A stretch of 64,000 bases of DNA, taken from positions 1-64,000 of the forward strand of contig JAIELW010000009.1 of the NCBI GenBank assembly GCA_019752575.1, given 5' to 3'. Position 1 is the first letter of the stretch. The number at the start of each line of letters is the position of its first letter. Source of the stretch: Xanthobacteraceae bacterium. GTDB taxonomy: Bacteria; Pseudomonadota; Alphaproteobacteria; Rhizobiales; Xanthobacteraceae. Shown here piece by piece: positions 1-64,000 of this stretch. The translations under genes and the position numbers were made by a program. Below the pieces are notes generated by a model. It made no database searches, had not been told where the DNA came from, and was given only the letters and a program-made list of their open reading frames with translations.

Positions 1-370
1 GCGCGCCGCCGCGCGAGGCACGGCGCTGGAAGCCGCCGGGTCCGTAGGAGAAGGTTTCGAAGATCGTCTCGCCGCCGGGAAAGCCCTGCGCGCCGCCGAA
101 GCCGCCCTGTTGTCTGGGATCGAAGTTGAATCCGCGCGGTTTGCCTTCGGCATCGATCTCGCCCGCGTCGAACGCTTTGCGCTTCTTTTCGTCGCCGAGA
201 ATTTCGTAGGCGGTGTTGATCTCGTTGAAGCGCGCGGCCGCCTTCGGGTCTCCCTTGCTGGAGTCCGGGTGGTGCTTCTTGGCGAGCTTACGGAAGCTCT
301 TCTTGATCTCGTCGGCGCTGGCCTTGCGGCCGACGCCGAGCACCTCATAGGGATCGCGCAACGGGTTCAA
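1..370 (-). CDS. DnaJ-type J-domain protein, C-terminal part cut off by the window edge
   Basis: The visible part begins with a complete J domain: the opening RDPYEVLGV, the HPD tripeptide that stimulates Hsp70 ATPase (in KKHHPDSS), and the helix IV region ending [10 protein letters not shown] Gly/Phe-rich linker follows ([12 protein letters not shown]). This order fits a DnaJ/CbpA-class co-chaperone that delivers clients to DnaK; no zinc-finger region is visible before the frame leaves the window at base 1. No ATG lies at the start of the domain. I use TTG at 370 with GAGAGG just upstream; a second TTG at 361 gives LRDPYEV. The family is clear, but whether it is DnaJ proper or a CbpA-like paralogue cannot be decided here. 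Confidence 0.85.
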
Positions 371-457
371 ATCCTCTCGGGAGCCGTTTTACACGGTCCC
401 GGGAGGTATTTGGGGGCGGAAGTGCGGCGGCGCAATGCGCCTTCCTAACCCCTTCCT

Positions 458-586
458 CGTCATCGCCGGGCCGCACCGGCCCGCGCGCAAGCGCGGCGTT
501 GCCGGTGCGAGACCCGGTGATCCATTCGAAAGTTCGGCGAGCGGTGCCTCACTTCATGGATTGCCGGGTCAAGCCCGGCAATGACG
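458..586. repeat. Intergenic long-armed palindromic repeat (CGTCAT-GCCGGG family)
   Basis: The outer ends are inverted copies: CGTCATCGCCGGGC on the left and GCCCGGCAATGACG on the right. A shorter internal hairpin, TTGCCGGGTCAAGCCCGGCAA, lies near 560-581. The same end sequence recurs at 1178-1268. It lies between the DnaJ gene and the HigA-like gene. No coding function is seen; REP/BIME-like elements of this kind are common in rhizobial genomes. Confidence 0.75.
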
Positions 587-597
587 AAAATATTAAG

Positions 598-918
598 TTA
601 AGCCGCCCGTTCCTTCGCCGTCTCTATTTTCGCGATCGTTTTTCGCATCGTCTTCTCAGCGTGCCAGAGATCGTAGGATTGCTGCATGGCAAGCCAGAGG
701 TTCGGACCGTTGCCGCAGAACTTGCCGAGCCGCAGCGCCATCTCCGGCGTGATCGGTGCCTGTCCCGCCAGAATACGATGCAGAAGCTGGCGCGACACGC
801 CGAGCTTTTTCGCCGCCGACATCACCGACTCGCCGGTGGCGGGTAGCGTGATCTCGCGCAGCAATTCGCCGGGGTGTGTCGGCGTGCGATTTGGATCGTG
901 CTGGATGGCTCGCTTCAT
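598..918 (-). CDS. HigA/VapI-family addiction-module antitoxin, no toxin partner seen
   Basis: This 106-residue protein has the HigA layout: the N-terminal THPGELLREI motif, then a Cro/CI-type helix-turn-helix (SAAKKLGVSRQLLHRILAGQ, about residues 33-52), then the family signature ITPEMALRLGKFCGN and NLWLAMQQSYDLWHA. Known members bind their own promoter and neutralise the mRNA-cleaving toxin HigB, which is normally encoded just upstream. Upstream here (919-1279, on the same strand) there is only repeat DNA and no HigB-like frame, and downstream is repeat DNA followed by dnaJ. It is therefore an orphan antitoxin or has been recruited as a stand-alone repressor. Confidence 0.85.
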   Translation of the reverse strand: MKRAIQHDPNRTPTHPGELLREITLPATGESVMSAAKKLGVSRQLLHRILAGQAPITPEMALRLGKFCGNGPNLWLAMQQSYDLWHAEKTMRKTIAKIETAKERAA

Positions 919-957
919 TATGCGCGCATTCCTAATTTACAGACGGCATGAATATTT

Positions 958-1068
958 GTCATTCCGGACGCGCGCAAGCGCGATCCGGAATCCAGGGTGA
1001 TAAACGCCAGCCTCGCTTGTTGCTTCTGGATTCCGGGTTCGCTCGTTTCACTCGCGCCCCGGAACGAC
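958..1068. repeat. Intergenic palindromic repeat (GTCATTCCGGA family)
   Basis: GTCATTCCGGACGCGCGCAA opens the element and CCCCGGAACGAC closes it, with internal GATCCGGAATCCAG and CTGGATTCCGGG arms. A second copy with the same arms lies at 43627-43739. Together with the adjacent 1178-1268 element it fills most of the 361-base gap (919-1279) upstream of the HigA-like gene. No gene was found in this gap. Confidence 0.75.
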
Positions 1069-1177
1069 AATTCATTGGAGCGGGGATGGGGATAGAGACT
1101 TTTTCTAGGCAACGTTTTTTCATTTAGCTTCAATCGCGCGAGAACGCATATCCATGCGCACAGAACAAGTTTCACTC

Positions 1178-1268
1178 GTCATTGCCGGGCTTGACCCGGC
1201 AATCCATGAAGCGCTTCGGCGTTTGCGGAACTGTCGCGTGGATGCCCGGGTCAAGCCCGGGCATGACG
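1178..1268. repeat. Second copy of the CGTCAT-GCCGGG palindromic repeat
   Basis: It opens with CGTCATTGCCGGGCTTGACC and closes with GTCAAGCCCGGGCATGACG, so the ends are inverted copies of each other and match the ends of the 458-586 element. It lies 11 bases beyond the stop of the lipoprotein gene at 1280, so on the minus strand it is immediately downstream. It may act as a transcript-end stem-loop, but no T tract follows. Confidence 0.75.
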
Positions 1269-1279
1269 AAAAGGAAGAG

Positions 1280-1843
1280 TCAACTCTTCTTCAGCGGCTT
1301 AACCGACTTCACTTCCCACGTGTTCGCGTTCACGCGGCAGGCGAGTCCCTCGGACCAGGTCTCGATGCCGTCTTTGACGTGGCTCGCGATGAAGTTGCGG
1401 CAGGGCAGGCCGTCTTTGGTGAAGGCGGAAGCGATCGGGGTCACGGTACCCCGCGCCCCGCTCGCCGGGTTCTCCCACGGCACGCTCGGGCCTTCGTCGG
1501 TGCGGGTCAGCGCCTCGCGGAGTGCCGCCTGCGCGTGCGGCCAGTCGATCGCCGACATGCCCATCGGAATGTTGTTCGCGCTCGCCATCTGGAGCGGGAT
1601 CGAGCCAGTGGCGTCGTCGTTGGCGTTGCGGATAACGGCCGGGCCTGTCGGGCCGGTGTCGCTGACGCCGCCGGGAAGCAGCGAGGAAAGTTGCATCGAG
1701 CAGCCGCCGAGCAACATCGCGATCAGGCCGACAGCGAGGGGTGTGGCGATCAGCGATGCCACGGATAGCCGGGCGCCCGTCTTTCCGTGATAAGGAAGAC
1801 GGCCGGTGTCGGACAGCACATGCCCTGACGACGCCTTACGCAC
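1280..1843 (-). CDS. RT0821/17-kDa surface antigen-family lipoprotein
   Basis: This 187-residue protein has a basic N terminus of about 27 residues, a hydrophobic stretch (LAVGLIAMLL) and a lipobox-like LGGC, so it should be lipidated on the Cys near residue 48 and held in the outer membrane or periplasm. The C-terminal half (GTVTPIASAFTKDGLPCRNF ... GLACRVNANTWEV) matches the C-terminal domain of the rickettsial 17-kDa/RT0821 surface antigen family, which carries two conserved Cys before a GxW-type ending. The start is GTG at 1843 with GGAG six bases upstream; a later start would shorten the n-region. The molecular role of the family is not known. Confidence 0.75.
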   Translation of the reverse strand: MRKASSGHVLSDTGRLPYHGKTGARLSVASLIATPLAVGLIAMLLGGCSMQLSSLLPGGVSDTGPTGPAVIRNANDDATGSIPLQMASANNIPMGMSAIDWPHAQAALREALTRTDEGPSVPWENPASGARGTVTPIASAFTKDGLPCRNFIASHVKDGIETWSEGLACRVNANTWEVKSVKPLKKS

Positions 1844-1894
1844 CGATTACTCCAGCCCAAAGCGGTTACAGACGAGCCAGATGAGATTGAGCGC

Positions 1895-2509
1895 ATGACA
1901 GAGTTAATTTCGCGTGACTTCGCGGACAGCGCCGATCCTTTCGAATTGTTTAACGCCTGGTTCGCGGAAGCGAAGAAGGCGGAGCCGAACGATCCGGACG
2001 CGATGGCGCTTGCGACCGTGGACACGACCGGGCTCCCGGACGTGCGCATGGTGTTGCTGAAAGCTGCCGACGAACGCGGCTTCGTCTTCTATACGAACGA
2101 AGAGAGCGTAAAGGGCGGCGAGCTCGCCACGAACCCGAAGGCCGCGCTCGTGCTGCACTGGAAATCGACCCGCCGGCAGGTGCGCGTGCGCGGGCTCGTC
2201 GAGCGCGTGACCGCCTCTGAAGCCGACGCCTATTTCGCTTCGCGTTCGCGCGACTCGCAGATCGCGGCCTCGGCCAGCGACCAGTCGCGCCCCCTGGACA
2301 GCCGCAAGACCTTCGAAGCGCGCGTCGCGGAGTTGCGGAAGAAATTCGAGGGCAAGGGCGTGCCGCGCCCCGCGCACTGGGGCGGGTATAGGATCGTGCC
2401 CTCCGAGATCGAGTTCTGGCAGAATGGCCCGCACCGGATGCACGACCGCGTGCGTTTCTCGCGTGCGGGCGCGGGCGGCACATGGTCGAAGACCCGGCTC
2501 TATCCGTGA
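1895..2509 (+). CDS. pdxH: Pyridoxamine 5'-phosphate oxidase
   Basis: It oxidises pyridoxine or pyridoxamine 5'-phosphate to pyridoxal 5'-phosphate with FMN and O2 in the cytoplasm. The 204-residue length is normal. The sequence shows the FMN-binding split-barrel core: MALATVDTTGLPDVRMVLLK near residues 32-51, GFVFYTNEESVKG, and RRQVRVRGLVERV. The C-terminal dimerisation segment is also present, including PRPAHWGGYRIVPSEIEFWQ and the terminal W.KTRLYP. The gene is divergent from the lipoprotein at 1843 with a 51-base gap, and its stop abuts the next gene, so the two are probably co-transcribed. Confidence 0.95.
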   Translation: MTELISRDFADSADPFELFNAWFAEAKKAEPNDPDAMALATVDTTGLPDVRMVLLKAADERGFVFYTNEESVKGGELATNPKAALVLHWKSTRRQVRVRGLVERVTASEADAYFASRSRDSQIAASASDQSRPLDSRKTFEARVAELRKKFEGKGVPRPAHWGGYRIVPSEIEFWQNGPHRMHDRVRFSRAGAGGTWSKTRLYP

Positions 2510-3265
2510 GTGAACGAGATGGCTGAAGCAAACGAAAAAAGAAGGACGCTCCTGCTCACAGGCGCCTCGCGCGGCATCGGCCACGCGACGGTGAAGCGCT
2601 TTTCGTCCGCCGGCTGGCGCGTGATCACCTGCTCGCGTCACGGCTTCCCGGAGAATTGTCCGTGGGAGGCGGGACCGGAAGATCACATACAGGTCGATCT
2701 TGCGGACCCAGCCGCCGTGAACAGTGCGATCAAGGAAATCAAATCCCGCATCGGCGGGGAGTTGCACGCGCTCGTGAACAACGCCGGCATTTCTCCCAAA
2801 GGCGAAGGCGGAAAGCGCCTGGGCGCGATCGAGACGCAATACGAAGACTGGCAGCGCGTGTTTCAGGTGAATTTTTTCGCGCCGATCATGCTCGCGCGCG
2901 GGCTCGTGCAGGAGCTGGAGAAAACACACGGCGCGGTGGTAAACGTGACGTCGATTGCCGGCTCGCACGTACATCCCTTCGCGGGTGCGGCCTATGCCAC
3001 ATCGAAAGCGGCGCTGACTTCGCTGACGCGCGAAATGGCAGCCGACTTCGGCCCGCGCGGCATTCGCGTAAACGCGATCGCGCCGGGAGAGATCGACACC
3101 GCGATCCTTTCGCCGGGCACCGAGAAACTGATCGAGCAGATTCCGCTCCGCCGCCTCGGCACACCGGACGAAGTCGCGAAGATCGTCTATGTGCTGTGCA
3201 CGGAAACGTCGTCTTATCTGAGCGGCGCCGAGATCCACATCAACGGCGGCCAGCATGTGTTTTAG
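2510..3265 (+). CDS. Short-chain dehydrogenase/reductase
   Basis: This 251-residue classical SDR has the Rossmann motif TGASRGIG (near residue 18), NNAG, the catalytic Ser region VTSIAGS, and YATSK with catalytic Tyr and Lys, ending in the usual GGQ turn. These enzymes reduce carbonyls or oxidise alcohols with NAD(P)H; the substrate cannot be read from the sequence. The GTG at 2510 directly follows the pdxH stop. An ATG at 2519 is an equally plausible start, and neither has a strong ribosome-binding site, which suggests translational coupling to pdxH. Confidence 0.85.
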   Translation: MNEMAEANEKRRTLLLTGASRGIGHATVKRFSSAGWRVITCSRHGFPENCPWEAGPEDHIQVDLADPAAVNSAIKEIKSRIGGELHALVNNAGISPKGEGGKRLGAIETQYEDWQRVFQVNFFAPIMLARGLVQELEKTHGAVVNVTSIAGSHVHPFAGAAYATSKAALTSLTREMAADFGPRGIRVNAIAPGEIDTAILSPGTEKLIEQIPLRRLGTPDEVAKIVYVLCTETSSYLSGAEIHINGGQHVF

Positions 3266-3270
3266 ATTCT

Positions 3271-3399
3271 ACCCTCCCCCTTGCGGGGAGGGTGGTCACG
3301 AACGAAGTGAGTGACCGGGTGGGGGTAGAAGTTTCACCGTTCACCCCACCCCGGCTCACTGCTTCGCAGTTCGCCGACCCTCCCCGTCGAGGGGAGGGT
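3271..3399. repeat. Intergenic palindromic repeat (ACCCTCCCC...GGGGAGGGT)
   Basis: The ends ACCCTCCCCCTTGCGGGGAG and CTCCCCGTCGAGGGGAGGGT are each short hairpins and together form a long inverted repeat. Between them lie the paired words GTGAGTGACCGGGTGGGG and CCCCACCCCGGCTCACT. It lies between two convergent genes (the SDR and corA), where it may end transcription from both sides. This repeat type is widespread in rhizobial genomes. Confidence 0.8.
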
Positions 3400-3409
3400 T
3401 AGAAATGGC

Positions 3410-4387
3410 TCAAAGCCACCGCTTCCACTTGAAGAACAGGTACGGCCCGACCGCCGCGATCACCATCGCAATCAACGCGAGCGGATAGCCGTAGAGCCAT
3501 TTCAGTTCCGGCATGTGCTCGAAGTTCATGCCGTAGATCGACGCGATCAGCGTCGGCGGCATCAGCGTCACCGCCATGACCGAAAACAGCTTGATTACGT
3601 TGTTCTGCTCGAGGCTGACCATGCCGAGCGTGGCGTCGAGCAGAAAGGTGATCTTGTTCGCGAGAAAGCTCGCGTGATCGGTGAGCGAAGAAATGTCGCG
3701 CGCGACGCTCTTTAAGTGCGTGCGCTGGTCCTTCGGCAGGCCGACGGCTTCCGCTTCGTTCGTGAAGAACAGCACGAGCCGGTTCAACGAGACGAGGCTC
3801 TCGCGCGTCTTCGACAGGAGATCGCCCTTGCGGCCGATGGCCCGCAGGATCGCCTGATAGCGCTGGTTCGGATCGTCGCGCGCGGCATTGCGCTCGAACA
3901 CGCGTGCGGAAACCTTGTCGACCTCGGCCGCGAGCCGCTCCAGAATGTCGGCGACGCGATCGATGATCGCGTCCAAGAGCTCGACCATGATCGAAGGGCC
4001 GCTGGTATTTGCCGCGCACGCCTTCGAGAGCTTGCCGGCGAGATAGCTGAAGGGCTTGGGCTCGTCGTAGCGTACCGTAACCAGTTTGTTGCCCGCGATG
4101 ATGAAGGTGATCGCGGTGGTGCCGGGCTTATCGGTTTCGGTGTTGTAGAGCACGGTCGCGGTCATGTAGCGCGCGCCGTTCTCGATATAGAGGCGGCTCG
4201 AAACTTCGATCTCGGCCATTTCCTCGCGCGTCGGCACCATCACGCCGACAGCCGCTTCGACAATTTTATCCTCGCCCGCCGTGGGCGCGACGAGATCGAT
4301 CCAGATCGCATCGGGCGGGCAGGGCTCGCCTTCCTTGACCTCGATGCGCACGAGCGAGGACCCGCGCAAGACATGGGCGAACAGCAT
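3410..4387 (-). CDS. corA: CorA-family magnesium/cobalt transporter
   Basis: This 325-residue protein has the CorA architecture: a cytoplasmic N-terminal alpha/beta domain, long helices, and two C-terminal membrane segments separated by the periplasmic signature YGMNFEHMPEL, where GMN forms the selectivity filter mouth. A short basic tail (FKWKRWL) follows the second membrane segment. It should form a homopentameric Mg2+ channel in the inner membrane. It stands alone, convergent with the SDR and separated from it by a palindromic repeat. Ni2+ or Co2+ specificity cannot be excluded from sequence. Confidence 0.92.
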   Translation of the reverse strand: MLFAHVLRGSSLVRIEVKEGEPCPPDAIWIDLVAPTAGEDKIVEAAVGVMVPTREEMAEIEVSSRLYIENGARYMTATVLYNTETDKPGTTAITFIIAGNKLVTVRYDEPKPFSYLAGKLSKACAANTSGPSIMVELLDAIIDRVADILERLAAEVDKVSARVFERNAARDDPNQRYQAILRAIGRKGDLLSKTRESLVSLNRLVLFFTNEAEAVGLPKDQRTHLKSVARDISSLTDHASFLANKITFLLDATLGMVSLEQNNVIKLFSVMAVTLMPPTLIASIYGMNFEHMPELKWLYGYPLALIAMVIAAVGPYLFFKWKRWL

Positions 4388-4506
4388 GCGATTCCTCGCT
4401 GGAAGAAGCCTTGTTTCAGGCTTCCACTACCGCGACTTGCGGGTAGCGTCCATCGCGGCGCGCGTGCGCTCCGTCATCGTCTCGTAAAGAGAATGGATAG
4501 ACGAAA

Positions 4507-4704
4507 TCAGATCGCGAGCAGTTCGAGATCGCGCAGCGTGACCACGCGCGGCTTCGGCGCGTAGGCGTCGTTCTTCTGCTCGCCGTTGTAGGCAAGCGTC
4601 GCTGCGAGCGCCGAGATGCCGACCTTGCGGTACTGGCTCTCCAGACCCGGACGGCCTGTTTCGCGTGCCTCGATCTTGGAACTGGAATTTGTTGCCGCAG
4701 ACAT
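4507..4704 (-). CDS. Small conserved hypothetical protein
   Basis: This 65-residue, hydrophilic protein begins MSAATNSSSKIEARETGRPG and carries LESQYRKVGISALAATLAYN before a basic C-terminal tail. I recall similar short proteins in Bradyrhizobium-type genomes but no function for them. I chose ATG 4704 because GGAG lies six bases upstream; starts at 4722 (ATG) and 4779 are possible but lack a good ribosome-binding site. No signal peptide or membrane segment is visible. It shares its strand with corA, which lies 119 bases downstream. Confidence 0.55.
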   Translation of the reverse strand: MSAATNSSSKIEARETGRPGLESQYRKVGISALAATLAYNGEQKNDAYAPKPRVVTLRDLELLAI

Positions 4705-5066
4705 GTCTTTCTCCGAACCCATCTTTATTTCCCCGAAAGGGCGCGGGTTTTCGCGCCGGACTAAGGCGCTTTTGGGCAATTGGCGCGGCCCGAATTAGTT
4801 GATTCGGCGAAAGATTTCCGGCGGATTCGAAGCCTGCGGCGATCTGACTCCACAAAGGTTAACCGCCGCCCGCGAATGCATTTTCGCGATGCAGGAAAGG
4901 CAACTGCCCCCGCTTTGGGCCTTTCCGCACAGTGCGTTGCGACATTTCTGCCACAGAATTTGATATCCAGCCTTTGCAAGCCCTTAGGCTCTTTCCGGCA
5001 AAAATCAGTTCGGTTAGTGACTGGCCCAAGCTTGGGGGCAAGCTAAGAACTTAGGTCTGTAAAGAA
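4705..5066. other. Intergenic region between divergent genes, no gene seen
   Basis: This 362-base gap separates the small protein start (4704, minus) from the L,D-transpeptidase start (5067, plus). It should hold two promoters. I see no tRNA, no hairpin followed by a T tract, and no frame with a convincing start; I could not assign -35/-10 boxes with confidence. Confidence 0.5.
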
Positions 5067-5669
5067 ATGCGGATTCGTCACCTTGCATTCGTGCTGATGG
5101 CCTTTTCCCTGGCCGGATGCATCAGCGACACCCTCGATCCCGTTCCGGAGTCGGCGATCCCCGCGCGCGACAAGAAGCTGATCGCGAGCGCCCCTTATCT
5201 CAAGCACAGGCCGGATGACGGCTGGCTGCGCCACCTCGTCGATTATCCGTCGAAGGAAAAGCCGGGAACCGTCGTCGTCGATACCGAGAAGAAGTTCCTC
5301 TACCTCATCAAGGGTGAGGGCAAGGCTTACCGCTACGGCGTGACCGTCGGCGAAGAAGGCATGGCCTTCAGGGGTGAGGCGCATGTGAAGCGCAAGGCGG
5401 AGTGGCCGGACTGGACTCCGCCGGGCGAGATGCTGAAGCGCTTCCCAAACCTTCCGAAATACGTGTCTCCGGGTCCGCACAATCCGATGGGCGCCCGCGC
5501 GCTCTATCTCTTCCAGGGCAGCAAGGACACGCTGTTCCGTATTCACGGTACCAATCAGCCGGAATATATCGGCCAGGCCATCTCCTCGGGCTGCATCCGC
5601 ATGCTGAACGAGGACGTGATCGACCTCTACAATCGTGTGCCGATGGGCGCGAAGGTCATCGTAATCTGA
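5067..5669 (+). CDS. L,D-transpeptidase (YkuD/ErfK) lipoprotein
   Basis: This 200-residue protein has a short signal with a lipobox (FSLAGC, Cys 18), so it is likely lipid-anchored in the periplasm. The YkuD domain spans about residues 65-200, starting VVVDTEKKFLYLI and ending with the catalytic motif HGTNQP...SSGCIRM, where the Cys attacks the peptide stem and the first His is the conserved partner. Such enzymes form 3-3 cross-links in peptidoglycan or attach proteins to it. A perfect terminator follows within 30 bases, so the gene is monocistronic on its right side. Confidence 0.92.
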   Translation: MRIRHLAFVLMAFSLAGCISDTLDPVPESAIPARDKKLIASAPYLKHRPDDGWLRHLVDYPSKEKPGTVVVDTEKKFLYLIKGEGKAYRYGVTVGEEGMAFRGEAHVKRKAEWPDWTPPGEMLKRFPNLPKYVSPGPHNPMGARALYLFQGSKDTLFRIHGTNQPEYIGQAISSGCIRMLNEDVIDLYNRVPMGAKVIVI

Positions 5670-5696
5670 CCTGTCCGCGACTTTCGGCTTGAAGGC

Positions 5697-5726
5697 AAAA
5701 GGGCGCTGCGAGAGCAGCGCCCTTTT
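5697..5726. terminator. Bidirectional intrinsic terminator
   Basis: A perfect 9-bp stem (GGGCGCTGC / GCAGCGCCC) with a GAGA tetraloop is flanked by AAAA on the left and TTTT on the right. It lies between the convergent L,D-transpeptidase and extensin-like genes and can stop transcription from both. Confidence 0.92.
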
Positions 5727-5750
5727 CCGTTAGAGCAATGCTCAGATATT

Positions 5751-6569
5751 TTAGGGCGATGCCGGTTGCTTCGCCGCCGGCTCCGCGACGCGCTGCGGGT
5801 GCCGGGCGGGCTCCGGCGGCAGCGGGAGGGCCCACTGACACAGCCGGTAACCGCCGCGCCGCTGGGCTAGATCGAGATGAAAGTGGTTCTCGTGATATCC
5901 ATCCGAGCCTGGACCCAGCACGGTCGTAAATCGCGCGCAGCTTGAGCGCCGCAATTCGCTGAGCAGTTGGATCGGCGTTTCCGGCAGATCGACGCCGAAG
6001 CGTCTGCCGTCGTTCATTACGATCGCGCGCACATCGAGCGCATTGGCGCGGCCGTGCTCGCTCAATAGCGCGCCACGAACGTTGTTGCGCGGCCGGCAGT
6101 GATAGGAGGCGGCGACATCGATGCGGGCGAGACCGGAATACGCCTCTGTTGCCGGCGCCAGTTCCTCACGCACCCAGTCCGCAACCGCTTCGGCGGTCTC
6201 GCAGCGAACAAGCGCCGCCGGGCGCAGCGCGACCTGTTTGCCGTTCGCGAGCTTGATGGCGGAGATCATGATTTGGCCTGCGGCTCCGCAGCCGTTGTCC
6301 CAAAGCGTGGGCTCGGCGAACTCGGCGGCGAGCTTGTCTTTTTCCAGGACCGCTTTGCAGAGCTTGGCAGCGGCTTCGATTTCTTCTTTGGGGATCTGGA
6401 GAAGCCGCGGCGGACGGGGCCGCACATCGCCAGGGCGGATGGGCGCATCCAGCGGCCGCATTTCCGGCATGGGCACGGTCTCGGGCAGGCTTGTTAGTTC
6501 CGGCTGGGCGAGCGCTGCTGACGCCCAAAAACTCGCCACGAAAAACAACGTAAACGGCAGGGGTTTCAT
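5751..6569 (-). CDS. Secreted extensin-like protein
   Basis: This 272-residue protein has a Sec signal peptide (cleavage after ASAALA), a Pro-rich linker of about 40 residues, and the extensin-like C-terminal domain: four conserved Cys, YHCRPRNN, SEHGRANALDV and GPGSDGYHENHFHLDL. The His/Asp pattern (SEHxxxxALD, HxNHFHxD) is that of a DD-peptidase-like metal site, so the protein probably acts on the cell wall, although the family is described by resemblance to plant extensin. The last 25 residues are a Pro/Ala tail. Its neighbour across the terminator is also a wall enzyme. Confidence 0.85.
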   Translation of the reverse strand: MKPLPFTLFFVASFWASAALAQPELTSLPETVPMPEMRPLDAPIRPGDVRPRPPRLLQIPKEEIEAAAKLCKAVLEKDKLAAEFAEPTLWDNGCGAAGQIMISAIKLANGKQVALRPAALVRCETAEAVADWVREELAPATEAYSGLARIDVAASYHCRPRNNVRGALLSEHGRANALDVRAIVMNDGRRFGVDLPETPIQLLSELRRSSCARFTTVLGPGSDGYHENHFHLDLAQRRGGYRLCQWALPLPPEPARHPQRVAEPAAKQPASP

Positions 6570-6689
6570 GCGTTCATTGTCGTCCCGAGCGGCCTGAACG
6601 GCAGTTTTCTTGGGAGCCAGCCCGCGCTAGTTTCCCTGCCAAAGGCGCTCGAAAAAGGCGCCGTCTGAAAAGAGTGAGGGAGGAGTACC

Positions 6690-8327
6690 ATGAAGGGCTT
6701 GATGCAGGACTGGCCGCTGACCTGCAACCGGATCATCGACCACGCCGCCATCCAGTATCCAAACCGTAAGGTTGTAAGCCGTTCGGTCGAAGGACCTATT
6801 GTCGAGACGACCTACAAGGAAATCCGGGCCCGCGCTCTGAAAGTCGCACAGCGCCTCGTGAAGGACGGTATCAAGAAGGGCGACCGTGTCGCCACGCTTG
6901 CGTGGAACACCGCGCGCCATCTCGAAGCTTGGTACGGCATTCTCGGCGCCGGCGCCGTATATCACACCGTGAACCCGCGCCTCTTCGCCGAGCAGATCAT
7001 TTACATTGTCAATCACGCTGAAGACAAAATGATCTTCATCGACCTGACGTTCGTTCCGATCTTGGAGAAGCTCGCCGACAAGCTGCCGACACTCAAGAAA
7101 TACATCGTTCTCACCGATAAGGCGCACATGCCGCAGACCGCACTGCCAAATGCTGTCGCCTACGAAGAATGGATCGCTGAAGCCGACGGCAACTTCAAAT
7201 GGGTAGAGGTCGATGAGAACGACGCTGCCGGCATGTGCTACACCTCCGGCACCACCGGCAATCCGAAGGGCGTCGTATACTCGCACCGCTCGAATACGCT
7301 GCATGCGCTGGCCGCGGCCGTTCCCGATGTGCTCGGCCTTTCGGGCCGCGACGTGGTGCTCCCCGTGGTGCCGCTCTTCCACGCGAATTCGTGGTCGCTC
7401 GCCTTCTCGGCGCCGATGACAGGGGCGAGTCTGATCATGCCGGGCGCGAAACTCGACGGCGCTTCGATCTACGAATTGCTCGACAAGTATAAGGTTTCGA
7501 TCACCGCGGCTGTGCCGACGGTGTGGATGATGCTCTTGGCGCATCTTGAGCAGAACAAGCTGAAGCTACCGCATCTCAACCGGGTGCTGATCGGCGGATC
7601 GGCCTGCCCGCGCGCGATGATGAAGAAGTTTCAGGATGAATATGGCGTGCAGGTCACGCACGCCTGGGGCATGACCGAAATGAGCCCGATCGGCACCGCC
7701 GGTTCGCTCAAGGCCGACGTTGCGCATCTCACCGGCGATGCGGAACTCGACGTGAAGGAAAAGCAGGGTTTCTCGATCTTCACCGTGGAAATGAAGATCA
7801 CGGACGACGAGGACAACGAACTGCCGTGGGACGGCGTGAAGTTTGGCCGTCTCAAGGTGCGTGGCCCCGCGGTCGCTTCCGCCTACTTCAAGAACGAGGG
7901 CGGCAACATTCTCGGCAAGGATGGCTTCTTCGATACCGGCGACGTCGCGACGATCGATCCGATGGGCTACATGAAGATCACCGACCGCGCGAAGGACGTA
8001 ATCAAGTCCGGCGGCGAGTGGATTTCCTCGATCGATCTCGAAAACGTGGCGGTCGGTCATCCCGACGTCGCGGAAGCGGCCGTGATCGGCGTTGTGCACC
8101 CGAAGTGGGACGAGCGCCCGCTGCTCATCATCGTTCCGAAAAAAGACAAGAAGCCGACCCGCGAGGACTTGCTGAAATTCATGGAAGGCAAGATCGCGAA
8201 GTGGTGGATGCCGGACGACGTGATCTTCGTCGACGAAATTCCGCATACCGCCACCGGCAAGATTCTGAAGACGGCGCTGCGCGAGAAATTCGGCGATCAT
8301 CGTCTGCCGAGCGTCGCGGCGGAGTGA
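6690..8327 (+). CDS. AMP-forming fatty acyl-CoA ligase
   Basis: This 545-residue member of the ANL superfamily activates a carboxylic acid to acyl-AMP and then to acyl-CoA. The P-loop is YTSGTTGNPKGVV (near residue 188), followed by the A5 motif GMTEMSP, the TGD motif DTGDVATID, the hinge DRAKDVIKSGGEWIS, and the C-terminal catalytic Lys in TATGKILK. The overall pattern is closest to the medium-chain/3-methylmercaptopropionate (DmdB-like) ligase group, so the exact acyl chain is uncertain. A strong GGGAGGAG ribosome-binding site precedes the ATG. It is monocistronic on its left side and is followed by a hairpin and DUF1499. Confidence 0.9.
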   Translation: MKGLMQDWPLTCNRIIDHAAIQYPNRKVVSRSVEGPIVETTYKEIRARALKVAQRLVKDGIKKGDRVATLAWNTARHLEAWYGILGAGAVYHTVNPRLFAEQIIYIVNHAEDKMIFIDLTFVPILEKLADKLPTLKKYIVLTDKAHMPQTALPNAVAYEEWIAEADGNFKWVEVDENDAAGMCYTSGTTGNPKGVVYSHRSNTLHALAAAVPDVLGLSGRDVVLPVVPLFHANSWSLAFSAPMTGASLIMPGAKLDGASIYELLDKYKVSITAAVPTVWMMLLAHLEQNKLKLPHLNRVLIGGSACPRAMMKKFQDEYGVQVTHAWGMTEMSPIGTAGSLKADVAHLTGDAELDVKEKQGFSIFTVEMKITDDEDNELPWDGVKFGRLKVRGPAVASAYFKNEGGNILGKDGFFDTGDVATIDPMGYMKITDRAKDVIKSGGEWISSIDLENVAVGHPDVAEAAVIGVVHPKWDERPLLIIVPKKDKKPTREDLLKFMEGKIAKWWMPDDVIFVDEIPHTATGKILKTALREKFGDHRLPSVAAE

Positions 8328-8350
8328 CCTCCGCATCTGCAAGGAAGCAC

Positions 8351-8380
8351 ATGGAGCCGGCGTCGTGATCAGACGCCGGC
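8351..8380 (+). promoter_or_regulatory. Leader mini-ORF and start-enclosing hairpin ahead of the DUF1499 gene
   Basis: ATG 8351 opens a five-codon frame (MEPAS) with AAGGAAG just upstream. Its stop TGA (8366-8368) overlaps the GTG start of the next gene as GTGA. The same bases form a perfect 9-bp hairpin (GCCGGCGTC 8356-8364, GACGCCGGC 8372-8380) with the GTG in its loop and TTTAT behind it. The hairpin could be a weak terminator for the ligase gene, a translational gate, or both. Confidence 0.6.
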
Positions 8381-9144
8381 TTTATGCTGAAATTCGCACC
8401 TCGAAGCTCGCGGTCTGGAGCTTTCGCCTCGCAATCTTTGTGCTGCCGGTGCTTCTGCTTGCGGTTCTGCTGCATCGCGCCGGTGCGATCGAGTACCACG
8501 CCGCACTCGTGTTGCTCATTGCCGTCTTGTTGCTCGCCGCGCTTGCGCTTGCGCTTGCAACCGGCGCGCTCATTGTGATCTGGAACGAAGGCCTGAAGGG
8601 TCTCGGTTCCGCGATGCTGGCGGCGGCCATTTCTGCTATTGTTTTAGCTTATCCCGTCTTTGAAATTCTGCGCGGCATTACGCTCCCCGCGATCAGCGAC
8701 GTATCGACCGACACCGCCGACCCGCCGCGCTTTCATTCCATCGCGGTATTGCGCCCGCGCAGCGCAAACCCGGTCGGCTATCCGGGTATGGAAGCGGCCG
8801 AACTGCAGCGCAGATACTATCCTGCCGTGCGGTCGCTCGAATTCGATGCCGAGGCGGAAGAAGTTTTCGGTGCGGCCCTGACGCTAGTGCAACGCAACGG
8901 CTGGCTGCTTGCCGACAATATTCCGCCGGCCGCAAATCGCGATGGACGGATCGAAGCCATTGCCGCGACTCCGCTCATGGGCTTTCGCGAGGATGTTTCG
9001 ATCCGCGTCCGCAAAGTCGGGAATATAGTGCGCGTCGATGTGCGCTCGGCGTCGCGCTACGGAAGCCGCGACTTCGGCACCAACGCGCGGCGCATCGAAT
9101 CTTTTCTCGCGCAGCTCACCGACGCCCGCCGCCGCCCGCGCTAG
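8365..9144 (+). CDS. DUF1499 membrane protein
   Basis: This 259-residue protein has an N-terminal hydrophobic half with about three membrane segments (residues 18-110), followed by the DUF1499 domain, recognisable from RFHSIAVLRPRSANPVGYPG and the ending VDVRSASRYGSRDFGTNARR. No reaction is known for this family. The GTG start has GGAG eight bases upstream and lies in the loop of a perfect hairpin; no in-frame ATG exists nearby. Its C terminus is convergent with the metallo-hydrolase gene, with only three bases between the stops. Confidence 0.75.
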   Translation: MIRRRLYAEIRTSKLAVWSFRLAIFVLPVLLLAVLLHRAGAIEYHAALVLLIAVLLLAALALALATGALIVIWNEGLKGLGSAMLAAAISAIVLAYPVFEILRGITLPAISDVSTDTADPPRFHSIAVLRPRSANPVGYPGMEAAELQRRYYPAVRSLEFDAEAEEVFGAALTLVQRNGWLLADNIPPAANRDGRIEAIAATPLMGFREDVSIRVRKVGNIVRVDVRSASRYGSRDFGTNARRIESFLAQLTDARRRPR

Positions 9145-9147
9145 GCC

Positions 9148-10062
9148 TTACGCGGTCAGCCGGTAACGCCCGTCGAGCGTAAGCGCGCCGTCGGTGGAAA
9201 CCAGATCGCGCTCCACGAGCGTCTCGAGATGCGCGAAGGTGGTCAGCGCAGCGGCTTTCGTCAGTCGCGGGTCAAGGCCGATATAGATCGCCTGTACGAT
9301 GCCGGGGATGTCGCTTTCGCCGCGCGAAAGCTTGCGCAGGATCGCGGTCTCCCGCGCCTCGCGATGCTCGATGTATTGTCCGACGAGTTTCTTTGCGTTC
9401 CGCACCACGCCGCCATGCCCCGGCAGGTACATCGACTCGGGCCGCTTCTCGAGCTTGTGCAGCGACGCCATGTAGTCGCCCATCGAGCCGTCCGGCGGTG
9501 CCACGATCGAAGTCGCCCAGCCCATGACGTGATCGGCGGAGAATAGAATATCCGTTCCGCGCAGCGCGAAGGCGACATGGTTCGCGGTGTGGCCCGGCGT
9601 GTATACCGTTTCGATTGCATACCCCTTGCCCTCGATCACTTCGCCGTCGGCGAGTTCGTGATCGGGGGTGAAATTGTCGTCGCCGCCGGAATCCAGCGGA
9701 GGCGTTTCGCCTAAGTGCAGATCGCGGGCAGGGCGGTGCGGCCCTTCCGCGAAAGTTTTTGCGCCGGTTGCTTGCTTGATCGCCGCCGCTGCGGGCGAGT
9801 GATCGCGATGGGTATGCGACACCAGTATTTGTGCGACGGTTTCGTTACCGAGCGCCGACAGGATCGCGTCGATATGGCGGGAGTCGGCCGGGCCGGGGTC
9901 GATGATCGCGACCGAACCTTTGCCGACGATGTAGGTATTCGTGCCTTTGAAGGTGAACGGGCTTGGGTTGTCGCAAAGAATCCGCCGGACCCCGGGTGCG
10001 ATCTCCTCGGCGATGCCCGGTTTGGCTTCGAAATTGCGGTCGAACTGGATTTCTTCGCTCAT
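9148..10062 (-). CDS. Metallo-beta-lactamase-fold hydrolase (LACTB2-like)
   Basis: This 304-residue cytoplasmic protein carries the metal-binding motif HTHRDHSPAA (HxHxDH, near residue 100), the second His in TPGHTANH, the Asp in FSADHVMGW and a late His in LPGHGG. A C-terminal winged-helix-like segment (LRKLSRGESDIPGIVQAIY) matches LACTB2-type hydrolases, several of which act on RNA or on thioesters. The substrate here is not known. It is divergent from the cold-shock gene, with a 309-base gap. Confidence 0.85.
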   Translation of the reverse strand: MSEEIQFDRNFEAKPGIAEEIAPGVRRILCDNPSPFTFKGTNTYIVGKGSVAIIDPGPADSRHIDAILSALGNETVAQILVSHTHRDHSPAAAAIKQATGAKTFAEGPHRPARDLHLGETPPLDSGGDDNFTPDHELADGEVIEGKGYAIETVYTPGHTANHVAFALRGTDILFSADHVMGWATSIVAPPDGSMGDYMASLHKLEKRPESMYLPGHGGVVRNAKKLVGQYIEHREARETAILRKLSRGESDIPGIVQAIYIGLDPRLTKAAALTTFAHLETLVERDLVSTDGALTLDGRYRLTA

Positions 10063-10371
10063 TTTGCCTTTGCTTTCGGACGAATAGGGGCGCTCTCCTT
10101 ATCATAATGCCTTCGCGGTCCGGCGCTTTGCATAGTCATTGCGCGCCTTGGCAAAAAATGCGGGCAGGGGTTGGCTTGACGGGGGAACCGCGTTGCGGTC
10201 CACTTTTACGGCAATCTTATTTCGGCCCGGCGGGTTGGGCCTTTGGCGGCAACGATTTCGTTGAACCGACTTTTGGCCGCGTCACTTCGCAATCCGAGAA
10301 AGCGATTGTCGGAATCGTCTGCGCATTTCGCAAGACGCGTCCGCCTGACTATCTACGACAAGGATACGAAC
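10063..10371. other. Intergenic region and probable cold-shock mRNA leader
   Basis: This 309-base gap lies between the divergent metallo-hydrolase and cold-shock genes. A long 5' leader is usual for cold-shock genes. CTTGAC at 10175-10180 could be a -35 box, but I see no good -10 at 16-18 bases from it. No other gene or RNA was recognised. Confidence 0.4.
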
Positions 10372-10578
10372 ATGCCTTCCGGTACCGTGAAATGGTTCAA
10401 CGCGCAGAAGGGTTACGGATTCATCCAGCCGTCCGACGGCGGCAAAGACGTTTTCGTGCACATCAGCGCGGTTGAGCAGGCCGGTCTATCGACCCTCAAT
10501 GAGGGACAGAAGATCAATTTCGATATCGTGACGACGGACCGTGGCCGGCAGGCTGCGGGCAACTTGAAGGCCGGCTGA
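10372..10578 (+). CDS. Cold-shock domain protein (CspA family)
   Basis: This 68-residue single cold-shock domain has both RNA-binding motifs: RNP1 as KGYGFIQP and RNP2 as VFVHISAV. Such proteins bind single-stranded RNA or DNA and melt structures in mRNA. The start is the ATG of [10 protein letters not shown]; the frame is open further upstream, but the domain begins here and the longer form would be atypical. A weak hairpin with a T tract follows. Confidence 0.95.
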
Positions 10579-10641
10579 CGCGCACGACGTCTCGCTGGTA
10601 ACTCCGGCGAAAAGCCTCGGACTTCGACGGCGTGGGGACGA

Positions 10642-10668
10642 CCGCCTTCCGGCGGGGGTTCTCTTTTT
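10642..10668 (+). terminator. Probable intrinsic terminator of the cold-shock gene
   Basis: CCGCC-TTCC-GGCGG forms a short stem, followed after a few bases by CTCTTTTTT. The stem is only 5 bp, so strength is uncertain, but the position after the cold-shock gene and before a tRNA on the opposite strand fits. Confidence 0.55.
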
Positions 10669-10694
10669 TGCGCTTTTTGATGCTGGCCGGCTGG

Positions 10695-10768
10695 TCGGAG
10701 TGAGAGGATTCGAACCTCCGACCCCCTGCTCCCGAAGCAGGTGCGCTACCAGGCTGCGCTACACTCCG
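10695..10768 (-). tRNA. tRNA-Pro (anticodon CGG)
   Basis: On the minus strand the acceptor arm starts CGGAGTG and ends CACTCCG plus discriminator A; CCA is not encoded. The D arm (AGCGCAGCCTGGTAGCGC), the anticodon stem CCTGC/GCAGG with loop TTCGGGA, and the T arm with GTTCGAATC are all intact. The anticodon CGG reads the proline codon CCG. Confidence 0.95.
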
Positions 10769-10921
10769 ATAACCAGACGAAAAGCCCTGCCGGGAACCCC
10801 AAGGGTACGGCGAGGCGGTGTTCCTAGCAGCCTCGTTTGAGCCCTACAAGCAGTCTTGGATGCGGCCATTCCGGCATTGAAGTAGCCCCGATCTTGAGTA
10901 GATTGCGCCGCTTCCGGCCAT

Positions 10922-10996
10922 TGGGGCGTAGCCAAGTGGTAAGGCAGCGGATTTTGATTCCGCCATTCCCAGGTTCGAATCCTGGCGCCCCAACCA
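10922..10996 (+). tRNA. tRNA-Gln (anticodon TTG)
   Basis: The acceptor stem TGGGGCG pairs with CGCCCCA, followed by discriminator A and an encoded CCA. The anticodon stem GCGGA/TCCGC encloses loop TTTTGAT, giving TTG for glutamine. The T arm carries GGTTCGAAT. It is followed within about 100 bases by a fragment of mmsA. Confidence 0.95.
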
Positions 10997-11093
10997 GCCG
11001 TTTCCGTCGAACCGCAGATTTCCAGATTGTGACCCAATGGGCCGCGATTTGGCGGGCTTTCCGGCGGACCCTGAGACTCTCAGACAGGAGAAG

Positions 11094-11339
11094 TGGGCGC
11101 GATCGCGGAATACCTCTACTCGCGAGGTACTGCGAGCGGTAAACGCGTGCAATGCTTTGGTGGTGCAAAAAACCACATGATCGTGATGCCGGATGCCGAC
11201 ATGAATCAGGAAGTCGATGCGCTGATCGGGGCTGGCTATGGATCAGCGGGCGAGCGCTGTATGGCTATTTTGGTCGCGGTTCCTGTTGAAAAGCTAGTCG
11301 AAAAACTTATTCCACGTGTCGAAAGCTTGAAGCGTGATG
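11094..11339 (+). pseudogene. mmsA: Remnant of methylmalonate-semialdehyde dehydrogenase
   Basis: About 80 codons match the middle of Mms[34 protein letters not shown], and the catalytic-Cys segment [11 protein letters not shown], ending near [18 protein letters not shown] complete MmsA has about 500 residues, so both the N-terminal cofactor domain and the C-terminal third are missing. Beyond base 11339 the frame reads unrelated sequence (up to 11524). The fragment cannot form an active enzyme. Its position beside tRNA-Gln suggests that it was left by recombination or by an excised element. The rest of the gap to 11652 holds no gene that I can recognise and should contain the promoter of the liv operon. 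Confidence 0.8.
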
Positions 11340-11652
11340 CTGGCGATTTCGGCAATCGCCGCACTTGCGCGCGAACTTGTTGCCGCAGTATTCCGAAAGT
11401 CATGGAAAGTGCGGTCTTGAATTCTGACCTTAAGCGCACAACTTTTGGGACGACGTCGTTCAGTCGCAACCGACCCTTCGCATCCGCAGCATTCGCGCGG
11501 AGAAAAATTCAAGCAAGCGCTTGACTGAATCTTTTCGCGTGCGTTAGCGTTTTCTGCTGAGCGGAACGACACCGCCATGCATCCGCATCAAGACCGGAAA
11601 TCGGCGTGCGCGGGTTAGAAGGCGGCAAAGATCGCCAGGCCAGGGAGGAAGC

Positions 11653-12525
11653 GTGACTGAACTCGCGCAGCAGCTGATTAACGGCGCGGCGGCGGGCTGT
11701 ATTTATGGCCTGATCGCGCTGGGTTTCGTGCTTATCTACAAAGCGACCGAAATGGTCAATTTCGCGCAGGGCGATCTCATGATGCTCGGCGCGTTCGTGG
11801 CTCTGAGTCTGATCGCCGGTGCGGGCCTGAACTATTGGCTCGCATTCGCAGGTGCGATCTTTGTCATGGCGATTTTCGGCTATCTGCTCGATGCGGTGGT
11901 GTTGCGCCGCGTGATCGGTCAGCCACAATTCGCCATTGTGATGCTCACGATCGGACTCGGTTTCGTATTCCGCTCAGCTGCTTCGATGATCTGGGGTACG
12001 GAAACCCGCGGCTTCGAAACGCCTTTTACTGGGGGCGTCGTGCGTCTCGGCAATTTTATAATTGCGGACGTGAATATCTCGATCATCGTCGGCACAGCGC
12101 TATTGTGTCTCGCGCTCTATGCGTTCTTTCGTTTCACGCGGATCGGGATTGCGATGCAGGCGGTTTCGCAGAACCAGCTTGCCGCGTATTATATGGGTAT
12201 TCCGGTCAAGACGATCTTCTCATTGATCTGGGCGATCTCTGCGGGCGTCGCGGCGGTCGCTGGAATTCTTCTCGCGCCGGTCGTGCTGATCGACGTCAAT
12301 ATCGGATTGATCGGACTGAAAGCCTTCGCCGCCGCGGTGCTTGGCGGTTTTGGCTCGATTCCTGGCGCAGTCGTCGGCGGCATCATCATCGGCATCATCG
12401 AGCAGTTCTCGGGCATTTATCTGAAGGAAGGCTTCAAGGACATCGCAGCTTATGTCGTGATCCTCGCGGTCTTGATCTTTTATCCGCAGGGCATGTTCGG
12501 CGCAGTCGGACGGAAGCGGGTGTAG
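11653..12525 (+). CDS. Branched-chain amino acid-type ABC transporter permease (LivH family)
   Basis: This 290-residue, very hydrophobic protein has about eight membrane segments and the LivH hallmarks GLIALGFVLIYKATEMVNFAQGD near the N terminus and LGGFGSIPGAVVGGIIIGIIE near the C terminus. It forms one half of the inner-membrane channel with the next gene. The start is GTG with GGGAGGAAGC upstream. It heads a six-gene run in which downstream starts overlap or closely follow the previous stop. LivH-type systems import many carboxylates and amides besides leucine; the acyl-CoA synthetase in this operon suggests a carboxylic acid. Confidence 0.88.
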   Translation: MTELAQQLINGAAAGCIYGLIALGFVLIYKATEMVNFAQGDLMMLGAFVALSLIAGAGLNYWLAFAGAIFVMAIFGYLLDAVVLRRVIGQPQFAIVMLTIGLGFVFRSAASMIWGTETRGFETPFTGGVVRLGNFIIADVNISIIVGTALLCLALYAFFRFTRIGIAMQAVSQNQLAAYYMGIPVKTIFSLIWAISAGVAAVAGILLAPVVLIDVNIGLIGLKAFAAAVLGGFGSIPGAVVGGIIIGIIEQFSGIYLKEGFKDIAAYVVILAVLIFYPQGMFGAVGRKRV

Positions 12526-12527
12526 AC

Positions 12528-13604
12528 ATGCGCTTCCAGTTCAAGACGCGCTACGAGCAGGACATCGATCTGTTCCGCGATGGAGTCGATAAATTCTGGT
12601 ATGGCGCGCTTGCCATTGCACTCATCGCGGCACCGCTGCTGCTACAGGAATTCTGGGTCGGTGAGCTGACCTATGTCTTTATTCTTGCGATTGCCGGCGT
12701 AGGGCTCATGATCCTGACGGGTTACACCGGCCTCGTCTCGCTCGGCCACGCCGCCTTCCTCGGTATCGGCGCTTACACGCATGCGGTGCTGCTGAAGATG
12801 GGTTTTCCACTCGTCGTCACGGTGCCGGCGGCGACGCTGCTTTCCGCGATCTTCGGCGCAATAATTGGATTTCCGGCGCTGCGGCTTACCGGCGTTTATC
12901 TTGCAATTGCAACGCTCGCGTTTGCTTTCATCGTCGAGCAGGCGCTTTCACGCTGGGATCACGTTACCGGCGGCTTTGCGGGCTTCGCCGTGCCAAAACC
13001 GGAAATTTTCGGTATCACCATTACCGATACGGTGCCGTTCTATTTCATCTCGCTCCTGTTTCTCGTTTTCGCAATCTGGGCCGCGCTAAATCTTTTGCGC
13101 TCGCCAGTCGGGCGCGCTTTCGTTGCGATCCGCGACAGCGAGATCGCTGCGCAATCGATGGGTGTCAATCTCGCGGCTTACAAGACGCTCGCGTTTGCTA
13201 TTTCTGCGGGGCTTACGGGGTTCGCGGGAACGCTGTTCGCGCACAAGATCAGTTTTCTCGCACCGGACGCCTTTAACATCCTGCTATCGATCCAGCTGCT
13301 GTTGATGGTGGTTGTCGGCGGACTCGGATCGATTCACGGCGCGATCTTCGGCGCGCTATTCGTCGGCTCGTTACCGCAGTTGATCGCAATCCTGCGCGAC
13401 TATCTGCCCGGGGCGATTGCGCGTCAGCCCGGCCTCGAACCCGGCATCTTCGGCATGATTTTGGTGCTCTTTATTCTGTTCGAGCCGCTCGGTATTTACG
13501 GCCGCTGGCGCAAGATCAAGCTCTATTTCTCGCTGTTTCCGCTCTACAAACGCGCGACCTTCAAGCGCCAGAAGTCCTATACGAAATCGGAGCGCTTCCG
13601 GTGA
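12528..13604 (+). CDS. Branched-chain amino acid-type ABC transporter permease (LivM family)
   Basis: This 358-residue permease has about eight to ten membrane segments, with the LivM signatures LTGYTGLVSLGHAAFLGIGAY, FVAIRDSEIAAQSMGVN and MVVVGGLGSIHGAIFGA. It pairs with the LivH-type subunit. The frame is open far upstream, but ATG 12528 gives the usual LivM beginning two bases after the LivH stop. A hydrophilic segment of about 30 residues closes the protein, and its stop overlaps the LivG start by four bases. Confidence 0.9.
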   Translation: MRFQFKTRYEQDIDLFRDGVDKFWYGALAIALIAAPLLLQEFWVGELTYVFILAIAGVGLMILTGYTGLVSLGHAAFLGIGAYTHAVLLKMGFPLVVTVPAATLLSAIFGAIIGFPALRLTGVYLAIATLAFAFIVEQALSRWDHVTGGFAGFAVPKPEIFGITITDTVPFYFISLLFLVFAIWAALNLLRSPVGRAFVAIRDSEIAAQSMGVNLAAYKTLAFAISAGLTGFAGTLFAHKISFLAPDAFNILLSIQLLLMVVVGGLGSIHGAIFGALFVGSLPQLIAILRDYLPGAIARQPGLEPGIFGMILVLFILFEPLGIYGRWRKIKLYFSLFPLYKRATFKRQKSYTKSERFR

Positions 13605-14359
13605 CGTTATTCGAAGCAAAAGACGTCGCGGTGCAGTTCGGCGGCATCAAGGCCGTCGATGGCGTGAGTTTTACGGTGGAGAAGGGAAAGGTCTTCACGA
13701 TCATCGGGCCGAATGGTGCGGGCAAGACCACGCTCTTCAATCTCATCAGCCGCATCTATGATCCGTCGCAGGGCAGCCTGCATTTCGCCGGCGGCGAGAT
13801 CACGAACGTTGCTCCGCATCGCGTGGCAGCGCTCGGCATCGCGCGCACCTTCCAGAACATCGAGCTCTTCGAGCACGCGACAGTGTTGCAGAATCTTCTG
13901 CTCGGCCGTCACGCGCACCGCAAGAGCAATCTCGTCTCCGAGATATTCTTCATGCCTTCGGTGCGACGCATGGAAGTCGAGCATCGCGAAAAGGCAGAGC
14001 AAATTATCGACTTCCTTGACCTCGAACATTATCGCGACAGCCTGATTGCTGGCCTGCCTTATGGAGTTCGCAAGGTTGTCGAGCTCGGCCGCGCACTCTG
14101 CACTGAGCCGACGCTGCTTCTTCTCGACGAGCCGTCATCGGGTCTCAATACCGAAGAAACCGAAGACATGGCGTTTTGGATTCACGACATCAAGAACGAT
14201 CTCGGGATCACGGTACTGATGGTCGAGCACGACATGGCACTGGTCAGCGAAGTCTCCGACGAAGTGCTGGCACTGAACTATGGCCGCGTGCTCGCAACAG
14301 GCACGCCAAGTCAGGTGCAGGAGCATCCCGAAGTCGTCAAAGCGTATCTGGGGACGTGA
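13601..14359 (+). CDS. ABC transporter ATP-binding protein (LivG family)
   Basis: This 252-residue ATPase has Walker A GPNGAGKTTLFN (near residue 36) and Walker B LLLLDEPSSGLN. The family insertion NLLLGRHAHRKSN appears between them. The ABC signature region is GLPYGVRKVVELGRAL rather than a canonical LSGGQ, as is usual in LivG. The ending EHPEVVKAYLG is the standard LivG C terminus. It powers uptake together with LivF. The start GTG overlaps the LivM stop (GTGA). Confidence 0.9.
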   Translation: MTLFEAKDVAVQFGGIKAVDGVSFTVEKGKVFTIIGPNGAGKTTLFNLISRIYDPSQGSLHFAGGEITNVAPHRVAALGIARTFQNIELFEHATVLQNLLLGRHAHRKSNLVSEIFFMPSVRRMEVEHREKAEQIIDFLDLEHYRDSLIAGLPYGVRKVVELGRALCTEPTLLLLDEPSSGLNTEETEDMAFWIHDIKNDLGITVLMVEHDMALVSEVSDEVLALNYGRVLATGTPSQVQEHPEVVKAYLGT

Positions 14360-14361
14360 CG

Positions 14362-15132
14362 ATGACTGAGCCGATCCTCACGCTGCGCAACATCGAAACC
14401 TATTACGGGCCGATCATGGCAATCCGTGGCGTGAGCCTGGAGGTGCCCGAGGGTTCGATCGTCACCGTGCTCGGCGCGAACGGCGCCGGTAAGACCACGA
14501 TCCTGAAAGCGATTTCCGGGGTGATGGATCTGCAAAAAGGCAGCATCACCTTCGAAGGCAAGGAAATCCGCAACTTGGACCCGGACCGCGTGATGCGGCT
14601 CGGCATCGGTCATGTGCCGGAGGGCCGCGAGATTTTTCCGTTCCTGACGGTTCGCGAAAATCTGCTGATGGGCGCCTATACACGCAAGGATTCCGCCATC
14701 GAAGCCGACATCGAAGAAGTATATGGCTACTTTCCGCGGCTACGCGAACGCGCGACGCAGGCGGCGGGCTCGATGTCGGGTGGCGAGCAGCAAATGCTCG
14801 CAATCGGCCGCGCGCTGATGGCGAAGCCACGGCTGCTACTGCTGGACGAACCCTCGCTCGGGCTGTCGCCGAAGCTCGTAAAGGAAATTTTCGAGATCGT
14901 CGGACGCATCAACAGGGAAAAGAAGACGACGATCCTGCTGGTCGAGCAGAATGCCAACGTTGCACTTCATGCCGCCGATTACGGTTATGTCCTGGAAGTC
15001 GGGCGCATCGTGATGGAAGACACCTGCCCGCGGCTGCTCGAGAAAGAAGATATCAAGGAATTTTATCTCGGCATGAAGCAGGAAGGCGTGCGCGGCAAGC
15101 GCCGCTGGAAGAAGCGGAAAACATGGCGCTAG
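14362..15132 (+). CDS. ABC transporter ATP-binding protein (LivF family)
   Basis: This 256-residue partner of LivG has Walker A GANGAGKTTILK, the signature SMSGGEQQMLAIGRAL, Walker B LLLLDEPSLGLSP, and the LivF-typical GHVPEGREIFPFLTVRENL. It carries a basic tail (KRRWKKRKTWR) beyond the usual end, which may contact the membrane or RNA. ATG 14362 lies two bases after the LivG stop and gives the normal N terminus MTEPILTLRNIETYYG. Confidence 0.9.
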   Translation: MTEPILTLRNIETYYGPIMAIRGVSLEVPEGSIVTVLGANGAGKTTILKAISGVMDLQKGSITFEGKEIRNLDPDRVMRLGIGHVPEGREIFPFLTVRENLLMGAYTRKDSAIEADIEEVYGYFPRLRERATQAAGSMSGGEQQMLAIGRALMAKPRLLLLDEPSLGLSPKLVKEIFEIVGRINREKKTTILLVEQNANVALHAADYGYVLEVGRIVMEDTCPRLLEKEDIKEFYLGMKQEGVRGKRRWKKRKTWR

Positions 15133-15142
15133 GAGGCATCGC

Positions 15143-17014
15143 ATGAACATCGCATTGTCGCCCGATCCGATGACCGGCGTCGAAGTCGATCCTGCGATCC
15201 TGAAACTGATCGATCGCGAAACGCTGCCGCGCTACTTCTGGGGCAAGGTGCTGATGCGTGGCGACAAGATCGCGATGCGCTACAAACATCTCGGCATCTG
15301 GCGCTCGATCACCTGGACCGAGTATGGCGACAACGTGAAGTACACTGGCCTCGGCCTTGCGTCACTTGGCGTGAAGCGTGGCGACGTGGTCGCGATCATG
15401 GCCGAGGGAGCGCCGGAGTGGCTCTATAGCGACATCGGTACTCAAGCCATCGGCGGCGTCACCAACGGCGTCTATACGACGGACTCCGCCAGGCAGGTTC
15501 AGTACATCGTCAGCGATAGCAACGCGGTTGTATTCATCGCCGAGAATGAAGAGCAGCTCGATAAAATTCTCGAAGCGCGCGACCGCTGCCCGAGTCTGAA
15601 AAAGATCGTTGTCATCGACAACGAAGGGCTCTCGGACTTCTCCGATTCGATGGTGATCGGATTCGACGAGTTGATGCAGCTTGGCCGCGAATTTGAGAGC
15701 AAGAATCCCGACTACTGGCAGCGCGAACTGGCAGCCGGCAAGCCCACGGATCTCGCGATCCTGATTTATACTTCCGGCACCACAGGCGCGCCTAAAGGCG
15801 CGATGATCAGTCACCGGAACATCCTGTTTCAAATGCTCAACGTCGGAAACGCCTTCGATCTGCGTGAAGGCGACGAGCAGCTGAGCTTCCTGCCGCTGTG
15901 CCACATCGCCGAACGTTCGTTTACGGCTTACTGGCAGATTGTCGCCGGCACCGTCGTCAATTTCGCGGAGAGCCCCGAAACCATCGTCGAGAACATGCAG
16001 GAAGTGCAGCCGACAGTATTCTTCGCCGTGCCGCGGCTATGGGAAAAATTTTACTCGAACCTCGTGCTCCGGCTTCGCGACTCCGGCCGCTTTAGCCAAC
16101 TCGCGTACAAGACTGCGCTCGGCATCGGCAACCGCATCGTCGAGCGCAAGATGGAAGGGCAGGAGCCTTCGGCGTTCCTCAAGGCGGCGTTCTGGATTGC
16201 GGATGTTCTTGTACTGAGAAACCTCAAGCGCATGGTCGGCCTGCATCGCTCGCGTTGGCTGGTCACGAGTGCTGCACCGATCTCGCCCGATCTGATCAGG
16301 TGGTACCACGCCGTCGGGCTCGATCTGCGCGAAGTGTACGGACAGACCGAAAGCGTCGGCATCGTCACCTGTCCGCGTGCGGGCGAGCTCCGCCTTGGCA
16401 CGATCGGAATCTCGATGCCGAACATGCAGGTGAAGCTCTCCCGCGAAAACGAAATTCTTTTGCGCGGGCCGCACGTATTCATGGGGTACCTCAACAACCC
16501 TTCGAAGACTGCGGAAACCATCGTCGATGGCTGGCTGCATACCGGCGACGTCGGCGCAGAAGATAACGAGGGCTGGTTCCGCATCACCGACCGCATGAAG
16601 GACATCATCATCACTGCGGGCGGCAAGAACATCACGCCGTCCGAAATCGAGAACCAGCTTAAGTTTTCGCCTTATATCTCAGACGCTGTGGTGATCGGAG
16701 ATAACCGGAAATTCCTGAGCTGCCTTGTGATGATCGACTACGACAACGTCGTGAAATATGCGCAGGACCGCGACGTCCCATTTACGAATTTCGCCTCGCT
16801 CTGCCGCACCAAGGAAGTGCTGGATCTGATCGAGAATGAGATCGAGAAGGTCAACAAGAATTTCGCGCGCGTCGAGACGATCAAGCGGTTCCGCCTGATC
16901 GACCAGCAACTGACCGCCGAAGACGACGAGCTGACACCAACCATGAAGTTAAAAAGAAAATTCGTCAGCGAGAAGTACAAGACACTCATCGACGAAATGT
17001 ACGCCGGTGCGTGA
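15143..17014 (+). CDS. Long-chain-type acyl-CoA synthetase (FAA1/FadD15 group)
   Basis: This 623-residue AMP-forming ligase has the P-loop IYTSGTTGAPKGAM (near residue 211), the A5 region REVYGQTES, HTGDVGAEDNEGW, the hinge RMKDIIITAGGKNI, and a C-terminal DELTPTMKLKRK carrying the late catalytic Lys region of the long-chain group. The extra length compared with short-chain ligases is typical of this group. Its place between LivF and the binding protein, with AGGAGG before the ATG, implies that it activates the imported acid to CoA on entry. AtuH-type synthetases of acyclic terpene degradation belong to the same broad group, which fits the carboxylase cluster downstream. Confidence 0.88.
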   Translation: MNIALSPDPMTGVEVDPAILKLIDRETLPRYFWGKVLMRGDKIAMRYKHLGIWRSITWTEYGDNVKYTGLGLASLGVKRGDVVAIMAEGAPEWLYSDIGTQAIGGVTNGVYTTDSARQVQYIVSDSNAVVFIAENEEQLDKILEARDRCPSLKKIVVIDNEGLSDFSDSMVIGFDELMQLGREFESKNPDYWQRELAAGKPTDLAILIYTSGTTGAPKGAMISHRNILFQMLNVGNAFDLREGDEQLSFLPLCHIAERSFTAYWQIVAGTVVNFAESPETIVENMQEVQPTVFFAVPRLWEKFYSNLVLRLRDSGRFSQLAYKTALGIGNRIVERKMEGQEPSAFLKAAFWIADVLVLRNLKRMVGLHRSRWLVTSAAPISPDLIRWYHAVGLDLREVYGQTESVGIVTCPRAGELRLGTIGISMPNMQVKLSRENEILLRGPHVFMGYLNNPSKTAETIVDGWLHTGDVGAEDNEGWFRITDRMKDIIITAGGKNITPSEIENQLKFSPYISDAVVIGDNRKFLSCLVMIDYDNVVKYAQDRDVPFTNFASLCRTKEVLDLIENEIEKVNKNFARVETIKRFRLIDQQLTAEDDELTPTMKLKRKFVSEKYKTLIDEMYAGA

Positions 17015-17056
17015 ATCAACCAAGAAAAGCCAAGAATACGACCAGGGAGTGAGAAC

Positions 17057-18235
17057 ATGAAAATATCGAAACTGCTGCTTGGCGCGACGCTTGTGTCGCT
17101 CGTCGGCAGCACTGCAATCGCAACCGCGCAAGTGCGTGGCGTGACCAAGACCGAGATCGTCATCGGCACCCATTCGGACCTTTCCGGCCCGGCGGCGTCT
17201 TATGGCGTGACCTCGACCAATGCAATTCGCATGCGCTTCGACGAAATCAACGAAAAGGGCGGCATTCACGGTCGCAAAATTCGCTACATCGTCGAAGACG
17301 CGCAGTATCAGATCCCTCGCGCGGTACAGGCTACGAACAAGCTGATCCAGAAGGACAATGTGTTCGCGATCGTCGCCGCGATGGGCACGCCGATGAATAA
17401 CGCGGTGCTGCCAGATCAGCTGAAGGCGGGTGTGCCGAATCTGTTTCCGCTGACTGCTGCTCGTTCGATGAGCGAGCCATTTCACCGCCTGAAGTTCGGT
17501 GTGTTTTTCTCGCTTTATCATGAGCAAATCCGCGCCGGCGTGAAACATCTCGTCGAGACCAAGAAGAAGAACAAGGTCTGCGTGCTCTATCAGGACACCG
17601 ACTTCGGCAAGGAAATCCTGGAAGGCGTGCAGGATCTTGCGAAGACGATGAAGTTCCAGATCGTCGAAACGGCGACCAACCGCCCGACCGACACCGACTT
17701 CAGTGCGCAGATCACCAAGCTCCGCTCGGCGGGCTGCGAGATCGTCGCGATGGGCGCGATCGTGCGCGATGCGATCATTCCTTACGGCACTGCTCGCAAG
17801 ATGGGCTGGACCGACGTCGATTTCGTCGCGACCTCCGCGAGCTTCGACCAGATCGTCGCGAGCGCACCGGGTAACGCGACCGAAGGCCTTTATGTCGCCT
17901 CCGGTTTCGTGATGCCCTATCGCGACACGGCTTCGCCGGAAGTCCAGAAGTGGTGGGATGCCTATAAGGCGAAGTACAACGCAGATCCGAACATCGGCGC
18001 GTTCTACGGACAGGTGATGGCCGACGTTCTCGTTCGGGCTCTCGAGGCTGCCGGCCCGAATCTCAACGTCGATACTTTCATCAAGGCGCTCGAAAGCGCG
18101 AAGCCGTTCCGCTCGCTCTTTGGCGGACCGGAGATCGCGTATGGACCGAAAGTTCGCCAAGGCTCGAAGGTCGTGATGCTGCACCAGATCGCGGGCGGCC
18201 GCTTCAAGCTGATCGACGGGAACGTCAAGCACTGA
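17057..18235 (+). CDS. ABC transporter periplasmic substrate-binding protein (LivK-like)
   Basis: This 392-residue protein has a signal peptide ending near IATAQV, then a type I periplasmic binding fold beginning VTKTEIVIGTHSDLSGPAASYG, the family's glycine-rich opening. It captures the ligand for the LivHMGF permease. LivK-type proteins that bind hydrophobic or aromatic acids use this same fold, so leucine is not the only candidate. It is the last transport gene; a GC-rich stem-loop follows in the gap to the TetR gene. Confidence 0.88.
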   Translation: MKISKLLLGATLVSLVGSTAIATAQVRGVTKTEIVIGTHSDLSGPAASYGVTSTNAIRMRFDEINEKGGIHGRKIRYIVEDAQYQIPRAVQATNKLIQKDNVFAIVAAMGTPMNNAVLPDQLKAGVPNLFPLTAARSMSEPFHRLKFGVFFSLYHEQIRAGVKHLVETKKKNKVCVLYQDTDFGKEILEGVQDLAKTMKFQIVETATNRPTDTDFSAQITKLRSAGCEIVAMGAIVRDAIIPYGTARKMGWTDVDFVATSASFDQIVASAPGNATEGLYVASGFVMPYRDTASPEVQKWWDAYKAKYNADPNIGAFYGQVMADVLVRALEAAGPNLNVDTFIKALESAKPFRSLFGGPEIAYGPKVRQGSKVVMLHQIAGGRFKLIDGNVKH

Positions 18236-18245
18236 CCGCAAGAAC

Positions 18246-18275
18246 TGCCGGCGCGCTGGTTGCGGAGCGCCGGCA
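18246..18275 (+). terminator. GC-rich stem-loop between the binding-protein and TetR genes
   Basis: TGCCGGCGC (18246-18254) and GCGCCGGCA (18267-18275) pair perfectly around a 12-base loop. Only a poor T run follows (ATACTCTTT), so it may be an attenuator or mRNA-protecting structure that keeps the binding-protein message abundant rather than a full terminator. Confidence 0.55.
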
Positions 18276-18296
18276 ATACTCTTTGGAGTTTTCGCC

Positions 18297-18962
18297 ATGG
18301 CGGCATCGCATAAATCCCGCGCCCAGAATGCTGCGAAGCGTGCGCGCGGCCCGCGTGCCGAAGACGGTCTCCGTTCGGAATTGATCGCAGTTTCTGCCAG
18401 GCTGTTTCGCGAGAAAGGCTACGAGAAGACTACCGTTCGAGATATTTCAGGCGCTGCCGGCATCCATTCGGGAAGCTGGTTTTATTACTTCAAGACCAAG
18501 CACGACATTCTGGTTGCGGTGATCGAGGAGGGGATGCGTCAGGCGCTCTCGCTCATGGAAGAGATTGCCGCTGACCCTTCGCCGCCGCGCGAAAAATTCC
18601 GTAAACTCGTTAACGCACACCTGCGCACGGTGTTGTTACCCGAACAGCATTTCATTCCGTTGCTCCTCTATGAGTGGCGCTCATTCGAGCGCAGCGAACG
18701 CAAGCGTGTGGTCGCGATCAAGGATCGCTATGAAGCGATCTGGGACAAGGTGATCTCGGAGCTGCAAAAGTCCGGCGATTGGTCGATGCCAACGCATGTC
18801 GACCGGCTTTTCCTGTTCGGCGCGCTGAACTGGACTGCGCAGTGGTACCGGCCGGGCGAGAAACTCAGCATCGAGCAGCTTGCAGAACGCGCGATCACGT
18901 TCTGTCTGCGGACTCCTGAAGCCGCGAAGATCGTTGCCTTGCCGCGCAAAGCGCGGCGATAG
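18297..18962 (+). CDS. TetR/AcrR-family transcriptional regulator
   Basis: This 221-residue protein has an N-terminal basic arm and the TetR DNA-binding helix-turn-helix (residues about 25-70): SARLFREKGYEKTTVRDISG, then AGIHSGSWFYYFKTKHDIL. The C-terminal ligand domain ends THVDRLFLFGALNWTAQWYR, a pattern I associate with KstR2-like and other acyl-CoA-sensing regulators. It probably represses the catabolic genes that follow, and perhaps the transport unit before it, until the pathway CoA ester binds. Its stop is 11 bases from the SDR start. Confidence 0.85.
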   Translation: MAASHKSRAQNAAKRARGPRAEDGLRSELIAVSARLFREKGYEKTTVRDISGAAGIHSGSWFYYFKTKHDILVAVIEEGMRQALSLMEEIAADPSPPREKFRKLVNAHLRTVLLPEQHFIPLLLYEWRSFERSERKRVVAIKDRYEAIWDKVISELQKSGDWSMPTHVDRLFLFGALNWTAQWYRPGEKLSIEQLAERAITFCLRTPEAAKIVALPRKARR

Positions 18963-18973
18963 GAGCGCGCCAA

Positions 18974-19831
18974 ATGTTGTACCGCTCCGTATTTCGCGAA
19001 GGATTACTTGCCGGACAGATGATTGTCGTTTCCGGCGGCGGTAGCGGCATCGGGCGCTGCATCGCGCACGAGTTGGCCGCGCTCGGCGCGCACGTGGCGT
19101 TGATCGGACGGCGCGTGGAAAATCTCGAAAAGGTCGCAAAGGAAATCGCGGAAGACGGTGGCAAGGGAGATTTCTTTGCTTGCGACATTCGCGAGGAAGT
19201 GCGTGTGAAAGAAACAGTCGCCGAAATCGTTTCCAGGCATGGCCGCATCGACGGGCTCGTGAACAATGCCGGCGGTCAGTTTCCGGCACCACTCGAAAAG
19301 ATTTCGGCAAACGGCTGGCAGGCGGTGCTGAATACAAACCTGATGGGCGGGTTTCTGTTCGCGCGCGAATGTTACGCGCAATCGATGAAAGGCCGCGGCG
19401 GCGCGATCGTAAACATCATCGCGGATATGTGGGGCGGGATGCCAGGCATGGGTCATAGCGGTGCCGCGCGCGCTGGTATGCTGAACTTCACCGAAACTGC
19501 GGCCGCCGAATGGGCGCCGGTGCGCGTGAATGCGGTAGCGCCCGGCTGGATTGCATCGAGCGGTTTGGACACTTATCCGCCGGCGATGCAGCAGATGATT
19601 CGATCTTTAAGCGAGCACGTGCCGCTCGCGCGCATCGGGCGCGAAGCGGAAGTATCTTCGGCAGTCGTGTTTCTGCTTTCCGAAGCGGCCGCCTTCGTTT
19701 CCGGTTCGTGTCTGCGCGTGGATGGCGGTGCGCCGAATGCGCGGCGTCATATGCCGCTCGCGCCGCGCAAGCCCGCCGCAGTCTATGACGGCTTTCATCG
19801 CGCGGTGACGCCTAAAGTTTTGCAGGACTAG
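18974..19831 (+). CDS. SDR-family oxidoreductase with atypical catalytic site
   Basis: This 285-residue SDR has a good cofactor site (SGGGSGIGRC, NNAGG) and a proper C-terminal GGAP. Where classical members have YxxxK it reads HSGAARAGMLN. The same SGAARAGV-type sequence occurs in peroxisomal trans-2-enoyl-CoA reductase-like and atu-type SDRs, so the change is a subfamily trait and not a mutation. A role in oxidising or reducing an acyl-CoA or terpenoid intermediate is inferred from the carboxylase neighbours. Downstream spacing is three bases to the carboxylase beta gene. Confidence 0.8.
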   Translation: MLYRSVFREGLLAGQMIVVSGGGSGIGRCIAHELAALGAHVALIGRRVENLEKVAKEIAEDGGKGDFFACDIREEVRVKETVAEIVSRHGRIDGLVNNAGGQFPAPLEKISANGWQAVLNTNLMGGFLFARECYAQSMKGRGGAIVNIIADMWGGMPGMGHSGAARAGMLNFTETAAAEWAPVRVNAVAPGWIASSGLDTYPPAMQQMIRSLSEHVPLARIGREAEVSSAVVFLLSEAAAFVSGSCLRVDGGAPNARRHMPLAPRKPAAVYDGFHRAVTPKVLQD

Positions 19832-19834
19832 GTC

Positions 19835-21448
19835 ATGCCCGTTTTCGAGTCCCGCCTCTCGCAAGACGCCGCCTTCGCGGAGAACCGCGATTATATGCTT
19901 GCGCAGATCGCGGAGATGCGTGCGCTCGAGCAACGCACGCGCGATGCTTCGGCCAAAGCGGGCCCGCGTTTTGCAAAACGCGGACAGCTATTGCCGCGCG
20001 AACGGCTCGCACTTCTGCTTGACAGCAATGCGCCAGTGCTCGAGCTCTCGGCGCTTTCCGGTTACATGCTCGACAAACCCGATCCGGCCGTTTCGATTCC
20101 GGGGAGCGGGATCGCAGTCTGCATCGGTTACATTTCCGGTGTGCGCTGCCTCATAATTGCAGATGACTCCGGCATCGATGCCGGCGCGCTGCAACCGATG
20201 GGACTCGAAAAATTTCAGCGCGCACAGAAGATCGCGTTGGATCAGAAGTTGCCCTTCATTCATCTCGTCGAATCCGCGGGCGCAAATCTGCTCGGCTATC
20301 GCGTGGAAGATTTCGTGCGTGGTGGCGGCAATTTCTGTGGTCTTGCGCGTCTCTCGGCTGCCGGCAATCCCGTGATCGCGCTCGTGCACGGCTCGTCTAC
20401 TGCGGGCGGCGCTTACATGACCGGCCTTTCCGATTATGTCGTGATGGTACGCGACCGCGCGAAAGCATTCCTCGCAGGCCCGCCGCTTTTGAAGGCGGCG
20501 ACCGGCGAAATTGCTACCGACGAAGAGCTCGGCGGCGCGCAGATGCACGGTTCGGTTTCCGGCCTTGCCGAATATCTCGCCGAGAACGACGCCGATGGCA
20601 TTCGCATCGTGCGCGATCTCGTTCGCAGCATTGGCGCAGCAGATGCTTGGCCCTCGAAAGACAGTGTGAAAGCGCCGCGCTTTCCGGCAGAGGACCTGCT
20701 CGGGCTCATGCCAAAGGACGGCCGCAAGCCCGTCGATATGCGTGAAATCGTGGCGCGCATCGCCGACGACTCCGAATTTCTCGAATTCAAGGCCGACTAT
20801 GGCCCCGGAACGGTCTGCCTGCACGCCACTATCTGCGGCGAGCCGGTTGGCGTTCTCACGAACAACGGCCCGATCGATCCGGCAGGGGCGAACAAGGCGA
20901 CGCACTTCATTCAGGCCTGCTGCCAGAGCAATGTTGCGATGATCTATCTGCAAAACACGACTGGCTATCTCGTCGGCAAGGAGCCCGAACGCGCGGGCAT
21001 GATCAAGCACGGCTCGAAGATGATTCAGGCGGTCGCGAACGCATCCGTACCGCAAATCACGATCATGTGCGGCGCGTCTTACGGCGCGGGCAATTACGGC
21101 ATGTGCGGCCGCGGCTTCGATCCCGATTTTCTGTTTTCGTGGCCGAATGCGCGCACCGCGGTCATGGGCGCGGAGCAGGCCGCAAATACCATGGTCAACG
21201 TGATGGCCGACGCCGCCAAAGCCAAAGGCAACGGCGCGGATATGGCGATGCTGGAAGTGCTGCGCAAGAAAGTCATCGAAAACTTCGAACGGCAGATGCC
21301 GGCGTTCTACACCTCGGGCCGGATGCTGGACGATGGCGTGATTGATCCGCGCGATACGCGCAACGTGATCGCCTTTGCGCTTTCGGTTTGCCGTGCCGGC
21401 GAGAGAAAACAACTGCGGCCGACGAGCTTCGGTGTCGCGCGTCCGTAA
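19835..21448 (+). CDS. Acyl-CoA carboxylase, carboxyltransferase (beta) subunit
   Basis: This 537-residue protein has the two crotonase-like halves of a biotin-dependent carboxyltransferase: LVESAGANLLGY with GSSTAGGAYMTGLSDYVV in the N half, and LQNTTGYLVGKEPERAG with SYGAGNYGMCGRGFDP in the C half; the GGAY and GAGNY turns form the oxyanion holes. The length and motifs match methylcrotonyl-CoA or geranyl-CoA carboxylase beta rather than acetyl-CoA carboxylase. The segment GGAQMHGSVSGLAEYLAEND looks more like the geranyl-CoA type as I recall it, but this is not decisive. It acts with the alpha subunit at 22615. Confidence 0.88.
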   Translation: MPVFESRLSQDAAFAENRDYMLAQIAEMRALEQRTRDASAKAGPRFAKRGQLLPRERLALLLDSNAPVLELSALSGYMLDKPDPAVSIPGSGIAVCIGYISGVRCLIIADDSGIDAGALQPMGLEKFQRAQKIALDQKLPFIHLVESAGANLLGYRVEDFVRGGGNFCGLARLSAAGNPVIALVHGSSTAGGAYMTGLSDYVVMVRDRAKAFLAGPPLLKAATGEIATDEELGGAQMHGSVSGLAEYLAENDADGIRIVRDLVRSIGAADAWPSKDSVKAPRFPAEDLLGLMPKDGRKPVDMREIVARIADDSEFLEFKADYGPGTVCLHATICGEPVGVLTNNGPIDPAGANKATHFIQACCQSNVAMIYLQNTTGYLVGKEPERAGMIKHGSKMIQAVANASVPQITIMCGASYGAGNYGMCGRGFDPDFLFSWPNARTAVMGAEQAANTMVNVMADAAKAKGNGADMAMLEVLRKKVIENFERQMPAFYTSGRMLDDGVIDPRDTRNVIAFALSVCRAGERKQLRPTSFGVARP

Positions 21449-21460
21449 CAGGAGGAAGTC

Positions 21461-22615
21461 ATGTTCACCCAGGAACACGAGGCCGTTCGCCGGACTGTCG
21501 CGAGGTTCGTTCAGGAAGAACTGAACCCGCATGTGGACGAGTGGGAAGGAGCCGAAACCTATCCCGCGCATGAAGTCATCAAGAAGCTCGGCAAGCTAGG
21601 GCTTCTCGGTCTTACCAAGCCCGAAGCCTATGGCGGCGCGGCGCTGGATCACTCTTATTCGGTCGTCATGGCGGAGGAGCTCGGCGCTTGCCGCTGCGGC
21701 GGCGTACCGATGTCGATCGGTGTGCATACCGATATGGCGACGCCGGCGCTCGCACGTTTCGGTTCCGATGAATTGCGCAAAGAGTTTCTTGTGCCGGCAA
21801 TTGCCGGCGAAGTGCTTTCCTGCATTGGCGTTTCCGAGCCGGGTGCCGGCTCGGACGTATCCTCGATCAAGACCAAGGCGCGCAAAGACGGGGACGACTA
21901 TGTGATCGACGGCGGCAAGATGTGGATCACGAACGGCACACAGGCGGACTGGATGTGCTGTCTCGCGAATACTTCCGACGGCGATCCGCACCGCAATAAG
22001 TCGCTCATCATTATTCCGATGAAAACGAAGGGCGTATCGGTTGCGAAGAAGCTCAAGAAAATCGGCATGAACGCTTCCGACACTGCTCAGATTCATTTCG
22101 ACGGCGTGCGGGTACCGCAGAAGAATCGTATCGGCGAAGAAGGTAAGGGCTTCACCTATCAGATGCTGCAATTTCAGGAGGAGCGGCTCTGGGGTGCAGC
22201 CAACTGCCTGAAGATGATGGAGCTCGCGATCAACGACACCATCGACTACACGCGTCAACGTAAGATCTTCGGGCAATCCGTTCTCGATAACCAGACGGTG
22301 CATTTCAAACTAGCCGAACTGCAAAGCGAAGTGGAAGCGCTCCGGGCGCTGGTTTATCGCGCGACCGAAATGCTGGTCTCGGGCGGCGACGTCACCAAAC
22401 TCGCGTCGATGGCGAAGCTCAAAGCGGGCAGACTGGTGCGGCAGGTATCCGACGAGTGCCTGCAATTTTGGGGCGGTATGGGCTTCACCTGGGAGAATCA
22501 GGTGTCGCGTCTTTTCCGCGATGGCCGTCTCGTGTCGATTGGCGCGGGTGCCGATGAAGTGATGCTGTCAATCATCTCAAAATACATGGGAATTTTACCG
22601 CCGCGGACGCAGTGA
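21461..22615 (+). CDS. Acyl-CoA dehydrogenase (first of two)
   Basis: This 384-residue flavoenzyme has the family signatures GVSEPGAGSDVSSIKTKA (FAD and substrate binding), WITNGTQADWMC, the FAD-binding RKIFGQSVLDNQ, and the C-terminal region SIGAGADEVMLSIISKYMG, where Glu of DEVM is the likely catalytic base. It introduces the alpha-beta double bond into an acyl-CoA and passes electrons to ETF. It lies between the two carboxylase genes, which suggests that it makes the enoyl-CoA they carboxylate (citronellyl-CoA or isovaleryl-CoA dehydrogenase role). Its stop overlaps the alpha-subunit start as TGATG. Confidence 0.88.
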   Translation: MFTQEHEAVRRTVARFVQEELNPHVDEWEGAETYPAHEVIKKLGKLGLLGLTKPEAYGGAALDHSYSVVMAEELGACRCGGVPMSIGVHTDMATPALARFGSDELRKEFLVPAIAGEVLSCIGVSEPGAGSDVSSIKTKARKDGDDYVIDGGKMWITNGTQADWMCCLANTSDGDPHRNKSLIIIPMKTKGVSVAKKLKKIGMNASDTAQIHFDGVRVPQKNRIGEEGKGFTYQMLQFQEERLWGAANCLKMMELAINDTIDYTRQRKIFGQSVLDNQTVHFKLAELQSEVEALRALVYRATEMLVSGGDVTKLASMAKLKAGRLVRQVSDECLQFWGGMGFTWENQVSRLFRDGRLVSIGAGADEVMLSIISKYMGILPPRTQ

Positions 22616-24564
22616 TGAAAAAACTCACGCGTCTTCTTATTGCCAATCGTGGCGAGATCGTCCTGCGGATCGCACGCACGGCGAAGGTGATGGGAATCGA
22701 GACGGTCGCGGTTTATTCCGATGCGGACGGGGCATCGACGCATGCGGCCTCTTGCGATCGCGCGATTTGCATCGGCGGGAAGGCCGCCGCGGAGTCTTAT
22801 CTCTCGATCGACAAGATTATAGCCGCTGCACGGGAAAGCGGCGCGGACGCGATCCATCCCGGCTATGGCTTTCTCTCCGAGAACGCGGAGTTCGCGAAAG
22901 CGGTCGAGGATGCGGGTTTGATTTTCGTCGGTCCGCCGCCTTCCGCGATTACCGCAATGGGTGATAAGGCCGCCGCACGACAGCGCATGGCGAAGGCCGG
23001 CATTCCAGTTGTTCCGGGTTATGACGGCGAGGACCAGAGCGAAGCGCGTTTCATCGAGGAAGCGAAGCGGATCGGATTTCCGGTCATGATCAAGGCATCA
23101 GCCGGTGGGGGCGGACGCGGGATGCGAAAGGTTGCGGCGCCCGCGAATTTTTCCTCGGAGCTTCGCTCGGCTGCGAACGAAGCGCAAAAATCATTCGGCA
23201 ACGGGCGGCTTATTCTGGAGCGCGCAATCGAGCGCCCGCGCCACGTCGAGATTCAGGTATTCGCAGATGGGCTCGGCAATGCCGTGCATCTCGGCGAGCG
23301 CGATTGCTCGGTACAACGGCGGCACCAGAAAGTGCTGGAAGAGGGGCCGTCGCCCGCAGTCGATGCAGTGCTTCGTGCAAAGATGGGTGCCGCAGCGACG
23401 GCCGTTGTAAAAGAGATCGGTTATTCGGGTGCTGGGACTGTCGAGTTTCTGCTCGATCGCGACCGGCAGTTCTACTTTATGGAAATGAACACTCGGTTGC
23501 AGGTCGAGCATCCGGTTACGGAAATGATCGCCGGCGTCGATCTCGTCGAATGGCAGCTCCGTGTCGCACGCGGCGAGAAGCTGCTGAGAGCGCAGGACGA
23601 AATTCGCTTTAAGGGGCATGCGATTGAAGCGCGGCTCTGCGCGGAGGACCCTGCCAAGAATTTTCTCCCGCGCACCGGAAAAGTGCTGCGCTGGAAAGCG
23701 GGCAGCGACGCGCGTTTCGACGTCATGTTGCAGGAAGACATGGAGGTCTCTCCCTATTACGACTCCATGCTCGGCAAAGTGATTGCCTGGGGCGAGACTC
23801 GTGAAGCAGCGATCGAGCGGCTTGCGTCAGCGCTTGAAGAAACAAGTCTGCTGGGCCTGACGACAAACCGGAGCTTTCTCGTAAAGCTCTTACGTCATCC
23901 CGAATTCCTGCAGGGCACGAATGTTTCGACTGCATTCATTCCCGAGCATTTCCAGGACGATGCCAGCCGCGCGGACATCGCCGGCGATAATATCTGGCCG
24001 CTCGCGGCATGGATTGCCGACCGAAAAGAAATGCGAACGGACGACAGCCCAGACGGCGAGTGGACGGGCTGGAGCAACGCGGCCCCGTTTCCGCGCGTTT
24101 GGTGGCTGTCGCACAACGAAGAGTTACGGCGCGGTCTGCTTTCCTCGGCGCGCGGAAGATCGAGCGTCAGCACCGAAAGCATGACTGCGGTGTTTGAGGG
24201 AAACCCGCGCGATTTTTCGCACGTTTGGCGAGACGACGAGCTTTGGCTGAAAGTCGGCGCGTCCGACTACCGTTTTCAGCGCGAAACTTTTCGGCAGCCA
24301 ATGCGTAAGCGCGAGGAAGACCGCGACGGCGTTGCCCGCGCGCCATTGAACGGCAAAGTCTCCCAGGTTTCGGTTACGACCGGCGACATTGTTGCCGTAG
24401 GCCAATCGCTGATGGTTTTGGAGGCGATGAAGATGGAACATCATATCGTTGCGACAATTGCAGGAAAAGTGAAATCGGTTTCGGTAAATGCGGGCGATCA
24501 AGTCGTGCCGGGTCAGATGCTGGCAGAGATCGAAATCGCAGCCGCTTCTGTAGCGAGGCACTAG
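22615..24564 (+). CDS. Acyl-CoA carboxylase, biotin carboxylase/carrier (alpha) subunit
   Basis: This protein of about 649 residues has the biotin carboxylase domain (LLIANRGEIVLRIARTAK, then KASAGGGGRGMRKV, EMNTRLQVEHPVTE) in its first 450 residues, and a C-terminal biotinyl domain with EAMKMEH, whose Lys carries biotin. With the beta subunit it uses ATP and bicarbonate to carboxylate an enoyl-CoA. ATG 22615 overlaps the previous stop; GTG three bases upstream is the only alternative. Length and domain order fit MccA, PccA or geranyl-CoA carboxylase alpha; the substrate is set by the beta subunit. Confidence 0.9.
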   Translation: MKKLTRLLIANRGEIVLRIARTAKVMGIETVAVYSDADGASTHAASCDRAICIGGKAAAESYLSIDKIIAAARESGADAIHPGYGFLSENAEFAKAVEDAGLIFVGPPPSAITAMGDKAAARQRMAKAGIPVVPGYDGEDQSEARFIEEAKRIGFPVMIKASAGGGGRGMRKVAAPANFSSELRSAANEAQKSFGNGRLILERAIERPRHVEIQVFADGLGNAVHLGERDCSVQRRHQKVLEEGPSPAVDAVLRAKMGAAATAVVKEIGYSGAGTVEFLLDRDRQFYFMEMNTRLQVEHPVTEMIAGVDLVEWQLRVARGEKLLRAQDEIRFKGHAIEARLCAEDPAKNFLPRTGKVLRWKAGSDARFDVMLQEDMEVSPYYDSMLGKVIAWGETREAAIERLASALEETSLLGLTTNRSFLVKLLRHPEFLQGTNVSTAFIPEHFQDDASRADIAGDNIWPLAAWIADRKEMRTDDSPDGEWTGWSNAAPFPRVWWLSHNEELRRGLLSSARGRSSVSTESMTAVFEGNPRDFSHVWRDDELWLKVGASDYRFQRETFRQPMRKREEDRDGVARAPLNGKVSQVSVTTGDIVAVGQSLMVLEAMKMEHHIVATIAGKVKSVSVNAGDQVVPGQMLAEIEIAAASVARH

Positions 24565-24567
24565 CAG

Positions 24568-25431
24568 ATGAGCGACCTTGCCATCATCACTTGCGCGATT
24601 ACGGGCGTGCTCACCGATCCGCGGCAACATCCGGTGCCGGTGACGCCGGAACAGCTTGCAAGCGAGGCAAAATCCGCGTTCGAGGCAGGCGCTTCCATCA
24701 TCCACGTGCATTTCCGTCAGCAGGCGCCGGGCAAAGGCCATTTGCCATCGTGGGAGCCGAAGGTCGCTGTCGAGTGTGTTGATGCTATTCGTGGAGCGTG
24801 TCCCGGTATTGTCGTCAACCAGACCACTGGGGTGGTCGGCGGCGATGTCAGCGGGCCGCTCGACTGCATCCGCCGCACCAAACCGGAAATCGCCGCCTGC
24901 AACGCTGGCTCGCTGAACTATCTCAAAGTGAAATCAGACGGCTCCTGGGCATGGCCGCCGCTACTCTTCGACAATCCGGTCGAGAAGGTCGGGAAATTTC
25001 TGACGGTGATGCACGAGTGTAACACGCGCCCCGAATTCGAATGTTTCGACACCGGAATCGTGCGTTCGGTCGGCATGTTCCGTAAGACCGGAATGTATCG
25101 CGGTAAGCTGCAATATAATTTTGTAATGGGCGTGGAGTCCGGGATGCCGGCCGAGCCGGAATTTTTGCCGCTTTTAAAAAAGCTGACGGAGGAAGACGCG
25201 GTGTGGAGTGTCACCGCGATCGGCCGAGAGAATATCTGGCCGCTACATCGCCGGGCGGCCGAGCTCGGCGGCCAACTTCGCACCGGCGTCGAAGATACTT
25301 TTTACCTGCCGGACGGATCGAAGGCTAAATCAAACGGTCCGCTGATCGAGGCGCTTGCGCGTTATGCACGCGAGGCCGGACGCAAGATCGCCAGCCCTGA
25401 TGAAGCGCGAAAGCTGCTCGGTCTGGCATGA
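24568..25431 (+). CDS. Beta-keto acid cleavage enzyme (BKACE, DUF849 family)
   Basis: This 287-residue TIM-barrel enzyme has the metal-binding opening GASIIHVHFR (HxH near residue 48), a conserved FDTGIVRSVG, and the family ending GGQLRTGVEDTFYLPDG ... SNGPLIEAL. Characterised BKACEs cleave a beta-keto acid with acetyl-CoA, releasing acetoacetate and a new acyl-CoA. Here it sits where an HMG-CoA lyase would be expected in a liu-type cluster, so it may perform the chain-shortening step. Its stop overlaps the next start by four bases (ATGA). Confidence 0.85.
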   Translation: MSDLAIITCAITGVLTDPRQHPVPVTPEQLASEAKSAFEAGASIIHVHFRQQAPGKGHLPSWEPKVAVECVDAIRGACPGIVVNQTTGVVGGDVSGPLDCIRRTKPEIAACNAGSLNYLKVKSDGSWAWPPLLFDNPVEKVGKFLTVMHECNTRPEFECFDTGIVRSVGMFRKTGMYRGKLQYNFVMGVESGMPAEPEFLPLLKKLTEEDAVWSVTAIGRENIWPLHRRAAELGGQLRTGVEDTFYLPDGSKAKSNGPLIEALARYAREAGRKIASPDEARKLLGLA

Positions 25432-26579
25432 GTAGGATGCTGCGAAAATCGCCGTATTACACAGCCGAGCACGAAGCGTTCCGCGATGTGATCGCTCGCT
25501 TTGTCGCCAAGGAGATCGAGCCTTTCGCTAACGAATGGGACGAGGCCGGCGAGTTTCCGCGTGCACTGTACAAGAAGGCTTCGGAGATCGGTCTATTGCA
25601 ACTCAATTTTCCGGAGGAGTTCGGCGGCGTTCCGGCGGACCGCTTCTATATGATCGTCGCTGCACAGGAGCTTGCGCGTGCAGGCAGCGGCGGAATCATC
25701 GCAAGCCTTCTTAGTCACACCATTGGCTCGCCGCCGATCGCGAAGCTCGGTTCGCCTGAACTGAAGCGCAAGGTGCTTTCGTCAATACTCGCAGGCGAAA
25801 AGATTTCGGCGCTTGCGATCACAGAGCCTAATGCGGGCTCTGATGTTGCGAATATCAAGACGACGGCCCGGCGCGAGGGCAATGAATATGTCGTCCGCGG
25901 CGAAAAGACCTTTATCACGTCCGGTATGCGCGCCGATTACTATACGGTCGCGGTGCGGACCGGCGAACCCGGTCTTGGCGGCATCTCGCTGCTCATGATC
26001 GAGCGCAATACACCGGGATTTTCGCGCACGCCCTTGAAGAAGATGGGCTGGTGGGCCTCCGACACGGCGACGCTGCATTTCGACGATTGCCACGTGCCTG
26101 CGGAAAACTTGATCGGCCGCGAGGGTGCCGGGTTCATGGCGATCATGCTTAACTTCAACGACGAGCGGCTTTCGATGGCGGCGTCATCGACCGGCTTCGC
26201 TCGCGTCGCTTATGAGGAAGCGCTCGCTTACGCGAAGCTGCGCGAGACATTCGGCAAACCGATCATTAAACACCAGGTTGTCCGCCATAAACTCGTCGAT
26301 ATGGCGCAGCGCATTTCGGCAACACAGGCGCTTCTGGAGCGGACCGCTTGGGCGCTCGATCAAGGGGAAAGTCCGGTTGCAGAGCTTTGCATGTTGAAGA
26401 ACCAGGCGACGCAGACGCTCGCTTTCTGCGCTTCCGAAGCGGTGCAGATTTTCGGCGGCGCCGGCTTCATGCGCGGGTCGAAGGTCGAGCGCATCTATCG
26501 CGAGGTGAAGGTCAATGCGATTGGCGGCGGCACCGAGGAGATCATGAAAGACCTCGCCGCACGCCAAATGGGGATGTAA
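25428..26579 (+). CDS. Acyl-CoA dehydrogenase (second of two)
   Basis: This 383-residue protein has AITEPNAGSDVANIKTTA, FITSGMRADYY, the FAD motif RETFGKPIIKHQ and the C-terminal NAIGGGTEEIMKDLAARQM with Glu as the likely catalytic base. It is clearly distinct from the first dehydrogenase at 21461, so two different desaturation steps, or two chain lengths, are expected in this pathway. Electrons should go to ETF. ATG 25428 overlaps the BKACE stop, and the hydratase gene starts five bases after this stop, so the unit is one operon. Confidence 0.88.
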   Translation: MSRMLRKSPYYTAEHEAFRDVIARFVAKEIEPFANEWDEAGEFPRALYKKASEIGLLQLNFPEEFGGVPADRFYMIVAAQELARAGSGGIIASLLSHTIGSPPIAKLGSPELKRKVLSSILAGEKISALAITEPNAGSDVANIKTTARREGNEYVVRGEKTFITSGMRADYYTVAVRTGEPGLGGISLLMIERNTPGFSRTPLKKMGWWASDTATLHFDDCHVPAENLIGREGAGFMAIMLNFNDERLSMAASSTGFARVAYEEALAYAKLRETFGKPIIKHQVVRHKLVDMAQRISATQALLERTAWALDQGESPVAELCMLKNQATQTLAFCASEAVQIFGGAGFMRGSKVERIYREVKVNAIGGGTEEIMKDLAARQMGM

Positions 26580-26584
26580 CAATC

Positions 26585-27400
26585 ATGGCGAATTTGGAGG
26601 TTGTGCTTTTCGAGCAGAACGGGCCTGTCGCGACGGTGATGTTGAACCGCCCGGCTTTGCATAACGCCTTCAACGACGAGATCATTTCTTCGCTCGGCGC
26701 GGTGTGGGAGCGCGTCGGCGGCAGCAACGAAATTCGTGTTGTTGTGATTAAGGGCGCGGGCCCAAGTTTCTCGGGCGGCGGCGATCTAGACTATATGCGC
26801 AAGGCGGGAGCGGCCTCGCGCGAGCAGAATGTGGCAGGCACGATGGCCATGGCGAAGATGCTGCAAGCACTTCGCGATCTGCCGCAAGTGACGCTCGCGC
26901 TCGTGCATGGCAACTGCATGGCAGGTGCGGCGGGTGCCGTTGCCGCCGCCGACATTGCGATTGCGGTGGAAGACACGAAGTTTGCTTTCTCGGAGGTGAA
27001 ATTGGGCCTTACGCCGGCAACGATCTCGCCGCATGTTGTTTCCGCAATCGGGGCTCGCAACGCAAGCCGCTATTTTCTCACCGGCGAGCGCTTTACTGCT
27101 GTTGAAGCGCAGCAGATCGGACTTATTCACGAAGTCGTTGGTGACGATGCGGCGCTTGCGAAGCGAGGCAGCGAGTTTGTTGCGATGCTGTTGCAAAACG
27201 CACCAGGCGCCGTCGCCAACATTAAAAAACTTATCCGCGAAGTATTCAGCCGCCCGCTGGACGAGTCGATGATGGCGTCGACCGCTGCAAACATCGCAGA
27301 CCGGATAGCTTCGGCGGAAGGACAGGAAGGGCTTGCGTCGTTCTTCGAGAAGCGCAGGCCGTCTTGGTTCGCCGATCTTCCGGTAATCAAGGATAAATAG
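26585..27400 (+). CDS. Enoyl-CoA hydratase/isomerase family protein
   Basis: This 271-residue crotonase-fold protein begins MANLEVVLFEQNGPVATVML and has the oxyanion-hole turns GAGPSFSGGGDLDYM and GNCMAGAAGAVAAADIAIA, with FAFSEVKLGLTPATIS behind them. The Glu of SEVKLG aligns with a hydratase catalytic Glu. In this context it could hydrate the 3-methylglutaconyl-type or isohexenylglutaconyl-type carboxylated intermediate. An open frame extends upstream inside the dehydrogenase gene, but ATG 26585 gives the normal start. It is the last gene of the catabolic run. Confidence 0.88.
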   Translation: MANLEVVLFEQNGPVATVMLNRPALHNAFNDEIISSLGAVWERVGGSNEIRVVVIKGAGPSFSGGGDLDYMRKAGAASREQNVAGTMAMAKMLQALRDLPQVTLALVHGNCMAGAAGAVAAADIAIAVEDTKFAFSEVKLGLTPATISPHVVSAIGARNASRYFLTGERFTAVEAQQIGLIHEVVGDDAALAKRGSEFVAMLLQNAPGAVANIKKLIREVFSRPLDESMMASTAANIADRIASAEGQEGLASFFEKRRPSWFADLPVIKDK

Positions 27401-27941
27401 GATGTCTTACGGTCATGATATGTTGTTCGCTCGATAGAGGCACTGCACTCACTAAATTTCGAATCGCTAGAGAACGCGAGCTTCTCTTCCACGGCTTTGG
27501 TAACTTAGGTGGGGCGGGTGGAGGCGGGGTAGGAGAGATGATCGCCTCTAGGGGATACCCTCTTCCTAGGGAATTTCGAGCGTAACTCGCTGAACTTTCG
27601 ACGGAAATCTGGCTCATACCGGCTGTAAGAAGCTGAGTCTTCTCAAATTCCCTGCAAATTTCCCTGTTCGGGCATACTTTCTGGCACAGACTGATCTCGA
27701 CTGGACTGCGTCCTCAACCAATTCCTCTAAAGATAAGGGGGACTTGGTTGAAAGCCGGCTTTTCATTCTGAAATTAGTGCGCAGCTATCCGCGAAACGGG
27801 TACGCTGCTTAAATTGATGGGGAGACATTCTCGCTTGAATTAGTGATTGAGGCCTGCACGAGCCCTTCCTCTGCAAATAAAAAAAATTCGGATCGGGGTC
27901 GCGAGGAAATTGCAAAAAAACAGCTATCAGGGAGGTTTCTG
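27401..27941. other. Intergenic region of unusual composition
   Basis: This 541-base gap lies between the hydratase and TctC genes. From about 27600 it is clearly richer in A and T than its surroundings. A 56-codon frame at 27415-27585 (with GFGNLGGAGGGGVGEMIAS) has no clear ribosome-binding site or recognised family, and I do not call it a gene. The far end carries the tctC ribosome-binding site. The gap may be debris of a lost element plus the tct promoter. Confidence 0.45.
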
Positions 27942-29045
27942 ATGAAACAACAGCCAAGCCGCCGCGATGTGCTCGCCTATGGCGCCGCGGCTTCCGTTGC
28001 CGCGACGCTCGGCCCGGCTTGTTACGCTCAGGCCGCCGACTTCTTCGCTGGCAAGACCATCGATGTGATCGTTCCCTTCGCCGCGGGCGGCGCCGCGGAC
28101 GTGACCACGCGTTTTGTTGCGCCGTTTCTAACGAAGCACATTCCCGGCAATCCGAATTTTAACATCACCAATCTCGGCGGCGGCGGCTCCATCCTCGGCG
28201 CCAACCAGTTCGAGAAACAGGGCAAAGGCGACGGATTGACGATCTTGTCCACGACCTCGTCCTCGGCCTTCCCCTACATCCTGAAGCAGAAGGGCGTCGA
28301 ATACGATCTTTCCAGCAAGCGCGTTGCCTATGCCATCGCGATCGGCCCGGTCGTCTATGCGTCGCCCGCGACCGGCATCCAGTCGGTCGCCGATCTGAAG
28401 AAGCCCAAGACCGGCCTCGTCTATGGCGGCATCGGCGCCACCGCGAGCGATCTTCCCGTGCTGCTTGCCTTCGAACTCCTGGGCCTCGATGTGAAGACGG
28501 TGCTCGGCTTCCAGGGCCGCGGCCCGATCCGTCTTGCCTTCGAGCGCGGCGAAACCAATTTCGATTTCCAGTTCACTTCCGTGTACCTGACCCAGGTAAA
28601 GCCGCAGGTCGAAGCAAAAAAGGCGGTGCCGCTTTTTACCGGCGGTTCGTCCGCCGCAAACGGCAAATTCACGGAGCGCGATCCGGTCGTGAAAGAACTT
28701 CCGTCCACCTACGAGGTGTTCAAGACGCTGAACGACAATAAGGAGCCTTCAGGCGCCGTATGGGGCGCGTATGAAATGGCCTCGGCGCTGACCTTCGAAT
28801 ATGGCGTCACCGGATGGATGCCAGCAGGCACGCCGCAGGCGGCGCTCGACGCCTTCTCTGTGGCGGCGGCAAAAATCAACGCCGATCCGGACTTCATCGC
28901 CAAGGGTGAAAAGGTCACCGGCGGTTACAAGCTGCAGGATGGCAAGGCGATTAAGAAGAACGTGAAGGCTGCACTCACCAGCAACCCGGAGGTCGTTCAG
29001 TACCTGACCAAGTTCCTCACCGAGAAGTACAACGTCAAACTCTGA
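27942..29045 (+). CDS. Tripartite tricarboxylate transporter substrate-binding protein (TctC family)
   Basis: This 367-residue protein starts MKQQPSRRDVLAYG, with a twin-arginine-like signal and cleavage near CYAQA, followed by the TctC opening FFAGKTIDVIVPFAAGGAAD. The family binds citrate-like or other carboxylates in the periplasm and hands them to the TctAB permease. It is longer than the common 320-330 residues. ATG 27942 follows GGGAGG; an open frame extends upstream to 27843 but would remove the signal peptide from the N terminus. The permease gene follows after 32 bases. Confidence 0.85.
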   Translation: MKQQPSRRDVLAYGAAASVAATLGPACYAQAADFFAGKTIDVIVPFAAGGAADVTTRFVAPFLTKHIPGNPNFNITNLGGGGSILGANQFEKQGKGDGLTILSTTSSSAFPYILKQKGVEYDLSSKRVAYAIAIGPVVYASPATGIQSVADLKKPKTGLVYGGIGATASDLPVLLAFELLGLDVKTVLGFQGRGPIRLAFERGETNFDFQFTSVYLTQVKPQVEAKKAVPLFTGGSSAANGKFTERDPVVKELPSTYEVFKTLNDNKEPSGAVWGAYEMASALTFEYGVTGWMPAGTPQAALDAFSVAAAKINADPDFIAKGEKVTGGYKLQDGKAIKKNVKAALTSNPEVVQYLTKFLTEKYNVKL

Positions 29046-29077
29046 CAGCAGAGCTCCGACCGGCTGAGGACTAGTCA

Positions 29078-31003
29078 ATGTGGGAAGCAGCCGGCGCGGC
29101 GCTGATCCAGCTGTTCGATCCGTTCCGCATTCTGATGCTCTTCACCGGCATGCTCGCCGGCGGCATCATCGGCATGCTGCCGGGGCTCGGCGGCATCGGC
29201 GCGCTGTCGATCCTGCTGCCTTTCGCGCTCAAGCTCGATCCGTTTTCCGGCTTGGCGCTGCTGCTTGGCGCGACCGGAATCGTCTACACGTCCGACACGA
29301 TCTCCGCGATCTTGTTCGGCACGCCTACGTCCGCATCGTCAGGCCCGACCGCTATTGAAGGTTTCGCGATGGCGCGGCGCGGCGAAGCTGGCCGCGCGCT
29401 CGGTGGCGCCTTTCTGGCGTCGATGATCGGCGGGCTGATCGGCGCGGTCGTACTTACCTTATCCATTCCAATTGCCGGACCGCTGGTGCTGGCGCTCGGC
29501 TCTGCCGAGCTGTTGATGCTTGCGCTCGTCGGGCTCGCCTATGCGAGCGGTCTCGTCGGCGGCAGTCCGGCAAAGGGATTACTGTCGGCCGCGCTCGGGC
29601 TTTTTCTCGGTACAGTCGGCGTTGCGCCTTCGGCGCCGGAACTTCGCTACACGTTTGGATTTCCGTACCTGCTCGACGGCTTTGCGCTCACGATTGTCGC
29701 GCTAGGATTGTTCGGCGTCGCCGAGATCATCGTCATGCTCGGTCAAGGCGGTGCGATTGCGCAGGAGCGCTTCAAGCTGTCCGGCTGGATGGATGGCGTG
29801 CGCGACGTGGTGCGCAACTGGCGCGTCGTGTCGATGGGCTCGATCATCGGCGTCATCTTCGGCATTATTCCCGCTGTCGGCGCGACCGCTTCCACCTGGA
29901 TCGCCTACGGCCAGGCAACCTCGACCGCGAAAGACAAGTCGATGGTCGGCAAGGGCGACCCGCGCGGCATGCTCGCCGCCGAGGGCGCGAACAACGCCAC
30001 CATCACCACCGATCTTGTACCCACTTTATTATTCGCTGTGCCCGGCGGGCCGGCCGCCGCCGTCTTCCTCGGCGCGCTCTTCGTGTACGGCTATTTCCCC
30101 GGTCCGCGCTTTGTCGCGCAGAATCTCGACCTGATGTTCCTGATCGTGTGGTCGAGCGCGCTCGCGGCCATTATCGGGGCGGCGATGTGTTTCGCCGCTT
30201 CACCATGGATCGCGCGGCTCACACGCATCGATTTCGGCCTCGTCGCGGCACCGCTCATTGCCGTCATCCTGCTCGGCTCATTTGAAGCCAAGAAAACCGT
30301 CATCGACTTCGTTACTCTCCTCGGCTTCGGGGTGATTGGCTGGTTGATGAAGCGCGCACAATGGCCGCGCGCACCGTTTCTCGTCGGGTTCGTGCTGACC
30401 GATCCGATCGAGCGGAATTTCTGGCTCGCCTATCAACTGCACGGTTGGAGCTGGCTGAAGTTTCCGATCGTGCTGGGTCTGATCGTGGTGGTAGCGATCC
30501 ACATCTTCGTAACCGCGCGCCGCGCTCTGCACGCACGCAAGGCGAGGGAAGCGGCCGCGGCGGCGGCCGGTTCAGCGCCTACTGCTGCCGTCGCCATCCC
30601 AAATTTCGCATTCAATCCGGGAATTGCGCTCTCGCTCGCAGCGCTCGCCGTGTTCGGTGGCGGCATCTGGCTCGCACTCGGTTATGCACCAGACAGCCGT
30701 CTGGTTCCGCTGCTCGCCGCAATTCCCGGTCTCGGCGCAACGCTGCTCGTACTCTTTCATTACCTGCGCGCACAACGTCCTGAACCCGGTTGGCCGCCGC
30801 TGGCTGAAATCCGGCAGATCATCCTGCTCGCCGCCTGCATTGCTGCGATCCCATTCACGGGATTTATTCCCGCACTCGGTATTTATCTCGTGGTATTGCT
30901 GTGGATCTCCACGCGCTTGCGCTTCTGGTCCTTGCCCTACGCAACTGCGGTCACCGCGGCGGCCTGGGGCTTGTCTCGGGCCTTCAATATTCCGCTGCCC
31001 TGA
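29078..31003 (+). CDS. Tripartite tricarboxylate transporter permease, TctA-TctB fusion
   Basis: The first 500 or so residues are TctA: GMLAGGIIGMLPGLGGIGAL, TSDTISAILFGTPTSASSGP, and the second half repeat IFGIIPAVGATASTWIAYG. After an Ala-rich linker (residues about 490-505) come four further membrane segments (FNPGIALSLAALAVFGGGIW ... FTGFIPALGIYLVVLLW) that look like the small subunit TctB. A normal TctA has about 500 residues and TctB about 150, so 641 residues fits a natural fusion. No separate tctB is present. It should import a carboxylate, driven by an ion gradient. Confidence 0.85.
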   Translation: MWEAAGAALIQLFDPFRILMLFTGMLAGGIIGMLPGLGGIGALSILLPFALKLDPFSGLALLLGATGIVYTSDTISAILFGTPTSASSGPTAIEGFAMARRGEAGRALGGAFLASMIGGLIGAVVLTLSIPIAGPLVLALGSAELLMLALVGLAYASGLVGGSPAKGLLSAALGLFLGTVGVAPSAPELRYTFGFPYLLDGFALTIVALGLFGVAEIIVMLGQGGAIAQERFKLSGWMDGVRDVVRNWRVVSMGSIIGVIFGIIPAVGATASTWIAYGQATSTAKDKSMVGKGDPRGMLAAEGANNATITTDLVPTLLFAVPGGPAAAVFLGALFVYGYFPGPRFVAQNLDLMFLIVWSSALAAIIGAAMCFAASPWIARLTRIDFGLVAAPLIAVILLGSFEAKKTVIDFVTLLGFGVIGWLMKRAQWPRAPFLVGFVLTDPIERNFWLAYQLHGWSWLKFPIVLGLIVVVAIHIFVTARRALHARKAREAAAAAAGSAPTAAVAIPNFAFNPGIALSLAALAVFGGGIWLALGYAPDSRLVPLLAAIPGLGATLLVLFHYLRAQRPEPGWPPLAEIRQIILLAACIAAIPFTGFIPALGIYLVVLLWISTRLRFWSLPYATAVTAAAWGLSRAFNIPLP

Positions 31004-31079
31004 GCCAGTTAACCGGCCTCCTCAACCAGCCGTCTCCGCAATTTGTCAGCGCATGCCGCGGGTGAGGCCGGTCTGATCC

Positions 31080-31304
31080 CTATTTCTTCCGTATCCGGAA
31101 TACGATCACATCATCCCGCTTTTGCGTCTCGAGCAATTCATTGCCAGTTTCTCTCACGAGATTTGGAATATCGATGCCGGCGAGCGGATCGGTACATTCG
31201 GCGATTAGCTCATCGCCTGCAGCGAGACCCGCAAGAGCCTTGCGGGTTTTCAAAGCTGGTAGAGGGCATTTCAGACCCCGAAGATTCAACGTCGTATCGG
31301 CCAT
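31080..31304 (-). CDS. TusA-family sulfur carrier protein
   Basis: This 74-residue protein has the TusA/SirA motif LNLRGLKCPLPALKTRKAL, where Cys of CPxP carries the persulfide, and the beta-rich remainder up to DVIVFRIRKK. The open frame is longer (to 31565), but ATG 31304 gives the standard TusA start MADTTLNLRG. It is divergent from the first MoeA-like gene. Sulfur carriers of this group can feed sulfur to molybdopterin synthesis and FdhD, so its place at the head of the cofactor block makes sense. The exact partner is inferred. Confidence 0.85.
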   Translation of the reverse strand: MADTTLNLRGLKCPLPALKTRKALAGLAAGDELIAECTDPLAGIDIPNLVRETGNELLETQKRDDVIVFRIRKK

Positions 31305-31413
31305 ATTGAGAACAGCGAACGCCTTTCCCGGGTCTGTTACCGCGCGGTCGCAATTTGCGCTAGATAGGATATGCCCTAAATCGCGTATTTTGGGCGCGTC
31401 CAGAAGGCCCGGA

Positions 31414-32535
31414 ATGACTTCATCTGCGGAGACGGTGCAACGCCTGACGATCCTGACGCCTGTCGCCGAGATTCTTTCGCGGCTCGATACCTTGGTGTCG
31501 CCGGCCACTGTTAAAAACATTGCACCCGACGCAGGTATCGGTGCGACATACGCCGCTGACGTCATTGCGCCGGCGGACTTTCCGCAGCACGCAACTGCGA
31601 TGCAAGACGGTTGGGCGGTTGCTTCCGAGCAGATCGTCGATGCCGGTTCGTATGCACCAGCGATCCTCGTCTCGCCGCCGCAATGGGTGGAAGCCGGTCA
31701 GCGCATGCCTGCGGGTACCGACGCAATCCTGCCGGTCGATGCCGTAACCGCAACCGACAGTAATGCTGAGGTTCATGCTCCGGCCGCGCCCGGCGAGGGC
31801 GTTGTCGCTGCCGGCAATGAAGCTGCAAAGGGAACCGCGTTGCGCAAGGCGGGGGCCCGCGTGCGGCCGGTGGATGCCGCGATCCTGCGCGCGCTGGGAA
31901 TCGAAGCAATTCCTGTCCGCGTGCCGCGCGTTAAAATTGTTGTCTTATCCGTCCGCGATGCGCGGGCCGACTTTATCGCGCCGGTGATTGCGAACGCCGT
32001 GCGCGCAAACGGCGGCGCGCCGGAAATCGCATACGAAAGCGCGCTCGAAGCAGCACTTTCCAGGTTGGACAACGAAGCGGTGATTACGATCGGCGGGACC
32101 GGGTCCGGAAGAAACGACCATGCGGTGAAATCGCTCGCACGTATCGGCAAGCTCGAAGTCCATGGCTTTGGGATTTCGCCCGGACAAACCGCGGCGCTTG
32201 GCAGTGTCGATAGCTGTCCCGTGCTCATGCTGCCGGGCCGTCTCGACGCGGCACTTGCGGTATTTCTTGTCGCCGGGCGCAGGTTGATGAATCGTCTAAA
32301 CGGGCTAAACGAAAACGAAACGGAATTGCCGCTTCCGCTTACGAAGAAAGTCGCTTCGACCATAGGGCTTGCAGAAATTGTCTTCGTGCGGCGCGTGAGC
32401 GGCGGGATAGAGCCGCTGGGAGTAAGCTCGTTTCCCGCGCAGGCATTGCTGCAAGCCGACGGATGGATTCTTATACCGGCTGAGAGCGAAGGCGTGGCCG
32501 CCGGTTCGGTTGTTGCAATGAGAAATCTCCCATGA
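31414..32535 (+). CDS. Divergent MoeA-like protein (degenerate motifs)
   Basis: This 373-residue protein follows the MoeA fold plan: N-terminal LTPVAEILSRL, AMQDGWAVAS in place of the usual SAMDGYAV, and a MoCF domain with IGGTGSGRNDHAVKS. The two following MoeA signatures are altered: KPG[KR]P reads SPGQT, and PGNP reads PGRLD. MoeA inserts molybdate or tungstate into adenylylated molybdopterin, but with these changes it may not be catalytic and could be a scaffold or metal-selective partner for the two MoeA proteins encoded next. ATG 31414 follows AAGG. Its stop overlaps the next start by four bases. Confidence 0.75.
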   Translation: MTSSAETVQRLTILTPVAEILSRLDTLVSPATVKNIAPDAGIGATYAADVIAPADFPQHATAMQDGWAVASEQIVDAGSYAPAILVSPPQWVEAGQRMPAGTDAILPVDAVTATDSNAEVHAPAAPGEGVVAAGNEAAKGTALRKAGARVRPVDAAILRALGIEAIPVRVPRVKIVVLSVRDARADFIAPVIANAVRANGGAPEIAYESALEAALSRLDNEAVITIGGTGSGRNDHAVKSLARIGKLEVHGFGISPGQTAALGSVDSCPVLMLPGRLDAALAVFLVAGRRLMNRLNGLNENETELPLPLTKKVASTIGLAEIVFVRRVSGGIEPLGVSSFPAQALLQADGWILIPAESEGVAAGSVVAMRNLP

Positions 32536-34541
32536 GCAGTGACCGCACCGGAAAATCGCCGCCTCGTTCGGATGAGCTGCTTGCAGCTATCCGCGCTGCC
32601 GCGCGCCAGGAACAGTTTCTCGAAGTATTGTCGCCGGAAGAAGCGCGCGCACGCTTCGAGGGCCGCCTCGATCTGAAGCCGCTTGGCGCGGAAAGAGTGG
32701 CGCTCGCCAGTTCGCTCGGGCGCGTGCTTGCGAACGACATTGCAGCGCCCGTAGACGCACCTCCTTTCGACCGGTCGAATGTCGATGGCTTCGCCCTCAG
32801 AGCGGCCGATACCGCGGGCGCAAGCGATGCGAACCCGATTACGTTATTGCTCAACGGCGAAGTACTTGCGTGCGGCACGCCGCCCCGGCTTACCGTCGCT
32901 CCGGGCACGGCGACGGCGATTGCAACCGGCGGAATGATTCCGCGCGGCGCGGATGCCGTTGCGATGATCGAATGGACGGATCTGGCCGAAAGCGGCAAGG
33001 GGCCGGCGATCGAATTGCGCCGGACGTTGATTCCGGGCCAGTTCGTTTCGTTTGCGGGGTCCGACATCGCGCGCGGCGAAACGCTTCTCCGGCGCGGGGT
33101 GCAGATCGGCTCGCGTGAAATCGGAATGCTCGCCGCCTGCGGCATCGCCGAAATCGACGTAGTTCGCAGGCCGAAGGTCGCCGTGCTCTCGACCGGCGAC
33201 GAACTGACTGCGCCCGGTAGATCGCTTGAGCCGGGGGCGGTGTATGACTCGAATGGTGCGATCGTTGCCGCCTCGGTGACGGAAGCAGGCGGCATCGCGG
33301 CGCCGATGGGCGCTTTCCCCGATGACGAAAAAATTCTGACCAAGGCGCTGCGCGATGCGATCGATCAATGCGATTTGGTCGTGCTTTCCGGCGGCACGTC
33401 GAAAGGCGCGGGCGATTTCTCGCACCGTATCGTTTCGCAACTCGGCAGCGTGCTGGTGCACGGGGTCGCGCTGAAACCCGGCAAGCCGCTTTGTCTCGCG
33501 GTCGCGGAAGGTAAACCCGTCGTGGTGTTGCCCGGCTTCCCGACCTCGGCAATTTTCACGTTCCACGCATTCGTTGCGCCTATCATCCGCGCCTGGGCCG
33601 GACTGCCGGGCGAAACGACGCAAGTTATCGAAGCAAAACTTCCTGTCCGCGTCGCTTCCGAACTCGGGCGCAAGGAATTCATGCTCGTATCGCTGATCGA
33701 AGGTGAGGGCGGAACGGTAGCGCTTCCGGGCAGCAAGGGCTCTGGATCCGTGACGAGTTTCTCGCAGGCGGACGGGTTCATCGAAGTCGATGCGCTCGCA
33801 GTTTCAGTTGAGGCGGGCAGCAAGCAGCTCGTGACCTTGATCGGCAAGGCCGTGCGTCCGCCGGACCTGACGATCACGGGAAGTCACGACCTCGCGCTCG
33901 ACATCGTCATCTCGGCAATCGCGGAGCAGGGCTTCACTGCGCGAACCATCGCAATCGGCAGTCAGGGCGGCGCAAACGCGGCAGCGCGTGGCGAATGCGA
34001 TATTGCACCTGTGCATCTCATTGATACCGGCGAAGGGCGGACCAAAGCAAAATATAATCTGCATCTGGTAAAGCCGGGGCTGCTGTTGGTGCCCGGCTGG
34101 CGGCGAATGCAGGGGATCGTCTATCGCAAAGGCGATGCAAGATTTGAAGGAAAGACGGCCGTCGATGCGGTGCGGACTGTTGCAGGCGATGTGTCCTGCG
34201 TCATGATCAATCGCAACGCCGGCTCGGGCACGCGCATATTGGTAGACGGCTTGCTGGCGGAAGCCGGGCTTGTCCGTCCGGCGGGATATGCAAATCAGCC
34301 GAAGTCGCACAACGCGGTCGCCGTCGGCGTCGTGCAGGGCCGCGCCGACTGGGGCGTTGCGATCGAGCCTGCCGCGAAACTTTACGGCCTAGGGTTTCTG
34401 CCGATCGCGCACGAGCAGTACGATTTTCTGATCGTCGAAAAGAGGCGCGAACGCCCGGCCGTGCAGGCGTTCCTGAAATCGCTGCAAAATCAAGAGGTTC
34501 GGGAGCGTATTCGCGGTATCGGCATGGAGCCCGTCGGATAA
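32532..34541 (+). CDS. MoeA fused to a periplasmic-binding-protein-like domain
   Basis: Residues about 45-410 are MoeA: SNVDGFALRAAD, ILSTGDELTAPG-like VLSTGDELTAPGR, LSGGTSKGAGDFSHR and LKPGKPLC. Residues about 440-660 form a PBP-like domain (SHDLALDIVISAI ... RNAGSGTRILVDGLL ... AVAVGVVQGRADWGVAIEP), known in combined MoeA/PBP proteins. No signal peptide is present, so the binding domain is cytoplasmic and may hold molybdate, tungstate or a cofactor precursor near the insertion site. It overlaps the previous gene by four bases and the next by one (TAATG). Confidence 0.85.
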   Translation: MSSDRTGKSPPRSDELLAAIRAAARQEQFLEVLSPEEARARFEGRLDLKPLGAERVALASSLGRVLANDIAAPVDAPPFDRSNVDGFALRAADTAGASDANPITLLLNGEVLACGTPPRLTVAPGTATAIATGGMIPRGADAVAMIEWTDLAESGKGPAIELRRTLIPGQFVSFAGSDIARGETLLRRGVQIGSREIGMLAACGIAEIDVVRRPKVAVLSTGDELTAPGRSLEPGAVYDSNGAIVAASVTEAGGIAAPMGAFPDDEKILTKALRDAIDQCDLVVLSGGTSKGAGDFSHRIVSQLGSVLVHGVALKPGKPLCLAVAEGKPVVVLPGFPTSAIFTFHAFVAPIIRAWAGLPGETTQVIEAKLPVRVASELGRKEFMLVSLIEGEGGTVALPGSKGSGSVTSFSQADGFIEVDALAVSVEAGSKQLVTLIGKAVRPPDLTITGSHDLALDIVISAIAEQGFTARTIAIGSQGGANAAARGECDIAPVHLIDTGEGRTKAKYNLHLVKPGLLLVPGWRRMQGIVYRKGDARFEGKTAVDAVRTVAGDVSCVMINRNAGSGTRILVDGLLAEAGLVRPAGYANQPKSHNAVAVGVVQGRADWGVAIEPAAKLYGLGFLPIAHEQYDFLIVEKRRERPAVQAFLKSLQNQEVRERIRGIGMEPVG

Positions 34542-35812
34542 TGGCGCAACTGACCGACGATTGTTTCGCGTTCTCGGGGCCGCTGATGCCGCTCGATGAG
34601 ATGGAGCGGCTGATCGAAGCGCGTGTCGCGCCGGTCGGCGAACGCGAAGTGATCCCGCTCGCGCAGGCGCGCGGGCGTGTCGTTGCGCGCGACGTGATCG
34701 CGCCTGTCGATCTCCCGCATTTCGACAACTCGGCGGTTGATGGTTATGCCGTGCGTCATGCCGATCTCAATCCGGACGCGGAGACTTCGCTTACGATTTC
34801 TTCCCGCGTCATGGCGGGACAGACGCCCGGCACCAAACTCGGCAGCACAGAAGCGATCCGCATTTTCACCGGCGCACCGATGCCCGCGGACTCCGATACG
34901 GTTTTCATGCAGGAAGACGTGCGGGAAGAAGGCGGGCGTGTGATCGTGCCGAGCGGCTTGAAGCGCGGCGCCAACCGGCGGCTTGCCGGCGAAGACCTGC
35001 GAAAAAGTTCGACCGCAATTCCCGCTGGCAGAGTTCTCGATGCGCAGAATATCGCGCTCGCCGCCGCACTCGGAGTGCGCGAGATCGAAGTAACGCGGCG
35101 AATTCGTGTCGCGATTTTCTCGACCGGAAACGAAGTCGTCGAGGCGGGCGAACAGCTCACGGCTGCTGGCGTATTCGACGCCAATCGGGCGCTGTTGCGC
35201 GAGCTGCTCGCGCGCTTGGGGTGCGAAGTCGCCGATCTCGGCATCCTCCGCGACGATCCCGCGAAATTGAGCGATGCGCTTCGCAAGGCGGCAGCGGCAA
35301 ACGATCTCGTCGTGACGACCGGCGGCGTTTCGACCGGCGAAGCCGATTACGTGAAAGATGCAGTCGAAAGCATCGGCTCGCTGACTTTCTGGCGTATTGC
35401 TATCAAGCCGGGACGCCCGGTCGCGATGGGCGTGATCCGGGGCACGAACGGCGAAAGCGCCGCTTTCGCCGGTCTGCCGGGAAATCCGGTCGCGGCTTTC
35501 GTCACCTTCGTTCGCGTCGTTCGCCCGCTGGTGCTGCGGCTGGCCGGCGCGACGCCGAAGCCGTTTCTTGCGCTGCCTGTAATCGCTGCATTCGATTACA
35601 AAAAGAAAACAGGACGCCGCGAATATGTTCGCGTGGCGCTTCGTCCACGTGCCGACGGTAGTTATGACGCGATCAAGCATCCGCAAGACGGCGCGGGTGT
35701 AATCACGTCGCTTACCGAAACGGACGGGCTCGTAGAGTTGCCGGAAGATGTAACGAGGGTTGCGGCTGGAGAGCGAGTGCGTTTCCTCTCCTATGCTTCG
35801 CTGACTTCCTAG
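34541..35812 (+). CDS. moeA: Molybdopterin molybdenumtransferase
   Basis: This 423-residue protein is the most canonical of the three: MPLDEMERLIEARV, SAVDGYAVRHADL, IRIFTGAPMPADSDTV, FSTGNEVVEAG, TGGVSTGEADYVKDAV, IKPGRPVAMG and LPGNPVAAFVTF. These cover the dimer interface, the adenylylated-molybdopterin site and the metal-ligand Asp positions. It ligates molybdate or tungstate into the cofactor in the cytoplasm. It is the third gene of the tandem and probably provides the basal MoeA activity, with the two variants specialised. Confidence 0.92.
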   Translation: MAQLTDDCFAFSGPLMPLDEMERLIEARVAPVGEREVIPLAQARGRVVARDVIAPVDLPHFDNSAVDGYAVRHADLNPDAETSLTISSRVMAGQTPGTKLGSTEAIRIFTGAPMPADSDTVFMQEDVREEGGRVIVPSGLKRGANRRLAGEDLRKSSTAIPAGRVLDAQNIALAAALGVREIEVTRRIRVAIFSTGNEVVEAGEQLTAAGVFDANRALLRELLARLGCEVADLGILRDDPAKLSDALRKAAAANDLVVTTGGVSTGEADYVKDAVESIGSLTFWRIAIKPGRPVAMGVIRGTNGESAAFAGLPGNPVAAFVTFVRVVRPLVLRLAGATPKPFLALPVIAAFDYKKKTGRREYVRVALRPRADGSYDAIKHPQDGAGVITSLTETDGLVELPEDVTRVAAGERVRFLSYASLTS

Positions 35813-35895
35813 CGCCTGCCCAATTCCCGGCATTGACATGGAACCTTGCCGCGCCGGGGCCGTTATGCCGGAGACACAGAAATGTGAGTTTCCGG

Positions 35896-36180
35896 ATGAA
35901 AAAAGCATTTGCAGTTGGCTTCCTGCTGGCAAGTACATTCGCTTTCGGCGCATCTGCGCAAGCGCCACAAATGAAAGGCGATGAACAAAAGACCGAAACG
36001 AACTGTCCGCCGACCAATCCTGCGAATGCGCAGGCGCAGGAAAAGAGCATCATCCTTCCGGACGCCGAAGGTGAGAAGGAATCTGCGGCACCTACGGTTC
36101 AGCGCGACGGCCAGACCGTCTCGATTAACCCAGCGTGTAAGCAGGATCCGGAGATGCCTGACAACAAGAAGAAGGGTTAA
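35896..36180 (+). CDS. Small secreted protein of unknown function
   Basis: This 94-residue protein starts MKKAFAVGFLLASTFAFGAS, a clear Sec signal with cleavage after ASAQA. The mature part of about 70 residues is hydrophilic, rich in Gln, Glu, Lys and Pro, with two Cys (NCPPTN, NPACKQD) that could form a disulfide. No family is recognised. The open frame extends to 35833, but ATG 35896 is the start that places the signal at the N terminus. Its stop overlaps the convergent mobA stop by four bases. Confidence 0.6.
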   Translation: MKKAFAVGFLLASTFAFGASAQAPQMKGDEQKTETNCPPTNPANAQAQEKSIILPDAEGEKESAAPTVQRDGQTVSINPACKQDPEMPDNKKKG

Positions 36181-36800
36181 ACCTGCGAATATCGCGCGGC
36201 GAGCTCGTTCGCCCGCGCGGCGTCTTCCGGTGTGTTCACATTGAAGAACGGGTCGACCGGCTGATCTGGCCATTCGGCGATGGCAACGCCGTGCCGCGCG
36301 GTCCAGATTTCGATTTTGTGCAGATTTTCTTCCATCAGCGCGCGGCGCAAATCAGTACGCAACGCGACGGGCCACAAGCCGACAACAGGATGCCGCCAAT
36401 CGCCGGATTTTGCGCAGGCGAGAGGCGTTCCTGCTTTCGCGCGGGCAATTTCCAGACGTTCCACGAGATTGTGCGGCAGGAACGGGCAGTCGCCGGGGGT
36501 ACTTGCGATGAATTCCGTTTCAGGTGCGTTCGCCGCTGCCCAGTCGAGTCCCGCTAAAATACCTGCGAGCGGCCCCGCGAAATCCGGAATGTCATCAGGC
36601 ACGACCGGCAAGCCGGTGAAGGCAAAACGCGACGGATCGCCATTCGCATTGATGATCATGTGCGGGCATTGCGGCTTCATTCGCGATAGCGCGCGATCGA
36701 GAATGGTTTGCTCACCTATTTTGATCAGTCCTTTGTCGCCGCCACCCATTCTGCGCGCGAGACCGCCGGCGAGAATCAAGCCGAGCGGTTTATTCTTCAT
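36177..36800 (-). CDS. mobA: Molybdenum cofactor guanylyltransferase
   Basis: This 207-residue nucleotidyltransferase has LGLILAGGLARRMGGGDKGL (the GTP-binding LAGGxSxRMGxxK motif), PVVPDDIPDFAGPLAGILAG and STPGDCPFLP, where Asp binds Mg2+. It joins GMP to the Mo- or W-pterin to make the bis-MGD form that DMSO-reductase-family enzymes need; both formate dehydrogenases here belong to that family. Its start overlaps the fdhD end by 11 bases, so it is the last gene of the beta-alpha-fdhD-mobA operon. Confidence 0.92.
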   Translation of the reverse strand: MKNKPLGLILAGGLARRMGGGDKGLIKIGEQTILDRALSRMKPQCPHMIINANGDPSRFAFTGLPVVPDDIPDFAGPLAGILAGLDWAAANAPETEFIASTPGDCPFLPHNLVERLEIARAKAGTPLACAKSGDWRHPVVGLWPVALRTDLRRALMEENLHKIEIWTARHGVAIAEWPDQPVDPFFNVNTPEDAARANELAARYSQV

Positions 36801-37668
36801 ACATCGCGGCCTTGCGGCGGAAGCGTCCGCTTTCTTCCTGCACGCTCTCGACGTCCTGATCGAACACGATGCGCTTCTCGCCCGCGAGCGCCATGAAGCG
36901 CTTTCCCCGTGCGCGGCCGATCAGCGTGAGATTGGCCTTGCGCGCAAGTTCGACGCCCCATGCCGTGAAGCCCGAACGCGATACGAGAATCGGAATCCCC
37001 ATCCGAACCGTTTTGATCACCATTTCCGAGGTGAGGCGGCCGGTGGTGTAGAAAATCTTGTCGTGCGCGGGCACCTTGTTCTGGAACATCCAGCCCGCGA
37101 TTTTGTCGACCGCGTTATGGCGACCGACGTCTTCCATATAAACAAGCGATTTATCTCTCTGCGCCAGCACGCAGCCGTGGATCGCACCCGCTTCCAGGTA
37201 AAGCGACGGCGTCGTGTTGATCTCGTGCGTCAGCGCATAGAGCCACGAAGTACGCAGCTCGGCATCGGGCAGCCTCACATCTTCCAGCGCCTCCATCAGA
37301 TCGCCGAAGGTCGTGCCCTGCGCGCAGCCGGAAGTCTGCGTGCGTTTGCGCATCTTCTCTTCGTAATCCGTCTGCCGCTCGGTGCGCACGACCGCAACGG
37401 AAAGATCGTCGTCGTAATCGACGCCGGTAACGACATCGTCCGGCATCAGCATGTTCTGGTTCAGGAGAAAGCCGATCGCGAGATATTCGGGGTAATCGTT
37501 GATCGTCATCGCAGTGACGATTTCCTGCCTGTTCAGATAGATCGTGAGCGCGCGTTCGACCGTCACCGAGGCTTCGACCCGCGCGCCGGTCTGATCGATG
37601 CCGGACACGCGTTCGGTCAGCCGCGGGTCGTGCGGATCGGGCTTGATGATGTAACTGTCGCTAGACAT
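36790..37668 (-). CDS. fdhD: Formate dehydrogenase accessory sulfurtransferase FdhD
   Basis: This 292-residue protein has the FdhD core: ERALTIYLNRQEIVTAMTIN, EYLAIGFLLNQ, GAIHGCVLAQRD, EDVGRHNAVDKIAGW and SEMVIKTVRMGIPILVSRSG. FdhD passes sulfur from a cysteine desulfurase to the bis-MGD cofactor, giving the sulfido ligand required for activity. In well-studied members the loop holds two Cys (CxxC); here it reads SGCAQGT, so only the first remains. It lies 42 bases downstream of the formate dehydrogenase alpha gene and overlaps mobA. Confidence 0.92.
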   Translation of the reverse strand: MSSDSYIIKPDPHDPRLTERVSGIDQTGARVEASVTVERALTIYLNRQEIVTAMTINDYPEYLAIGFLLNQNMLMPDDVVTGVDYDDDLSVAVVRTERQTDYEEKMRKRTQTSGCAQGTTFGDLMEALEDVRLPDAELRTSWLYALTHEINTTPSLYLEAGAIHGCVLAQRDKSLVYMEDVGRHNAVDKIAGWMFQNKVPAHDKIFYTTGRLTSEMVIKTVRMGIPILVSRSGFTAWGVELARKANLTLIGRARGKRFMALAGEKRIVFDQDVESVQEESGRFRRKAAMYEE

Positions 37669-37710
37669 GAACCGACTATAGCACGAGCCGCGGCGCGAAT
37701 GCGGCGGCGC

Positions 37711-40500
37711 TTATTCCGCCGCAATCTGCGTTGCCGAAATCGGCTCGACTTTCGCCGCGCAGTACTTGAATTCGGGAATCTTGCCGAACGGATCGAGCTT
37801 CGGATTGGTCAAGAGGTTCGCCGCCGCCTCGACATAAGCGAACGGGATGAACACCACGCCATCCGGCACGCCGTCGTCCTGCCGCGAGTAAAGTTCGATC
37901 GAGCCGCGCCGCGTGGTGACACGAACCGGGTCGCCCGCCTGAATGCCGAGCTTGGCGATGGTGCCGCGCGAGAGCTGCGCGATTGCGGAAGGCTCGATGG
38001 CGTCCAGCACCTCGGCACGGCGCGTCATCGAGCCGGTGTGCCAGTGCTCTAACTGCCGGCCGGTCGAAAGCACGAAGGGATATTCCGCATCCGGCACTTC
38101 ATCCGGCGGCGTGAGCTTCGCCGCGACGAGTTTTGCAAAGCCGCCCGGACGCGGAAAGCCCTGATCGAACACGACATCGCGGCCCGGTTGATCGGGGCCG
38201 TCGGTCGGATAGGTCACGGCGTCTTCGCGCTCCACGCGATCCCACGAAATATTCGCGAGCGCGGGCATCATCGACGCCATCTCGGTGAAGACCTCGCCGA
38301 CATGCTTGTAGTTCCAGCCGCAGCCCATGCGGTTCGCAATGTCCTGAATGATCCAGAGATCCTGCCGCGCGTCGCCCGGCAGCGGGATCGCCTGGCGGCC
38401 CATTTGCACCTGGCGGTTGGTGTTCGTCACCGTGCCGTCTTTCTCCGGCCAGCCGGAGGCGGGCAGGATCACGTCGGCATAGACCGCGGTTTCGGTGAGG
38501 AAGAGGTCCTGCACCACGAGATGCTCGAGATGCGCGAGCGCTTCGCGCGCGTGGTTGAGATCGGGATCGGACATCGCCGGGTTCTCGCCCTCGATATACA
38601 TGCCCTTGATCTCGTCGGCGTGTACCGCGTCCATGATCTCGACGACGGTTTTGCCGCGCTTCGGCGGCAGCTTCACGCCCCACTTATTTTCATAGAGCGA
38701 GCGGATTTCGGGGGCTTCGACGGATTTGTAATCCGGGAAGAACATCGGGATCAGCCCCGCGTCGGATGCGCCCTGCACATTGTTCTGTCCGCGCAGCGGA
38801 TGCAGGCCCGTGCCGGGACGGCCGATCTGGCCCGTGATGAGCGCAAGCGCGATCAGGCAGCGCGCGTTGTCCGTGCCATGCGTGTGCTGTGAGACGCCCA
38901 TGCCCCAGAAGATGATAGCGCTTTCCGCGCGCGCGTAAGCGCGTGCAACGTCACGTAGCGTCTGTGCATCGATGCCGCAGATCGGCGCCATCTCTTCGGG
39001 CGTGAAGTCCTTGATGTTTTCCTTCCACGCCTCGAAGCCTTCGACGTAAGTCTGAATGTATTGCTTGTCGTAGAGCTGCTCTTCGACGATGACGTTCAGC
39101 ATCGCATTCAGCATCGCGACGTCGGTGCCGTTCTTGAACTGCATCATCTTCCAGGCGTGGCGCTTCATCGCCGTGCCGCGCGGGTCCATGATGACGAGCT
39201 TGGCGCCGTTCTTTGCGGCTTGCTTGAAGTAGGTCGCGGCGACCGGATGGTTATCGGTCGGGTTTGCGCCGATCACAATGATGAGGTCGGAGTTCTTCAC
39301 CTCGTTGAAGGTCGCGGTCACGGCCGCCGAGCCCACGCCTTCGAGGAGCGCCGACACTGAAGACGCGTGACAAAGGCGCGTGCAGTGATCGACGTTGTTG
39401 GTGCCGAAGCCGGTGCGCACGAGCTTCTGGAAAAGATAAGCCTCTTCGTTCGAGCCTTTGGCCGAACCGAAACCGGCGAGCGCTTCCGGCCCGTCGCGGT
39501 CGCGGATTTTCACCAAGCCACCGGCTGCGCGATCGAGCGCTTCTTCCCAGGTCGCTTCGCGGAAATGCGTCCACGGGTTCGACGGGTCGATGAATTCGTG
39601 CGGCACCTTCGGCACGCCCTCCTTGCGGATTAGCGGCTTCAGCAAGCGCTGCTTATTGTGCACGTAGTCGAAGCCGAAGCGGCCCTTCACGCAAAGGCGG
39701 TTCGCGTTTGCCGGACCTTCCTTGCCGGTGACCGAGACGATCTTGTCGTCCTTGATTTGATACGTGAGCTGGCAGCCCACGCCGCAATAAGGGCAGACAC
39801 TGTCGATTTCGCGATCGACGTCTCCTTTATATGTGTTGTTCTCGTCAACGCGGGTCGCAGGCATCAGCGCTCCGGTCGGGCAGGCCTGCACGCATTCGCC
39901 GCACGCGACGCACGTAGAAGCGCCCATCGGATCGTCGAAGTCGAACACGATCTTCTCGTGATGGCCGCGGCCGGCCATGCCGATCACGTCGTTGACCTGC
40001 ACTTCGCGGCACGCGCGTACACAGAGATTGCATTGGATGCACGCGTCGAGATTGACCGCCATCGCCGGATGCGAGCGGTCGGATGCGGCCTTCTCATGCT
40101 CAGGGAAACGGCTCGTCTCGATCCCCATCTTGTCGGTCCACGCCCAGAATTTCGATTGCGGGTCGGGCGCGGTTGCGCGCTCGGGCTGATCGGTAGCTAA
40201 CAGTTCGAACACCATGCGGCGCGAAGCGTCCGCGCGCTCCGACTGCGAGTTGACCTTCATGCCTTCGGTGGGCGTGCGGATGCAGGACGCCGCGAGCACG
40301 CGCTCGCCTTCGATCTCGACCATGCAGGCGCGGCAATTGCCGTCCGGGCGATAGCCGGGCTCGGGCAGGTAGCAGAGGTGCGGGATGTCGGTGCCCTGAC
40401 GCTTCGCGACCTGCCAGATCGTCTCGCCCTCGAAGGCTTCGACTTCCTGGCCGTCGAGCGTGAACTTGATCACCTTCGGCATGCCGTTCATCGCGTTCAT
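37711..40500 (-). CDS. NAD-type formate dehydrogenase, alpha (catalytic) subunit
   Basis: This protein of about 929 residues combines a NuoG-like N terminus with a bis-MGD catalytic domain. A [2Fe-2S] site uses Cys 43, 56, 59 and 73; two ferredoxin-type clusters use Cys 154-164 and 197-207; the proximal [4Fe-4S] uses Cys 236, 239, 243 and 270. The metal ligand is Cys 377 in NNVDHCTRLCHAS, not selenocysteine, with His 378 next to it. It oxidises formate to CO2 in the cytoplasm. It pairs with the NuoE-NuoF-type beta subunit, as in Methylobacterium FDH1, which is a tungsten enzyme. No separate FdsD or FdsG gene is present. ATG 40500 lies four bases after the beta stop. Confidence 0.93.
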   Translation of the reverse strand: MNAMNGMPKVIKFTLDGQEVEAFEGETIWQVAKRQGTDIPHLCYLPEPGYRPDGNCRACMVEIEGERVLAASCIRTPTEGMKVNSQSERADASRRMVFELLATDQPERATAPDPQSKFWAWTDKMGIETSRFPEHEKAASDRSHPAMAVNLDACIQCNLCVRACREVQVNDVIGMAGRGHHEKIVFDFDDPMGASTCVACGECVQACPTGALMPATRVDENNTYKGDVDREIDSVCPYCGVGCQLTYQIKDDKIVSVTGKEGPANANRLCVKGRFGFDYVHNKQRLLKPLIRKEGVPKVPHEFIDPSNPWTHFREATWEEALDRAAGGLVKIRDRDGPEALAGFGSAKGSNEEAYLFQKLVRTGFGTNNVDHCTRLCHASSVSALLEGVGSAAVTATFNEVKNSDLIIVIGANPTDNHPVAATYFKQAAKNGAKLVIMDPRGTAMKRHAWKMMQFKNGTDVAMLNAMLNVIVEEQLYDKQYIQTYVEGFEAWKENIKDFTPEEMAPICGIDAQTLRDVARAYARAESAIIFWGMGVSQHTHGTDNARCLIALALITGQIGRPGTGLHPLRGQNNVQGASDAGLIPMFFPDYKSVEAPEIRSLYENKWGVKLPPKRGKTVVEIMDAVHADEIKGMYIEGENPAMSDPDLNHAREALAHLEHLVVQDLFLTETAVYADVILPASGWPEKDGTVTNTNRQVQMGRQAIPLPGDARQDLWIIQDIANRMGCGWNYKHVGEVFTEMASMMPALANISWDRVEREDAVTYPTDGPDQPGRDVVFDQGFPRPGGFAKLVAAKLTPPDEVPDAEYPFVLSTGRQLEHWHTGSMTRRAEVLDAIEPSAIAQLSRGTIAKLGIQAGDPVRVTTRRGSIELYSRQDDGVPDGVVFIPFAYVEAAANLLTNPKLDPFGKIPEFKYCAAKVEPISATQIAAE

Positions 40501-40504
40501 AGCG

Positions 40505-42220
40505 TCACCATTGCCGCAGCGGCTTCGTGAGATCGTCGCGGAAGTATTTGAAAACGGAAGAGAGCGGGTTCGAGGCGGCCTGACCGAGGCCACAGATCGA
40601 AGCGTCGCGCATCGCAGCCGATAGCTCGGTCAGCAGGCTCTCGTTCCACGGGCCTTGTGCCATCAGCTTCACGGCTTTCTCGGTGCCTGCCCGGCAGGGC
40701 GTGCACTGGCCGCAGGATTCGTCTTCGAAGAATTTCATGAGGTTCAGCGCGACCGCTTTCATGTCGTCCTTGTCGGAAAGCACGACGACCGCGTGCGAGC
40801 CGATGAAACAGCCGTATTTCTCGAGTGTGCCGAAATCGAGCGGGATGTCGTTCATCGAGGCGGGCAAGATGCCGCCCGATGCGCCGCCAGGCAGATAACC
40901 CTTGAAGGTTTCGCCGTCGCACATGCCGCCGCAATATTCGTCGATGAGTTCCTGAATCGAAATTCCGGCAGGCGCGAGCTTCACGCCCGGATTTTTCACG
41001 CGGCCCGAAACCGAGAAGCTGCGAAAGCCCTTACGCTCGCGCCGGCCCTGTGAGGTGAACCACTGCGCGCCTTTTTCGATGATGTCCCTGATCCAGAACA
41101 GCGTTTCGACGTTGTGCTCGAGCGTCGGGCGTCCGAACAAACCAACCTGCGCGACATAAGGCGGACGATGGCGCGGCAGGCCGCGCTTGCCTTCGATGGA
41201 TTCGATCATCGCGGATTCTTCGCCGCAGATATAAGCGCCCGCCCCGCGGCGCATGATGACCTTGGAGAATTTGGTAAGGCCCGCCTTCTCGGCCTTCGCG
41301 AGTTCCTGCTCAACGAGCAGCCGGATCTCAGGGTATTCGTCGCGAAGATAGAAATAGACTTCCTTGGCTTCGACGACCCACGCGCCGATCAGCATGCCTT
41401 CGATGAAACGGTGCGGATCCTGCCCGAGGTAGAAGCGGTCCTTGAACGTGCCGGGTTCGCCTTCGTCGCCGTTCACCGCCATCAAGCGCGGCGCAGGCTC
41501 GGCGCTGACCAGCGACCACTTCCTCCCCGTGGGGAATCCCGCGCCGCCGAGGCCGCGAAGTCCCGCGTCGCTCACGATCGAGATCAATTCCTGCCGCGTG
41601 CGCTTTCCGGCAAGGCAATCTTCCAGAAGTTTGTAGCCGTCTTGTTTGCGATAGGCGTCGAAATCGGCCGGCGTCTTGAAGGCGTGCGGATGTTCGTGCG
41701 CTTTTACAGCAGCGGAAACATTCTCGTTCGTCGCGCGGAAGACTTGCGCATGCCCGACCGCCGCTACCGGCGCGCGGTCGCAGGCGCCCATGCAGGGTGC
41801 GCGCACCACGCGAACGTCCTTGCCGAGCTTACCGGGAAGTTCGGCAAGCAATTTGTCCGCGCCCGCCATGCAGCAAGACAAAGAATCGCAAACCCGGACC
41901 GTGGTCGCGGGCGGCGGCGTCTCGCCTTCCTTCACGACGTCGAAATGCGCGTAGAAAGTCGCGACTTCATAGACTTCGGTCTGCGCGAGTTTCATCTCTT
42001 CGGCGAGTGCCGCGAGATGCGCAGCCGAGAGATGGCCATACTTGTCTTGAATAAGATGAAGATGTTCGATCAGAAGATCGCGCTGCCGCGAACGGCTGCC
42101 GAGCAACGCGCGCACTTCTTCGAGCGCGCGGATGTCGATCTGGCGGCCTTTCGGCTGCGGGCGGGGGCGTTTGCGCTTGGCTTCTGGAGCCGTGTGCGGC
42201 CCGGCGATAATTGTTGTCAT
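40505..42220 (-). CDS. NAD-type formate dehydrogenase, beta subunit (NuoE-NuoF fusion)
   Basis: This 571-residue protein fuses two complex I modules. The N-terminal 160 residues are NuoE-like, with [2Fe-2S] Cys in CDSLSCCMAG and APCMGACDRAP. The rest is NuoF-like: GLGGAGFPTGRKW for NADH and FMN, NGDEGEPGTFKDR, GAGAYICGEESAMI, and a [4Fe-4S] site at Cys 503, 506, 509 and 543 (SCGQCTPCR ... ICGLGQ). It receives electrons from the alpha subunit and reduces NAD+. The N-terminal Pro/Lys/Arg-rich stretch of about 25 residues is unusual but not a signal. It is the first gene of its operon, divergent from the WD40-cytochrome gene. Confidence 0.93.
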   Translation of the reverse strand: MTTIIAGPHTAPEAKRKRPRPQPKGRQIDIRALEEVRALLGSRSRQRDLLIEHLHLIQDKYGHLSAAHLAALAEEMKLAQTEVYEVATFYAHFDVVKEGETPPPATTVRVCDSLSCCMAGADKLLAELPGKLGKDVRVVRAPCMGACDRAPVAAVGHAQVFRATNENVSAAVKAHEHPHAFKTPADFDAYRKQDGYKLLEDCLAGKRTRQELISIVSDAGLRGLGGAGFPTGRKWSLVSAEPAPRLMAVNGDEGEPGTFKDRFYLGQDPHRFIEGMLIGAWVVEAKEVYFYLRDEYPEIRLLVEQELAKAEKAGLTKFSKVIMRRGAGAYICGEESAMIESIEGKRGLPRHRPPYVAQVGLFGRPTLEHNVETLFWIRDIIEKGAQWFTSQGRRERKGFRSFSVSGRVKNPGVKLAPAGISIQELIDEYCGGMCDGETFKGYLPGGASGGILPASMNDIPLDFGTLEKYGCFIGSHAVVVLSDKDDMKAVALNLMKFFEDESCGQCTPCRAGTEKAVKLMAQGPWNESLLTELSAAMRDASICGLGQAASNPLSSVFKYFRDDLTKPLRQW

Positions 42221-42325
42221 TCCAAAGAAATGGAAGGACTCTCCGAAAGGTACAATGGCCTCAAAGACATACGGCGATAGAAAAATTCTATGGATGAGAA
42301 CCGGGAAAAGGATAGGCTTGTTGCC

Positions 42326-43621
42326 ATGATCAGAAACCTTCCGCTGGCCGCATTCTTTGTCTCGTTAACCGTGCTCGGCGGCGCGAACCCATCGGCTGCG
42401 CAACTGCAAGGTCACGGCGGGCCGATCAAATCCATTGCGCTTTCCGCGGATGGTTCCTTTGCCGTTTCGGGAAGTTTCGACACTTCCGCGATCCGCTGGT
42501 CGCTTACACGCAACGCGGCCGAACAAGTGCTTCGCTTTCACGAAAGCGCGGTGAACGCGGTCGTTGTGATTCCCGGCGGCAAATTGGCGACCGGCGGCGA
42601 GGACGGTCAGGTCGCGATCTGGAACATCGGGCAACCCGCGCCTTCGTCGGTTTTGAAAGGTCACACCGCGCCGGTGGTTGCGCTTGCGGCTTCGCCGGAC
42701 GGAAAGTGGATTGCCTCCGCCTCGTGGGACCGGAGCATCCGGCTTACGCCTGTTTCCGGCGGCGAAACCAAAGTGCTGCAAGGGCATCAGGACAACGTCA
42801 ATGCGATTGCGTTCACGCCCGATAGCAGCGCGCTCGTCAGCGCGGGATACGACCTCACGGTTCGCATCTGGCCGCTCGCGAAACTCGATGCACCGGTCAC
42901 CGCGCAAGTCCCGAGCCCGCTCAACGCGATCGGGATTGCGCGCGACGGCGAGATCGTCGTCGCGGGTGCGGACGGCAAGGTCTATTTCCTTTCGCCGGCT
43001 GGCGAGCTGCGCGGCTCGGCGCAGGCCGCCGAACGGCCGATCATTTCGCTCGCGGTTTCGCCGGACGGACGCTTCGTTGCCGCGGCCGCGATTGCCGGTT
43101 CGGTCGCGATCATCGAGCGCAAGGATCGCATGATCGCGCGCACGCTGATTGGACCCGGCCTGCCGGTCTGGACGGTCGCGTTCATGCCCGACAGCGAGAC
43201 GCTGGTATCCGGCGGCAACGATCGCCTGGTGCGGCGCTGGAACGCTACGAATGGCGAGCATATCGGCGAGGTCGCGATGCGCGGTCCCGACAACATTCTC
43301 GCCGCGTTCGAGGGCGATCGCGGCGCGGAAGTCTACAAAGCCTGTGTCGCCTGCCACACGCTTTCGCCGGACGAAGGCAATCGCGCGGGCCCGACGCTGC
43401 ATGGCATTTTCGGGCGCAGAATTGCGACGCTGCCCGGCTATCAATTTTCCGACGCGCTGAAGAAGATGGAAATCGTCTGGACGCCGGAGACGGTCTCGAA
43501 ACTCTTCGAAGTCGGACCGATGGCGTACACGCCCGGCACGAAAATGCCGGAGCAGAAGATTGCCACCGAAGAAGACCGCAAGGCGCTGATCGAGTTCTTG
43601 CTCAAGACCACGAAGAAGTAA
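42326..43621 (+). CDS. Secreted WD40-repeat protein fused to a class I cytochrome c
   Basis: This 431-residue protein has a signal peptide (MIRNLPLAAFFVSLTVLGGA, cleavage near PSAAQ), about seven WD40-type blades from residue 28 to 325 (GHGGPIKSIALSADGSFAVS, ILKG-type GHTAPVVALAASPDGKWIAS, and so on), and a cytochrome c domain with heme site CVACH at 340-344 and Met ligand in YTPGTKMPE. It should be periplasmic. The beta-propeller may dock a partner while the heme takes electrons. Between a soluble and a periplasmic formate dehydrogenase, it could be an electron acceptor or an assembly factor. An ATG at 42290 is also in frame but masks the signal. The divergent fds start is 105 bases away. 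Confidence 0.82.
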   Translation: MIRNLPLAAFFVSLTVLGGANPSAAQLQGHGGPIKSIALSADGSFAVSGSFDTSAIRWSLTRNAAEQVLRFHESAVNAVVVIPGGKLATGGEDGQVAIWNIGQPAPSSVLKGHTAPVVALAASPDGKWIASASWDRSIRLTPVSGGETKVLQGHQDNVNAIAFTPDSSALVSAGYDLTVRIWPLAKLDAPVTAQVPSPLNAIGIARDGEIVVAGADGKVYFLSPAGELRGSAQAAERPIISLAVSPDGRFVAAAAIAGSVAIIERKDRMIARTLIGPGLPVWTVAFMPDSETLVSGGNDRLVRRWNATNGEHIGEVAMRGPDNILAAFEGDRGAEVYKACVACHTLSPDEGNRAGPTLHGIFGRRIATLPGYQFSDALKKMEIVWTPETVSKLFEVGPMAYTPGTKMPEQKIATEEDRKALIEFLLKTTKK

Positions 43622-43626
43622 TTCAT

Positions 43627-43739
43627 GTCATTCCGGGGCGGCGCGAAGCGCCGAACCCGGAATCCAGAACTACACACATACGCGTTACCGTGTCGCTCTG
43701 GATTCCGGATCGCGCGCAAGCGCGCGCGTCCGGAATGAC
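43627..43739. repeat. Second copy of the GTCATTCCGGA palindromic repeat
   Basis: GTCATTCCGGGGCGGCGCG opens and CGTCCGGAATGAC closes the element, with GAATCCAGA / TCTGGATTC internal arms shared with 958-1068. It fills the 122-base gap between the convergent WD40-cytochrome and polyferredoxin genes. Confidence 0.8.
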
Positions 43740-43743
43740 AAGA

Positions 43744-45771
43744 CTACGTCTTCTTCGCTTCTTCGCGTTCGCGCAGATAATCGTCGGTCGTCCGTACCGC
43801 CGGGCGCATCGGCGCCTCGTGCGGATCGAACGATTGCTCGGTCGCGACGATGACGCGGCAATCTTCGCACATTTTCAGAAGGTCGAGCCGTTGCGCGCGG
43901 CCCTGGAACATCCAGTGCCGGCCTTCGAGTTTTGCCGAGATGCGCTCGATCGTGCTCTTGGTGCCGAACGGCTTGGAGCAGCGGATACACTCGAACGGCT
44001 CTTCTTCCTTCATCACGCGCGGCTCGGCGGTCGCGGCGCGGAAGTCGATCTGCGGATGGAGCGAAATCACTTTCTCGGGGCAGGTTGCCTTGCAGAGCCC
44101 GCATTGCACGCAGGCGTCTTCGGCGAACTTCAGCATCGGCTTTTCGGGGTTGTCGGAAAGCGCGCCGGTCGGGCAGGCGGAGACGCAGGCAAGACAAAGC
44201 GTGCAGCCTTCGGCGTTGACTTCGATCTTGCCGAACGGCGCATGTTCGGGAAGCGCGATCACGTCCACCGGCGCGGGTGCCGCGCGCTGCAATTCGCGCA
44301 ACGCAAGCCGCATGACATCGCGCTTGCGCCCGGCCGGCACAAAGCTCGCGGGCTTTACGGCCGTTTTTTGCTTGCCGATCTCGTAAAGCCTGCGGCCGAG
44401 TTCGTCCGGATCGTCGGTCTCGATCAGCGCCACGCGATTTTCGCCGAAGCCAAGTCCCCGGAGGATTGTGTCGGCGTAGGAAATCGTTCGCACGGTGCCG
44501 CCGGTTTCGTGCTTCGGTTTCGCGCGCATCAGAATGCGCATCGACATCGCGCCATAAGCAAAGGCGGCGGCAAAGGTCTCAAGACCGGTCTGCGTGACCT
44601 CGTTGACCTGCACCGGAAGCACGTTCGCGGGCAGTCCGTCGCCATGGCGTGCGAGCATTTCGATCATCTGCAAGCCATGCTCGCCGTCATGCAGCAGCAG
44701 CACCGGGTTCGCGCCGCCGGTTTCGCGGTAGGTCGAAAGCAGGGCACGGATTTTTCCGATCAGCGCATCGACCGGCGGAAGCGCGTAAGCCGCAGCACCC
44801 GTCGGGCAAACGGCGGCACAGGCACCGCAGCCAGCGCAGATATTCTCGTTGATCGCGACATGATCGCCGTTCGGCGTGATCGCGCCGGTCGGGCAGAGAT
44901 TGAGGCAGCGATTGCAGCCGACGATCTTCGAGCGCGAATGCGCGCAAAGATTTTCGGTGAACGTGATGTAGCGCGGCTTATCGAAGGTGCCGACAAGATC
45001 GGCGGCCTTCATCACCGCCCGCAACACGCCGGCGGGATCGTTCGGATCGGCGCGCAGATAGCCGTCGCGCAGTTCGTGCGCAGGGAACAGCGGCGCGTTG
45101 CTGGTCAGATCGAGGATCAGGTCGCAGCGCGATTTCGCGCCGTTTCGTTCCCCGGCGAAATCCAGTTTTCCGCGCGAGGACGCCGCCGGCAGCGCGTAGT
45201 CGTCGACCGTCAGTTCGAACGCACCGAGATAGCCATGCGCGGAAACGATCGTTCCCTTCGCGACCGGAAACTCGCTCACGCGCAACGGCTCGATAGCGCC
45301 GGGCTTGGTCAGCAGAACGGTGACGTCGAGCCGCTCGCTTAAGATCTTCGCTGCCTCGATCGCTTTCTCGTCGCGGCCATAAACCAGAATGACGCCTTCG
45401 CTGGTAAGCGGAACCAGCGGAACTTCCGGCATCGGAACCGAAGCTGCGGCAATAAGCGCGGCCATTTTCGGGCCGGTGGCTTTGGCGTCTTTCGACCAGC
45501 CGGCGCTCTCGCGAATATTGACGAAAGAGAGCGCGGCGTGTCCGCCTTGCTCGGAGGCTACTTCCGAAAAGACCGGCGTTTCCTGTGTGCAGGCGACCGT
45601 GACGTCACCGCCTTTTGCGGCGGCAGCGGAAAAGCGTTCGATTTCTGCGCGGCACAGATGGTTCGCGCTTTCGATCGCCGCGCCCTGGCAACCGCGACCG
45701 ATGGCGCCCGCGTCCAGCGGCATCGTGCGCTCGCAGCTACATATAAAGAGTGTGCGGGGCTTCTCGGCCAT
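43744..45771 (-). CDS. Multi-cluster 4Fe-4S protein (polyferredoxin) of the formate dehydrogenase block
   Basis: This protein of about 675 residues contains four ferredoxin-type motifs in two pairs: CNRCLNLCPTGAI with CAGCGACAAVCPTGAA mid-protein, and CTLCLACVSACPTGAL with CVQCGLCKATCPEKVI toward the C terminus. Further Cys pairs occur at the N terminus (FICSCERTMP) and near the end (CIRCSKP, CEDCR). No signal peptide is present, so it is cytoplasmic. Its distant pattern recalls heterodisulfide reductase HdrA-type electron hubs. It probably moves electrons to or from a formate dehydrogenase or its maturation proteins. ATG 45771 is preferred over TTG 45780. It is divergent from the ligase-like gene at 45890. 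Confidence 0.75.
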   Translation of the reverse strand: MAEKPRTLFICSCERTMPLDAGAIGRGCQGAAIESANHLCRAEIERFSAAAAKGGDVTVACTQETPVFSEVASEQGGHAALSFVNIRESAGWSKDAKATGPKMAALIAAASVPMPEVPLVPLTSEGVILVYGRDEKAIEAAKILSERLDVTVLLTKPGAIEPLRVSEFPVAKGTIVSAHGYLGAFELTVDDYALPAASSRGKLDFAGERNGAKSRCDLILDLTSNAPLFPAHELRDGYLRADPNDPAGVLRAVMKAADLVGTFDKPRYITFTENLCAHSRSKIVGCNRCLNLCPTGAITPNGDHVAINENICAGCGACAAVCPTGAAAYALPPVDALIGKIRALLSTYRETGGANPVLLLHDGEHGLQMIEMLARHGDGLPANVLPVQVNEVTQTGLETFAAAFAYGAMSMRILMRAKPKHETGGTVRTISYADTILRGLGFGENRVALIETDDPDELGRRLYEIGKQKTAVKPASFVPAGRKRDVMRLALRELQRAAPAPVDVIALPEHAPFGKIEVNAEGCTLCLACVSACPTGALSDNPEKPMLKFAEDACVQCGLCKATCPEKVISLHPQIDFRAATAEPRVMKEEEPFECIRCSKPFGTKSTIERISAKLEGRHWMFQGRAQRLDLLKMCEDCRVIVATEQSFDPHEAPMRPAVRTTDDYLREREEAKKT

Positions 45772-45889
45772 CGAACGCAACGCTTCCGTGCTTAACCCTT
45801 ATGCAACCGAGGTTCTCGGCTGCTCTGCGGCACGCTATAATGAGAACAATTAAAAAGTAAAATCCTTCACGAGGCCCAAGTAGCGTTCC

Positions 45890-46651
45890 ATGAGTGCCGA
45901 AACCCGTTCCCGCGCCAAAACGCCGTTCCGGAGAAAGCTCGATTTACCGCCGGTATTTCGGGAAGTCGCGCTGCGCGAGTCCGGAAATGCCTTTGCTCAT
46001 GCGCAGGAAATTGCCGCCGAATCCGGCGCGGGCACACTGGTCTGGGTCGGACGTTTCGACCTCGTGGAATTCGCAGTCGTGCTGGAACCCGATGAGCCGC
46101 TCGTTGCCGCGCGGCGCGCGATTTACGCGGGGCTTGCGGCACTCGCGGATGCGCTCGCCGTTCACGCGCCTCCGGAAATGTCGCTGTTCTACGATTTTCC
46201 CGCGACGTTGAGATTTAACCACGGCCTCATCGGCGGCGGCCAACTCGCCTGGCCCGTGAATGCCAAGGAAACAGAGCGTCCTGACTGGCTGGTGTTCGGC
46301 GCCATGGTGCGCATGCATATCCTCGACAACCTCGAACCTGGCGAGCGCGCGTCTTTCGCCAGCATGGAAGACGAGGGTTTCGAGAATTTCGCGGCGGCAA
46401 CGCTCGTCGAAAGTTTTTCGCGGCATCTGATGACGCATATGGACGAGTGGCAGAATAACGGATTCTCGAAGGTGGCGCGGTCTTATCTCTCGCGGCTTCC
46501 GGCGGAATCGAATGTCGAGCGCAGCATCGATGGCGCCGGCGATGTGCTCACCCGCGAGAAAGGCAAGGCCGCCGTCAAAAAACAGAAGCTGCTTCCCGCG
46601 ATCGAGCGTGCGCTGTGGCTCGATCACAAGACCGGAGAGATTCTGCTTTGA
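45890..46651 (+). CDS. Biotin/lipoate protein ligase family protein
   Basis: This 253-residue protein begins with a short basic tail and then LPPVFREVALRESGNAFAHA and AGTLVWVGRFDLVEFAVVLEP, the pattern of the BPL/LplA/LipB-2 family. The ligase fold continues through GGGQLAWPVNA and DWLVFGAMVRM. I see no complete canonical GRGRxGR or lipoate-binding Lys motif, so it may not be an acyltransferase. It heads an overlapping run with DUF6505, DUF6352, DUF3305 and DUF3306 and is divergent from the polyferredoxin. A role in modifying or maturing a formate dehydrogenase subunit is inferred from position only. Confidence 0.7.
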   Translation: MSAETRSRAKTPFRRKLDLPPVFREVALRESGNAFAHAQEIAAESGAGTLVWVGRFDLVEFAVVLEPDEPLVAARRAIYAGLAALADALAVHAPPEMSLFYDFPATLRFNHGLIGGGQLAWPVNAKETERPDWLVFGAMVRMHILDNLEPGERASFASMEDEGFENFAAATLVESFSRHLMTHMDEWQNNGFSKVARSYLSRLPAESNVERSIDGAGDVLTREKGKAAVKKQKLLPAIERALWLDHKTGEILL

Positions 46652-47187
46652 AATTGCTGCGCACCATCCGGCTCGATCCCTCGGATACGTTCGTGTTCGA
46701 GAAGCCCGCCGAGCCTGGCGAATGGGCCGTTTCCGGCGCGTTCGAATATTGGGATCGGGATTTGAGCGCGCTTAACGGTAAGGAACGTGCCGCGTTCCGT
46801 GGCGGGTTTCTTGGCGTTTCCTCGATGGGCCGTTCCACGCTGGTCCAGATTGTAGAAGCGAAGGCAGGCGATCGCGCCGAGGTTGTCGAAACCCTCGCCC
46901 GCCAGCTGGTTGCGCATTACGGCGCGCCTGACGTGGAACGCGCGCGGGCGGCGGCAGAAGAGGAAGTCGCCTTCGCGGAATCGCTTTGTGAGTACCCGCC
47001 CGATATCCTTGTCGCCGTGCATCGCACAGTCGAAGAAGGCACGATCCGCGAGGCCTTTCGTTCTTTGCAGGCGTCAGAGAAAGGTCCGAAGCGTTTCCGC
47101 GCTTTCACCTTCCACCAGGTCGAAGGAGAAGAAGAGCCTGAAGAGCGCGTGGATTTCGCGGGCATGATCGAAGGAAAGCGCAAATGA
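46648..47187 (+). CDS. DUF6505-type protein of the formate dehydrogenase block
   Basis: This 179-residue protein starts with TTG overlapping the previous stop (TTGA): LKLLRTIRLDPSDTFVFEKP, followed by GEWAVSGAFEYWDRDLSAL and FRGGFLGVSSMGRSTLVQIV. It is soluble, acidic, and has only one Cys; no cofactor motif is visible. I assign the DUF6505 name from memory of similar neighbourhoods. Its function is unknown. It overlaps the genes on both sides, so it is made in step with the ligase-like protein and DUF6352. Confidence 0.65.
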   Translation: MKLLRTIRLDPSDTFVFEKPAEPGEWAVSGAFEYWDRDLSALNGKERAAFRGGFLGVSSMGRSTLVQIVEAKAGDRAEVVETLARQLVAHYGAPDVERARAAAEEEVAFAESLCEYPPDILVAVHRTVEEGTIREAFRSLQASEKGPKRFRAFTFHQVEGEEEPEERVDFAGMIEGKRK

Positions 47188-48188
47188 AAGATTTCTGGCT
47201 TTCCTGCGGGCATCACCTTCTGGATCGCGGCGAAGGCGGCGGGCTTGTCGTGACCGACGATTTCCTGAAAGTCTACTTTGCGCGGCCTGAATTGACGCCG
47301 CCGCCGGAGGCCTGCGTGGTCGAGCGTGCGCTGCATGCGGCGCTGCTCGACGAGCCGCGGCGCAAAGTCGAAGCCGATGAAATCGCTGCGATGGCCGACC
47401 CGGACGCGCGCGAGAACTGGCAAGTCGTTTTGGAATTCCGCGATCACCTGCTCAAGCATCCGACGCTTGAGGCGTCATATCTCGCGCTGGTTCGCGGCGG
47501 GGTAGGGCGCACGCCGCCGCTTTTCCTGAATCAGCTGGTGCACGTAATCCTGCGCAACGTACTCGACGAGTGCGAAGATCCTTTCGTGCTGCGCGCGGGA
47601 GAGATCTTCTTCCGCTCGCAGCGCGTGACGACGCATGAAGGTTCGCTGCTCGTGGCCGATGAGGAAACCATTGCCGGGAACAATCCGGCGCAGGTTTCGC
47701 CGCTGGTCGGCATGCTCGGCATCGAGAAGTCGGCCGAGATCGACGTGTTGAACGACGACAACGCGGAAACCTATTACGAGCGCAGCGACCGCTACGATAT
47801 GGCGCTCGACCTTACGGCGGGACGCCGCGGCCATGAAGCGCTTGGCGAAGTAATCGCCCGCTGGGTTGGGCATCTGCTTGCGGTCGAGGCGAGCGTAGTT
47901 CCCGTGGTCGAACTCAAAGATGCCCGTTTCACCTGGTATGTGGGTCTCGACGCCGAAGGGACCAGGATCGGCGACATGCTCTGGAACGGCGAAGGTCTGG
48001 ACGAAGGCGCGCAGGGACGCGTGGTTGCGCTCTACGCGCTGCGGACCGAAGGTGACGACGCGCCCGCCGACAAGGACATGCCGCCCGCCTATCTGATCCT
48101 CGGCATGACGGAAGAAAAGATGATGCGGATGAAGCCACAGAATCTTTTGACCGGCCTGAACGTCAAACGGCTGGAGACGGCGACATGA
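47184..48188 (+). CDS. DUF6352-type protein of the formate dehydrogenase block
   Basis: This 334-residue soluble protein starts MKDFWLSCGHHLLDRGEGGG and contains a long helical middle (LFLNQLVHVILRNVLDECED) and DVLNDDNAETYYERSDRYDM. There is a CGHH near the N terminus that could bind metal, but no known cluster motif. It overlaps DUF6505 (ATGA) and DUF3305. The family name is from memory; the function is unknown. The fixed company with DUF3305/3306, TorD and FDH3 points to maturation or quality control of that enzyme. Confidence 0.65.
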   Translation: MKDFWLSCGHHLLDRGEGGGLVVTDDFLKVYFARPELTPPPEACVVERALHAALLDEPRRKVEADEIAAMADPDARENWQVVLEFRDHLLKHPTLEASYLALVRGGVGRTPPLFLNQLVHVILRNVLDECEDPFVLRAGEIFFRSQRVTTHEGSLLVADEETIAGNNPAQVSPLVGMLGIEKSAEIDVLNDDNAETYYERSDRYDMALDLTAGRRGHEALGEVIARWVGHLLAVEASVVPVVELKDARFTWYVGLDAEGTRIGDMLWNGEGLDEGAQGRVVALYALRTEGDDAPADKDMPPAYLILGMTEEKMMRMKPQNLLTGLNVKRLETAT

Positions 48189-48697
48189 GCAAGCCGCTCG
48201 TTATCATCCCTGTCGGCGTGGTGGTGGAGCGCCTGAAGGCGCAAAGCCCGTGGATCGATCACATCTGGCAGCCTGCGAATGTGCTGGAAGGCGTGCCCGA
48301 CATGCAGCCGTGGACGCTGCTCGAGGGCAACAGCGATCGCGCGCTGTTTTACGCAGGACGTGCCGAGATCGGGCTTCATGCCGGCGACGCTGCGCATTAC
48401 CGCGAAAATCTTGTAACCGGCTATCCGAAGCTCTGGATCATCCTGCGGCCGACCGGCGTCGAGCCTCCGCTCGAACTCGTCATGGTGACCGCCGATCCGT
48501 TCGAAGGCGAGGGGCTAACCGAAAGCGCCACCGATCTGGTCGAACCGGTGCCGATGCCGGAGTCGATTCAAGGCGTACTCATGGCCTTCATCGACGAGCA
48601 TTATGTCGATGAGCCGTTCTTCAAGCGCAAACGCGACAAGGCAAATCCGGAGGCGTTCGCACGCCGCCCTGGCGGACTGACGGAGAAGAAAACGTGA
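48185..48697 (+). CDS. DUF3305 domain protein
   Basis: This 170-residue protein begins KPLVIIPVGVVVERLKAQSP and contains WIDHIWQPANVLEGVPDMQPW, with the DUF3305 ending MPESIQGVLMAFIDEHYVDEPFFKRKRDK. DUF3305 and DUF3306 are paired genes found with molybdopterin formate dehydrogenases. No reaction is known. The C-terminal lysine-rich helix could bind a partner. It overlaps both neighbours. Confidence 0.8.
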   Translation: MSKPLVIIPVGVVVERLKAQSPWIDHIWQPANVLEGVPDMQPWTLLEGNSDRALFYAGRAEIGLHAGDAAHYRENLVTGYPKLWIILRPTGVEPPLELVMVTADPFEGEGLTESATDLVEPVPMPESIQGVLMAFIDEHYVDEPFFKRKRDKANPEAFARRPGGLTEKKT

Positions 48698-49380
48698 GCA
48701 GCGAGGAAGAAGGCTTTCTCAATCGCTGGTCGCGCCGCAAGCAGGAGGCCGCGAAGGAGGCTGTTGAGACGGAGCTCGAAGCAGCGAAAGAGTCGGCGCC
48801 TGCCGAACCGGATGCCGCGGCCATCGAAACCGCGGAAGAAGAGTTCGACGTTTCGAAGTTGCCGCCAATCGATTCGATCACGGCCGGAACCGACATCCGC
48901 GCGTTTCTTTCGAAGGGCGTTCCGGCGGCCCTCACGCAGGCGGCCCTTCGCCGGGCCTGGAGCGCCGATCCGGCGATCCGCGATTACATCGGGCTGTCCG
49001 AATATTCGTGGGACTTTAATTCGCCCGGAATCGACGGTTTCGGTCCGCTCGATCCGTCAATAAACGTGCCGGAAATGGTCGCGGACGTTTTCGGAAAAGT
49101 GAAGCAAGCGGTTTCCGACGCGGAAGCGCTCGCGGAGAAAACTGACTCTCTGGTTGCGCAAACTCAATCTGCGGTTTTGCCAGCGGAGCCGTCGCGCTCA
49201 GTAGAACTGCGGAGCGAAAACGTAGAGGCCGCCGCGGTTCGCGAGCCCGGTTCGGTCCAGTCGGAAAACGAAGGCGGCGACAAAAGCGCGCTAGCTGCTG
49301 CTGCGCCGCACCAGCCTGAGTCGTCGAGCGAACAGGCGGCCGCGCCAGTTCGCCGTCATGGCACCGCGCTGCCGAGTTAA
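48694..49380 (+). CDS. DUF3306 domain protein
   Basis: This 228-residue protein starts GTG within the DUF3305 stop (GTGA) and opens EEGFLNRWSRRKQEA, the DUF3306 signature of a short WSRRK helix. The core follows: LPPIDSITAGTDIRAFLSKG, ALRRAWSADPAIRDYIGLSE and YSWDFNSPGIDGFGPL. The last 80 residues are low-complexity Glu/Ala/Ser. It acts with DUF3305; its role is unknown but tied to formate dehydrogenase loci. It ends the first transcription block; a 149-base gap with dyads follows. Confidence 0.8.
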   Translation: MSSEEEGFLNRWSRRKQEAAKEAVETELEAAKESAPAEPDAAAIETAEEEFDVSKLPPIDSITAGTDIRAFLSKGVPAALTQAALRRAWSADPAIRDYIGLSEYSWDFNSPGIDGFGPLDPSINVPEMVADVFGKVKQAVSDAEALAEKTDSLVAQTQSAVLPAEPSRSVELRSENVEAAAVREPGSVQSENEGGDKSALAAAAPHQPESSSEQAAAPVRRHGTALPS

Positions 49381-49392
49381 GCTCGTCCCACC

Positions 49393-49407
49393 TTGTGCGA
49401 TGCACAA
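49393..49407. promoter_or_regulatory. Perfect inverted repeat, candidate operator
   Basis: TTGTGC-GAT-GCACAA is a perfect 6-bp inverted repeat with a 3-base spacer, inside the A/T-rich gap ahead of the HTH-TorD gene. Its size fits a dimeric helix-turn-helix binding site. The binding protein is unknown. Confidence 0.45.
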
Positions 49408-49412
49408 CAAAA

Positions 49413-49440
49413 TAGCCGCCGCCTATATAGGCACAGGCTA
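49413..49440. promoter_or_regulatory. 28-bp dyad with palindromic core, candidate operator
   Basis: The core GCCTATATAGGC (49421-49432) is a perfect palindrome, and the outer arms TAGCC and GGCTA are also inverted copies centred on the same point. Twenty-two of 28 positions pair. The TATATA centre resembles ModE-type half-sites but does not match the full consensus. It lies about 90 bases upstream of the HTH-TorD start and may be its autoregulatory site. Confidence 0.5.
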
Positions 49441-49529
49441 TTGCATATTCTGCCTTGCGGGTTACGCTCTTTGAAACGGTTCTGAAGAAGCTCCGATTCA
49501 AAAAATTCTAATTCTAGAGTGAGGAAGAA

Positions 49530-50309
49530 GTGCGCGACCCAGGCTTGGATAAAGCCATTCGCTCCGCCGGCGGAGTTAGCGAACTTGCGCGCCGAATCGG
49601 AATCGCGCAGCCGTCCGTCTCCAACTGGAATCGGGTGCCCGCAGAACGCGTCGCCGCGGTCGAAGCTGCGACCGGAATTTCGCGCGCGATCCTTCGCCCG
49701 GACCTTTTCGGAGCAGATTTTCAAGTGAACGGAACGCTGGACGAAATCGATGTGGCTCGCGCGCAGGAATACGCGCTGCTCGCTGTTTTGCTTGCGAAAG
49801 CTCCCGATGCGGACCTGATCAAGCGCCTCGAAGAACTCGAAGGCGACGAGAGCGAGATGGGCCGTGTGCATACTGCGCTCGCCGATGCCGCAGCTTCGGT
49901 GAACGCACAGCAGGTAGAGCGCGAATACTTTGACGTCTTTATTGGCGTGGGCCGCGGCGAGTTGCTGCCTTACGCTTCCTTTTATCTGACGGGCTTTTTG
50001 CATGAGCGGCCGCTCGCACGCCTTCGCGGCGATCTCTTTCTGCTCGGCATCGAGAAGAACGACGACAATCCGGATCCGGAAGACCACATCGCATTTCTGT
50101 GTGAGATCATGGCCGGCATTGTCAGCAAGCGTTTTCCTGCGCCGGTCGGCGCGGATCGCCAGTTTTTCGAGAAGCACATCAAGCCATGGGCGAGCCGCTT
50201 CTTCGCGGATCTTGAAGCCGCTGACAGCGCAAAATTCTATCGCAGCGTCGGCAAACTCGGCCGCGTATTCATCGAAATCGAAACGGAAGCTTTCGCGCTG
50301 CCCTCATAA
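49530..50309 (+). CDS. TorD-family chaperone with an N-terminal helix-turn-helix domain
   Basis: This 259-residue protein joins two parts. Residues 1-60 (LDKAIRSAGGVSELARRIGI, QPSVSNWNRVPAERVAAVEA) form a Cro/YdaS-type DNA-binding helix-turn-helix. Residues about 75-250 are a TorD/DmsD-like all-helical chaperone (AREYFDVFIGVGRGELLPYASFYLTGFLHE is the family signature region). TorD proteins hold TAT-exported molybdoenzyme precursors and protect the apo-enzyme until cofactor is loaded. The GTG start has AGGAAGAA upstream. It precedes the small TAT protein and FDH3 alpha, its likely clients. The domain joining suggests that the chaperone also senses apo-enzyme to control transcription; this is inference. 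Confidence 0.82.
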   Translation: MRDPGLDKAIRSAGGVSELARRIGIAQPSVSNWNRVPAERVAAVEAATGISRAILRPDLFGADFQVNGTLDEIDVARAQEYALLAVLLAKAPDADLIKRLEELEGDESEMGRVHTALADAAASVNAQQVEREYFDVFIGVGRGELLPYASFYLTGFLHERPLARLRGDLFLLGIEKNDDNPDPEDHIAFLCEIMAGIVSKRFPAPVGADRQFFEKHIKPWASRFFADLEAADSAKFYRSVGKLGRVFIEIETEAFALPS

Positions 50310-50344
50310 GGCGCGCGAATAACGGACTCTAAGGAGGAAACGCG

Positions 50345-50545
50345 ATGAAACAGCAGGACAAGAAGGCGGTCGGACGGCGCGAGTTCTTGCGCACGATGGG
50401 CGCGGGTGCGGGTGTCGCTGCGGTGGCCGCGACTCCGATGGCGGCAACCCAGGCTGCCGCGCAGACGAAAGAAGATCCGAAGACGAAGGCGCGTTATCAG
50501 CTCACTGATCACGTGAAGACCTTCTATCGCGTTAACAGCAACTAA
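50345..50545 (+). CDS. Formate dehydrogenase-region TAT target small protein
   Basis: This 66-residue protein has a twin-arginine signal, VGRREFLRTMGAGAGVAAVA, with cleavage near ATQAAAQ, and a short mature part ending RYQLTDHVKTFYRVNSN. It matches the small TAT-signal family encoded next to FDH3 alpha genes. The mature peptide has no Cys or cofactor motif and may be a structural subunit or a piece pulled across with the enzyme. It starts after AAGGAGG and ends 12 bases before the alpha subunit. Confidence 0.85.
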   Translation: MKQQDKKAVGRREFLRTMGAGAGVAAVAATPMAATQAAAQTKEDPKTKARYQLTDHVKTFYRVNSN

Positions 50546-50557
50546 GGGGAGGCGCCC

Positions 50558-53512
50558 GTGCTGATCAAAAGAACGGAACGCGAAGCACGCCGCAGCCAGT
50601 TGGCGGCATCGCTCAGTGTGAATTCGAGCGGCGGTATGAACCGCCGTACCTTCCTGCGCCGCTCCGGTCTTGCCGCCGGCGGTCTCGCTGCCGTAGGCGC
50701 GCTGCCGCTCGCCGGTGCGCGCCATGCCGAAGCAGGTCCCGTGCCGCCCGCCGGTGCGAAGATCGAGATCAAGCGTAACATCTGCACCCACTGCTCGGTC
50801 GGCTGCACGGTCGTAGCCGAAGTCGCGAACGGCGTGTGGATCGGTCAAGAGTCCGGATACGAAAGCCCGATCAATCGTGGCTCGCATTGCGCCAAGGGCG
50901 CGGCGGTGCGCGAGCTCGTACACGGCGATCGCCGCCTGAAATATCCGATGAAGCTTGTGAACGGTCAGTGGACTCGCGTGTCGTGGGAAACCGCGATCAA
51001 CGAGATCGGCGACAAGATGCAGGCGATCCGTGCCAAGTCCGGCCCGGACTCGGTGTACTGGCTCGGCTCGGCGAAGTTCTCCAACGAAGGCGCCTATCTG
51101 AACCGCAAGTTCGCGGCCTACTGGGGCACCAACAACGTCGATCACCAGGCGCGTATCTGCCACTCGACCACGGTGACGGGCGTCGCCAACACTTGGGGTT
51201 ACGGCGCGCAGACCAACTCCTACAACGACATCCGCAACTCGAAGACGCTCATCATCATGGGCGGCAACCCGGCGGAAGCGCATCCAGTTTCCTTGCAGCA
51301 CTTGCTTGAGGGCAAGGAAAACAAGCGAGCGAACTTCATCGTCATCGAGCCGCGCCTTACCCGCACGGCCGCGCATGCCACCGAATATGTGCGCATCCGC
51401 TCCGGCACCGACATTCCGGTTGCTTGGGGCATCATGCACCACATCTTCAAGAACGGCTGGGAAGACAAGGAATTCATCGCCCAGCGCGTGGCCGACATGG
51501 ATCTCGTCCGCAAGGAAGTGGAGAAGTGGACGCCCGAAGAAGTCGAGCGGGTCACCGGCGTGCCGGGCGAGCAGCTCGCCCGCGTAGCCAAGATGTTCGC
51601 GACCGAAAAGCCTTCGACACTCATCTGGTGCATGGGCGCGACCCAGCACACCGTAGGTACTTCCAACGTCCGCGCGTTCTGCAATCTGCTGCTCGCGACA
51701 GGTAACGTCGGCAAGGTTGGCACCGGCGCCAACATCTTCCGCGGCCACTGCAACGTGCAGGGTGCGACCGACCTCGGCCTCGATATCGGTACGCTGCCGC
51801 TCTATTACGGCCTCGTGCCGGGCGCATGGGCGCACTGGGCGCGCGTCTGGGAGACGGACCTGAACTGGCTCAAGGCCCGCTTCGCAGACGAAAAAATGAT
51901 GGGCGCGGTCGGCATTCCGTCGACCCGCTGGTTCGACGCGGCGACCTTGCCGAAAGAACGCGTCACGCAGAACGACAACATCAAGGCGATGATGGTGTTC
52001 GGACACGGCGGCAATACGGTCACCCGTATGCCGAAGGCGAAGGAGGGCATCGAGAAGCTCGATCTTTTGGTCGTCGCCGACCCGCACCCGACCACCTGGG
52101 CTGCGCTCTCGGAGCGGAAGGACAACACCTATCTCCTCCCGACCGGCACCCAGTTCGAATGCGACGGTTCGCGTACCGCCTCGAACCGTTCGCTTCAGTG
52201 GGGCGAGCAGATCGTAAAGCCGATCTTCGAATCCAAGAACGACTACGAAGTGATGTATCTCCTCGCCAAGAAGCTCGGCTTCGAAAAGGAGATGTTCAAG
52301 AACATCAAGGTCGAAAATAATCAGCCGCTCGCCGAAGATATCCTCCGCGAAATCAATCGCGGCGGCTTCTCGACCGGCTACTCCGGCCAGTCGCCGGAAC
52401 GCCTGAAGGCGCACATGAAGCATCAGGACAAATTCGACCTGGTGACGCTGCGCGCCGCGAAGGACGCGCCGGCCGAGATCGCCGGCGATTATTACGGCCT
52501 GCCGTGGCCGTGCTGGGGCACGCCGCAGATCCGGCACCCCGGCTCGCACACGCTCTACAACACCAACCTGCACGCCAAGGACGGCGGCGGCACGTTCCGC
52601 GCGCGCTTCGGTGTGGAACGCGTCGTCAAGACGAAGGTGATGGAAGACGGCAAGGAGGTCGAGAAAGAGCAGCGCTTCAATCTGCTCGCCGAGGGCTCGT
52701 ACTCGCTCGGCTCCGAACTCAAGGACGGTTACCCGGAGTTCACCTACGGCGTCTTGAAGAAGCTCGGCTGGGACAAGGATCTCACCGACGCGGAGCGGGC
52801 CACGATCGAGAAGATCGGCGGCAACAACCCCGACGGCGTCGGCTGGGCGATCGATCTCTCCGGCGGCATTATCCGTGTCACGCTCGAGCACGGTGTGATG
52901 GCTTACGGCAACGGCAAGGCCCGCGCGGCTGCGTGGAACCTGCCGGACCCGGTGCCGGTGCATCGCGAGCCGATCTACACCCCGCGGCCTGAACTCGTTG
53001 GCAAGTTCCCGACCTACGCCAACGCACAGCGCTTCCGCGTGCCGGACATCGGCTTCGACGTGCAGAAGGCCGCGGTGGACAAGGGCGTCGCCAAGCAGTT
53101 CCCGCTGGTACTCACTTCCGGCCGTCTCGTCGAATATGAAGGCGGCGGCGAAGAAACCCGCTCCAACAAGTGGCTCGCAGAACTGCAGCAGGACAGTTTC
53201 ATCGAGATCAATCCTGCGGATGCATCCGAGCGCGGCATCAGGGATGGCCAGTGGGTTTGGGTCAGCGGTGCCGAAAACGCCCGCGCCCGCGTCAAGGCGC
53301 TGGTCACCCCGCGCGTCGGCAAGGGCGTCACCTGGATGCCATTCCACTTCGCGGGCTGGTTCCAGGGCGTCGATCAACGCAAGAACTACCCGGCAGGTAC
53401 CGATCCGATCGTGCTCGGCGAGAGCGTGAACACGGTGACAACCTACGGCTTCGACCCGGCGACGGGTATGCAAGAACCCAAAGCAACCCTCTGCCAAGTC
53501 GCAGCAGCATAA
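50558..53512 (+). CDS. FDH3-type formate dehydrogenase, alpha (catalytic) subunit
   Basis: This 984-residue protein has a TAT signal (NRRTFLRRSGLAAGG, residues 28-42), so it works in the periplasm. The [4Fe-4S] ligands are Cys 76, 79, 83 and 111; the metal ligand is Cys 201 in NNVDHQARICHST, not selenocysteine. The bis-MGD domains follow, with CMGATQHTVGTSNVRAFC and GNNIFRG-type NIFRGHCNVQGATDLG. It oxidises formate and passes electrons to the beta and gamma subunits. The start GTG at 50558 adds about 25 residues before the signal; a start at ATG 50636 (MNRRTFLRR) would remove them and is a reasonable alternative. Confidence 0.93.
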   Translation: MLIKRTEREARRSQLAASLSVNSSGGMNRRTFLRRSGLAAGGLAAVGALPLAGARHAEAGPVPPAGAKIEIKRNICTHCSVGCTVVAEVANGVWIGQESGYESPINRGSHCAKGAAVRELVHGDRRLKYPMKLVNGQWTRVSWETAINEIGDKMQAIRAKSGPDSVYWLGSAKFSNEGAYLNRKFAAYWGTNNVDHQARICHSTTVTGVANTWGYGAQTNSYNDIRNSKTLIIMGGNPAEAHPVSLQHLLEGKENKRANFIVIEPRLTRTAAHATEYVRIRSGTDIPVAWGIMHHIFKNGWEDKEFIAQRVADMDLVRKEVEKWTPEEVERVTGVPGEQLARVAKMFATEKPSTLIWCMGATQHTVGTSNVRAFCNLLLATGNVGKVGTGANIFRGHCNVQGATDLGLDIGTLPLYYGLVPGAWAHWARVWETDLNWLKARFADEKMMGAVGIPSTRWFDAATLPKERVTQNDNIKAMMVFGHGGNTVTRMPKAKEGIEKLDLLVVADPHPTTWAALSERKDNTYLLPTGTQFECDGSRTASNRSLQWGEQIVKPIFESKNDYEVMYLLAKKLGFEKEMFKNIKVENNQPLAEDILREINRGGFSTGYSGQSPERLKAHMKHQDKFDLVTLRAAKDAPAEIAGDYYGLPWPCWGTPQIRHPGSHTLYNTNLHAKDGGGTFRARFGVERVVKTKVMEDGKEVEKEQRFNLLAEGSYSLGSELKDGYPEFTYGVLKKLGWDKDLTDAERATIEKIGGNNPDGVGWAIDLSGGIIRVTLEHGVMAYGNGKARAAAWNLPDPVPVHREPIYTPRPELVGKFPTYANAQRFRVPDIGFDVQKAAVDKGVAKQFPLVLTSGRLVEYEGGGEETRSNKWLAELQQDSFIEINPADASERGIRDGQWVWVSGAENARARVKALVTPRVGKGVTWMPFHFAGWFQGVDQRKNYPAGTDPIVLGESVNTVTTYGFDPATGMQEPKATLCQVAAA

Positions 53513-53524
53513 GGAGCAACGAAC

Positions 53525-54121
53525 ATGGCCCGTATGAAGTTTCTCTGCGACGCCGACCGTTGCATCGAATGCAACGCCTGCGTCACTGCCTGTAAAAACG
53601 AACACGAAGTACCGTGGGGTATCAACCGCCGCCGCGTCGTGACCATCAACGACGGTCTGCCCGGCGAACGTTCGGTCTCCATGGCCTGCATGCACTGCAC
53701 CGACGCGCCCTGCGCGGCGGTGTGCCCGGTGAACTGCTTCTTCACTACCGCCGACGGCGTCGTCCTGCACTCGAAGGATCTCTGCATCGGCTGCGGCTAT
53801 TGCTTCTACGCGTGCCCGTTCGGCGCGCCGCAGTATCCGCGGGTCGGCAACTTCGGTTCGCGCGGCAAGATGGATAAGTGCACCTTCTGCGCCGGCGGTC
53901 CGGACCCGGCAAACACGCAGGCTAACTTCACGCAGTACGGCACCAACCGTCTCGCCGAAGGCAAGCTCCCGCTCTGCGCGGAGATGTGTTCGACCAAATC
54001 GCTCCTCGCGGGCGACGGCGACATCATCGCGAAGATCTACAAGGAGCGTGTTGCGAAGCGCGGTTACGGTTCCGGCGCGTGGGGCTGGAAGACGGCTTAC
54101 CGCGAGACCATCGCGGGCTAA
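53525..54121 (+). CDS. FDH3-type formate dehydrogenase, beta (4Fe-4S) subunit
   Basis: This 198-residue protein has four ferredoxin-type clusters: Cys 13/16/19/23 (CIECNACVTAC), 55/58/63/67 (CMHCTDAPCAAVC), 87/90/93/97 (CIGCGYCFYAC) and a C-terminal set starting CTFC. It wires the catalytic subunit to the membrane cytochrome. It has no signal of its own and should cross with the alpha subunit as a complex. It lies 12 bases after the alpha stop. Confidence 0.93.
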   Translation: MARMKFLCDADRCIECNACVTACKNEHEVPWGINRRRVVTINDGLPGERSVSMACMHCTDAPCAAVCPVNCFFTTADGVVLHSKDLCIGCGYCFYACPFGAPQYPRVGNFGSRGKMDKCTFCAGGPDPANTQANFTQYGTNRLAEGKLPLCAEMCSTKSLLAGDGDIIAKIYKERVAKRGYGSGAWGWKTAYRETIAG

Positions 54122-54193
54122 TGTATCGCGCGCGGCGGGGAAACCTGCCGCGCTTTTTTGGGGCAAGAAGAAATTCAAGACGGGAGTAGAAGC

Positions 54194-55180
54194 ATGACGC
54201 TTCAAACGCGCATCCGCACCATTGTCGGCGTTTTCGCGATCGCATTCGCAGTCGCATTCGTGACGCCCGCCGCGGCTCAGTCGGTTAATCCGACCGCAAG
54301 TTCGGTCAACGAAGAAAAGCTTCTCAAGGAACTGAACCAGATTTCGGGCCGCTGCACGCTGCCAAACCAGACCGCGTGCAACATCGAAATTCCGGCGAAC
54401 CGTGAGTGGCGCGATTTCCAACAGGTTACGCTTCGCTGGATCGCGGCGATCTCGATCGTCGGCGTGTTTGCGCTGCTCGTGATCTTCTATCTCACTCGCG
54501 GCATGGTGAAGATCGAAAGCGGCCGTTCGGGACGCACGGTTACGCGCTTCAACGGCTACGAGCGCTTCGTGCACTGGATGACGGCGACCTGCTTCATCAT
54601 TCTCGCGTTGTCGGGCCTCAACATCACGTTCGGCAAAGCGCTCTTGTTACCGATCATGAGCCCGGAAGCCTTCACCGCGATCTCGCAGTGGGGCAAATAC
54701 TTCCACAATTACCTCAGCTTCCCGTTCACCATCGGCACGATCATGATCTTCCTGATGTGGATCGGCGGGAATATTCCGAACAAGACCGACATCGAGTGGG
54801 CGAAGCGCGGCGGCGGCATCGTCGGCAAAGATCATCCTCCGGCATACCGCTTCAATGGCGGCCAAAAGATGATCTACTGGATCGTCGTCCTTGGCGGTGC
54901 CGCGGTCGCGATCTCGGGCTACATCCTGATGTTCCCGTTCTACGGGACCACGGTCAGCGGCGTTCAGCTCGCGCAGATCGTTCACGGCATCGTTGCGGCG
55001 CTCTTTATCGCCGCCATGCTCGGCCACATCTATATCGGCACGATTGGTATGGAAGGCGCGTTCGAGGCGATGGGCTCGGGCGAGGTCGATGTGAATTGGG
55101 CCAAGGAGCATCACAAGCTTTGGCTCGAAGAGGAAATGGGCAAGGGAAGTCCCCGTGCCAAGGCGCAGCCAGCCGAATAG
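54194..55180 (+). CDS. FDH3-type formate dehydrogenase, gamma (cytochrome b) subunit
   Basis: This 328-residue membrane protein has an N-terminal signal-like segment, a 50-residue periplasmic part with two Cys (SGRCTLPNQTACNI), and four to five membrane segments carrying heme b ligands: RFVHWMTATCFIILALSG, YFHNYLSFPFTIGTIMIF, and IVHGIVAALFIAAMLGHIYIG. It anchors the complex and passes electrons toward quinone. The C terminus (EEMGKGSPRAKA) is cytoplasmic. ATG 54194 is preferred; the frame extends upstream to 54158 without a better start. Confidence 0.9.
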   Translation: MTLQTRIRTIVGVFAIAFAVAFVTPAAAQSVNPTASSVNEEKLLKELNQISGRCTLPNQTACNIEIPANREWRDFQQVTLRWIAAISIVGVFALLVIFYLTRGMVKIESGRSGRTVTRFNGYERFVHWMTATCFIILALSGLNITFGKALLLPIMSPEAFTAISQWGKYFHNYLSFPFTIGTIMIFLMWIGGNIPNKTDIEWAKRGGGIVGKDHPPAYRFNGGQKMIYWIVVLGGAAVAISGYILMFPFYGTTVSGVQLAQIVHGIVAALFIAAMLGHIYIGTIGMEGAFEAMGSGEVDVNWAKEHHKLWLEEEMGKGSPRAKAQPAE

Positions 55181-55212
55181 CCAGCGCGCCGAAATTTAGT
55201 CTGGAGGGGTAG

Positions 55213-55332
55213 ATGAAGAGTTTTCTGCTTGCTTGCGTTGCCGCGGTCGGCATCGCGATTTTCTCTTGGGGCGTGCTGAGCGTCGTTCAGCAACCGGCGG
55301 AGTCCTATACGGGAACCGGCGTTCGCCTCTGA
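55213..55332 (+). CDS. 39-residue single-span membrane peptide
   Basis: The ATG follows GGAGGGG and the frame reads MKSFLLACVAAVGIAIFSWG with a 20-residue hydrophobic segment, then VLSVVQQPAESYTGTGVRL, and stops 30 bases before the terminator. It is too short for routine gene calling. Its place at the end of the FDH3 operon and its clean ribosome-binding site suggest an accessory small subunit, as seen in other membrane oxidoreductases. No family name can be given. Confidence 0.65.
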   Translation: MKSFLLACVAAVGIAIFSWGVLSVVQQPAESYTGTGVRL

Positions 55333-55360
55333 GCAAGATAGCTATCGCTGCGTAAAAAAA

Positions 55361-55390
55361 CGCCCGGCAGAGATGCCGGGTGTTTTCTTT
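55361..55390. terminator. Bidirectional intrinsic terminator after the FDH3 operon
   Basis: CGCCCGGCA-GAGA-TGCCGGGTG is a 9-bp stem with one G-T pair. It is preceded by AAAAAAA and followed by TTTTCTTTT, so it can end both the FDH3 operon and the convergent tupA transcript. Confidence 0.9.
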
Positions 55391-55408
55391 TGTCTTACCG
55401 GCAGCCGC

Positions 55409-56245
55409 TTATGCGCCGGGCACCGTCGCATTCGGGAAGAACAACTGCTCGCCATTGATCTTGTAATCGGAGATTGCCTTCTGGCCCTCCGGCGAAACCA
55501 GCCACTCGATGAATGCCTGGCCGAGTTCCCGCTTTACATGCGCGTGCTTCGCAGGATTCACGAGCATGACGCCGTACTGGTTGAACAGCCGTTTGTCGCC
55601 TTCGACCGAGATCAGGAGCTCGCCACGGTTCTTGAAGGAGAGCCAGGTACCGCGGTCGGCAAGCACATAGGCGTTCGAGGCTGACGCTGCGTTGAGCGCC
55701 GCCCCCATGCCCTGACCGATATCGCGATACCAGGGGCCCTTATCGGCGGCGATATCGACGCCCGCGACCTTCCAGAGATTGAGTTCGGCGCTGTGCGTGC
55801 CGGATTTGTCGCCGCGCGAGATGAAAGCGGCGCCGGCATTCTTGATTTTCACGAGCGCAGCCGCGATGTCTTTCGTGCCGTTGACCTTCGCCGGATCGCC
55901 CTTCGGCCCGATCAGCACGAAGTCGTTATACATGACCGGGGAGCGCTTCACGCCGAAGCCGTCAGCCACGAATTTCTCTTCCTGAGATTTTGCATGGACG
56001 AACACGACATCGGCGTCGCCCCGGCGGCCGGTGTCCAGCGCCTGTCCGGTGCCCTGCGAGATGACGCGCACCTCGATGCCGGTCTTTGCCTTGAAGAGCG
56101 GCAGGATATGCCCAAACAAGCCGGAATCCTGCGTCGAGGTGGTCGAGGCGAGAACGATCGACTTGTCCTGCGCGAGCACGCTCTGTCCCGCGGCGGCGCC
56201 GAGGACGATAAGGCCCATTGCAATCGCATGGTTGAGTTTAAACAC
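55409..56245 (-). CDS. tupA: Tungstate ABC transporter periplasmic binding protein
   Basis: This 278-residue protein has a signal peptide ending near VLAQ and the TupA hallmark ASTTSTQDSGLFGHILP, where the TTSTQDS loop binds the oxyanion. Further family segments are DVVFVHAKSQEEKFVADG, SRGDKSGTHSAELNLW and GQGMGAALNAASASNAYVL. TupA prefers tungstate over molybdate. The GTG start follows GGAGGAAAAA. It is the last gene of the tupB-tupC-tupA operon, in a locus full of Mo/W cofactor genes. Confidence 0.92.
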   Translation of the reverse strand: MFKLNHAIAMGLIVLGAAAGQSVLAQDKSIVLASTTSTQDSGLFGHILPLFKAKTGIEVRVISQGTGQALDTGRRGDADVVFVHAKSQEEKFVADGFGVKRSPVMYNDFVLIGPKGDPAKVNGTKDIAAALVKIKNAGAAFISRGDKSGTHSAELNLWKVAGVDIAADKGPWYRDIGQGMGAALNAASASNAYVLADRGTWLSFKNRGELLISVEGDKRLFNQYGVMLVNPAKHAHVKRELGQAFIEWLVSPEGQKAISDYKINGEQLFFPNATVPGA

Positions 56246-56268
56246 GAGTTTTTCCTCCGTTCTTGTTT

Positions 56269-56991
56269 TCAGATCAGCAGGTCACCCGCCTGGAAGCGGC
56301 GGGCTTCTTCGGTTTTCGGTTGTTTGAAGAAAGTCTCCGACGCGGAGTGCTCGACGATCCTGCCGCGATGAAGCAGGATCACGTCGCCCGCGAGCCGGCG
56401 CGCGGTGCCGAGATCGTGCGTCGAGAGCACAATCTTCACGCCGCGGTTCGCGACTGCGCGCAAGACGTCTTCGACAGATTTCGCGGCAGCGGGGTCCAGA
56501 CTCGCAGTCGGCTCGTCGAGAAGCAGAATTTCCGGATCGCGTGCGAGGCTTCGCGCGAGCGCGAGCCGCTGCTGCTCGCCGCCGGACAGGCGCCGCGCAG
56601 GCCGGTCCTCGAAGCCGGAAAGCCCGACGAGCGCCAGCAGCTCGGCGATCTTCCGCTTGCGCTCTCCGCGCGGCGTTTTTACGGAGGCGAGTGCGTAATC
56701 GATGTTGCCCGCCGCGGAGCGCATGAGCATCACGGGCCGCTGAAACAGAAACGCACGGCGGACCGGTGCCGCGTGCTGGCGTCTGCCCCAGGTGATGCGG
56801 CCCGCGCCCGGCTCGAGCAGACCCATGCCCAGACGCAGCAGCGTCGTCTTGCCGGCGCCATTCGGCCCGATCACCGCCGTCGGCGCGCCGTTCGAGATCG
56901 TAAGAGATCCGATGTCGAGAATGCTGCGGTTTCCGGCCCGATATTCGATCCGGTCGAATTGAAGCGGCAGGTCGCTGTCGGGTGCGCGCAT
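56269..56991 (-). CDS. tupC: Tungstate ABC transporter ATP-binding protein
   Basis: This 240-residue ATPase has Walker A GPNGAGKTTLLR, the signature RLSGGEQQRLALARSLARDP and Walker B ILLLDEPTASLDP. No C-terminal TOBE domain of the ModC type is present, as expected for TupC. The frame is open upstream through tupB, but ATG 56991 gives the natural start and overlaps the tupB stop by one base (TGATG). Together with TupB it drives tungstate uptake. Confidence 0.88.
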   Translation of the reverse strand: MRAPDSDLPLQFDRIEYRAGNRSILDIGSLTISNGAPTAVIGPNGAGKTTLLRLGMGLLEPGAGRITWGRRQHAAPVRRAFLFQRPVMLMRSAAGNIDYALASVKTPRGERKRKIAELLALVGLSGFEDRPARRLSGGEQQRLALARSLARDPEILLLDEPTASLDPAAAKSVEDVLRAVANRGVKIVLSTHDLGTARRLAGDVILLHRGRIVEHSASETFFKQPKTEEARRFQAGDLLI

Positions 56992-57683
56992 CAGGTGGCT
57001 CCCGCCAGCCGCTCGCCGGTGCGCCGCACGAACCATGCGAGGGCGTTGATTGCGATCACGATCAGGAGCAGCACGGCGCCGAGGCCGATCGCGAGCGGCA
57101 AGTCGCCTTTCGACGTTTCGAGCGCGATGGCCGTCGTCATCGTGCGCGTGAAGCCGTCGATATTTCCGCCGACAATAATGACAGCACCGACTTCCGCGGA
57201 AGCGCGGCCGAAACCTGCAAGCAGCGCGGTCAGCAGGCTGAAGCGGCCGTCCCAGAGCAGCGTCGCAACGCTGCCTGCGGTGCCGACGTTCATCGCCGCG
57301 AGTTCGTCGCGATACTGCACCCACAGATCCGCGATGGTCTGCCGCGCGAGCGCTGCGATGATCGGCGTGATCAGGATCGCCTGTGCGATGATCATTGCGC
57401 GTGGCGTAAACAGTATTCCGAACGAACCGAGCGGGCCGGAGCGCGAGAGCAGGAGAAAAACCGCGAGACCGACGACGACCGGCGGCATGCCCATCAGCGC
57501 ATTCACGATAACGATGACGGCGTTGCGGCCGGGAAATTCTTTCAGCGCCAGCAGCGCGCCGAGCGGCAAACCGGCCAGTGCCGCGATGAGCGTTGCAGTC
57601 AGGCTCACATAAAGAGAAAGGCTGATGATGCGATAGAGGGCGGGATCGCCGGTGATGAGCATCCAAAAAGCAGACGAAAACAC
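56991..57683 (-). CDS. tupB: Tungstate ABC transporter permease
   Basis: This protein of about 230 residues has five to six membrane segments and the binding-protein-dependent permease EAA-type loop RDELAAMNVGTAGS, followed by GFGRASAEVGAVIIVGGNI. I chose GTG 57683 because AGAGGGG lies eight bases upstream; a longer start at 57731 would add 16 residues without a ribosome-binding site. It is the first gene of the tup operon, divergent from the HTH/PBP regulator. Confidence 0.88.
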   Translation of the reverse strand: MFSSAFWMLITGDPALYRIISLSLYVSLTATLIAALAGLPLGALLALKEFPGRNAVIVIVNALMGMPPVVVGLAVFLLLSRSGPLGSFGILFTPRAMIIAQAILITPIIAALARQTIADLWVQYRDELAAMNVGTAGSVATLLWDGRFSLLTALLAGFGRASAEVGAVIIVGGNIDGFTRTMTTAIALETSKGDLPLAIGLGAVLLLIVIAINALAWFVRRTGERLAGAT

Positions 57684-57770
57684 GATCTCTACCCCTCTGA
57701 ATTTGATTGCATTTATAACGGGATAGGTCAATTATACGGAGAAGGTGCATACATATGCAGGTCAGTTCAT
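57684..57770. promoter_or_regulatory. Divergent tup/regulator promoter region with candidate operators
   Basis: Three signals stand out. TGCATA-CA-TATGCA (57746-57759) is a perfect inverted repeat just ahead of the regulator ATG. AGGTCAATT (57725-57733) and AGGTCAGTT (57759-57767) are direct copies 34 bases apart. TTATAACG at 57713-57720 resembles a ModE-type half-site. One or more of these should be bound by the regulator at 57771 to control both directions. No binding evidence is available. Confidence 0.5.
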
Positions 57771-58658
57771 ATGAGCGATCTCATGACCACGGAGGAGGCG
57801 GCGTCCTATCTCCGTCTCTCTGAGCGCAAGCTCTACGATCTCGTCGCCGCCGGCGCGGTGCCCTGCACGAAGGCGACCGGACGCTGGTTGTTTCCGAGAT
57901 CGGATCTCGATCACTGGCTCGCGGTCGAAGCGATCAAACCAAATGCGCTTTCGCGCATCCCCGCGCCACAGATTGTCGGCGGCAGTCAGGATCCATTGCT
58001 TGATTGGGCGTTGCGCGAGAGCGGCTCGGGCCTCGCAAGCCTGCCGGAGGGCAGCGAGAGCGGTTTGCGCCGTTTGCGAAACAAGGAAGTTATTGCGGCA
58101 GCCATTCACTTGCATCGTCTGGACGGCAACGACGAAAACGCGAACCTCGAAGCAGTGTCCTCGGACTCGAGCCTGTACGATGCAGTCGTCGTTTCGTTTG
58201 CACGAAGAGAGCAGGGCCTGCTCGTCGCGCCGGGCAACCCGAAGCAGCTCTCGGATATGAAGTCGGTAGTAAAAAGCAGATCGCGGCTTGCGGTACGGCC
58301 GCAGGGCGCCGGCGCACAACTTCTGTTACTCGCGCTATTGAAGACCGCTCAGGCCGATCCCGGCCAGATTTCTAAGGACGCGCCGGTCTGCCACACCGGC
58401 GCCGACATCGCGCAAGCCGTGCGAGAAGGGCGCGCCGATTGCGGTATCGCGACGCGCGCAGTGGCCGTGGCGGCCGGTGTCGATTTCGTTTCGCTCACTT
58501 GGGAGCGGTTCGATCTCGTGCTGCGGCAGCGGGATTATTTTCTGCCGCCGCAGCAATCTCTGTTCAATTTCTTGCGCAGTGCTTCATTCAGAAACCGCGC
58601 GAAAGAACTGCCCGGATACGACATTGCGGAGGCCGGGCAAATCCGGCTGGTAACCTAG
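57771..58658 (+). CDS. Helix-turn-helix regulator with PBP-like sensor domain
   Basis: This 295-residue protein has an excisionase/MerR-like winged helix at residues 1-55 (MTTEEAASYLRLSERKLYDL, ATGRWLFPRSDLDHWL) and a C-terminal periplasmic-binding-protein-like domain (about 100-290: SLYDAVVVSFARREQGLLVA, RSRLAVRPQGAGAQLLLLAL, GRADCGIATRAVAVAAGVDF). The sensor domain is of the same kind as that fused to MoeA at 32532. There is no signal peptide. Divergent from tupBCA, it probably senses tungstate or molybdate in the cytoplasm and controls the importer. The frame is open far upstream; ATG 57771 gives the normal HTH start. Confidence 0.82.
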   Translation: MSDLMTTEEAASYLRLSERKLYDLVAAGAVPCTKATGRWLFPRSDLDHWLAVEAIKPNALSRIPAPQIVGGSQDPLLDWALRESGSGLASLPEGSESGLRRLRNKEVIAAAIHLHRLDGNDENANLEAVSSDSSLYDAVVVSFARREQGLLVAPGNPKQLSDMKSVVKSRSRLAVRPQGAGAQLLLLALLKTAQADPGQISKDAPVCHTGADIAQAVREGRADCGIATRAVAVAAGVDFVSLTWERFDLVLRQRDYFLPPQQSLFNFLRSASFRNRAKELPGYDIAEAGQIRLVT

Positions 58659-58775
58659 AAATTGGCAATATCCGCAAGCAGTTGAAAAATAAGCGCTTTT
58701 CTCAAGCGTCCATGGCATGCGTAGCGAATGCGCTACAGGATCTGTACTAGTCTCGTATTTACGAAGGACAGTCAC

Positions 58776-59939
58776 TTGAAGCGCGAATACGACGCCATCG
58801 TCATCGGTTTGGGCGCGATGGGGTCGGCGGCCGCCTATCAGCTTACAAAGCGCGGTGCGAAAGTGCTCGGCCTCGACCGCTACGCGCCGCCGCATCGCTT
58901 CGGCTCGACGCATGGCGAGACGCGGATCACGCGCATCGCCTGCGGCGAGGGGCTCGAATACACGCCGCTCGCGGTTCGCTCGAACGAGCTTTGGCGACAA
59001 ATTGAACGTGAAACCGGCGCGAGCCTCATTACACAAAACGGTTTTGCTTCGATCGCCGGTAAGAAGCGCGCGGCGAAAGCAGGCAATGCCGAATTTCTCG
59101 AAGTCACGATTGCTGCCGCGAAAGCCGCGGGAATCGAATATGAAATTCTCGACGGCAAGAATTTTCGCAGGCGGTTTCCGGCTTTCAACGTAAAGGACGG
59201 CGACGCGGTCTATTTCGACCGGGTTGGCGGATTTCTGCGCCCCGAGATTTGCGTCGAGACGCAGCTTCGGCTCGCCAGGGAGAAAGGTGCGGAACTTCGC
59301 TTGAACGAGCGCGCGCTTTCATTTGAAGAAACGGGCGGCGCGGTTTCGGTGAAAACGGCTGCCGGTGAGTATTCTGCTCAGACGCTCATTATCTCTGCGG
59401 GGCCGTGGCTGCCGGAACTCATCGACGCCAAGCTGATGCCGGGCTTGAAGGTGACGCGCCAAATCGTCTGCTGGTTTCGCGTGAAAGACACGGCGCGCTT
59501 CGAAGATTTTCAGCCGGCGCGCTTTCCGGTTTTCGTCTGGCAGGTGCCGGCGGCGCAGATTTCGTATGGTTTCCCGGCGCTTGGCGGTCCGGCGGATGGC
59601 GTGAAAATTTCGACCGAGCAGTACGACGTTGCCGTCGATCCGGAAAACATGGAACGGACGGTCTCGCCAACAGAATCGCGTGCGCTCTACGAAGAATATG
59701 TGGAGCATTACTTTCCGGGGCTCAGTGCCGAATGTGTCCGCTCCGACGTCTGTCTTTATACAAGCGTGCCCGGCAGCCGCTTCGTGATCGATCGGCATCC
59801 GGCGCATCGCCGGACGATCGTCGTCTCGCCCTGTTCCGGCCATGGCTTCAAACATTCCGCGGCAATCGGCGAGGCGGCGGCGCAAATGGCGCTCGGCGAA
59901 CCGCATCTGGATTTGTCCGAGTTCCGCTTCCGGACCTAG
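58776..59939 (+). CDS. FAD-dependent amine oxidase (monomeric sarcosine/N-methyltryptophan oxidase type)
   Basis: This 387-residue flavoenzyme opens with the dinucleotide site YDAIVIGLGAMGSAAAYQL and carries DRYAPPHRFGSTHGETRITR. The covalent-FAD Cys region appears as VCLYTSVPGSRFVIDRHP, and the ending is PCSGHGFKHSAAIGEAAAQ. Members oxidise N-methyl amino acids, releasing formaldehyde and H2O2. The start is TTG 58776 with AAGGA upstream; ATG 58728 is open in frame but adds 16 unrelated residues. Formaldehyde from this enzyme would eventually yield formate, which may link it to the neighbouring block, but this is inference. Confidence 0.85.
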   Translation: MKREYDAIVIGLGAMGSAAAYQLTKRGAKVLGLDRYAPPHRFGSTHGETRITRIACGEGLEYTPLAVRSNELWRQIERETGASLITQNGFASIAGKKRAAKAGNAEFLEVTIAAAKAAGIEYEILDGKNFRRRFPAFNVKDGDAVYFDRVGGFLRPEICVETQLRLAREKGAELRLNERALSFEETGGAVSVKTAAGEYSAQTLIISAGPWLPELIDAKLMPGLKVTRQIVCWFRVKDTARFEDFQPARFPVFVWQVPAAQISYGFPALGGPADGVKISTEQYDVAVDPENMERTVSPTESRALYEEYVEHYFPGLSAECVRSDVCLYTSVPGSRFVIDRHPAHRRTIVVSPCSGHGFKHSAAIGEAAAQMALGEPHLDLSEFRFRT

Positions 59940-60043
59940 GCGCGACTCATTGAAGTCTGGGCATAGCGCAGCGGGTCGATGCCTGTGGATTGTCACAATC
60001 CGCTAAAATGGGCCGACCGATTCTCTGCGCTGCGGAAAAAACG

Positions 60044-60685
60044 ATGCTCGGCTGGTTTCAGACCTTGATGCCGAAGGAAGAGCGCTTTTTCGAGCTCTTC
60101 GCGCGCCATGCCGCTGTGCTGGTTGCCGGGGCGGACGCGCTCGAGGGCCTTTTCCGGGGCGACAAGATCGATCACTTCTGCAAGGCGATTTTCCAGCGCG
60201 AGGCGGAGGCCGACGAAATCACCCGCGAGGTGCTCAAAGCCGTCCGGCGCACATTCATCACGCCGTTCGATCGCACCGATATCCAGGATCTCGTCAGTTC
60301 GATGGACGATTCCATCGACCAGATGAACAAGACCGCGAAGATCATCACGCTTTACGAAGTGAAAAATTTCGAGCCGCCGATGCAGCAGATGGCGGCGATG
60401 GCCCCGGTCGCCGCAAGGCTCGTACAGAGCGCCATGCCGTTGCTCGCCAATATCGGCAAGAACGGTCCGGCGCTGCATCGCATTACCGAACAGGTCATCG
60501 CGATCGAGGAAAAGTCGGACCAGTTGCACGACGACGGACGCAAGGCGCTGTTTATTGCGAACCGTAACGGCAACGCGATGAACTTCATCATCGGTGGAGA
60601 AATCTACGACCATCTCGAAAAGGTGGTCGATCGCTTCGAGGACGTTGCGAACGAAATCAGCGCACTCGTCACCGATCATCTCTAG
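60044..60685 (+). CDS. DUF47/PhoU-like accessory protein for phosphate transport
   Basis: This 213-residue, all-helical protein has the DUF47 pattern: MPKEERFFELFARHAAVLVA, REAEADEITREVL, FDRTDIQDLVSSMDDSIDQM and the ending DHLEKVVDRFEDVANEISAL. Proteins of this type are encoded next to Pit transporters and regulate them or bind metal-phosphate. ATG 60044 begins at the conserved domain; the frame extends to 59990. The Pit gene follows 15 bases later. Confidence 0.88.
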   Translation: MLGWFQTLMPKEERFFELFARHAAVLVAGADALEGLFRGDKIDHFCKAIFQREAEADEITREVLKAVRRTFITPFDRTDIQDLVSSMDDSIDQMNKTAKIITLYEVKNFEPPMQQMAAMAPVAARLVQSAMPLLANIGKNGPALHRITEQVIAIEEKSDQLHDDGRKALFIANRNGNAMNFIIGGEIYDHLEKVVDRFEDVANEISALVTDHL

Positions 60686-60700
60686 TCACCGCGTGTCGCG

Positions 60701-61705
60701 ATGGATGCAAGCATCAGCCTCCATATCCTGATCGGACTGATCGCAATCGCGCTCCTGTTCGATTTCCTGAACGGCTTGCACGACGCCGCAAACTCGATTG
60801 CGACCATCGTCTCGACCCGCGTGCTGCGGCCGAAATATGCGGTGATGTGGGCCGCGTTCTTCAACTTCATCGCGTTTCTTTTCTTCGGATTGCATGTCGC
60901 GAATACGGTCGGCACCGGCATCGTCTCGGCTGGCATAGTCGATGCGCGTGTCATTTTCGGCGCGCTGATGGGCGCGATCACATGGAACGTAGTCACCTGG
61001 TGGGCCGGGATTCCTTCGAGCAGTTCGCATGCATTGATCGGCGGCCTTGTCGGCGCGGCGGTTACCAAGGCGGGAAGTGCCGCGATCGTCTGGTACGGCC
61101 TGACCAAGACCGCCGCCGCGATCGTGCTGTCGCCGATGACGGGATTCTTCCTCGCGCTGATGCTGGTGCTTCTGGTCTCGTGGTTGTTCGTGCGCGTCAA
61201 TCCGCGCTCGGTCGATAGTACCTTCCGCAGCCTGCAGTTCGTGTCAGCCTCGCTTTACTCGCTCGGCCACGGCGGCAACGACGCACAGAAGACCATGGGA
61301 ATTATCGCAGTGCTTCTGTTTTCGGCCGGCCATCTGGGAAGCGAATTTCATGTGCCGTTCTGGGTAGTGATCACGTGCCAGTTCTTCATGGGGCTCGGCA
61401 CGTTGATGGGCGGTTGGCGCATCGTGCACACCATGGGCTCCAAGATCACGCGGTTAACGCCGATGCAGGGCTGTTGCGCGGAAACGGGCGGCGCGATCAC
61501 GCTCTTCGCTGCGACCGGTCTCGGTATTCCGGTCTCGACCACGCATACGATCACCGGCGCGATTGTTGGCGTCGGTGCCGCGCGCAAGGTTTCCGCGGTG
61601 CGCTGGAATGTGGCAAGCAACATCGTCATCGCCTGGATCATCACTTTGCCCGCTTCTGCGATCATCGCGTCGCTGTTCTATCTCGCTACGGGCTTGTTCT
61701 CGTGA
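60701..61705 (+). CDS. Inorganic phosphate transporter (Pit family)
   Basis: This 334-residue membrane protein has about ten segments and the duplicated Pit signature: DFLNGLHDAANSIATIVSTR in the first half and SLGHGGNDAQKTMGIIAVLL in the second, both with the conserved Asn-Asp/Ala pair. It imports metal-phosphate with protons at low affinity. It forms a pair with the DUF47 gene; its stop overlaps the NUDIX start (GTGA). Confidence 0.93.
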   Translation: MDASISLHILIGLIAIALLFDFLNGLHDAANSIATIVSTRVLRPKYAVMWAAFFNFIAFLFFGLHVANTVGTGIVSAGIVDARVIFGALMGAITWNVVTWWAGIPSSSSHALIGGLVGAAVTKAGSAAIVWYGLTKTAAAIVLSPMTGFFLALMLVLLVSWLFVRVNPRSVDSTFRSLQFVSASLYSLGHGGNDAQKTMGIIAVLLFSAGHLGSEFHVPFWVVITCQFFMGLGTLMGGWRIVHTMGSKITRLTPMQGCCAETGGAITLFAATGLGIPVSTTHTITGAIVGVGAARKVSAVRWNVASNIVIAWIITLPASAIIASLFYLATGLFS

Positions 61706-62133
61706 ATACGAAGACCGCAATGGCCCGGCAATACGCTGCCCTTCCTTACCGGCGGAATAAGAAAGGCGTTGTCGAAATCATGCTCGTGACCTCGCGCGAA
61801 ACGCGCCGCTGGATCATCCCGAAAGGCTGGCCTATTTCCGGCGTCGCGCCGCATAACCTTGCCGCGTTGGAGGCGATGGAGGAGGCGGGTCTGCTGGGCA
61901 AGATCGGCGAAAAACCGATCGGTGCCTATCATTACGACAAGAAGCGCGGTGACGGCTCGGTCGTGAACTGCACGGTCGATACCTATGTGCTCGAAGTCGA
62001 GCAGCAGATGCCGACATGGCCGGAGCAGGACGAGCGCAAGACCAAATGGTTCGCGCTGGAAGAAGCGGCGAGCCAGGTGCAGGAGCCGGAGTTGCGCGAC
62101 CTGATCAAGAAGTTCGCCAAGCAATTCCGTTGA
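61702..62133 (+). CDS. NUDIX hydrolase
   Basis: This 143-residue protein has the NUDIX fold with IPKGWPISGVAPHNLAALEA followed by MEEAGLLGKIG; the box reads LEAMEEAGL where the consensus is REUXEEXGU, so the metal-binding Glu are kept. The subgroup resembles diphosphoinositol-polyphosphate-type NUDIX enzymes common in rhizobia. The start is GTG 61702, overlapping the Pit stop; the open frame continues upstream inside pit. Substrate unknown. Confidence 0.85.
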   Translation: MNTKTAMARQYAALPYRRNKKGVVEIMLVTSRETRRWIIPKGWPISGVAPHNLAALEAMEEAGLLGKIGEKPIGAYHYDKKRGDGSVVNCTVDTYVLEVEQQMPTWPEQDERKTKWFALEEAASQVQEPELRDLIKKFAKQFR

Positions 62134-62414
62134 AACGGCGCGAACCGCTATCCTTCGTCTATGTGCTGGGCTGCTCCGACCGCGACGGCATCCGCACCTA
62201 TGTCGGCTGGACCAGCGACATCGCAAGAAGACTTGCGCGGCATAACGCGGGGAAGGGCGCGCGTTCGACGCGCGGCCGGGCGTGGCAGCTTCTCTATGTC
62301 GAGTATTTCGAAAGCCGCACCGAAGCGATGCGCCGCGAGTACTTCCTGAAACGCGCGCGAAAACTCCGCAAGAAACTCAGTGCGGGTATTTCGCTTTTCA
62401 GCCCGGTGCCCTAA
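62130..62414 (+). CDS. GIY-YIG nuclease-family protein
   Basis: This 94-residue UvrC N-terminal-like domain has SFVYVLGCSDRDGIRTYVGW (the YVL ... TYVGW form of GIY-YIG), the conserved Arg in ARRLARHNAGKGARSTRGR, and the Glu in YVEYFESRTEAMRREYFLK. This is the YhbQ/URI family; members may cut DNA structures. TTG 62130 overlaps the NUDIX stop. No other domain is present. Confidence 0.88.
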   Translation: MKRREPLSFVYVLGCSDRDGIRTYVGWTSDIARRLARHNAGKGARSTRGRAWQLLYVEYFESRTEAMRREYFLKRARKLRKKLSAGISLFSPVP

Positions 62415-62423
62415 GCCTTCGCG

Positions 62424-63659
62424 ATGGAGACGGGAAAAGAAAGGCGTCAGGCCGCGGTAATCGGAGCGGGTCCCGCGGGTTTGATCGCGGCTGAGGAAAT
62501 CGCGAAGGCCGGATTTCGTGTCACTGTTTACGAACGCATGCCGTCCGCGGGGCGCAAGTTTTTGCTCGCGGGCCGCGGCGGTCTCAATCTCACGCACGGC
62601 GAAGCCTTCGAGCATTTCCTGCGCCGCTACGGCGGCCGCGTAGATGCCTTGCGCCCCGCCATCGAGCAATTTCCTCCCGCGAAACTGCGCGAATGGGCGG
62701 AAGCACTCGGACAGAAAACATTCGAAGGTTCTAGCGGCCGCATCTTTCCGGAAGCGTTCAAGGCATCGCCCTTATTGCGTGCGTGGTTGCGGCGGCTCGA
62801 CGGGATGGGCGTGAGTTTCGCGTTCCGCCACCGCTGGCTCGGCTGGGACGGAAGCGGCGCGTTGCTCTTTGAGACGCCGAAAGGAAAGACCAGCGCAAAA
62901 GCCGACGCGACCTTGCTTGCGCTCGGCGGCGCGAGCTGGCCGCGTTTGGGTTCCGACGGTTCGTGGACGGAGGTTCTGGCGCGTGCAGGAATTACGCTTT
63001 CGCCCATACGGCCGGCAAATTGCGGGTTCGAAATCGTGTGGACGGAGAGCTTCCGCGAACGCTTCGCCGGCACGCCGCTGAAGCGTATCGCGCTGACTTC
63101 GGGTGACACGGCGGCGCGCGGCGAAGCGATGGTCGCAAACTACGGCCTGGAAGGCGGCACGGTTTATGCGCTTTCCGCGCGGCTGCGCGAAGAGATCGAT
63201 GCGAATGGGAAAACTGTTCTGCATGTTTCGCTGCGGCCCGATCTTGCCGGCCAGCAGCTTGCCGATAAACTTGCCGCGCCGCGCGGCAAGCAGTCGTTCT
63301 CGAACTTTCTGCGCAAGGCCGTAAATCTTTCGCCGGTAGGAATCGCACTGATGCAGGAATGGGCCGCGGCGAACGGTGTCCGGTTGTCGGAGCTTCCCGC
63401 AGAGCAACTTGCGGCACTCGTCAACCGCGTACCGCTTACGCTGACCGGCGTTGCGCCGATCGAGTCCGCGATCTCGACAGCGGGAGGAATTCCGTTTTCC
63501 GAGCTCGACGGGGACTACATGTTGCAAAAACTTCCCGGCATCTTCGCCGCGGGCGAAATGCTCGATTGGGAGGCGCCGACCGGCGGCTATCTCCTGCAGG
63601 CCTGTTTCGCGACGGGTATCGCGGCAGGCAAGGGCGCGGCGCGCTGGCTCGCTCGATAA
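62424..63659 (+). CDS. HI0933-like FAD-dependent oxidoreductase (TIGR03862-type)
   Basis: This 411-residue flavoprotein begins with a Rossmann site AAVIGAGPAGLIAAEEIAKA, then SAGRKFLLAGRGGLNLTHGE, the signature of the HI0933/BaiN family. Later segments include GGASWPRLGSDGSWTEVL, NRVPLTLTGVAPIESAISTA and, near the C terminus, GEMLDWEAPTGGYLLQACFA. The reaction is unknown in most bacteria. It lies nine bases after the GIY-YIG stop and may end that operon. Confidence 0.88.
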   Translation: METGKERRQAAVIGAGPAGLIAAEEIAKAGFRVTVYERMPSAGRKFLLAGRGGLNLTHGEAFEHFLRRYGGRVDALRPAIEQFPPAKLREWAEALGQKTFEGSSGRIFPEAFKASPLLRAWLRRLDGMGVSFAFRHRWLGWDGSGALLFETPKGKTSAKADATLLALGGASWPRLGSDGSWTEVLARAGITLSPIRPANCGFEIVWTESFRERFAGTPLKRIALTSGDTAARGEAMVANYGLEGGTVYALSARLREEIDANGKTVLHVSLRPDLAGQQLADKLAAPRGKQSFSNFLRKAVNLSPVGIALMQEWAAANGVRLSELPAEQLAALVNRVPLTLTGVAPIESAISTAGGIPFSELDGDYMLQKLPGIFAAGEMLDWEAPTGGYLLQACFATGIAAGKGAARWLAR

Positions 63660-63660
63660 T

Positions 63661-64000
63661 TTACTCCGCCGGAACCGCGCGAACATTGCCCTGTGGCTGC
63701 GGTGCGGGAATTGCGGCAGCGGCAACTTCGCCGAGCGCGCCCGCAGTTTGCGGCAACAGATGCGCAATCGCGTTTGCGTAGTAGCGCAGGATGTGCAGGT
63801 CGGCGGTGTTGGCAGAATAGATGCCGTCGTTCTCCTTCACGATGTGGCGGAGCATCAACATCCGCAAGCCGACTTCGATCGCGTAGTCGCGGTCGGAGCG
63901 CGGGATGTGCACATAGGCTTTCGAGGCTTCCAGCGTTTCGATGATCTTCGAGACGCGGCTCTTGATCTCGAACAATGAGAGCGGCGCAGGGTGCGCATCT
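63661..64000 (-). CDS. C-terminal end of a probable glycerol-3-phosphate acyltransferase (PlsB-like), cut by the window edge
   Basis: The visible 113 residues read SLFEIKSRVSKIIETLEASK, VHIPRSDRDYAIEVGLRMLM and ILRYYANAIAHLLPQ, then a Pro/Ala tail. The RYYAN-IAHL segment recalls the end of bacterial PlsB-type acyltransferases as I remember them, which make 1-acylglycerol-3-phosphate. The frame stays open to base 64000 on the minus strand, so the catalytic HX4D part lies outside. Assignment is tentative. Confidence 0.5.
   Translation of the reverse strand, partial: DAHPAPLSLFEIKSRVSKIIETLEASKAYVHIPRSDRDYAIEVGLRMLMLRHIVKENDGIYSANTADLHILRYYANAIAHLLPQTAGALGEVAAAAIPAPQPQGNVRAVPAE

Follow-up and report, generated by a model that had tools for sequence, protein, structure and literature searches.

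It is still an open question how cells adjust the production of complex metalloenzymes to the cofactor and chaperone that they have available. BirA and ModE are one-component regulators with an enzyme or a binding protein as sensor, phage Cro is a free small repressor, and in the GroE/HrcA, DnaK/sigma-32 and flagellar FliT/FlhDC systems the chaperone and the DNA-binding protein are separate. In the literature searched (titles and beginnings of abstracts, most subscription papers lying outside the search) there was no report of a protein joining a helix-turn-helix (HTH) to a TorD chaperone, and term searches inside a survey of the NarJ subfamily (PMC4464133), a review of maturation (PMC10609526), a study of FDH chaperones (PMC6239281) and a paper on Eggerthella regulators (PMC9734109) gave no sign of one; the last gives a TorD chaperone as a gene that may be a target. 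The RefSeq label of the Bradyrhizobium copy is simply 'molecular chaperone TorD family protein'. Here we analyse such a fusion, found in a 64-kb stretch of DNA (hereafter the window), together with its relatives and the DNA upstream of them.

A helix-turn-helix head on a TorD-family chaperone

The fusion gene and its parts are as follows.

49530..50309, + strand: HTH-TorD fusion gene, GTG start, 259 amino acids (open reading frame, domain and structure comparison)
49533..49706, + strand: YdaS/Cro-type helix-turn-helix, residues 2-59 (PF15943, Xfaso 1 Cro fold, identity over 59 fusions)
49608..49628, + strand: recognition-helix core QPSVSNW, residues 27-33; the codon of residue 29, which tends to vary with the operator, is 49614-49616
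49707..49745, + strand: variable linker, residues 60-72 (mean pairwise identity 0.256)
49746..50306, + strand: TorD/NarJ-family chaperone domain, residues 73-259 (PF02613, YcdY/DmsD fold), with a PEDH motif at residues 183-186
49522..49527, + strand: Shine-Dalgarno-like AGGAAG, found by eye

A first-pass annotation, made from the sequence alone, had read residues 1-60 as a Cro/YdaS HTH and the rest as a TorD/DmsD chaperone, a division that is borne out by Pfam, by matches to solved structures and by an AlphaFold2 model. The Pfam family YdaS_toxin (PF15943) matches residues 6-62 (E 2.8e-14, 53.1 bits against a cut-off of 30) and Nitrate_red_del/TorD (PF02613) residues 106-225 (E 1.5e-27, 96.7 bits against 22.2), and the best solved structures by sequence are Xfaso 1 Cro for the head (3bd1, residues 6-63, E 2.9e-07) and TorD for the body (1n1c, residues 73-248, E 0.0011). 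In the model, built from an alignment of 59 family members (mean pLDDT 89.6) and compared with VIA-align 2, residues 3-61 superpose on 3bd1 (Z 9.8, rmsd 1.6, 59 aligned, 46% identity), i.e., the N-terminus, for which the annotation had proposed structure prediction, is predicted to fold as an HTH; folded alone and without an alignment, the head reaches a pLDDT of 74.3. The model from residues 68-73 to 258-259 lies on the YcdY/DmsD fold (Z 18.7-19.5), with an all-helical REMP fold of the chaperone half (Z 19.5 to YcdY and 18.9 to DmsD in the predicted model). The TorD and DmsD equivalog cut-offs (NF003442, NF008632) were not reached (56.4 bits against 132 and 33.7 against 162), and by these profile scores the chaperone half is a member of the TorD family that is neither a TorD nor a DmsD equivalog.

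Over 59 fusions, P28, S31, W33, P37 and R40 of the head and P183, E184 and D185 of the chaperone domain are invariant, and mean pairwise identity is 0.676 in the head, 0.73 in the recognition-helix region, 0.565 in TorD and 0.256 in the linker. Comparison of the head with three close relatives gives dN of 0.041-0.069 at dS of 1.0-1.2, indicating purifying selection, and by these measures constraint on the head is no weaker than on the chaperone half. The source genome has one match to the fusion protein.

An artefact of assembly, frame or start choice was rejected because the full-length fusion recurs across many genomes and starts at or near the same place; a few relatives lack a start codon at residue 1, their frames beginning slightly upstream. 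A YdaS toxin of a phage toxin-antitoxin pair was likewise rejected: this is the head of a 259-residue chaperone in front of fdhA, not a small free protein, and the Pfam name is only a label.

Recurrence of fusions in front of formate dehydrogenase operons

Genomes were drawn from the order (397 genomes), the class, the phylum (398 genomes) and four families, and 155 distinct TorD genes were compared once loci with an identical TorD part had been collapsed (29 duplicates dropped). In the draw of the order, 169 of 397 genomes had a match and at least 38 of 397 a match to both domains (a count that takes in the source genome and a genome that occupies two rows). Almost all the remaining strong matches begin no earlier than query residue 49, with one beginning at 39, and so correspond to TorD without a head. 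Ten of 11 named loci are fusions, including records from Nitrobacter, Bradyrhizobium and Pseudolabrys, and the draws of class and phylum added fusions from other alphaproteobacterial orders, with no both-domain match from outside the Alphaproteobacteria among the matches listed for the sparse 398-genome draw of the phylum.

The search for further HTH-TorD fusions that had been proposed with the annotation returned three types of head. Type A, with a QPxxSxW-like recognition helix as in the window, accounts for 79 of the 155 TorD genes, all from Alphaproteobacteria and all with fdhA after them; type B carries another YdaS-type head with a VWHW or IWHW helix (15 of 155), and type C an XRE head (1 of 155). 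YdaS is matched by the four proteins scanned from types A and B, but not by type C, for which the matches are HTH_31 and HTH_3. The remaining 60 genes are unfused; no HTH was found by Pfam in the 22 of their frames with at least 45 residues open before TorD, the other frames leaving no room for one. As read from these comparisons, the HTH-TorD fusion is old and kept.

In a quick tree of the TorD part (LG+G4), a branch with support 98 sets off a side that holds all 79 type-A rows and, among these, 12 unfused ones. Type B falls into two groups, both separate from type A, and type C is placed elsewhere. From this topology, heads were gained or exchanged at least twice; a separate origin of the type-A and type-B YdaS heads, suggested by the many unfused rows standing between them, would raise this to three times. 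Two genomes of one genus (G620 and G517) carry different heads on this chaperone, XRE-type and YdaS-type (L141, L146). Genome G171, which has a fused copy (L010/L072), also has an unfused TorD paralogue after DUF3306, without the operator described below and without fdhA downstream (L051), a natural control inside one genome. YdaS-type heads also occur in frame with other proteins, one resembling NAD(P)HX repair (L142) and others with some other C-terminal part (L150-L152; names by eye); L142 and L150-L153, where a YdaS-like head stands on a frame other than TorD, were excluded.

The genes around the fusion in the window are:

48694..49380, + strand: DUF3306 gene, upstream, ending 149 bases before the fusion gene
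50345..50545, + strand: small TAT-signal protein (TIGR02811)
50558..53512, + strand: formate dehydrogenase alpha subunit (FdhA), the presumed client, with a twin-arginine signal by eye
53525..54121, + strand: FDH iron-sulfur subunit (4Fe-4S domains)
54158..55180, + strand: FDH cytochrome b subunit (PF01292)

The fusion gene had been said to stand directly before the small TAT protein and FDH3 alpha, and it does: the TIGR02811 protein follows, then FdhA. FdhA is matched on the same strand no more than 2.5 kb downstream of all 95 fusions (79 of type A, 15 of type B, 1 of type C) and of 57 of 60 unfused genes, and a DUF3306 match lies upstream of 78 of the 79 type-A fusions. The gap to DUF3306 is below 40 bases in none of 91 fused genes (types A and B) versus 12 of 40 unfused ones, the gaps of the latter being shortened by setting the start at the first start codon of the frame.

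Five co-directed genes precede the operon in the window at 45890-49380 (biotin/lipoate-ligase-like, DUF6505, DUF6352, DUF3305 and DUF3306) and are perhaps further FDH maturation factors; the same five precede the fdh operon in a Bradyrhizobium plasmid, and a Sinorhizobium plasmid stretch shows the last four. Beside the operon, at 55409-58658, are an ABC transporter (PBP_like_2 binding protein and ATPase), of tungstate/molybdate type by eye, and a regulator-like ORF, also by eye; the transporter suggests a link to cofactor metal supply.

A conserved dyad upstream of type-A fusions

The intergenic DNA between DUF3306 and the fusion gene contains two candidate operators.

49412..49426, + strand: operator 1, ATAGCCGCCGCCTAT; ATAR-N7-YTAT, second-best match in the 64-kb window (12.6 bits), the match being kept there in the three nearest relatives
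49427..49441, + strand: operator 2, ATAGGCACAGGCTAT, abutting operator 1; best match in the window (18.3 bits), its 15 bases identical in the three nearest relatives

The window was scored with a matrix trained without the window's own clade. Two dyads had been noticed upstream, without coordinates, in the first-pass annotation; dyads are indeed present, but the unit kept in relatives is ATAR-N7-YTAT, here in two abutting head-to-tail copies, and the conspicuous GCCTATATAGGC is only their junction. A third match in the window, ATAGAAAAATTCTAT at 42277-42291, has a low score (8.2). Just above the operators is a TTGTGC-N3-GCACAA dyad (49394-49408), kept in part and only in the nearest relatives, which may be the site of a second regulator, and one clade (L006, L007, L008 and L072, with a variant in L081) has a second dyad of the kind GGAATAATTCC below the operator.

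The pattern was read from the upstream DNA of the first 48 fusions and fixed on those 48, where it lies within 260 bases upstream of the start in 48 of 48 loci (dinucleotide shuffles: mean 0.21, maximum 2). It was then found in 31 of 31 distinct type-A fusions fetched after it had been fixed, a total of 79 of 79, and also in the Bradyrhizobium sp. 184 plasmid copy, which is outside the 79 counted. Weighted column content shows an island, C-ATAG-S-N5-S-CTAT-G, with no other column from -45 to +69 above 0.31 bits, and this isolation indicates that the dyad is not a mere by-product of close relatedness. The half-sites are 11 bases apart, about one helical turn.

Could the dyads act as RNA, a leader hairpin controlling translation or termination? 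The 149 intergenic bases do fold better than shuffles (z -3.44), a score to which pairing between the two operators contributes. Most relatives, however, have a single dyad of 4-5 pairs around a poorly conserved 7-base centre, there is no Rfam match and no terminator-like site, and the dyad stands above or inside the inferred promoter. An RNA element was rejected on these grounds as highly improbable.

Across the source genome the pattern occurs at 24 places versus 35 for a reversed control, i.e., it is not enriched, and a wide regulon was rejected; the protein thus looks like a regulator of one operon or a few. Fifteen of the 24 places were scored with the matrix. One, 364 bases before a Peripla_BP_2 gene (L126 1501-1515, C1:48498), reaches 19.0 bits, above the window's best of 18.3; another (L131, 18.0 bits) lies across the start of a gene that by eye resembles phosphoglycerate mutase; and L133, L134, L136 and L137, at 13.1-15.8 bits, exceed operator 1. 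The source-genome sites beyond the window operators are taken as chance, and there may be a small regulon.

The operator goes with the head

In unfused TorD genes the dyad is rare: ATAR-N7-YTAT lies within 350 bases upstream in 3 of 60, in 2 of the 37 with DUF3306 before and fdhA after, and it is kept in 1 of the 12 unfused rows on the type-A side of the tree. It is also absent from all 15 type-B genes, which have instead ACAAA-N4-TTTGT at no more than one mismatch (15 of 15, exact in 10), a motif found and counted on the same 15 rows, many of them closely related and with no held-out set; the corresponding counts are 0 of 60 for unfused and 4 of 79 for type A, single-base shuffles averaging 0.09. 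The one type-C row has neither dyad.

Within type A, variation at residue 29 of the recognition helix can be set beside variation of the operator, whose class at loci with several sites was taken from the site most symmetric in its outer seven positions. Ser or Thr at this position (71 rows) is accompanied by ATAG/CTAT in 70 and by a mixed site in one (L170), never by ATAA/TTAT, and Ala (8 rows) by ATAA/TTAT in six, a mixed site in one (L171) and ATAG/CTAT in one (L181). The tree requires at least three changes to ATAA/TTAT, each with Ala29, as well as five changes of residue 29; since an independent-pairs test offers too few pairs for significance, the tendency of residue 29 to vary with the operator is treated as suggestive. 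Mixed secondary sites occur in L038 and L084.

These observations bear on the idea that another fdh regulator uses the dyad, the fusion's HTH being either a relic or a module for protein contacts. In its favour, loss of TtmR in Methylobacterium extorquens is reported to raise expression of the periplasmic fdh3 (PMC12180729). However, the dyad accompanies the HTH and seldom stands at this locus when the HTH is missing, it differs by head type and tends to change with residue 29, and five residues of the head are invariant, which leaves this idea very unlikely. Binding of the protein to DNA ahead of its own operon, as the annotation had it, is strongly supported by these comparisons: an operator in 79 of 79 type-A fusions versus 3 of 60 unfused genes, a second head with a second operator, and a tendency of helix and operator to vary together. 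The fusion is very probably a DNA-binding, autoregulating chaperone.

Position of the operators relative to candidate promoters

Two hexamers, inferred by eye, follow the operators in the window.

49441..49446, + strand: -35-like hexamer TTGCAT, sharing its first T with operator 2 (TTGACY there in several relatives)
49463..49468, + strand: -10-like hexamer TACGCT after a spacing of 16 bases, read off aligned relatives; weak

A strict sigma-70 scan found no promoter in the DNA upstream of the fusion gene in the window. In 9 of 9 rows of the f144-type group, which belongs to type B, TTG and a hexamer starting with TAR are separated by a gap of 16-17 bases that the second dyad fills (the hexamer ends in T in 8 of 9); around the dyad of the six remaining type-B rows no such promoter is seen. 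Some type-A sites also lie inside TTGNCN-N16-TATNNT spacers, e.g., in L205 (TTGACA-N16-TATGGT), L013 (TTGCCG-N16-TATAAT) and L014. Counted over type A, at least four of the six letters of TTGACA stand at the spacer position in 12 of 87 sites and abut the operator, as in the window's relatives, in 11 of 87; a fixed geometry for type A was rejected, no offset being strongly ahead when hexamers were aligned on the operator (z 1.9 and 2.3). Because some operators sit between -35 and -10, repression is favoured, and binding probably represses.

The alternative for the window's clade is activation, with the fusion sitting beside the -35 (centre about -41 of the inferred start) and recruiting RNA polymerase, as lambda CI does at PRM, until the client-bound chaperone releases and synthesis of unmatured enzyme stops. 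In the window and in several relatives operator 2 does share its last base with the start of the -35-like hexamer, and measured against the consensus the window promoter is weak. In six Bradyrhizobium-type loci (L002, L003, L005, L009, L039 and L040) the operator is about one turn higher, with TTGAC 8-10 bases below the dyad, an arrangement that does not look like plain repression and would also allow activation. Yet the spacer placement in part of type B and some type-A clades is repressor-like, and the promoter positions were inferred by eye; we consider activation rather unlikely.

A candidate circuit responsive to enzyme maturation

The explanation we favour, and consider reasonably likely as a whole, is a one-component autoregulator that has a molybdoenzyme-maturation chaperone as its sensor. 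A dimer of Cro-like heads, expected because the operator is a dyad, would bind ATAR-N7-YTAT at the promoter from which HTH-TorD, the TAT protein, fdhA, fdhB and cytochrome b are transcribed as an operon; the TorD half would bind FdhA produced from this operon, either by its signal peptide or in the apo-form; and occupancy of the TorD half would alter DNA binding, so that operon output would track the state of enzyme maturation. The last two steps draw on the biology of the TorD family and on gene order. In the most likely version, the free protein would repress, and engagement by precursor FdhA would lift repression until there is enough chaperone. Reporting of maturation to the promoter by the TorD half is plausible, and the presence of fdhA downstream of 95 of 95 fusions is consistent with it; client sensing by this half, most likely of unmatured FdhA, has a slightly better than even chance of being correct.

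All the operator evidence would fit equally well with a plain autorepressor and stoichiometry controller, in which the HTH limits the operon and the TorD half does no more than mature FdhA, without switching. The best PHROG match of the head is a transcriptional repressor family, and the variable linker shows no conserved mechanical coupling. On the other hand, three different heads are found on the same TorD at the same operon, so physical linkage to the chaperone seems to matter where a free Cro-like repressor would otherwise do, and we regard a controller without switching as unlikely. Returning to the one-component autoregulator, the more specific proposal, in which a respiratory enzyme acts through its signal peptide or apo-form as the inducer or corepressor of the operon encoding it, with a chaperone as the sensing half of a transcription factor and three heads joined to that same chaperone, two with a recognisable operator, stands at about even chances.

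If true, the state of protein folding would join the signals read by one-component regulators, and the system might serve as a genetic reporter for TAT precursor or apo-enzyme. With sensor, chaperone and DNA-binding head in one 259-residue protein, a defined 15-base operator and relatives in Bradyrhizobium isolates, the question is directly testable.

Comparison with known systems

The whole C-terminal domain resembles the TorD/DmsD/NarJ maturation proteins (PF02613; YcdY 9m26, DmsD 3efp, TorD 1n1c) in sequence family and fold, and a gene beside a twin-arginine molybdoenzyme is common to both, whereas the fusion adds a predicted N-terminal DNA-binding domain with a conserved operator. The head resembles YdaS and P22-type Cro regulators (PF15943, PF14549; Xfaso 1 Cro 3bd1) in sequence, fold and symmetric operator; no phage record matched the fusion protein, and, in contrast with phage Cro, the Cro-like domain is here the head of a chaperone at a respiratory operon. 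Like BirA and ModE, the fusion has a DNA-binding head and a sensor in one chain that would control genes of its own pathway, but its sensor is a protein-folding chaperone and its ligand would be a protein, not a small molecule. Finally, the proposed logic is that of GroE/HrcA, DnaK/sigma-32 and flagellar FliT/FlhDC titration, in which the availability of a chaperone is reported to a promoter, with the difference that here the chaperone and the DNA-binding part form one polypeptide.
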